From a virus, in IMG/VR virus record IMGVR_UViG_3300027973_000210, positions 1 through 25,130 of that record: DNA of 25,130 nt; one strand, written 5' to 3'. Shown here piece by piece: positions 1 to 25,130 of this stretch (its first letter is position 1; each line of letters starts with the position of its first letter). The translations under genes were made by a program, and so were the position numbers. The notes below the pieces were generated by a model. That model was given only the letters and a program-made list of their open reading frames with translations. It ran no database searches and had not been told where the DNA came from.

Positions 1-3000
1 TAATTTGATTAATATTAGATCTTGGATCATTTAATGTTGAAAGCCTTCTATTAACATCTTGAACTAAAGCCGTATCACCAGATTGGGTAGCTGCTTGACG
101 AATTTGTTCTAAAATTGGTTTAAAGGCTGTTGCCGCCGCTCCTCCAACTGCCGCTATATTTTGCGGGTTATTACTTATTGTTGATGCGCCTTCATTAAGA
201 ATTTTTGATTGTGAACCAAGTGCGCCTTGAAGAGCAGTAACCTGTCCTCCTCCAAGAATTTGTCCAGCAAGGTCACTTCTAAATTTTGCTTGATCATTTG
301 CTGTTCCAAAATTTTCAAAAAGTCCAGAAGATTCAAGTTTAGAAATTGTTTGACTTAAAGCTTCTTGTCTTCTTAAGAACGTTTCACCGCTTGCCTTTCC
401 TGTTCCTAGATTGGCTCCACCTAAATAATTAATATCTTCGTTAATTCTACTAGAAGCTCCAGAATCAAAAGCTTCTGCAATAAGAGTCGCCCCACGTTCT
501 ACATTTTGTAAAAACGTAGCATTAAAATTTTCAACAAATTGATCAAGAACTTCTTTTTGTTTTACTAATGAATCGAAATTTATTCTCTCCCTCTCTTCCC
601 CCTCTTTTATAAAAGATTGAGTTTGAGCTTCAACTGAATCTTTAAAAGAATCTATAAAATTATCAAATTCTTCATTTAAAGATTCAACACCCTCTTCTCC
701 ATCTTGTTTTTTTGCTCTTTCTTGTAAAATTGGTTTTAAAGCTTGTTGTGCATTTATAAATTCTTTTAAGTTTGCTTCTTGATTTTGTGGAGTTGAATTG
801 TTTACATTTTTTGACGCATCTGTCACCCTCTTAATAGCATCAAATAATTTTGTTTGACTATTTTTTTGATCTCCAGACAGAATTCCTTCTAATCTTTTTG
901 TAAATTCAAAAACGTCACCTACATCTTTCCCTCTAGGCGCGGTGCTTTTTTCTGAAGCATAATCTATTGGTGTGCTAAATACTTTATTTGCTATATTTGT
1001 TTTATTCTTTTCTATAAGATTTTCTTTTGTAGATTTTCCCGGTATAAGCAATTTACTATTAACTTCTTCCAAAGAGGGAGTGGCTGTTTCAAAATATTTA
1101 GATATTCCAGTGAGAAAATCTTCTTGACCAGCTTTTAAAATTTGAGCAGCAACTGCTCTCTCTCTGTTTCCCGTATTAACCGCTTGAGAATCTCTTTGTA
1201 GTTCTCTTTGTTTAACTATATTTTGTTGTTCAAACGGGTTTATTGTTCTTTTTAAATTTTGAGCTGTTACAACATCTTGTGCTGAAGAAGCTAATCTATC
1301 TATACCTTCCGAACGTTGAACTTTTGCATTAAATCCAGTAGATCCAATTTCATCATTTAATTTTGTAAATTCAGATCTTAAACCTTTAGCAGTAATTTTT
1401 ATTATTTCGTATCCATTTTTAAAAGATTCTTGAATAGTCTCAAGAGCATATTTATATCTATTTATATCTGTTTGGAGATCTGGAATTTCCATCTTCTCAA
1501 GCTTCCTTATTTCAATTTGAACATTTACAATATCTCCAAACAATCTATCAACAGCATCTCTAGCGGGTGCAATAAATTTTTCATCTATAAGCGTTCCAAA
1601 TTTAAAAGCAGAAAGACCGGTCACTATGGCAGCAATGATAGCTCCACCTATTGCAACAGCTCCTCCAGCAGCAATTCCACCAACAGCAGTCCCAAGCCCA
1701 CCTGATGCAATACTTCCAGCAGTAGCAGCGACTCTACCAGCAGTAGATGCGGCTAATCGAGTTGCTAGTCCACTTAAACCAGCTTTTATCTTTCCATAAG
1801 GAATAAGTTTTAAGACAATCGCTCCATTTGCAATAATATTTGATATATCGCTAGCTTTGCTGGCAAACTTATCTGCCGCCTCATTCATCTTTGTAATAGC
1901 TTCATTTCTTGCAGTAACTTCATCATCTAATTTGTCAATAAGATCTTTATTAGCCTTTTCCTTTTTTCTCTTTTCAGCTTCTAAAGCCTTTACAGCTTTA
2001 TCTCTAGCATCTGTTTCGTTTTTTAAAGCCTCTTCGTCAAGAGCGTAAGCTCTCGCCATGCTTTCAATAGCAGGAATACCCACAAAATAATATGCAGTGC
2101 TTAAGGCTCCAATAGCTCCTGACATTTTTTCAAATCTTGAAGAAAGCTTTGTTGTTGCAGCCGTTGCTGCTTGTGCGGCGGCTGCTTGTGCCGTTGCCGC
2201 TTGTGCGGCGGCAGCTTGTGGAGATCCTCCAGCACTGCCAAGGACAAAATTAGGAACAAATCCTCTTGCTGCAAGATTGCTTCCGTAAGTTTTTGGATTT
2301 TTACCTTCACTTATTGCTCTTTTTATTCCATCCTTTACTCCATTTGGCTCGTCATATTCGTTTGCAACCGAAATACCTTGTTTATTAAAAGGTGATTTTA
2401 ATGAATTATCTTGATCGATATAGATTTTATCTCTTGGAACTCCTGCTGCCATTTCTCTTGAGATAGCATCATTAAGAGCGGCAAAGTTTGGTATGAAACC
2501 AGATGCTGCTCTTCTTCTTGCTCTTTTTGTTGGGGGATTATTAGCTTCCTCTTCTTCTTCTAAAACTCCTAACTTTTCTTTATAGTAACCCTTTTTATCA
2601 TTTAATATTTTTCTTGCATAACTTTCTATAGAAGATTCGCTTGTTGATACTTTAAAATCTCCCGACTTAACTTCTTTTGTAATACCGAATAATTTCTTTA
2701 AATCTGGTGAAACAGACAGAGCATCCCAATCTCCTCCTTCTGGTTTTTTCGTATCATTTCCATCAATTCCCAATCCTTGCGTAATTACAGCTTCAAAAGC
2801 TGCGCCAGCAGCACCTTGAACAGCGCCATAAGCTCCTTTATTACCTCCTTTTTGTGCAAGCCTTGTTGCTATGGTTTCTGGACTGATCTCTCCTTTCATC
2901 AGCGGATTTGAAAGTTTTTTCGAATAAGAAATTGCTGTAGAGATAATATTATTCATTGCTTCTTTTGAAATAGAAGCTTCTTCTTCTTTAGTTGTGCTTG

Positions 3001-5257
3001 AATTTGTTTGTGGTCCCGCTAATTGTGTTGGACTTAATATATATTTAATATTTTTAACATTCTGCCATTTATCTAAAGAACCTGATCCTAATTGTCTCTC
3101 TGATTCGTATGTCTTATTAAGATTAGGAATTAAAAAAGCATAGTCTCTAGCTTCTATTTCCAAAGGCTTTAGTGGAGAACCAACTCTATTTTCATCTTCT
3201 TCTTTTTTTAGAGCTTTTGTAGTAGCTTTTTTGTTTTTTGCTTCTTTTATTTGTTGTGCTGTATATGATACTTGTTTTCCATTAACATCTACTAATACGC
3301 TACCGTCCCGTAAGGCTAAGTTTTCGAAATTCTTTAAAGAATCATCTGGATAATCTTCTAAATTTTCGCGATTAAACTGTTTCTTAGTAGTCTGTGCAGG
3401 TCTCTTTTTTCTTGTGCCGAAAAAATTTGGCACAAACCCACTAGCATATAAAGGAATAACCGCAGAATCTCTTCTACCACCAAAGTTTGGAATTTCAACT
3501 TCCTGATTATTCATGATGAACTTTTGTCCACCAATTGTTCCTTGACCCATTTTTGCTTTAACAGAAGAAGAAGCTCCAAAGGATTTAGCCATTGCCTCTT
3601 CCTCTTTAAATCCAGCAGCAAATCTCTTCTTACCTCCTTTATTTGTAAATCCTCCACTTGGAGAGAATCCTCCAACTCCAGCTTTAGAGGCGGCAGTAGC
3701 AATACTATTAACCAAAGCCTGTTGTTGTGTTAATAAAGCATTTTGTTGTTTAATAGCATTAATAACCGCCTGTTCTTTTTGGGCTTGAGTTGCGCTTGAA
3801 CTTAAAAGAATTGCTCTTAAATTTGCATCTTGTTGAAGAAGGGCAACAATGCCTCCTTCGATGTTTTTAATTCTTTCTTGTTCTGATCCAATTTTAAACA
3901 AATCAGAAATGCCTTCCTTTGCAAACTTTGCAACAACTTGAAATAATTTAAAGAAGGCAGCAGAGACTAAAACTAATCCCGGTCCAGCAATAAAGGCTCC
4001 AACTCCTTTGAAAAATCCTTGAATTAATTTATTACCTTCTTCTGGATCAAAAACCTTATTTAAAATATCAAGTAATTTATTTGCCCCAGTTAATAGATTT
4101 TCAATAACAGGAGCAATAGAGAGTTCGCCTATTTTAGAACCAAGCTCAGTCAATCCTTGAACTAATTTATTTATTTGAGCAGCAAGAGTTTGATTTAATT
4201 GGGCATTTTTTTCAAAAGCCTCATTAGAAGCTTGACCAGCAGTTTGAGAGGCTCTAGCAAAAATTGAAGTTTCGCTAGATAAATCTTTTAAAGCAGCAGA
4301 AACAACGTTAATTTGATAGACACCACCAGCAAGTTCTTTAATGGCATTCGCTTGTGTTGGATCTGAAATCTTTGAAAGAGCATCAGATAATGCCTGTAAT
4401 TTTTGAACACCTGTTTGGCTTGATTCTATTTCAACGCCAAGAGCCTTAAGGTCTTCAATAACTGTTCCTCTCGAAAGTCTTGAGAAGATAGATTTAAAGG
4501 CGTTACCAATAACAGCACCACCTCTTGCCGTTGTCTGTTGAACAGATGTAACTAATCCAAGCAACTCATCAAAAGAAACTCCAGCATCTTCAGCCGTAGA
4601 TCCTGCTCTAGAAAATGCTTCAGCCAAATCTTTAGCAGACACAGCAAAAGCCGTATCAACTGCAATTAATTTATTAACTATTTGTTCCGCAGTAAGTCCA
4701 GCAGATGTGAAACCATTAATTGCTGCTGTCAAAGCGTTAACAGAACCTTCTGCATCTAATCCAGAAACTCTTGTAAGAATAAGGGAGGCATTTAATCTCT
4801 TTACAGTTTCTTCTGCTGACAAACCCTGTCTTGCTAATTCCGAAGCAGCATCCGCAACTGTAGAAAATGTTTGTCCAGTATTTTTTGCAACATCAAAAAT
4901 TGCATTTTTAAATTGACCCAATTGTTCAGTCGTTCCTCCTAAAATAGATCCAATTTCTGTTAATCTTTTTTCAACTTCTATAGTTGAAGAGACTAAGGCT
5001 TTAAAAGCAGTAGAAAGACCATTAATAATAGAAACAGCAGCACCGAAGGCAAACACACGCGCAGTCGCGGCATTGATTGATTTATCAAACTCAGAGGCTT
5101 GACCAGTAATCCTTCCTAAAGAATTATTAAAATTATTTACCGCTTTTGTTGGTAAATTAATATTACCAAAAGCAGATTGAACCTGTTTCCCAGCCGCATT
5201 TATACTTGCTGGATTAAAATTAAGATTAGCGGTAACCGTAACAGGAGCAGTAGCCAT
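1..5257 (-). CDS. Phage tail tape measure protein (partial, C-terminus beyond left edge)
   Basis: The minus-strand frame is open from the ATG at 5257-5255 to the window edge (1,752 codons, no stop seen). Residues about 60-330 read as a TP901-type tape measure core, rich in Ala/Gly/Ser helices (for example VEKRLTEIGSILGGTTEQL). This is followed by a hydrophobic stretch near 400-430, an Ala/Gln repeat at about 1013-1033 (DNA 2159-2221) and a Gly/Ala membrane-like segment near 1180-1210. Family knowledge: tape measure proteins set tail length and leave through the tube during DNA injection. Unusual here are four PNF motifs (residues 589-592, 607-612, 920-925, 999-1004) and, between them, a PD-(D/E)XK-like segment (E822, D843/D845, E862-x-K864). 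The gene follows two putative chaperone genes, as is normal for a tape measure. No Shine-Dalgarno is visible. The tape measure identity is secure; the inserted domains are inference. Confidence 0.93.
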   Translation of the reverse strand, partial: MATAPVTVTANLNFNPASINAAGKQVQSAFGNINLPTKAVNNFNNSLGRITGQASEFDKSINAATARVFAFGAAVSIINGLSTAFKALVSSTIEVEKRLTEIGSILGGTTEQLGQFKNAIFDVAKNTGQTFSTVADAASELARQGLSAEETVKRLNASLILTRVSGLDAEGSVNALTAAINGFTSAGLTAEQIVNKLIAVDTAFAVSAKDLAEAFSRAGSTAEDAGVSFDELLGLVTSVQQTTARGGAVIGNAFKSIFSRLSRGTVIEDLKALGVEIESSQTGVQKLQALSDALSKISDPTQANAIKELAGGVYQINVVSAALKDLSSETSIFARASQTAGQASNEAFEKNAQLNQTLAAQINKLVQGLTELGSKIGELSIAPVIENLLTGANKLLDILNKVFDPEEGNKLIQGFFKGVGAFIAGPGLVLVSAAFFKLFQVVAKFAKEGISDLFKIGSEQERIKNIEGGIVALLQQDANLRAILLSSSATQAQKEQAVINAIKQQNALLTQQQALVNSIATAASKAGVGGFSPSGGFTNKGGKKRFAAGFKEEEAMAKSFGASSSVKAKMGQGTIGGQKFIMNNQEVEIPNFGGRRDSAVIPLYASGFVPNFFGTRKKRPAQTTKKQFNRENLEDYPDDSLKNFENLALRDGSVLVDVNGKQVSYTAQQIKEAKNKKATTKALKKEEDENRVGSPLKPLEIEARDYAFLIPNLNKTYESERQLGSGSLDKWQNVKNIKYILSPTQLAGPQTNSSTTKEEEASISKEAMNNIISTAISYSKKLSNPLMKGEISPETIATRLAQKGGNKGAYGAVQGAAGAAFEAVITQGLGIDGNDTKKPEGGDWDALSVSPDLKKLFGITKEVKSGDFKVSTSESSIESYARKILNDKKGYYKEKLGVLEEEEEANNPPTKRARRRAASGFIPNFAALNDAISREMAAGVPRDKIYIDQDNSLKSPFNKQGISVANEYDEPNGVKDGIKRAISEGKNPKTYGSNLAARGFVPNFVLGSAGGSPQAAAAQAATAQAAAAQAATAATTKLSSRFEKMSGAIGALSTAYYFVGIPAIESMARAYALDEEALKNETDARDKAVKALEAEKRKKEKANKDLIDKLDDEVTARNEAITKMNEAADKFASKASDISNIIANGAIVLKLIPYGKIKAGLSGLATRLAASTAGRVAATAGSIASGGLGTAVGGIAAGGAVAIGGAIIAAIVTGLSAFKFGTLIDEKFIAPARDAVDRLFGDIVNVQIEIRKLEKMEIPDLQTDINRYKYALETIQESFKNGYEIIKITAKGLRSEFTKLNDEIGSTGFNAKVQRSEGIDRLASSAQDVVTAQNLKRTINPFEQQNIVKQRELQRDSQAVNTGNRERAVAAQILKAGQEDFLTGISKYFETATPSLEEVNSKLLIPGKSTKENLIEKNKTNIANKVFSTPIDYASEKSTAPRGKDVGDVFEFTKRLEGILSGDQKNSQTKLFDAIKRVTDASKNVNNSTPQNQEANLKEFINAQQALKPILQERAKKQDGEEGVESLNEEFDNFIDSFKDSVEAQTQSFIKEGEERERINFDSLVKQKEVLDQFVENFNATFLQNVERGATLIAEAFDSGASSRINEDINYLGGANLGTGKASGETFLRRQEALSQTISKLESSGLFENFGTANDQAKFRSDLAGQILGGGQVTALQGALGSQSKILNEGASTISNNPQNIAAVGGAAATAFKPILEQIRQAATQSGDTALVQDVNRRLSTLNDPRSNINQI

Positions 5258-5277
5258 ACACTACATTACACTTGATG

Positions 5278-6144
5278 CTATGTAATCTTATCTTCTGGTT
5301 TTATATTTTCTAAGCCTCCCGCTCTTTTTACCTTTTCTCTAATGTTAAAATCTTCATCATCTAATGATTTTGATTTTTTCTCCCCCTCTGACCACTCAAA
5401 AATCTTTATTGGATTATCTTTAATATCATTAGGCATTTTATAACTATTTTTCAATTTACTTATCAAAATATTGCCATAAACTAATAAGTTCTTTTGAAAG
5501 ATGGTAAGATCTAAACCTGTTTTGTTAAAAATATTTGAAATATCTTCGAAAATAATAAATAAATCAAAAAAGTCACTACTGAAAGCTGCCCTTAACAAAA
5601 TATCTCTATTATTTAAGAAAGAAAACTTCTCAAAGTATTTAATGAAACATTTATTTAAATCTTCTTCCGTTATTGGTTCTTTAAAATCTTTATCGTAAAA
5701 AAGAATATCAGAGTAAAAAATTGAAGTCATCTTTTTGGAAACATAAGCTTCCTTTGAAGCTAAAACAAAAGATCGTTTCTTAAAATTTAAGATTTTTAAT
5801 TCATTTTCATCTTCTTCGATTTGGTTTAATAAATTCTTTTTGATATGAATATCCTCAACCTTTGGTAAAAATCTATTTTTGCTCTTTACGGAAAATTCAA
5901 GACTTTTGATGGTTTCATCGTTTTCCTTAGTCCAAGATCCGCTTTCGTAAGCTACTTGTAAAAGCTCTTCTTCAGACTTTAATCCAATAATATCAGCTTG
6001 TTTTTCAAAACCTTCTTTATGCAGAGACTGCTTTAAAAAATCTAAAATCAAAGGATGTTTGAAATAATATTCAACACCCTGTTCTCTCAAAACAGAATAA
6101 CCTTGTATTATTTCAGCGAGAGCCGCCTGATGAAGATCTTTCAT
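5278..6144 (-). CDS. Putative tail assembly chaperone or tail-associated protein, second of a coupled pair
   Basis: A 288-residue, mostly helical, charged protein. Its ATG overlaps the TGA of the preceding gene by four bases (ATGA), implying translational coupling. It ends 20 nt before the tape measure start. The pair occupies the place where lambda G/GT-like tail chaperones sit between tail tube and tape measure. The N-terminal part (about 1-100) carries a Glu-rich pattern with GLKSEEELLQ, followed by long amphipathic segments; there is no signal peptide or membrane segment. I recognise no specific family, so the role is inferred from position only. It could equally be another tail morphogenesis factor. 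Confidence 0.55.
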   Translation of the reverse strand: MKDLHQAALAEIIQGYSVLREQGVEYYFKHPLILDFLKQSLHKEGFEKQADIIGLKSEEELLQVAYESGSWTKENDETIKSLEFSVKSKNRFLPKVEDIHIKKNLLNQIEEDENELKILNFKKRSFVLASKEAYVSKKMTSIFYSDILFYDKDFKEPITEEDLNKCFIKYFEKFSFLNNRDILLRAAFSSDFFDLFIIFEDISNIFNKTGLDLTIFQKNLLVYGNILISKLKNSYKMPNDIKDNPIKIFEWSEGEKKSKSLDDEDFNIREKVKRAGGLENIKPEDKIT

Positions 6145-6911
6145 TCATCCTTTAAATTTTCAATGAGTTCTTGGTTTTCGTTTTCTTCTTTTTCGAGAAA
6201 GTCTAATTGTTCCTTGACAGTCTTTTGATCTGAGCCAAGGCCATTATACCAAATAGCAAAAACCCTACCAATTGTAGAAGAAGCTGATTTAATTATCTCT
6301 GCCTTCTTTGCAACATCCAAGTCTTCTGAATCATATTCCTCATCAAGAATTTTTGAATAAAATACTTCTTTTTCCTTTAATGTCGCTCCTTCAAAGACTT
6401 CAAATTCTGCTATTTTTGATCCAATATTTTCTTTATAAAAAGAACAGAACAGTGCCAACCACTTAATTAATTTTTCTTGAGCCTTAACATCTGCTGTTTG
6501 GTTAAACATTGAAGAAAGATTTGTATTATATTCAACCAATGTTTTTTGAGATTTTGAAAGAAGTTTTTTGGCCTTATCTAATTTTTGCTTTTGCTCTTCT
6601 GTTAAATCTTCACTCTTAGAAGAAGAATAGAATTGAACAATTCTTTGTGCATCAAAGATATTTGTAATTTCATTTGTGATGTTCTCCTCTGTAGATTTAC
6701 CAAGTGCGCCACCAAGATCAGAAATCTTTTTCTGAACCATTGCCTTGGACAAAAATCCAGCATTTAAATATTCATTAAATTTAGATGCATAATAAAATTC
6801 TGCATTTTCAATCATTGAGTTATTGGGCTTTTTAAGAACAATTTCTGCCTTTTCCTTTTTCTTGGAATTTGGAACATTGAACGAAACAGTAAAAGTATAC
6901 AAATCTTTCAT
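6141..6911 (-). CDS. Putative tail assembly chaperone, first of a coupled pair
   Basis: A 256-residue protein with a short beta-like N-terminus (residues 1-30, TFTVSFNVPNSKKKEKAEIV) and then a long helical body with an acidic tail. It lies between the tail tube region and the tape measure gene, where phages encode the chaperone that coats the tape measure protein during tail assembly. The gene has a good promoter directly upstream (TTGATT, 16 nt, TATAAT) with only 7 nt from the -10 box to the ATG, so its mRNA may be leaderless. A lambda-type -1 frameshift into the next gene is not possible, because a TGA in the -1 frame directly precedes the next ATG. Function is assigned by position; sequence similarity was not recognised. 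Confidence 0.55.
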   Translation of the reverse strand: MKDLYTFTVSFNVPNSKKKEKAEIVLKKPNNSMIENAEFYYASKFNEYLNAGFLSKAMVQKKISDLGGALGKSTEENITNEITNIFDAQRIVQFYSSSKSEDLTEEQKQKLDKAKKLLSKSQKTLVEYNTNLSSMFNQTADVKAQEKLIKWLALFCSFYKENIGSKIAEFEVFEGATLKEKEVFYSKILDEEYDSEDLDVAKKAEIIKSASSTIGRVFAIWYNGLGSDQKTVKEQLDFLEKEENENQELIENLKDE

Positions 6912-6946
6912 ATATTATATTATATGGTTTTTATGATAAAAATCAA
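6909..6946 (-). promoter_or_regulatory. Promoter for the chaperone-tape measure genes
   Basis: Read on the minus strand: -35 TTGATT at 6946-6941, a 16-nt spacer, -10 TATAAT at 6924-6919, then 7 nt to the ATG at 6911. The -35 overlaps the stop codon of the upstream gene. The predicted start of transcription falls at or next to the ATG. Confidence 0.6.
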
Positions 6947-7431
6947 GCACCAGCTAAATAAAAACCATTAGAAGAAAGTATGTATAATCCTGTATTTCCT
7001 GCTAAAACAGTTGGTGAGCCTGTTTCAGTCTTTAATGTAAAAGATAAATTATTACTACCGCCATAATCTTCGAAAACCATAGCATCAACAAAAATATCAC
7101 CATTTTCTATTTGTAAATTATTAGCAATTAATGTTTCATTTATTTTATATGATAATCTATTACCATTTTGACCAGTTCTATAGAAAGAATGGAATTCAAG
7201 ATTAAATGGCTCATTCTTTAAATAACCACCAATTAAATTTCTATTCTGATCGAATATATAACCACTATATCCAGAAAAAGCAATAACAGTTTGAAATGGT
7301 TCATAGGTAGGAGCAACAAAAGAACCCGCTCTTCCAAACTTTAAACAAAATCCACTATTTGGAACTCTAATTGTTACACTAGCGTCTACAGAAAAGTTTT
7401 GATTATGATATCCAAAATATGCGCCTGTCAT
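6943..7431 (-). CDS. Hypothetical beta-rich virion or tail-associated protein
   Basis: A 162-residue protein starting at ATG 7431. A TTG further upstream is in frame, but it would place the start inside the terminator hairpin, so the ATG is preferred. The sequence alternates hydrophobic and polar residues with many Gly, Asn, Ser, Phe and Tyr, typical of a beta-sandwich structural protein. The end (ILSSNGFYLAGA) is hydrophobic and uncharged. It sits alone between a terminator and the promoter of the chaperone pair, so it is probably its own transcription unit; TATTAA lies 5 nt before the ATG. A minor tail, tube-decorating or host-binding protein is plausible, but I recognise no family. Confidence 0.7.
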   Translation of the reverse strand: MTGAYFGYHNQNFSVDASVTIRVPNSGFCLKFGRAGSFVAPTYEPFQTVIAFSGYSGYIFDQNRNLIGGYLKNEPFNLEFHSFYRTGQNGNRLSYKINETLIANNLQIENGDIFVDAMVFEDYGGSNNLSFTLKTETGSPTVLAGNTGLYILSSNGFYLAGA

Positions 7432-7448
7432 ATTAATTAATACACGAA

Positions 7449-7475
7449 AAAGGGGGCGCAATTTGCGCCCCCTTT
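7449..7475 (-). terminator. Rho-independent terminator after the tail tube gene
   Basis: A perfect 12-bp stem (AAAGGGGGCGCA with TGCGCCCCCTTT, 7449-7460 and 7464-7475) with a 3-nt loop. On the minus strand it is followed by more T residues. It lies 28 bp after the tail tube stop and stops read-through into the next gene. Confidence 0.85.
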
Positions 7476-7502
7476 AATTTATATTATCTATTGTCCTTTA
7501 TC

Positions 7503-8681
7503 TTATTTGGTATAAACAATTGGATTTGTAACGTTTCCGAGGCTAGTAGCACTTGGATAAGAACCGCTAATGAAGATGCCAGCAGTTTGAGTGTTGGCTC
7601 CACCGATTTGTGCAGAAAACTGTAAATCGACAGTTTCATTACCATCAAGATCTTGCGAGAAGTTTTGAGAATCAAGAATTGCATCCTTTAAGATGTAAAC
7701 AAGTCTGCTTGTAGTATTATCACATCTATCTTTGAGAGTAATTTTAATATCTCTCTTTTCTTGACCAGCGCAACCAGTTAAGAGGGCCGCAACAGAACCC
7801 TGTCTTTGGTTGGCGGTGATTGCGCTAATTGCAACTGTTGTTTCAATTGGGAAAGTTAATGCTCGCGCATAAGGAAGAGGAGATCCGAGTTCGTTAAGGA
7901 CTTCTCTAGCCAATGGAATAGAAACAGTAACAGACTGAGGGTGAAGAGTTGCGAGATCAACACCACCGATTCCAAGAGGAGTATTGGCGGCTAAATCGAT
8001 AATAATTTGACCATCACGAAGAACATCAACATTTGAATTACCCGTATTTGGAACAGGAAGTTTAAGCGTTCCAAGATCTGCCTTACCACCATTAGAGGGC
8101 TGAATTGATGGATTAGCGATACCAGAGTAAGCACCTGTATAGAATTCAACGTTACCACAGTCAAAGGAAACTGTCGCACTTGGAATTTCTCCAACAGAAA
8201 GATTAACCGTATATTCGGTAATGAAAGCATTACCAAAACCAACGACATCAATATCGCCAGAGTTTATCCAAGAATTAGAGTTAAAAGCGTCATTTCCTTC
8301 TGCAACCGTTGCGACAAAAATGTTTCTTTCCTTAAATCTGGAATCTTCCGTTAAGAAACCAGAAATTCCTTGAACGGTTGGAGTATTTCCAACAATAGAA
8401 TTTTTAACTTCGAAACCTAAGTGGGCTTCATTTTCTCCATCTGTTAAATAATAATCAAAAGAACAAGTTGGAGTAAGATCAGAATTAATCAAAGAACCGA
8501 TCCGCGCAAGCTGACCGAATTCTCTAATATCCTGTCTAGATCCAGCGATATCAACATCGAATGTGAAATTGTTAATTCTGTGAAGCTGAGTTGCTTCGAT
8601 GCCGCTGCTTGCATTAACTAAAACACCTGTTTTTGTAACGTAAACGGCTTTACTTGCTGAAAGTTTTCTTACACGGGCCAT
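7503..8681 (-). CDS. Major tail tube protein
   Basis: A 392-residue beta-rich protein with an N-terminus typical of tail tube subunits of large siphophages: an RxQDIREFGQ-like stretch near residue 52, then LTDGENEAHLGF near 80-91 and NIFVATVAEGNDAF near 119-132. The C-terminal half repeats a similar pattern (SRLVYILKDAILDSQNF and a final beta-rich section ending GNVTNPIVYTK). Family knowledge: the protein forms stacked rings that make the non-contractile tail tube, or the inner tube in contractile tails. No sheath gene lies next to it, favouring a siphovirus-type tail. The gene has its own candidate promoter and a strong terminator, fitting high, separate expression of an abundant virion protein. 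Confidence 0.82.
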   Translation of the reverse strand: MARVRKLSASKAVYVTKTGVLVNASSGIEATQLHRINNFTFDVDIAGSRQDIREFGQLARIGSLINSDLTPTCSFDYYLTDGENEAHLGFEVKNSIVGNTPTVQGISGFLTEDSRFKERNIFVATVAEGNDAFNSNSWINSGDIDVVGFGNAFITEYTVNLSVGEIPSATVSFDCGNVEFYTGAYSGIANPSIQPSNGGKADLGTLKLPVPNTGNSNVDVLRDGQIIIDLAANTPLGIGGVDLATLHPQSVTVSIPLAREVLNELGSPLPYARALTFPIETTVAISAITANQRQGSVAALLTGCAGQEKRDIKITLKDRCDNTTSRLVYILKDAILDSQNFSQDLDGNETVDLQFSAQIGGANTQTAGIFISGSYPSATSLGNVTNPIVYTK

Positions 8682-8738
8682 GATTAGAGGGTAGGTTATT
8701 AGTCTTTACAGTATATTCTATATGTTGGGAAAATTAAA
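8682..8738 (-). promoter_or_regulatory. Promoter for the tail tube gene
   Basis: On the minus strand there is a -10 box TATACT at 8715-8710, with a weak -35 (TTAATT) about 17 nt upstream. The leader would be about 22 nt and contains no Shine-Dalgarno motif before the ATG at 8681. Confidence 0.45.
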
Positions 8739-9600
8739 CGCGAGGGAATCTATAAGTCGAAATATCAAAATCAACCAAGCCAACCAAAACGTCTTTATCG
8801 TATTTATTTAAAATAACTGAACTATTTATTTTTGATGTATTTACACTTTCTATAAATGATTTAGATGAGTAATTTGACACATAAGTATTATACGAATATG
8901 GAAAACTCTTAACATCAAAAAATCTTCCATATGGAAAATTCTCAAAAGGAACTCTTGTTATACACTCTCTAGCTGTATCTGCTAATAAAGATAAGATATT
9001 ATCAAGAGTATAATTATCATAAGACATGACAATAACTTGAATCCGAGAAGTTGTTTTTTCTTCTCCTCCAAAAGAAAATTCATTATTTTCGTTATTAACG
9101 AATCTAACAAAACACGCTGGTAAAATATAAGTTTTTTCGTCTCTTTTATTTGTTTTTGAAAACAAGTTTGTGCTTGAAGTTTCAGCAGAATTGATAAAAT
9201 CGCTGGTTACAATAATACTCTCCTCATCATCTTCTGTGATATAGGTGTTTACTTCCTTTATTGTATTGTTGGCTGTAATTGTTAGTCCAGTGCCAGAAGC
9301 TTGTGGAAAAATGACTCTGCCATTATCGTAGTCAATATATACATTGTTAGCATTTCCAGAAACAAAAGATCCGTTTACAAAAATTCCAGAATTGGGAACA
9401 TCAACAGATTGATCAGCAACTAACTGTTTAAACTTTCCTTGATAAGCAACATAAGAAGAAGGAACATCAACAAATGAACTAACATATTGAAAGGAATTCG
9501 ATTCATTAGTGGCATAAGCCTTAAATTTAGAATCAATTAATTTGTGTTCAAGCCACAAATAAAAAGAAGAGGTTAATTCTGTTGCAAACTGAGCCTTCAT
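8734..9600 (-). CDS. Putative tail completion or tail terminator-like protein
   Basis: A 288-residue protein whose ATG overlaps the TGA of the upstream gene (ATGA). It lies between a neck protein and the tail tube, the usual place of the tail terminator or tail-completion protein that caps the tube and joins it to the head. The first 35 residues form a helix, followed by beta-rich sequence with VDVPNSGIFVNG and YIDYDNGRVIFP, a pattern seen in connector proteins that present a short folded insert. It is longer than lambda gpU (about 130 residues). No exact family was recognised; the role rests on order and general character. Confidence 0.6.
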   Translation of the reverse strand: MKAQFATELTSSFYLWLEHKLIDSKFKAYATNESNSFQYVSSFVDVPSSYVAYQGKFKQLVADQSVDVPNSGIFVNGSFVSGNANNVYIDYDNGRVIFPQASGTGLTITANNTIKEVNTYITEDDEESIIVTSDFINSAETSSTNLFSKTNKRDEKTYILPACFVRFVNNENNEFSFGGEEKTTSRIQVIVMSYDNYTLDNILSLLADTARECITRVPFENFPYGRFFDVKSFPYSYNTYVSNYSSKSFIESVNTSKINSSVILNKYDKDVLVGLVDFDISTYRFPRV

Positions 9601-10181
9601 TTAGTAACGTTTCCTAAAAATTCTTTTAATATTGTTGACATGTAGCTTCTATTTGAAAATCTGCCGCCAACACTTGTTTTTGTTTGAATACCTTTTCCAG
9701 AACGAGAAGCGGGAGATTCTTTATAAACATAGCTCCCCAAACCAGCAATTCCCTTCTCAATACCATCTAACCAACTTCTGCCGGGATTCCAAGGAATAGG
9801 AGAAATATTGTAAAGATCTTCTTTTGTTGGCGCAGCTATTTCAATTTTAAAATTTCCATTAGTTAGTGCCTTAACTGAAAATTTGATTTTATTCTTTAAA
9901 AGTTGTTTTACTGGTTGTGTTGGATCTGCCCCTTCTTCAAAACCAATAAATGAGAAAAGATTTCCTTTACCACCAAGAGTCGAGGAAGAATTTGAAGCAA
10001 GAACACCACCATCTATTTCTACTGTAACAGGATCAGTTTCATATGATTGAATCATTTGATTTTGGGCATCATTAATCTTCTTTTGCCATTCTTCCCTTAT
10101 TAAAGAAGAAACAGTAGCTCTATTTTTACCCTCTGTCATAGAGGTTTTAAGGGCTGCTTTATTAATAGTAACAACGATCAT
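9597..10181 (-). CDS. Putative neck protein, HK97 gp10-like
   Basis: A 194-residue protein with an N-terminal helix rich in basic and polar residues, a Gly/Ser-rich middle and the motif SPIPWNPGRSWLDGIEKGI near residues 127-145. Its length and place between head-closure and tail terminator candidates fit the gp10-like family of neck proteins. It overlaps the next gene by four bases. The upstream gap of 52 nt is AT-rich without a clear promoter. The assignment is by gene order with modest sequence support. Confidence 0.55.
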   Translation of the reverse strand: MIVVTINKAALKTSMTEGKNRATVSSLIREEWQKKINDAQNQMIQSYETDPVTVEIDGGVLASNSSSTLGGKGNLFSFIGFEEGADPTQPVKQLLKNKIKFSVKALTNGNFKIEIAAPTKEDLYNISPIPWNPGRSWLDGIEKGIAGLGSYVYKESPASRSGKGIQTKTSVGGRFSNRSYMSTILKEFLGNVTK

Positions 10182-10233
10182 TGTTTTTTTATTTAGGCTT
10201 GATTTAGCTTATTTAATTAATGTTATTTTGCCA

Positions 10234-10671
10234 TTACGATGTTCTCTGTAGCATAACTTGAACGTAAGTAATATTAAATGGACCTATTGGACTTTGTTTA
10301 GAATCTACTTTGTAATTTTCGCCATCAACCTCTATAATAGATGCTCTCTTAATTATTTCATAATCAGCTTTTGCAATTTTGATTCTACATTTGTCATTAG
10401 AAGAAGGAAGCATTGTATCTGACATCCTTTCTTCCTCAGATTGTGTTGGATAATAAATTCTTGCCTCTATTGGATATTTAACTTTTACTATATCTGAGAC
10501 AACTATTGATTGAGCTTTTGTTCTATTATACAATGGATTATAATCAACATCAGAACCAACAGATGTAGCTTCCTCAACAAATGCGTAAATGGTTCCTTTA
10601 AATGTATCATGAATATCGACAAACAAGCTGTCGATAGAAGCCTTTTCTGCATCTGTAAAAATAGAAGCCAT
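10234..10671 (-). CDS. Putative head closure / head-tail connector protein
   Basis: A 145-residue protein with an N-terminal helix (DAEKASIDSLFVDIHDTF) and a beta-rich C-terminal half that includes KADYEIIKRASIIEVDGENY and a final ITYVQVMLQR strand. This two-part layout suits small stopper proteins that close the head channel after DNA packaging. Its ATG overlaps the stop of the upstream adaptor candidate (TAATG), so the two are coupled. The assignment is by position and fold character; no diagnostic motif is present. Confidence 0.55.
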   Translation of the reverse strand: MASIFTDAEKASIDSLFVDIHDTFKGTIYAFVEEATSVGSDVDYNPLYNRTKAQSIVVSDIVKVKYPIEARIYYPTQSEEERMSDTMLPSSNDKCRIKIAKADYEIIKRASIIEVDGENYKVDSKQSPIGPFNITYVQVMLQRTS

Positions 10672-11186
10672 TATTCAAGACCCTGCCTTGGGTGGAAGTA
10701 ATCTAAACCTGCTGTAAACTCTACCCCATCTTCTCCAGCCAATGAGTTGGGAGAACATTTAGTTGAATTATACTGAAATATTAAATTGTTAAGTCTATCT
10801 TGAGCATCTCTCGCAAGATCTCCAAAGCTTTTCGAAATTGATACTTTAGAAACCTTTTGAATAGAAGAGTCTCCTTCTCTAACCATCGTTATTGAATCAG
10901 CAAAAGAAGAAGAACTCCAAGTCAATCCTCTAAGAGTTTCTCTGGCAGATCTCTGATAATAATCGATTTCATACATAGACATAAAAATAGACCTTTCTTC
11001 TAAAAGAAGACCACTTGGCCCAATTCCTCCAGTTGTATCTACATAAAAATCTTCATGAGTTAAAGAGTTCAAATCTCCAATATGGGTTTTAAGCCATCCA
11101 GAAACATAAGTAACAGGAAACCTTCCAGTATCGTCTGGAAAGCTATAAGTTACTATATCAGAAGCTATTGAACCCAACTCATTCAT
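10671..11186 (-). CDS. Putative head-tail adaptor protein
   Basis: A 171-residue, largely helical protein directly after the capsid gene group and before the head closure candidate, where the gp6/gp15-type adaptor that binds the portal ring normally lies. It contains a long helical region (about residues 65-90 and 115-145) typical of adaptors. A possible promoter (TTGATT at 11219-11214, an AATATT box at 11197-11192, 5 nt to the ATG) lies upstream and again implies an almost leaderless message. Identity is inferred from synteny. Confidence 0.55.
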   Translation of the reverse strand: MNELGSIASDIVTYSFPDDTGRFPVTYVSGWLKTHIGDLNSLTHEDFYVDTTGGIGPSGLLLEERSIFMSMYEIDYYQRSARETLRGLTWSSSSFADSITMVREGDSSIQKVSKVSISKSFGDLARDAQDRLNNLIFQYNSTKCSPNSLAGEDGVEFTAGLDYFHPRQGLE

Positions 11187-11201
11187 ATAGCAATATTACA
11201 C

Positions 11202-11585
11202 TTAAATAGTATCAATCAAATTTCTAATACGCTTTATAGCTGGATCATTCATGTCGGGACCATTTTTTGGCCCAGAAACATTTTGTCTTGATCTTCTAAT
11301 AAAATCAGTAAAAGATTGCATAAGCTGTTTTCTTAAAACACTCTCTCTGGAAACAGGAGTAATTCCAACCCTAGAAGCTAAAACGCGAAGTTCGTCCAAT
11401 GTCATTTCAGAAAGCTTCTTTTCAAAAGTCTCTGAATTAGTTGTTCCATATGGATTAGATCTTCCAGTTCCAAGGATTTCCTCAAGAGCTAGAATTTCCT
11501 TTTCCTGTTCTTCCCTTGTCTTGATTCTATTTTTGCCGTCAGTGATTTCAAGGTCAATTAGTTCTTTAGTTTTATCTTTCTTCAT
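11202..11585 (-). CDS. Small protein with SAP/HeH-like helical domain
   Basis: A 127-residue highly charged protein. Residues about 57-90 (TLDELRVLASRVGITPVS followed by a basic helix) resemble the SAP/HeH helix-extended-loop-helix fold often found in small proteins encoded near phage head-tail connectors, and able to bind nucleic acid. The rest is Lys/Glu-rich and probably disordered or helical. It begins 6 nt downstream of a TATAAT box (11597-11592) that lies after the capsid terminator, so it probably starts a new, leaderless transcript for the connector genes. Its role in the virion is unknown. Confidence 0.65.
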   Translation of the reverse strand: MKKDKTKELIDLEITDGKNRIKTREEQEKEILALEEILGTGRSNPYGTTNSETFEKKLSEMTLDELRVLASRVGITPVSRESVLRKQLMQSFTDFIRRSRQNVSGPKNGPDMNDPAIKRIRNLIDTI

Positions 11586-11619
11586 ATACTTATTATAGGT
11601 TAAAAATGCTTGTTTTTAA
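11583..11619 (-). promoter_or_regulatory. Promoter for the connector gene group
   Basis: A -10 box TATAAT at 11597-11592 on the minus strand, 6 nt before the ATG at 11585. The -35 is poor (TTAAAA with a 16-nt spacer). It sits directly downstream of the capsid gene terminator, which fits a fresh start of transcription. Confidence 0.45.
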
Positions 11620-11624
11620 AATAT

Positions 11625-11654
11625 AAATAACCCACCTAAAAAGGTGGGTTATTT
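11625..11654 (-). terminator. Terminator after the major capsid gene
   Basis: A perfect 13-bp stem (AAATAACCCACCT with AGGTGGGTTATTT) with a 4-nt loop, 31 bp past the capsid stop. On the minus strand it is followed by an AT-rich run with TTTT. This would end the long packaging-capsid transcript. Confidence 0.85.
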
Positions 11655-11685
11655 ACAAACAATAGCTTTTTAATAACTGATACTA

Positions 11686-12822
11686 TCAGACGACGATACC
11701 AGTCAACACACGGTCTTCAAGAACGATACGACCCTCTTGGATCTTACCATACCAGCCTAGTTTATTTTGACGAGAAACGAACTGATCATCAACTTGAACG
11801 CTGACTTCAGTAGAAACACCTTCTTCACGAACGGCGGGTCTGATGAGAGACTCTTTCGTTCTGTCGATACCAACGATAATTTCGTCAGAAGCTTGAGTGA
11901 AGGCTGTTTCGCCATTGAAGGTAGTTGCTCCAGCAAGCGCACCAAAGATCTTATTATATCTTTGATTGATGCCCATTTCGAGAACTTCGATAATACCGAT
12001 TCCAAAGAAAGTAGGAAGACCTCCTTGATTCATGAGTTGCTTGCGCATCTCTTCAGTAGCAGGAATTGCGGTAGCACCAGATGTGCCAGCAACAGCACCT
12101 GACCGAGTATTAACAGGATTGTAGGCCATGTTACGAAGCTCTTCGACCATTTCTGGCGACATAAGCAAATCAGTAACTCCAACCATTGGACCACCAACAG
12201 GCGTTCCGCTTGAATAAGAACTCCAGAGACGCTTGGAAAGCGTAATAAGACGATTAAAATCATCAAGTTGAAGTTGGTCAGCGGTTGTTGCGCGAATAAT
12301 GTGATTACCAGCAACGGCACTTCCCGTAGTCTTTGTATCGCCAGCGATAAGAGCGCCTAAAAGTTGGTTAATAGAAGTCTTTTCTTGCTTAAGAAGAAAC
12401 TCTTGGGCCATTCTGGTGAAGACCTTGGAGATGTCGATGCTTCTACCCTTGCGAAGATACTTCTTATCAAGAGAGATGGCGCTATCAAGCGTATAAGTCT
12501 TGAATTTAAGCTCGTCATGAGCGGGATAGAGTTCGTTGGTGCTAAGACCACCAGCAACAGACTGCGAGTGAATTCTGATATAATCTTCATCAGTCACATC
12601 ATGGAACAAGTCCAAGGGAATAGAAAGATTATCATCTTCGCTAAATGCTAAAGTCTGATAGAGGCTGGAGACAGTTGGTGCGCTGTTAATAACTTCGCTA
12701 ATCACTGGACCAACTAATTCCGCAACGGCGGCTCTAGCTTCTTCCGCGATAAGCTTATCTTTCGAAGCACAAGCTTTGATAAGCTCAACTTGTTCGGGAG
12801 TTTCTTGAATACGAATTTTCAT
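11686..12822 (-). CDS. Major capsid protein (HK97-like fold)
   Basis: A 378-residue protein after the protease-scaffold and decoration genes, the standard place for the major capsid protein. The N-terminal 50 residues are helical and charged (a possible scaffold-like arm). There follow a region compatible with an E-loop (about 75-130), a long spine-like helix (KVFTRMAQEFLLKQEKTSIN, about 133-152) and a C-terminal beta/axial region with VGIDRTKESLIRP. Family knowledge: such proteins form the icosahedral shell. It starts 6 nt after a TATAAT box and ends shortly before a strong terminator, fitting high expression. Capsid identity is strong from context; fold details are inferred. Confidence 0.88.
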   Translation of the reverse strand: MKIRIQETPEQVELIKACASKDKLIAEEARAAVAELVGPVISEVINSAPTVSSLYQTLAFSEDDNLSIPLDLFHDVTDEDYIRIHSQSVAGGLSTNELYPAHDELKFKTYTLDSAISLDKKYLRKGRSIDISKVFTRMAQEFLLKQEKTSINQLLGALIAGDTKTTGSAVAGNHIIRATTADQLQLDDFNRLITLSKRLWSSYSSGTPVGGPMVGVTDLLMSPEMVEELRNMAYNPVNTRSGAVAGTSGATAIPATEEMRKQLMNQGGLPTFFGIGIIEVLEMGINQRYNKIFGALAGATTFNGETAFTQASDEIIVGIDRTKESLIRPAVREEGVSTEVSVQVDDQFVSRQNKLGWYGKIQEGRIVLEDRVLTGIVV

Positions 12823-12834
12823 TTTTAAATTATA
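12820..12834 (-). promoter_or_regulatory. Candidate -10 box for the capsid gene
   Basis: TATAAT at 12834-12829 (minus strand), with TAA before it, 6 nt from the capsid ATG. No convincing -35 is present, so this may be a chance match in AT-rich DNA, but the distance equals that of the other leaderless candidates. Confidence 0.3.
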
Positions 12835-12848
12835 TTAGTTGGTTAAAA

Positions 12849-13460
12849 TTAGACGGAGAATTTAAGTCTAGCATAGGGACCAGCAGCAAAATCAGTGTGT
12901 TGCTGGCTTTCTCTAAGCCCAGTTCCGATAAATGTTCCGACCATAATGTCTCTTTGACCACTCGTTATAGCACTGAAGGCCACGCCAGAGACTTTTCCTC
13001 CCGGCATCACGATAGCAGCTTGTCCAAGACTTGGACAGACACCACCAGCAAGACCGCGAACATTGATTTCCACAATACCTCTAGAGGCAATGGGAACAGC
13101 TTCGCCCGAAAGGACGCATTGAAGATCTTGCTTCTTCTGAGGATAGTAAAGAAGTTTTTCACCATTTTCATCAACTTCTCTTACGTCTCTTAAGATCATA
13201 CCGATAATGAGACCAGCATCGCCAGACGAAGCAGTAGTAACCGTTTGAGGAACGAAGGGATATTGAGATCTAGCATTACCAAGGGCGTTGGCAAAAGGAC
13301 CGAAGTTTCCGTATTCCACGGGATCGAGGGTCAAATTGCCAGCAGAAACCTTGACGAACGTTCCGGCCTCGCCGGAATTTGAATCGAAAGAGTAACCATT
13401 GATTACATCTGTCTCATTAATGCTGCGGTAGGGGAGGAGGCGTGTGATTTGTTGTGCCAT
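12849..13460 (-). CDS. Putative capsid decoration / head protein
   Basis: A 203-residue, beta- and Gly-rich protein encoded between the protease-scaffold gene and the major capsid gene, the same place as lambda gpD-type head decoration proteins. Sequence features include GLIIGMILRDVREVDENGEK, a stretch on capsomer-type beta strands (GIVEINVRGLAGGVCPSLGQ) and an end with PYARLKFSV. There is no signal peptide or membrane segment. Higher use of G and C than its neighbours fits an abundant structural protein. Decoration is inferred from synteny and composition. Confidence 0.7.
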   Translation of the reverse strand: MAQQITRLLPYRSINETDVINGYSFDSNSGEAGTFVKVSAGNLTLDPVEYGNFGPFANALGNARSQYPFVPQTVTTASSGDAGLIIGMILRDVREVDENGEKLLYYPQKKQDLQCVLSGEAVPIASRGIVEINVRGLAGGVCPSLGQAAIVMPGGKVSGVAFSAITSGQRDIMVGTFIGTGLRESQQHTDFAAGPYARLKFSV

Positions 13461-13483
13461 GATGTTTGTTTGTTAAAGTTAAA

Positions 13484-15004
13484 TTATGCGGTTTGAAATT
13501 GAAGACCATTTTTCTTGATCTTTTGTAAAAGAGTTTCTTCGCTAGCGTATCCTGCGGTGTTGTTTGGAAGATTTGAGGCTTCAATTTCTTCAACTTCCAA
13601 TTCAAGCTCAGTTTCAACTTCGTCTTGTTTGGAGGCTTTGCTTTCTAAGAGTTGTTCAGCAGCCTTTTCGATTTCAGCCTTCTTGGCTTCTTCTAAGGAG
13701 GCGATTGCTTCCTTATCTTGTTTTGCGAAAAGAACTTCTGCTCTTGTTTTGAAATTCTCAAAAGAGGCTTCAGAAGAATCCAAATTCTTGACATCTTCGA
13801 TAACAATCTTTTCTTGAGCTTCGGTTAATTCATACTTATCAAGAATAGCCTTAACTCTGGCATTGAATAAATCGGCAGCAGCCTTTGCTTCGATTTCTTC
13901 CTTGATCGATCCAAGTTCTAAATTAGTTTTTTCGAATTCAGTCTTAACCAAGTCTAATTCGGCTAAGGCTTTTTCAAGATCCTTTTTGTTGGCATCAGCT
14001 TGTGACTTCCATTCGTTTTGTTCGTCAAAAACTTTCTTGATTTGAAGAGCGATTTCCGAAGAAGCTTTACCTTCTTGAAGTTTCGCCATAAGCTGATTAA
14101 ATTGTTGTTCGTTCATTGAAAATGATGATTTGTTAGCTTTTACAGATTTTTTATATTCTTGGGAAAATAATTTGTCATTTTCTTCTTCCATTTCATTTTT
14201 TTTATCCATTTCTTCCTCTTCGTTTTCTTCTTCTTCGTATTCTTCGTCTTCAATAAGAACATATAATCCCTTCACTTCTGCTGCTGGAGTTTCTGTAATA
14301 CCAACACCTAAAGCATAAGCAGGGCCATTGATTATTCTTCTGACTCTACCTTTATTAGAATAACCCGTTCCACCATAAGTTTTTAAATTATCTTTTAAAC
14401 TAGAATAATTTTCATCTTCTTCGTCCATCTCTTCAACTTCTTCCATTGATCCATCTCCAAATGCTAATGCATAATTTCTAAAACCAACTTCCCATGAAGT
14501 AGAAAGAGATTGATAATTTTCATTATCAGGATCAGACGCTTGAATTAATTTCTCAGAAAGAGAAGGAAAAATATGACGATAAATAATACCTGCCGCAGTA
14601 ATATAGAAAGGATCTTTGCGGTCTTTGTAGGCTTCAATCTCGTTGTCTTCGTATTCTGGTTGCTTATCAGAAAAAGATGCGTTGATGATGTGACCAACAA
14701 TCTTATCTTTCATGTGTTCAATATTTATTGGCTTATTAACAAATTGTTTAACAAGATCCATAGCAACTGAAGTTTTAATGCCATCGTCGTTTTGATTAAA
14801 CTTATTTACAACAGCTAAATTAAAAACAACAGGAAGAACATCTATATTTTTTTCTGCATCAAAAGATTCTGGCATTAAACTTTTCTTAGCAGAAGCTACC
14901 GCTTTTTCGGTAACTCCATATTTGTTCATTTCTTCTGGTTTAATAACTCTAATTGAGCCAATTAAATTAGTTGATAAATTAGAGGTTGATTCTTCTTTCC
15001 ACAT
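13484..15004 (-). CDS. Prohead protease fused to scaffold protein
   Basis: A 506-residue protein with two parts. Residues 1-250 read as a herpesvirus-assemblin-like prohead protease: a His in NIEHMKDKIVGHI (H97) and a Ser motif SLSTSWEVGF (S168 or S170 as nucleophile, followed by W171-E172). An extremely acidic linker (about 252-280, mostly Glu) joins it to residues 290-506, a long coiled coil rich in Glu, Lys and Ala, typical of capsid scaffolds. Family knowledge: the scaffold directs shell assembly and the protease then degrades it. An internal Met at residue 297 (codon at 14116-14114) begins the scaffold part and could be a separate start. It lies between the portal and decoration genes, as expected. 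Confidence 0.85.
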   Translation of the reverse strand: MWKEESTSNLSTNLIGSIRVIKPEEMNKYGVTEKAVASAKKSLMPESFDAEKNIDVLPVVFNLAVVNKFNQNDDGIKTSVAMDLVKQFVNKPINIEHMKDKIVGHIINASFSDKQPEYEDNEIEAYKDRKDPFYITAAGIIYRHIFPSLSEKLIQASDPDNENYQSLSTSWEVGFRNYALAFGDGSMEEVEEMDEEDENYSSLKDNLKTYGGTGYSNKGRVRRIINGPAYALGVGITETPAAEVKGLYVLIEDEEYEEEENEEEEMDKKNEMEEENDKLFSQEYKKSVKANKSSFSMNEQQFNQLMAKLQEGKASSEIALQIKKVFDEQNEWKSQADANKKDLEKALAELDLVKTEFEKTNLELGSIKEEIEAKAAADLFNARVKAILDKYELTEAQEKIVIEDVKNLDSSEASFENFKTRAEVLFAKQDKEAIASLEEAKKAEIEKAAEQLLESKASKQDEVETELELEVEEIEASNLPNNTAGYASEETLLQKIKKNGLQFQTA

Positions 15005-15013
15005 TGTGATAAA

Positions 15014-17014
15014 TTAGTTAAGATTTTGAGAATAAAATAAAATTGATGAAGCTTCTAACGACAAATTGTGTTCATTAGAAATTTCCAAGATTCCATCGTT
15101 TACACCCAAAGAGGTTAAAACAGAAGGATTAACAACAACTTCTTCAAGCTTATCTTTCCATTCTGATTTTTCGCATCCTTGAACAATTGCTAAACAAATT
15201 TCAGAAATAACCTTCTTTCTTTCTTTGGTTAAATTCTTTAATGAAAGCTTTTGCTTATAAAAAGATTCCGCTTCTGATTGGAATTTCGAAATATCTTCCA
15301 ATGAAGACTTAATGGAATCAACTGCAAATTTTGCTTTACTTTGTTTTTCAACTCCAGTTCCCATTGGTCTTCCTCCAGTTGGAGAAGAAACAGTTGGATT
15401 AGAAGAATTTCGAGAAGGAGCTTGAGGTTCTTGGTTTTGGCCAATTCCACCTCCCAATGCCAATGGAGACCAATATCCCTTCTTTCTTTCAGAAACGAAT
15501 TTTGATTGATCAAGTCCAAGTTCTTCTGAAGTTGGAAAAATTCCCTTATCAATAACATCCATTCCTTCATTTGGAGTGAGAATACCAAGCTCAACCATTC
15601 TCGCAATAAGCCTCTGCATGTCTGCATAGTTTAAAGCATCTGTTCTTTTAAATTCAATTTGAGGAGGACGCTTTAATCCCATTGTTTCACAAACATCGTT
15701 GATTTCTGGTTGTAAGAAGTCTTTGATAAATCTTTCTCTTACTTCTTCAATACGTTGAAGAAAGATCTTCAATTTAATTTCCGTATCGGCATACTTACTC
15801 TCTCCAAGAAGGATGTTATTTAATCCTTCACGAATATCTTGGTTTAAAACTTCGTATTTTTCTTTACCCATGACCTTCTGAAGATCGGGTATGATAAATT
15901 CGGCTTTTGTAGTATAGTCAGAAACCAAAACCCTGCCCACGCTCTTGTTCTTAAAGATTTCTTGCATGGCCTTTAAGTTTTGATGATTAATGCCTCCCTT
16001 TTCTGGCTCATTACCCATCGTAACAAGAAGAATGACATTTTCAATTGATCTAGCAATAGCTTGGTCAACTTTCTTTAGCTCCATCTTTTTATTGATGTCA
16101 TCAAGAACAGAATAACCGGGGGGAACTGCAAGAGGCTCGTAGTCCTGCTTTTTATAAAACACAGGGTGTAGTTTTAAAACATCTAAAGGAATTTGGATTT
16201 CCCTATTAATGATAAAAGTATTTGTATTTGATTTGGTTCTCTTGAGTTCGTCTTGAACTTCTTTTGGTAATGAATTAAAGATATCTTTATCCTTATCGGT
16301 CTTTGGATCTCTTAATTTTGCCATTTCAAAACTTGTCAAAATTTTAGCATAACTATAGTCTCCAAAATTCATTTGCTCAGTAACCTCTATATCGGCAGGG
16401 TTAAGCATCAAATATCTAACAGGAATCTTTTTCTCTGTCAAAGTTGGAATAGGATTTTCGCTGTAAGCTTTAATAGAATTTGTATTAACCTTTGCCTCAA
16501 GATGAAGCATAAAAACATTACCACTTCTATAGATTTCTCTAAAGAACTGATCCTTTAAATCATAAATCTTAATTTTATTAAGCCAAGCTTCAACAAAACG
16601 GCGGCTTTTGTCAGTGCCACTATTCTTTTTAAAATAAATATCCGAATTGGAAAATTCAGATAACAAATCAATTGTTGACTTATAAACAGGAACATTAAAA
16701 TAAGCCTTTTGAGATAAAACGATAGCATCTCTTACGGAAACTCCATCAGCGGAATAATCCCAAGGAAGAAGTCCGTCGTCAATATTTTTAAACCTTTTAC
16801 GAAGAAGAGAAGATGTAGCCAAATTATCTCTAGTTCCAACTCTTGTTCCAGAAGAGCTAGATAACCTACTAGCAGAACTTTCTTCTGAATAATAACCCTC
16901 TCCAATTAGCTCTGGTGCAACGGAAGCTTCTAAAAACGAAACGTTATCAATCGTATTTCCTTTTGATAAGTTACTCCAATATCCATCGTTCTTTTTCGTA
17001 TATTTTCTTGGCAT
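15014..17014 (-). CDS. Portal protein
   Basis: A 666-residue protein starting at ATG 17014 (MPRKYTKK). A start 66 bases further upstream is open but would overlap the terminase gene. It lies just after the large terminase and before the protease, the standard place of the portal. Features that fit: a helical N-terminal half, a stem/crown-like long-helix region (LNQDIREGLNNILLGESKYA and KIFLQRIEEVRERFIKDFL, about 395-450), and a Pro/Ser/Gly-rich disordered stretch near 530-565. Family knowledge: a dodecamer at one capsid vertex through which DNA is packaged and ejected, and which docks the terminase. No Shine-Dalgarno is visible before the ATG. Confidence 0.85.
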   Translation of the reverse strand: MPRKYTKKNDGYWSNLSKGNTIDNVSFLEASVAPELIGEGYYSEESSASRLSSSSGTRVGTRDNLATSSLLRKRFKNIDDGLLPWDYSADGVSVRDAIVLSQKAYFNVPVYKSTIDLLSEFSNSDIYFKKNSGTDKSRRFVEAWLNKIKIYDLKDQFFREIYRSGNVFMLHLEAKVNTNSIKAYSENPIPTLTEKKIPVRYLMLNPADIEVTEQMNFGDYSYAKILTSFEMAKLRDPKTDKDKDIFNSLPKEVQDELKRTKSNTNTFIINREIQIPLDVLKLHPVFYKKQDYEPLAVPPGYSVLDDINKKMELKKVDQAIARSIENVILLVTMGNEPEKGGINHQNLKAMQEIFKNKSVGRVLVSDYTTKAEFIIPDLQKVMGKEKYEVLNQDIREGLNNILLGESKYADTEIKLKIFLQRIEEVRERFIKDFLQPEINDVCETMGLKRPPQIEFKRTDALNYADMQRLIARMVELGILTPNEGMDVIDKGIFPTSEELGLDQSKFVSERKKGYWSPLALGGGIGQNQEPQAPSRNSSNPTVSSPTGGRPMGTGVEKQSKAKFAVDSIKSSLEDISKFQSEAESFYKQKLSLKNLTKERKKVISEICLAIVQGCEKSEWKDKLEEVVVNPSVLTSLGVNDGILEISNEHNLSLEASSILFYSQNLN

Positions 17015-17028
17015 ATTTGTTTCTACAC

Positions 17029-17062
17029 AAAAGTTACTTTTTTTAACTTTAAAAGTTACTTT
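17029..17062. repeat. Two direct copies of AAAAGTTACTTT
   Basis: Identical 12-bp copies at 17029-17040 and 17051-17062 (period 22 bp) sit in the short gap between the terminase stop and the portal start. A regulatory site is possible, but in AT-rich DNA chance duplication is not excluded. Confidence 0.4.
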
Positions 17063-18971
17063 ATATGGTAAAAGGAACAAAAGTAGAGACTACCCTCTTC
17101 TCTTCATTAACTTCTAGAGAATCAAAATAAACCTTGGCCCACCAATTTAAAAGAACCAATGATGAATAAAGATCTTTTCTTGGTCTATTTGGACCTCTTT
17201 GCTTTCTCATATGCAATGGCAAATCAAATGATTGGGTTCCTTGTGGATTTGTTGTAACCTCAATGTTTGATGTTTGAATTTTTGTTAATTCAATATTCTG
17301 CTTACAATAGTCAATTAAATCAACCTTACAGGCGTCATCGTTAGACGCTCTATATTCTGGCTCCCACTTCAAGTCTTTAATTGGAACATCCGCCCTGCTT
17401 TGTTCTTCAAAATGCTTGTCTCCCAAGAATGCTCCAGAAGCAAAAATGATTCTTTTATGATCGATACTTGCTTGTAGCATTTCGTTTGCAATTCTAATCC
17501 AAGAAGAGGAGGGATTTCTTAAAAAACAAATCTTATTCTCAGAGTGATTTATTGAACCTTTCATCCTTAATAAATCAGCATGATAATCTTCTGATTTATC
17601 AAAGTCTCCTTCAACATATTTAATTTCAATTTTTGAATTTTTAAATAATTCACTTTCGTTGCATGAACTGATAAATTGCAATCCTCCGTTTCTATCCCCC
17701 ACTATTCCAACAACGTTAAAATGAGTATAAAGATAATGAAAATATGTCATATATGTTTTCAACTGTTGACCAGTAAGAGCGAATGAATGAACTATTGCTA
17801 CTTTATTTTCTGATTTCAATAATTTGCCTACATGCATACTGAAAAAGTCAGCTTCCTCACTTTCAGACCAAGAAGGGTCAAAGGCCAATATATATTCGTC
17901 CGTAGGGCTTCCAATAATTTCTACGGCAGGAAAGTCTCCTTCAGCAACCGTGCATTGCATCATTCGACTCATCTTAAAGTAGGAGTCTCCCTCGTCTCCG
18001 AATTGTGCGCCAAACTCTCTATCAAACTGAGCCTTACTCATTGTGGCTTTTGCTTGATTTAAAAGATTTTGATCGTAAAGTTCTGGAGGAGCTAAATCAT
18101 AAGATAACTGAAAAACAGATCTATAAGCAGAGGATGACCCAAGCTCTTCTCCAGTATTATGCTTTTGAGAATCGTGTTGACCTAAAATAAGATCAATAAA
18201 CTGCTTATAAAGTTTATACATGTATTCGAATTTAAAAGAGGGGGAAGAGAGTAGAATCAACTTATTATTTGGCCAAGCAAATCTTTCCTCTTCTGTCATT
18301 TTACCTTGAGAAATAAGCCTTGCCTCAAGATCCCTCAGTTCTTTTCTTTCTGTTGGATTTTCAATAACACCCAAGAACGGCATGATAACTTCGTTAAAGA
18401 TCTTCTCTGGCATTGTTAAAAACTCATCAATAACAATTCTATTAAATCTAAAACCACGAAGCCTTTCTCCGTTAGCGAGAGGTAGAGCAATTGCCCTGCT
18501 TCTTCCAATTTTTAAAGTCCACTGATCGGTTCCCTTTTGGATCAAGTTTTTTGAACAGATACAGTCCATTGCTAATTTTGAAGCAGGTTTTGCAAGAATG
18601 TCTTCGATTTTGGTAAAAATCATTTTAGACTGTCTAAATGTTCCAGCCAAAACCCCAATGTTACATCCTTGATTAAACATCAACTCTAAAATCAAATAAA
18701 TGGCAGTTGAAAATGTTTTAGACATACCACGCGCCAAAACGTGCATTGTATAATCTGAAACGAATAGAGCTTTAATTAAAATAGCTTGAAAAGGAAAAAG
18801 CTTAATCCCAAGAAAGAACTCTGTTGCAAACGTTATATTGTTTCTCAAAAAACGATACAGCAATACAGAAGCCTCGTCTTGTTCAAGCCAGCCTTCCTTT
18901 TCTAAAATTTCTGAATTAACAACCCCTGCTGAATAATCCAATCTTTTTCCTTGTTTACCTTTATCCCACAT
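17061..18971 (-). CDS. terL: Terminase large subunit
   Basis: A 636-residue packaging motor protein. The N-terminal ATPase has a Gln motif (PFQ, 60-62), a Walker A ARGMSKT at 80-86, a Walker B IVIDE at 179-183 and a coupling motif LLSSPS near 240-245. The C-terminal RNase H-like nuclease shows the acidic triad in ILAFDPSW (D365), VGIVGDRNGG (D426) and SNDDACKVDL (D545/D546). Family knowledge: it cuts concatemeric DNA and pumps it through the portal. The usual Gly before the Walker Lys is Ser here, a variant seen in some terminases. The start overlaps the end of the upstream nuclease gene by 11 bases, so the two are translationally linked. Confidence 0.95.
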   Translation of the reverse strand: MWDKGKQGKRLDYSAGVVNSEILEKEGWLEQDEASVLLYRFLRNNITFATEFFLGIKLFPFQAILIKALFVSDYTMHVLARGMSKTFSTAIYLILELMFNQGCNIGVLAGTFRQSKMIFTKIEDILAKPASKLAMDCICSKNLIQKGTDQWTLKIGRSRAIALPLANGERLRGFRFNRIVIDEFLTMPEKIFNEVIMPFLGVIENPTERKELRDLEARLISQGKMTEEERFAWPNNKLILLSSPSFKFEYMYKLYKQFIDLILGQHDSQKHNTGEELGSSSAYRSVFQLSYDLAPPELYDQNLLNQAKATMSKAQFDREFGAQFGDEGDSYFKMSRMMQCTVAEGDFPAVEIIGSPTDEYILAFDPSWSESEEADFFSMHVGKLLKSENKVAIVHSFALTGQQLKTYMTYFHYLYTHFNVVGIVGDRNGGLQFISSCNESELFKNSKIEIKYVEGDFDKSEDYHADLLRMKGSINHSENKICFLRNPSSSWIRIANEMLQASIDHKRIIFASGAFLGDKHFEEQSRADVPIKDLKWEPEYRASNDDACKVDLIDYCKQNIELTKIQTSNIEVTTNPQGTQSFDLPLHMRKQRGPNRPRKDLYSSLVLLNWWAKVYFDSLEVNEEKRVVSTFVPFTI

Positions 18972-19887
18972 ATTTTTTATCTAAGTAAAATTGTAAATCG
19001 CACCTATGCATTTGCTTTCCAAAATAAAGAATTCTTTGAGTTATATCCTTTGCATCTTCTTTGTCTTTACAGAATACAAATTGTATTGTTTCTGGATAGG
19101 TTAAACAAAGTTTTCTAACATTAGAAAAAGCAAAAGACAAATTGGTTTGATATTTGAATTGAAGATTTTGACGAATAATTTCTGCAAAAGTTCCTTCGAC
19201 AACAACAAACAAAAAGCTATTAAAACTCTTTGTTCTTTCGACCTCCTTTTTAAATCTTTCAAAACCAACTCCAAAGGTTCCCTTAAAATCATTTATAGAC
19301 TTTCTATCTATAAAGGTAGAACTATAAAAATCTCCACCAGCACAATAGTCTCCACAATCAAGCTTGTTGATTAATTGATTTTTAAAATCAAAAGGCTTTT
19401 GTTCGCGAGTGTCTACATGAATCTCTATTTTGTCTAAGTCTTCTTTAGAAACATCCCAAAAACCTTCTGGCAGAGGTTGGTTATAAAAGTATTCAACTTT
19501 TAGTTCTTTTGCTAGATTTTCTGCTGATTCAAAGAATCTTTCACAAGTAATTAGTCCAGCCCTTTTCTTGGTAATGAAATAATTTTGAGAAGGTAAGAAG
19601 GAAAACTTATATCTTTCTTTATCGGCCTTCAATTCATGAAGAATAACCTCCTTGCCTTCTTTTGTTGAGCATCCTTTTAAAAACTTATTTCTATTGACTA
19701 ATGAATTAAAACATTCCCCCTTATATTGTTGAGGGTTATTAAAATCAATCAAAGATCCATCAAGTCTATCTCTATTTGGAAAATTTCTTTGGTAATATGT
19801 AGCAATGCCCCCATGTTTATTTACATGGATATGTAAGCCAGCTTCTTTTGTAAAAGATGCTCCACATTCTGCACATTTATAATTCAT
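18961..19887 (-). CDS. C2H2 zinc finger fused to ERCC4/XPF-type nuclease
   Basis: A 308-residue protein. Residues 5-25 form a classic C2H2 finger (C5-x2-C8-x12-H21-x3-H25). From residue 155 on, the ERCC4 nuclease pattern is clear: VDTREQKP (158-165), GD at 179-180, IDRKSIND (193-200, in place of the usual ERKxxxD) and downstream basic helix FERFKKEVER. Family knowledge: XPF-like nucleases cut branched or flap DNA. The gene overlaps its neighbours on both sides (4 bases upstream, 11 with the terminase), so it probably acts in packaging, for instance on replication branches before or during cutting. This place is held by HNH endonucleases in many HK97-type phages. Function in packaging is inference. 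Confidence 0.85.
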   Translation of the reverse strand: MNYKCAECGASFTKEAGLHIHVNKHGGIATYYQRNFPNRDRLDGSLIDFNNPQQYKGECFNSLVNRNKFLKGCSTKEGKEVILHELKADKERYKFSFLPSQNYFITKKRAGLITCERFFESAENLAKELKVEYFYNQPLPEGFWDVSKEDLDKIEIHVDTREQKPFDFKNQLINKLDCGDYCAGGDFYSSTFIDRKSINDFKGTFGVGFERFKKEVERTKSFNSFLFVVVEGTFAEIIRQNLQFKYQTNLSFAFSNVRKLCLTYPETIQFVFCKDKEDAKDITQRILYFGKQMHRCDLQFYLDKKYVG

Positions 19888-20945
19888 AGAATTTCATATC
19901 TACTAATACCAAAGACTCTACCCTTTAATTCATCAACCGATTCAAGCCTATCTATTTCTTCTGCAACAAGCCTGTTTTGCATTTCGGCCATCATTACCAT
20001 CTTCTTTCTGTCTTCGTAACTTTGAAAGACTTCAACAATAGAAAGAAAATTGATAGTAGCATCTCCCTTCTTTTCTAATCTTTTGGCCCGATCTCCGTTT
20101 AATTTATTAATCAAGGAATCGATTCTTTTCTCACACTTATCTAGTTCATCAGATGTTGCCTTGAGATGCTCTGTTAATCTCATAGTAAGATCTTCTGCTG
20201 AAAGTTCTTCACTCTCAAGCATGTTATTAAATTGATCTAATCTCTTTTGGATTTTTGCTTTTCTTACATAATTGGAACAAACCATCATGTAAAGATTCAA
20301 CTCATCTGTAGTTAAATCGTCTTTACTCCAAACAGAACGAACAAATTCTGATTCAAACAATTCCCGATCTCCCTGCGTTTTGTAAGAATTAATTTCAGAA
20401 TCGAGCTTATAGCTTCTATAATATTTAAGAAGGGATTCTATGCATTTTTTTGTTTTCATAGTAATCTGCTTGGGATCTTCTGAAATATTTTCACCTGTCC
20501 ATTTATTAATCCTTCTTATTGCAGAAAGCATAGATTTTGGGCTATGCCATTTTGCGTCAACAGAAAGTTCCGTTTCGTCTACAATATCATTCCTATTCTT
20601 ATAAAGGAATTCTTGAACAGCCCTGTGTTCTGCCGATAAAGGTTTTATACTGTCATCGCTTAAAACAAGCTTTGCTATCTCAAAAGCTGTCATAGATGAG
20701 TTGATTCTATCCCCCATCATGAACTGAAGTTGCTGATCCGTAAAATTAACAAACTTCTTTTTTTCACTCTTTGTTGTATTATACTGTCTACCCTGTTCAG
20801 CAAGGAAAGATCTTATAGCCCTTCCTTCTTTACTTCTTCCATCCAAGGCTTCGTCATCAAAAACAATTTGTGTTATGACATTAAGATCTGGCGTAATCTT
20901 AAATTGATCCAAGATTTTTTGTTTCTGTTCCTGAGATAGTTTCAT
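19884..20945 (-). CDS. Putative terminase small subunit or DNA-binding packaging protein
   Basis: A 353-residue, highly helical, charged protein. The first 130 residues hold two short repeated helical segments, each with a 'DD + L + S/GRS/EGRA + FL' character (DDEALDGRSKEGRAIRSFL near 30-49 and DDSIKPLSAEHRAVQEFLY near 96-114), suggesting a duplicated DNA-binding helical unit. The C-terminal part (about 230-330) is a long coiled coil. It lies next to the nuclease and large terminase in an overlapping operon, where a small terminase would be expected. No family was recognised, and it is larger than most small terminases. Confidence 0.5.
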   Translation of the reverse strand: MKLSQEQKQKILDQFKITPDLNVITQIVFDDEALDGRSKEGRAIRSFLAEQGRQYNTTKSEKKKFVNFTDQQLQFMMGDRINSSMTAFEIAKLVLSDDSIKPLSAEHRAVQEFLYKNRNDIVDETELSVDAKWHSPKSMLSAIRRINKWTGENISEDPKQITMKTKKCIESLLKYYRSYKLDSEINSYKTQGDRELFESEFVRSVWSKDDLTTDELNLYMMVCSNYVRKAKIQKRLDQFNNMLESEELSAEDLTMRLTEHLKATSDELDKCEKRIDSLINKLNGDRAKRLEKKGDATINFLSIVEVFQSYEDRKKMVMMAEMQNRLVAEEIDRLESVDELKGRVFGISRYEIL

Positions 20946-21628
20946 TGAATTATATCGTTTTCCATGATAATCTTTTTGGCCAATTCATAGAATTTCTTTT
21001 TGATATTATTGATTTGTTTATAACGGCTGGATTTGCGTTCTGAAGTTGGATCTTTTTTAAACTTCATCTTCTTTGCTACATACTCCTCATCAAAACCTTC
21101 AATATATAAAAGCTTATACACCTCTCTATGTCTATCGTTAGATAACTCCTCAAGCATCTTTACATGGATCTCTTCAATCTTTACTTCATAATCGAGAAAG
21201 CTACCTTCTTTTAAATAGTTAACAAAATCATTATCATCAATGCTAACTGGAATTTTTACATCATAAGCATTCTTCTTTCCTTTCAACCATTTCAAATATA
21301 ATTTACAAGAAGAGTCTTGTTTTGAAGATTTGTTTTTTGAACAACCTTCTCCACCAATGTTAAATTCACATTTCAAGCAGGGCTTGGCAAAATTTGCGTA
21401 GTTGTTTCTGACTAAGTTATATATTTGATTTGAGATAACACTACTGCACCAAGGTTTGAAAGAACGGGTTTGGTCCCAAAGCTTCCATTTGTTAAAAATA
21501 TGAACTCTTATAATCTGACAAACATCATCGTAATCCATCCAAGCAATGGCGTCCAATTGCCACTTAACTCGATTACGTCTCAGTAAATCGTTAATTTCTT
21601 CAAACTTATCTTCAAATGTATAATTCAT
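20942..21628 (-). CDS. Sigma70-like transcription factor with cysteine insert
   Basis: A 228-residue protein. Residues about 30-75 resemble sigma region 2 (DYDDVCQIIRVHIFNKW, then WCSSVISNQIYNLVRNNY). Residues about 155-215 resemble region 4, with a helix-turn-helix-like VYKLLYIEGFDEEYVAKKM and a basic tail. Between them lies a C84-x2-C87-x8-C96-x11-C108 pattern, a probable zinc knuckle. Family knowledge: phage sigma factors switch host RNA polymerase to late promoters. Its place inside the packaging operon suits a late-gene regulator. It overlaps both neighbours by four bases. Sigma-like identity is fairly secure; the zinc site and late role are inferred. Which promoters it reads is unknown. 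Confidence 0.75.
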   Translation of the reverse strand: MNYTFEDKFEEINDLLRRNRVKWQLDAIAWMDYDDVCQIIRVHIFNKWKLWDQTRSFKPWCSSVISNQIYNLVRNNYANFAKPCLKCEFNIGGEGCSKNKSSKQDSSCKLYLKWLKGKKNAYDVKIPVSIDDNDFVNYLKEGSFLDYEVKIEEIHVKMLEELSNDRHREVYKLLYIEGFDEEYVAKKMKFKKDPTSERKSSRYKQINNIKKKFYELAKKIIMENDIIQ

Positions 21629-22017
21629 TCTCCAATAGTGGTTGAAGATTTAATTCTGCTGCATTCCTGTTGCATCTTGCGAATTATCTCTTCGCCACTT
21701 AAAGAGTCTTCTCCTCTCGCACCTTGTCTAGATGCCCTAGCAGATTCATGCGAGGGAGGAGTCAAATCCCCAATGGTCATCTTATAGTTCTTATCTACAT
21801 CGGCTTTAAAAATATTTTTGCGCTTCAAACTTTGCACATCAATATGCTCAACGGCGTCTTCGTCTTCGTCCTCGTCTTCCTCTTCGTAACGGGTTGAAGC
21901 CTTGGAAACAGCAGATGCTGCTCTATTAAATGGAGAACCACAGCTTGGGCAAAATTTTGGCTTTGATACACTAAACTCTGCTTTCCCTCCACATTTAATA
22001 CAATATTCGGTATTCAT
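21625..22017 (-). CDS. Zinc-ribbon protein with acidic middle
   Basis: A 130-residue protein that begins with a zinc ribbon (YCIKCGG and FCPSCGSPFNR, residues 5-32, two CxxC pairs). It then has an almost pure Glu/Asp run (about 46-54) and a polar C-terminal half (KADVDKNYKMTIGDLTPPSH and then Ser/Arg/Glu-rich). It is the first gene of the overlapping packaging operon and shares a four-base overlap with the sigma-like gene. It could recruit or modulate host RNA polymerase or act as an adaptor for the sigma-like protein; that is inference from adjacency and domain type. Confidence 0.75.
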   Translation of the reverse strand: MNTEYCIKCGGKAEFSVSKPKFCPSCGSPFNRAASAVSKASTRYEEEDEDEDEDAVEHIDVQSLKRKNIFKADVDKNYKMTIGDLTPPSHESARASRQGARGEDSLSGEEIIRKMQQECSRIKSSTTIGE

Positions 22018-22069
22018 GATTAATAAAGTTTTTACTACTAATTATAGTAATAAATGCTTTAAAAATCAA
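22015..22069 (-). promoter_or_regulatory. Promoter of the packaging-head operon
   Basis: On the minus strand: TTGATT at 22069-22064, a 17-nt spacer and a perfect TATAAT at 22046-22041. The -35 overlaps the stop of the PhoH-like gene. The leader would be about 17 nt without a Shine-Dalgarno. The -35 matches that of the promoter near 6941. Confidence 0.7.
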
Positions 22070-22749
22070 TTATTAATATTCTCTATCTTCTCCAAGATGT
22101 AGGCGACAACAGGATCTCTCATGATGTCTTCCTTCTCAAAACGAAGACTATGAATTCCGTGAGAACTCGCCTCTTCTGTTTGAAAGGTCTTACATATTTT
22201 AGAAAATCCTGTATTTCTGATATCGCTTTGGAATTCATCGCCGCATATAAATATTTTTGTGTTGGAATTGATTCTAGTAAGAATCGTTGTTAATTCTTGA
22301 ATTGTGGCATTTTGCATTTCATCTGCTATGACAATTTGATTTTTCCAATCCTGCCCACGAATAAAGTTAATAGGCGCGGCATTAAGGGCTTTGTTGTCTA
22401 CAAGAAGGGAGGTCTCCTTCTCATTAAGAATTTCCCCAATTTTATCAACAAGGGGTCTCATGTATGGATCGAACTTCTCATCAAGAGAACCTTTAAGGAA
22501 CCCTAAGCTTTTTTGGGAGGATTCAACTACCGTTCTTAAGTAGTTTATCTTGATGTTTTTAGAATCTTCGTTAAAAAGATGAAGGGCGGCATATACTGCT
22601 AAAAAGGTTTTTGATGTTCCCGCTGGTCCACTAAGGAAAACTATTTTTGTTTCCCTTTGGGTCATTATTTTAAAGAATTGTTGTTGTTTGGGGGTCAGTT
22701 CGATGTTGCCCAAGAGCAACCCTGTCTTAAAGTTCTTTTTACTTGACAT
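22066..22749 (-). CDS. phoH: PhoH-like P-loop ATPase
   Basis: A 227-residue PhoH-family protein from ATG 22749 (a GTG one codon upstream is possible). Residues 20-30 carry the TPKQQQFF-type start of the family, Walker A GPAGTSKT lies at 41-48, Walker B IVIADEMQN at 139-147, and a sensor-like ICGDEFQSD at 168-176. Family knowledge: PhoH proteins are common in tailed phages, related to the helicase core of RecD-like enzymes; their phage role is unsettled (RNA metabolism or phosphate response have been suggested). It is read towards the packaging operon and has a divergent neighbour at 22844. A TAAATT box lies 6 nt before the ATG, the same distance as in the small-gene promoters. Confidence 0.93.
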   Translation of the reverse strand: MSSKKNFKTGLLLGNIELTPKQQQFFKIMTQRETKIVFLSGPAGTSKTFLAVYAALHLFNEDSKNIKINYLRTVVESSQKSLGFLKGSLDEKFDPYMRPLVDKIGEILNEKETSLLVDNKALNAAPINFIRGQDWKNQIVIADEMQNATIQELTTILTRINSNTKIFICGDEFQSDIRNTGFSKICKTFQTEEASSHGIHSLRFEKEDIMRDPVVAYILEKIENINN

Positions 22750-22843
22750 CACGGTAATTTACACTATATCTTTTTGGAAAAGAAGGAAGGTTATTGTTTT
22801 ATTTTTGTGCCGAAATCGTTATAATTAATGTATAGGAACTATT
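22750..22843. promoter_or_regulatory. Divergent promoter region where the coding strand flips
   Basis: The gap lies between the minus-strand PhoH-like gene and the first plus-strand gene. For the plus strand there is a TATAAT at 22820-22825 (a poor -35, TTGTTT, at 19 nt) and an AGGA Shine-Dalgarno-like site at 22834-22837, 6 nt before the ATG. For the minus strand a TAAATT box lies 6 nt before the PhoH ATG. Confidence 0.45.
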
Positions 22844-23044
22844 ATGACCTTTCTTTATCAGATAAAAGACTACCCAACGGGCTTTTTTCAAGTCATAACG
22901 CCAGAGAGCGATATAACTGGAGAAATCATTCATATAAATAAAGAAGGCCAAGTTCGATTCATCGGCGCAGATCGCGATTCTTGCGACTATCTTACCTATA
23001 AGGATACGCTTACCGACTTCTCTGAATTCCATAGAATAGAATAA
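22844..23044 (+). CDS. Hypothetical small acidic protein
   Basis: A 66-residue protein, the first gene of the plus-strand region. It looks like a compact beta-rich fold (YQIKDYPTGFFQVITPESD, then GEIIHINKEGQVRFIG) with an acidic helical end. Unlike the genes that follow, it has a conventional leader: TATAAT at 22820 and an AGGA site 6 nt before the ATG. No family was recognised. Plus-strand coding is preferred over the overlapping minus-strand frame because of the ribosome-binding site and the matching transcription unit. Confidence 0.65.
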   Translation: MTFLYQIKDYPTGFFQVITPESDITGEIIHINKEGQVRFIGADRDSCDYLTYKDTLTDFSEFHRIE

Positions 23045-23248
23045 AGATAGGGTTGCTTATAGATAGTATGATATAGAATAATATGAAAAGCCAAAAAATG
23101 GTGAAATTGGTAGTGTGAACCACCCCCCCCCACTTTTTCGGTTTAGATCACCCCAACTCGATTTTAATTAACCCCACCCCCTTTGGGTGTTCAAGTGAAC
23201 AGGACGCAATCGCGGTTGGCTTGGTCAAAAGAAAATGCACAAAAGGAT
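23045..23248. other. Intergenic region with C-runs and a TGTTC box
   Basis: About 200 bp without a convincing gene. It holds a run of nine C (23123-23131), further CCCC tracts to 23181 (G-runs on the minus strand), and the palindrome at 23188-23201 upstream of the first short-gene promoter. The AT-rich start has a weak promoter-like stretch near 23053-23079. Confidence 0.55.
23188..23201. promoter_or_regulatory. TGTTC-N4-GAACA palindrome, copy 1
   Basis: TGTTCAAGTGAACA followed after 3 nt by CGCAATCGCG. It is centred about 88 nt before the predicted start of the 23282 gene. It matches the LexA-box form I remember for Verrucomicrobia; a phage repressor site is equally possible. Confidence 0.6.
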
Positions 23249-23281
23249 TTGCGTATCACGTTGGGTGTGGTATACTAGGAC
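23249..23281 (+). promoter_or_regulatory. Promoter P1, leaderless type
   Basis: TTGCGT at 23249-23254, a 16-nt spacer, TATACT at 23271-23276, then 5 nt (AGGAC) to the ATG at 23282. The predicted transcription start falls at the start codon. Confidence 0.75.
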
Positions 23282-23440
23282 ATGAAAGAAAACAACCAAC
23301 TCCAGAAACTGAAAGACGAATTGAAAAAGCTTGATACCTATATCGGCTACATGGAAGATTGCCAAGGTTTCTGTGAAAGAAAATACAAGGAACAGTTTTG
23401 GGATCTTAAGAAAAAGATTGAAGAAACAATTGGAAAATAA
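23282..23440 (+). CDS. Small charged helical protein
   Basis: A 52-residue protein (MKENNQLQKLKDELKKLDTY, then a segment with two Cys, then a Lys/Glu-rich end). It reads as a short amphipathic helix pair, possibly a coiled coil. It has its own promoter P1 and starts with the MKEN-type beginning shared by the other cassette genes. No terminator hairpin is seen after it, unlike several later units. Function unknown; size and context resemble early host-takeover proteins, which is inference. Confidence 0.72.
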   Translation: MKENNQLQKLKDELKKLDTYIGYMEDCQGFCERKYKEQFWDLKKKIEETIGK

Positions 23441-23464
23441 TCGAAAGAAAAAGAGAAAAAGGAT

Positions 23465-23497
23465 TTGCGTATCACCTAATCTGTAGTAAATTAAAAC
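23465..23497 (+). promoter_or_regulatory. Promoter P2, leaderless type
   Basis: TTGCGT at 23465-23470, a 16-nt spacer, TAAATT at 23487-23492, then 5 nt to the ATG at 23498. Confidence 0.65.
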
Positions 23498-23710
23498 ATG
23501 AAAAAGAACCTTCAACTTGGACAGATTGAAACCTTCGCACCTTCCACCCGCACCCTTCCCCGCACGGGTGAGGTTGTCAATACCTTCAAACAAGTTCCTA
23601 ATGGAACGGAGGGAGAGGGCGTCAAGCTTTATCAATGGATCATGAACTCTCTCACTGGAGAGTCTGTCATCCTTCTTCCCATCGAAAAGGCGCAAGCTTT
23701 CATCGCCTAA
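23498..23710 (+). CDS. Hypothetical 70-residue protein
   Basis: A protein with a polar, Pro/Thr-rich N-terminal half (QIETFAPSTRTLPRTGEVV) and a hydrophobic-mixed C-terminal half (VKLYQWIMNSLTGESVILLP). It ends five bases before a strong terminator and starts 5 nt after a -10 box, so it is a self-contained transcription unit. Codons end in C more than in the structural genes. No family was recognised. Confidence 0.78.
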   Translation: MKKNLQLGQIETFAPSTRTLPRTGEVVNTFKQVPNGTEGEGVKLYQWIMNSLTGESVILLPIEKAQAFIA

Positions 23711-23714
23711 AGGG

Positions 23715-23740
23715 AAAGGGGAGGGGAAACCCTCCCCTTT
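23715..23740 (+). terminator. GAAA-loop terminator after the 23498 gene
   Basis: A perfect 11-bp stem (AAAGGGGAGGG with CCCTCCCCTTT) closing a GAAA loop. It is followed by an AT-rich stretch rather than a pure T-run, but the stem ends in TTT. Confidence 0.8.
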
Positions 23741-23758
23741 AAATAATCAAAAAAGAAT

Positions 23759-23792
23759 TTGCATCTTCTCCATTTTTCGCCTATAGTTAAGC
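23759..23792 (+). promoter_or_regulatory. Promoter P3, leaderless type
   Basis: TTGCAT at 23759-23764, a 17-nt spacer, TATAGT at 23782-23787, 5 nt to the ATG at 23793. Confidence 0.7.
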
Positions 23793-23885
23793 ATGAACGA
23801 AAAACTTCAATACACTCTCGCCTATAGCTTCTACATCATTGGCCTCATCTTTGCTACCATTGCAATGGTTGGAATCTTTTCTTAA
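23793..23885 (+). CDS. Thirty-residue single-membrane-segment peptide
   Basis: A very short gene found by its promoter (MNEKLQYTLAYSF, then a hydrophobic run IIGLIFATIAMVGIF). Residues about 9-29 are long enough to span a membrane. The peptide could act at the host inner membrane (superinfection, depolarisation, or a small toxin-like role), but nothing in the sequence decides this. It has no separate terminator; the next promoter begins within 20 bp. A start beyond the ATG is unlikely because the -10 box lies just upstream. Confidence 0.65.
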   Translation: MNEKLQYTLAYSFYIIGLIFATIAMVGIFS

Positions 23886-23900
23886 TCAACGAAAAAGAAT

Positions 23901-23933
23901 TTGCATCTTACCCTTTTACCCTTATCTTACTAC
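23901..23933 (+). promoter_or_regulatory. Promoter P4, leaderless type
   Basis: TTGCAT at 23901-23906, a 16-nt spacer, TATCTT at 23923-23928, 5 nt to the ATG at 23934. Confidence 0.65.
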
Positions 23934-24104
23934 ATGAAAGAACAAATCAAACAAGCAATCGAAGACAACAAGGAACTTTTCCTTCTCTTCAAAGGACAAG
24001 CGGTCATCCTTCTCAATACCGTAGGCGAGGACCACGTTTTGGTTTCCTTCGATGACGGTGATGAAAAAGTGATTCCCCTTGTTCAAATAGATGGGATCAT
24101 CTAA
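23934..24104 (+). CDS. Hypothetical 56-residue beta-rich protein
   Basis: Starts at ATG 23934 (MKEQIKQAIEDN). An in-frame TTG at 23901 lies inside the -35 box and is not the start. A short helix is followed by three strands (ELFLLFKGQAVILLN, HVLVSFDDGD, EKVIPLVQIDGII), resembling a small SH3-like or barrel fold. A strong terminator follows 8 bp after the stop. No family recognised. Confidence 0.75.
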   Translation: MKEQIKQAIEDNKELFLLFKGQAVILLNTVGEDHVLVSFDDGDEKVIPLVQIDGII

Positions 24105-24112
24105 CGAAAGAG

Positions 24113-24138
24113 AAAGGGGAAGCGAAAGCTTCCCCTTT
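24113..24138 (+). terminator. GAAA-loop terminator after the 23934 gene
   Basis: A perfect 11-bp stem (AAAGGGGAAGC with GCTTCCCCTTT) with a GAAA loop, then AT-rich DNA. Confidence 0.8.
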
Positions 24139-24157
24139 AAATAATCGAAAGAAACTC

Positions 24158-24191
24158 TTGCTTTAAATCATTAATCGCTTACACTTACTAC
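24158..24191 (+). promoter_or_regulatory. Promoter P5, leaderless type
   Basis: TTGCTT at 24158-24163, a 16-nt spacer, TACACT at 24180-24185, 6 nt to the ATG at 24192. Confidence 0.65.
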
Positions 24192-24380
24192 ATGAAAGAA
24201 AACCAAATCTCCACCGCCACCGTTTCCGATCTTGAATTCGTCCAAGTCAACGAACAAGAGGGACCATTCGCCTTTTGGGATGTTATCTTCACGCATGAAG
24301 GGGAAGAAAAGCAAGGTGAGCTTTACGCTTCCATTGACTGTCCCGAAAAGACTCATCACCACATTATCGCCCTTTACTAA
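24192..24380 (+). CDS. Hypothetical 62-residue acidic protein
   Basis: MKENQISTATVSDLEFVQVN, then FWDVIFTHEGEEKQGELYAS and a His-rich end (THHHIIALY). Short beta strands with many acidic residues; the three adjacent His could bind metal, a guess. Own promoter P5 and own terminator. No family recognised. The MKEN start is shared with the 23282 gene, which may reflect the leaderless start signal rather than common function. Confidence 0.75.
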   Translation: MKENQISTATVSDLEFVQVNEQEGPFAFWDVIFTHEGEEKQGELYASIDCPEKTHHHIIALY

Positions 24381-24387
24381 AAGGTTG

Positions 24388-24411
24388 AAGGGAGGCGAAA
24401 GCCTCCCTTTT
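24388..24411 (+). terminator. GAAA-loop terminator after the 24192 gene
   Basis: A perfect 9-bp stem (AAGGGAGGC with GCCTCCCTT) with a GAAA loop and a following TT. Confidence 0.75.
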
Positions 24412-24440
24412 AAATAATCGAAAGAAAAGAGAGAAAGAAC

Positions 24441-24474
24441 TTGCCAATCGAAAACAAATAAGCTACATTAGGAC
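24441..24474 (+). promoter_or_regulatory. Promoter P6, leaderless type
   Basis: TTGCCA at 24441-24446, a 17-nt spacer, TACATT at 24464-24469, 5 nt to the ATG at 24475. Confidence 0.6.
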
Positions 24475-24603
24475 ATGAACGAAAAACAAATCCACAAATC
24501 ATCTGCTGAAATCTGGGAAATGAACCGTCTCAAATGGGACAGAAGAAAGGCGCGTTAGAACGCTTGGAAGAAAGAGCAAGCCGAAAAGAAAGCTGCTAAG
24601 TAA
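24475..24603 (+). pseudogene. Small gene interrupted by an in-frame amber codon
   Basis: The frame reads MNEKQIHKSSAEIWEMNRLK and continues through a TAG at 24556-24558 to NAWKKEQAEKKAAK and TAA at 24601-24603. A lysine/glutamate-rich helical peptide of 42 residues would result if TAG were read through; otherwise the product has 27. The amber could be a CAG-to-TAG change. The promoter and terminator around the full frame are intact, which supports the longer reading or a recent nonsense change. TAG is a normal stop in the 5278 gene, so a general reassignment is unlikely. Confidence 0.55.
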
Positions 24604-24622
24604 TCGAAAGGGAAGGTGAAAA

Positions 24623-24649
24623 GGGAGGCGAAAGCCTCCCCTTTTTTTT
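24623..24649 (+). terminator. GAAA-loop terminator with long T-run
   Basis: A 7-bp stem (GGGAGGC with GCCTCCC) around GAAA, then C and eight T. This is the most classic of the four right-hand terminators. Confidence 0.85.
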
Positions 24650-24671
24650 AGTTAGCACAAACCGCTTGTGC

Positions 24672-24685
24672 TGTTCATTTGAACA
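24672..24685. promoter_or_regulatory. TGTTC-N4-GAACA palindrome, copy 2
   Basis: TGTTCATTTGAACA, followed after 3 nt by CGCA. Confidence 0.6.
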
Positions 24686-24701
24686 CGGCGCATATACGTT
24701 A

Positions 24702-24717
24702 GTGTTCAATTGAACAC
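24702..24717. promoter_or_regulatory. TGTTC-N4-GAACA palindrome, copy 3
   Basis: A perfect 16-bp palindrome, GTGTTCAATTGAACAC, 31 bp centre to centre from copy 2 (about three helical turns). It lacks the following CGCA. Confidence 0.65.
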
Positions 24718-24742
24718 CTTTTACCCCCCATTAAAAGGGCTT

Positions 24743-24874
24743 CGTAAGTCGTTCAACATCAATGACTTACGCATGAGGTTTTCGCGTGAAAATCGTTGTA
24801 AGTCGTTCAGTATCAACGAGTTATGCGCGAAGCGCCCCGGTTTCGTCGTAAGTCGTTGTGTTTCAACGAGTTAC
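24743..24874. repeat. Three hairpin repeats with 10-bp arms and 7-nt centres
   Basis: Copies at 24743-24771, 24798-24824 and 24848-24874, spaced 54 and 50 bp. Common form: GTAAGTCGTT, seven bases, AA(C/T)GA(C/G)TTAC. Copy 1 pairs along 11 bp with one G-T pair; copies 2 and 3 share one G-G mismatch at the same place in the arm. The geometry fits a recombinase or initiator site or a structured RNA. Confidence 0.7.
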
Positions 24875-24917
24875 AAAGGAAAGCCTCAAAGGGCTTTTTA
24901 GGCCGCAATCGCGCCAG

Positions 24918-24931
24918 TGTTCAAATGAACA
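24918..24931. promoter_or_regulatory. TGTTC-N4-GAACA palindrome, copy 4
   Basis: TGTTCAAATGAACA, followed after 3 nt by CGCA. Confidence 0.6.
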
Positions 24932-24969
24932 ACACGCAGCTTTTTTTAGTTAGCGCAAAACGTTTAAGG

Positions 24970-24983
24970 TGTTCAATTGAGCA
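24970..24983. promoter_or_regulatory. TGTTC-type palindrome, copy 5 (one mismatch)
   Basis: TGTTCAATTGAGCA, followed after 3 nt by CGCAATCGCG. It lies 48 bp before the P7 -35 box, as copy 1 does (47 bp) before P1. Confidence 0.55.
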
Positions 24984-25031
24984 TTACGCAATCGCGCCAT
25001 GCGAAAAAAGAAATAAAAGAGATAAAAGGAT

Positions 25032-25065
25032 TTGCGCATTAGATCAAATCTGGTATAGTTAAAAC
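25032..25065 (+). promoter_or_regulatory. Promoter P7, leaderless type
   Basis: TTGCGC at 25032-25037, a 16-nt spacer, TATAGT at 25054-25059, 6 nt to the ATG at 25066. Confidence 0.7.
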
Positions 25066-25130
25066 ATGAAAGAAAAAAGCGGATATGTGATGGCCCTTGA
25101 AAAAGGAATTGAAGCGTGGACTGAATTCCT
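25066..25130 (+). CDS. Start of a cassette-type gene, cut by the right edge
   Basis: The frame reads MKEKSGYVMALEKGIEAWTE to the end of the window. The upstream promoter and start (TAAAAC before ATG, then AAA GAA) match the other cassette genes exactly, so the start is well supported. Nothing can be said of the function from 21 codons. Confidence 0.6.
   Translation, partial: MKEKSGYVMALEKGIEAWTEF

What the first reader, a model, noticed from the sequence alone, without database searches (positions are those of the whole stretch)
2570..2860. PD-(D/E)XK-like segment inside the tape measure protein
Residues about 800-895 hold a Glu in an Ala-rich helix (AAFEAVI, E822), Asp in GGDWDAL (D843/D845) and KEVKSGDF (E862-x-K864), in the order and spacing of a restriction-endonuclease-like core. 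A nuclease in a protein that enters or contacts the host cell at injection could cut host DNA or aid genome entry. I recall similar inserts in other large-phage tape measures but cannot verify it.
Basis: partly seen in the sequence, partly recalled or inferred. Interest (0 to 1): 0.66.

Follow-up and report, generated by a model that had tools for sequence, protein, structure and literature searches.

The report
Swappable nuclease-like cassette in phage tape-measure
Inside the protein that sets the tail length of an uncultured phage lies a domain with a nuclease-type active site; in related phages this and other enzyme-like domains are swapped in and out as whole cassettes between repeated GF(I/V)PNFA linkers, so the tail ruler looks like a delivery vehicle for effectors entering the host cell.

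Summary
By itself the quoted motif is at chance level: 49% of shuffles of the segment contain it. In 99 relatives under 80% identical, however, four positions are almost frozen: D845 (99/99), K869 (98/99), E822 (96 E, 2 D) and 867 (65 D, 33 E). Position 883 is K in 82 and Q in 15. This is an E-D-(D/E)xK-(K/Q) signature. The triplet is D867-F-K869; E862 and K864 are not conserved. No Pfam, PHROG, NCBIfam or PDB sequence match exists. Two AlphaFold models (window and L109) share one topology but match no solved structure. The PD-(D/E)XK fold is therefore unproven and nuclease activity is inferred.

The larger result is the setting. The module lies between G[FY][IV]PNF linkers and between two hydrophobic segments of the tape measure protein. 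Related phages carry other domains there (GNAT, staphylococcal nuclease; kinase-, HAD- and P-loop-like). Cassettes are gained, lost or replaced with DNA breakpoints at the linkers: L083 and L089 are 99.6% identical up to the first linker, then carry entirely different cassettes. The module itself is swapped between L027 and L093. Best reading: a polymorphic cargo array delivered on the tape measure protein.

The parts
2..5257 (-). Tape measure protein gene, 1752 aa to the contig end (3' end outside the window)
   Evidence: ORF and translation; PF10145 residues 123-311, 4.5e-26; tape-measure PHROGs
4325..4891 (-). PhageMin_Tail domain, residues 123-311
   Evidence: Pfam PF10145
3950..4006 (-). 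Hydrophobic segment 1 (peak at residue 427, KD 1.91), N-terminal to the cargo region
   Evidence: Hydropathy; found near residue 430 in 97% of 118 related TMPs
3422..3439 (-). Linker motif 1, GFVPNF, residues 607-612
   Evidence: Position; motif profile over 538 occurrences
2570..3163 (-). Nuclease-like cassette module, residues about 699-896 (N-terminal strands, helices, active-site region)
   Evidence: AlphaFold2 boundaries; conserved core residues 764-886 by HMM
2792..2794 (-). E822 codon, in helix 809-828
   Evidence: E 96 and D 2 of 99
2723..2725 (-). D845 codon, start of a short strand
   Evidence: D 99 of 99
2651..2659 (-). D867-F868-K869, the (D/E)xK triplet
   Evidence: 867 D 65 and E 33; K869 98 of 99
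2609..2611 (-). K883 codon, in the following helix
   Evidence: K 82 and Q 15 of 99
2264..2500 (-). Conserved terminal 'cap' repeat, residues 920-998, starting with linker motif 2 (GFIPNF 920-925, nt 2483-2500)
   Evidence: Alignments A1 and A3; ends the cargo array in most relatives
2246..2263 (-). Linker motif 3, GFVPNF, residues 999-1004
1622..1678 (-). Hydrophobic segment 2 (peak at residue 1203, KD 2.18), C-terminal to the cargo region

Best explanation
Residues about 699-896 are a mobile enzymatic cassette within a cargo array of the tape measure protein (TMP). Shown here: (1) an almost invariant E822, D845, (D/E)867-x-K869, (K/Q)883 set that looks like a PD-(D/E)XK-type metal-dependent nuclease site; (2) an array bounded by G[FY][IV]PNF linkers, at which whole cassettes are exchanged by recombination; (3) an array lying between two hydrophobic segments whose array-facing flanks are positively charged. 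[quoted passage not shown] There it would cut host or competing DNA, or nucleic acid used by defence systems. Nuclease chemistry, cytoplasmic exposure and target are untested.
For: Conservation of the signature with only D/E and K/Q exchanges, in modules averaging 18% column identity. Profile links to further TMP cargo segments. Whole-cassette gain, loss and replacement with DNA breakpoints at the linkers in all five pairs examined; 18 of 23 TMP pairs with 95-99% identical N-termini differ in cassette content. Other cassettes score above Pfam cut-offs as GNAT (PF00583, 6.8e-7) and staphylococcal nuclease (PF00565, 6.3e-5). Hydrophobic segments flank the array, and the array side of segment 1 is the more positive one in 92% of 118 TMPs. 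The TP901-1 TMP has two hydrophobic regions, and the stretch between them is predicted to be cytoplasmic (PMC5099701). The lambda TMP was the only phage protein robustly labelled by a ManZ-linked proximity tag during injection (PMC13190303).
Against: No profile-library hit for the module and no meaningful PDB sequence hit for its profiles. No structural match for two models. The predicted topology shows only two short strands around the active site, separated by a helix, with no strand after the last helix, so the canonical core is not seen. How folded domains would fit the tail tube lumen is unexplained. No host is known.
Confidence: 0.58

Rival explanations
1. The module is a catalytic domain of a new fold with an E-D-(D/E)xK metal site that acts on something other than a nucleic-acid backbone (for example nucleotides or protein), still delivered as TMP cargo.
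For: Two AlphaFold models agree on a topology (beta-meander, helices, short strand, helix, short strand, helix) with no solved-structure match. Neighbouring cassettes are kinase-, GNAT- and HAD-like, so non-nuclease activities are common in these slots.
Against: D/E exchange at the x-K position and K/Q exchange in the next helix are typical of PD-(D/E)XK sites (general knowledge); spacings E-23-D-22-D-x-K fall in the range of known restriction enzymes (recalled, not tested).
Confidence: 0.24
2. The module is a structural or processing part of the tape measure protein and the conserved charged residues hold its fold or bind a metal without catalysis.
For: It is present in 120 of 137 sampled TMPs at a similar place (the sample is biased because the module was the search query).
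Against: The whole module is replaced by very divergent versions in TMPs whose flanks are 95-99% identical (L027/L093, L083/L089), yet the same charged residues stay fixed.
Confidence: 0.1
3. The segment works at the cell envelope (periplasm or peptidoglycan) like known lytic domains of tape measure proteins.
For: Some TMPs of cultured phages with similar N-termini are annotated as lytic transglycosylases.
Against: No peptidoglycan hydrolase family hit; other cassettes are GNAT, kinase-like or nuclease-like, which act in the cytoplasm; charge pattern favours a cytoplasmic loop.
Confidence: 0.04
4. One reading: catalytic residues E822, D843/D845, E862 and K864.
For: The letters are present at those positions.
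Against: E862 and K864 are not conserved while D867-x-K869 is; the quoted motif alone occurs in 49% of shuffles.
Confidence: 0.02

Closest known systems
PD-(D/E)XK (restriction-endonuclease-like) nuclease superfamily
   Same: E in a helix, D, (D/E)xK and a K/Q in the following helix, almost invariant
   Different: No family or fold hit; predicted order of elements is not the full alpha-beta-beta-beta-alpha-beta core
Sle1-type and Tme tape-measure-related effectors of contractile injection systems (PMC13277306, PMC11126660)
   Same: Tape-measure-like carrier with variable functional domains and membrane segments, loaded in a tail-like tube and ejected
   Different: Those are bacterial injection-system effectors with a variable C-terminal domain; here it is the tape measure protein of a tailed phage, with up to about eight internal cassettes between repeated linkers
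Polyvalent proteins of phages and conjugative elements (PMC5512222)
   Same: Multidomain proteins predicted to enter the host with the DNA, mixing disparate enzymatic domains
   Different: Those described are other virion-linked or separate proteins; a text search of that paper finds no mention of 'tape'
Polymorphic toxins (PMC3482391)
   Same: Conserved carrier with recombining toxin-like cassettes
   Different: Those vary at the C-terminus and usually come with immunity genes; here cassettes are internal and no immunity gene was looked for
Tape measure protein of phage TP901-1 (PMC5099701)
   Same: Tape measure protein with two hydrophobic regions and a predicted cytoplasmic stretch between them
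   Different: In TP901-1 that stretch is 129 aa and the passages read here describe no enzymatic cargo; here it is hundreds to over a thousand residues of cassettes

Membership tests
PD-(D/E)XK nuclease superfamily | Conserved D ... (D/E)xK active-site signature, often with E in the first helix and K/Q in the second | tested here: met
   99 modules: D845 99, 867 D/E 98, K869 98, E822 E/D 98, 883 K/Q 97
PD-(D/E)XK nuclease superfamily | Restriction-endonuclease-like fold with alpha-beta-beta-beta-alpha-beta core | tested here: not met
   Two AlphaFold2 models, Foldseek against PDB and (first model) BFVD: nothing significant; secondary structure lacks the full core
PD-(D/E)XK nuclease superfamily | Sequence-profile match to a known family of the clan | tested here: not met
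   Pfam, PHROGs, NCBIfam, PADLOC and PDB sequence searches
PD-(D/E)XK nuclease superfamily | Metal-dependent nuclease activity | not testable with these tools
   Needs purified protein
Tape measure protein of a tailed phage | PhageMin_Tail/TMP homology, long protein in a phage structural gene block | tested here: met
   PF10145 4.5e-26, tape-measure PHROGs, terminase gene on the same strand
Polymorphic toxin system | Conserved carrier with variable domains exchanged by recombination | tested here: met
   DNA breakpoints at linkers, 18 of 23 close pairs differ
Polymorphic toxin system | Adjacent cognate immunity genes and toxic activity | not tested
   Neighbouring genes of relatives were not examined for immunity proteins
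Sle1/Tme-type TMP-related CIS effectors | Encoded in a contractile injection system cluster, associated with a DUF4157 domain | tested here: not met
   The window carries a terminase large subunit, a phage genome feature; no DUF4157 hit in the TMP; the other genes were not scanned against Pfam

The most novel reading that the evidence does not exclude
A large group of uncultured phages uses the tape measure protein as a reconfigurable carrier: arrays of interchangeable enzymatic effectors sit between GF(I/V)PNFA linkers in the loop that would face the host cytoplasm, and are swapped by recombination at these linkers, with a new family of nuclease-like domains as the commonest cassette in this sample.
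Probability: 0.6. Interest if true: 0.86.

Novelty: new variant of a known kind. Interest (0 to 1): 0.76.

Why it matters
Tape measure proteins are mostly seen as rulers and DNA-entry channels. If they also carry exchangeable cytoplasmic effectors, these phages would have an injected, pre-made arsenal acting before any phage gene is expressed. It also gives clear cases of recent domain mosaicism in tape measure proteins: a broad survey of phage protein mosaicism saw only a sequence signal there and could not confirm a genuine recent case (PMC10684548). The linkers give a simple handle for finding more cassettes.

Tried and rejected
Recognition by Pfam, PHROGs, NCBIfam, PADLOC, PDB sequence and by Foldseek against PDB/BFVD: none. 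Cultured phages: no module match. Bacterial and archaeal genomes: 64 stretches match the patterns but none encodes a relative of the cap repeat by tblastn. Mrr_cat family in control genomes, wanted for a profile-profile comparison: no loci returned. A motif count over the other cassette families (11 of 42 with an E-D-[DE]xK pattern against about 5 expected by shuffling) is only a mild excess, so the other 'restriction-enzyme-like' cassettes seen by eye are leads, not results. Linkers as DNA-level repeats: codon identity within one TMP is only slightly above controls (0.54 against 0.51 and 0.49), so concerted DNA conservation of linkers is not shown. A tool call with a wrong frame and two alignments unusable for scanning gave nothing.

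Full report
What was checked. The window is an IMG/VR virus record of 25,130 bases. The minus-strand ORF 5257..2 encodes a tape measure protein (TMP) of at least 1752 aa. The quoted strings are at the quoted positions. As a bare pattern they mean little: about half of the shuffles of the segment contain E-x15-35-D-x10-30-[DE]xK.

Relatives. A scan with the segment gave 17 viral loci, and two alignment-based scans gave about 160 more. An HMM of the module finds it in 120 of 137 non-redundant TMPs (the sample is biased toward the module, since it was the query). Over 99 modules below 80% identity: G818 99, D845 99, K869 98, E822 E96/D2, F821 94, 867 D65/E33, 883 K82/Q15; E862 and K864 drift freely. 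Almost only acid-for-acid or K-for-Q changes at the charged positions, in modules with a mean column identity of 18%, is what an active site looks like.

Fold. AlphaFold2 on the window module (62 sequences; most of the core at about 83-94 pLDDT, residues 830-839 at 66) gives an N-terminal beta region, three helices with E822 in the third (809-828), a two-residue strand after D845, a helix, a strand 865-868 holding D867, and a helix 874-887 with K883. A second member, L109 (51 sequences), gives the same order. Neither matches a solved structure, nor the first a viral model. The canonical alpha-beta-beta-beta-alpha-beta core is not seen: no strand follows the last helix, and short versions such as L023 and L041 end about nine residues after it, before the next linker. 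So the active site looks like PD-(D/E)XK but membership by fold is not shown.

Setting. The motif G[FY][IV]PNF recurs, often preceded by AA or AS and followed by A, over 538 occurrences. It bounds the module and, in relatives, many other segments: 42-44 families of cassettes or linker-bounded segments besides the module and the cap. A GNAT acetyltransferase (PF00583, 6.8e-7) and a staphylococcal nuclease (PF00565, 6.3e-5) are above the curated cut-offs. P-loop, nucleotidyltransferase, HAD, metallopeptidase, protein-kinase and ADP-ribosyltransferase resemblances are motif readings only. A cap of about 77 aa (ALxxAIxRExxAG...DEPxG) ends the array in most TMPs.

Exchange. Closely related TMPs differ by whole cassettes. 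L083 and L089 are 99.6% identical over 1,898 bp up to GFIPNFA, completely different until the next GFIPNFA, then share stretches at 95.6-99.5% identity. L027 and L093 (95.1% and 95.7% flanks) have swapped the nuclease-like module itself. L002/L027, L126/L164 and L059/L064 show gain, loss or replacement at the same boundaries. Among pairs with 95-99% identical N-termini, 18 of 23 differ in cassettes. Related contigs make some pairs non-independent.

Topology. A hydrophobic segment lies near residue 430 in 97% of 118 TMPs and another after the array in 65% (at the 1.5 threshold). Mean net charge rises from -1.6 before to +1.1 after segment 1 (higher in 92%), and is +1.3 before and 0 after segment 2, so both array-facing flanks are positive. 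This fits the TP901-1 TMP, with hydrophobic regions I390-Y460 and F591-V679 and a predicted cytoplasmic stretch between them (PMC5099701), and the labelling of the lambda TMP by a ManZ-linked proximity tag during injection (PMC13190303). That the loop faces the host cytoplasm here is inference.

Mechanism. Most likely, on DNA entry the TMP inserts into the inner membrane and presents its cassettes to the cytoplasm. The nuclease-like one would cut host or competing DNA, or substrates of defence; rapid swapping of cassettes suggests an arms race. Shown: signature, conservation, linkers, exchange, charge pattern. Inferred: nuclease activity, cytoplasmic exposure, target, benefit. Packing of folded cassettes in the tube is an open problem; a TMP-like effector has been proposed to adapt its shape to the lumen and fold after ejection (PMC13277306).

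Known systems. Closest are TMP-related effectors of contractile injection systems with variable C-terminal domains (PMC13277306, PMC11126660), polyvalent proteins (PMC5512222) and polymorphic toxins (PMC3482391). No paper in the library contains GFIPNFA, and searches for nuclease or effector domains in tape measure proteins found no description of such arrays. A survey of phage protein mosaicism could not confirm genuine recent cases in TMPs (PMC10684548). The library holds only openly licensed papers, so earlier description elsewhere cannot be excluded.

Noticed in passing
window 18961-19887 (-): ERCC4-type nuclease gene (phrog_3490, 2.8e-10) next to the terminase large subunit gene.
   Followed up: no
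window 20942-21628 (-): Weak match to a phage RNA polymerase sigma factor (phrog_1740, 2.3e-5).
   Followed up: no
window 22066-22752 (-): P-loop protein that looks PhoH-like by eye (GNIELTPKQQQFFKIM...SGPAGTSKT).
   Followed up: no
window 2160-2220: Fifteen-base tandem repeat coding an Ala-rich stretch (AAAAQAATAQAAAAQAA) right after the last linker of the cargo array.
   Followed up: no
L011 TMP residues about 787-886 and 1053-1161: Two copies of the module; the second reads GDWIDASINPTDK where others have (D/E)xK, possibly an inactive copy.
   Followed up: no
L016/L056 (contig IMGVR_UViG_3300027728_000006): A TMP of about 3,500 aa with eight linker-bounded segments including GNAT, HAD-like, metallopeptidase-like and P-loop plus nucleotidyltransferase-like domains.
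   Followed up: partly
L094:7871-8518 and L094:9002-10006: Cassettes resembling an ADP-ribosyltransferase (LYRG...) and a protein kinase (GSGSYKSVF) by eye; no Pfam hit.
   Followed up: partly
L136 TMP: Very long TMP (over 4,100 aa) with many linkers.
   Followed up: no
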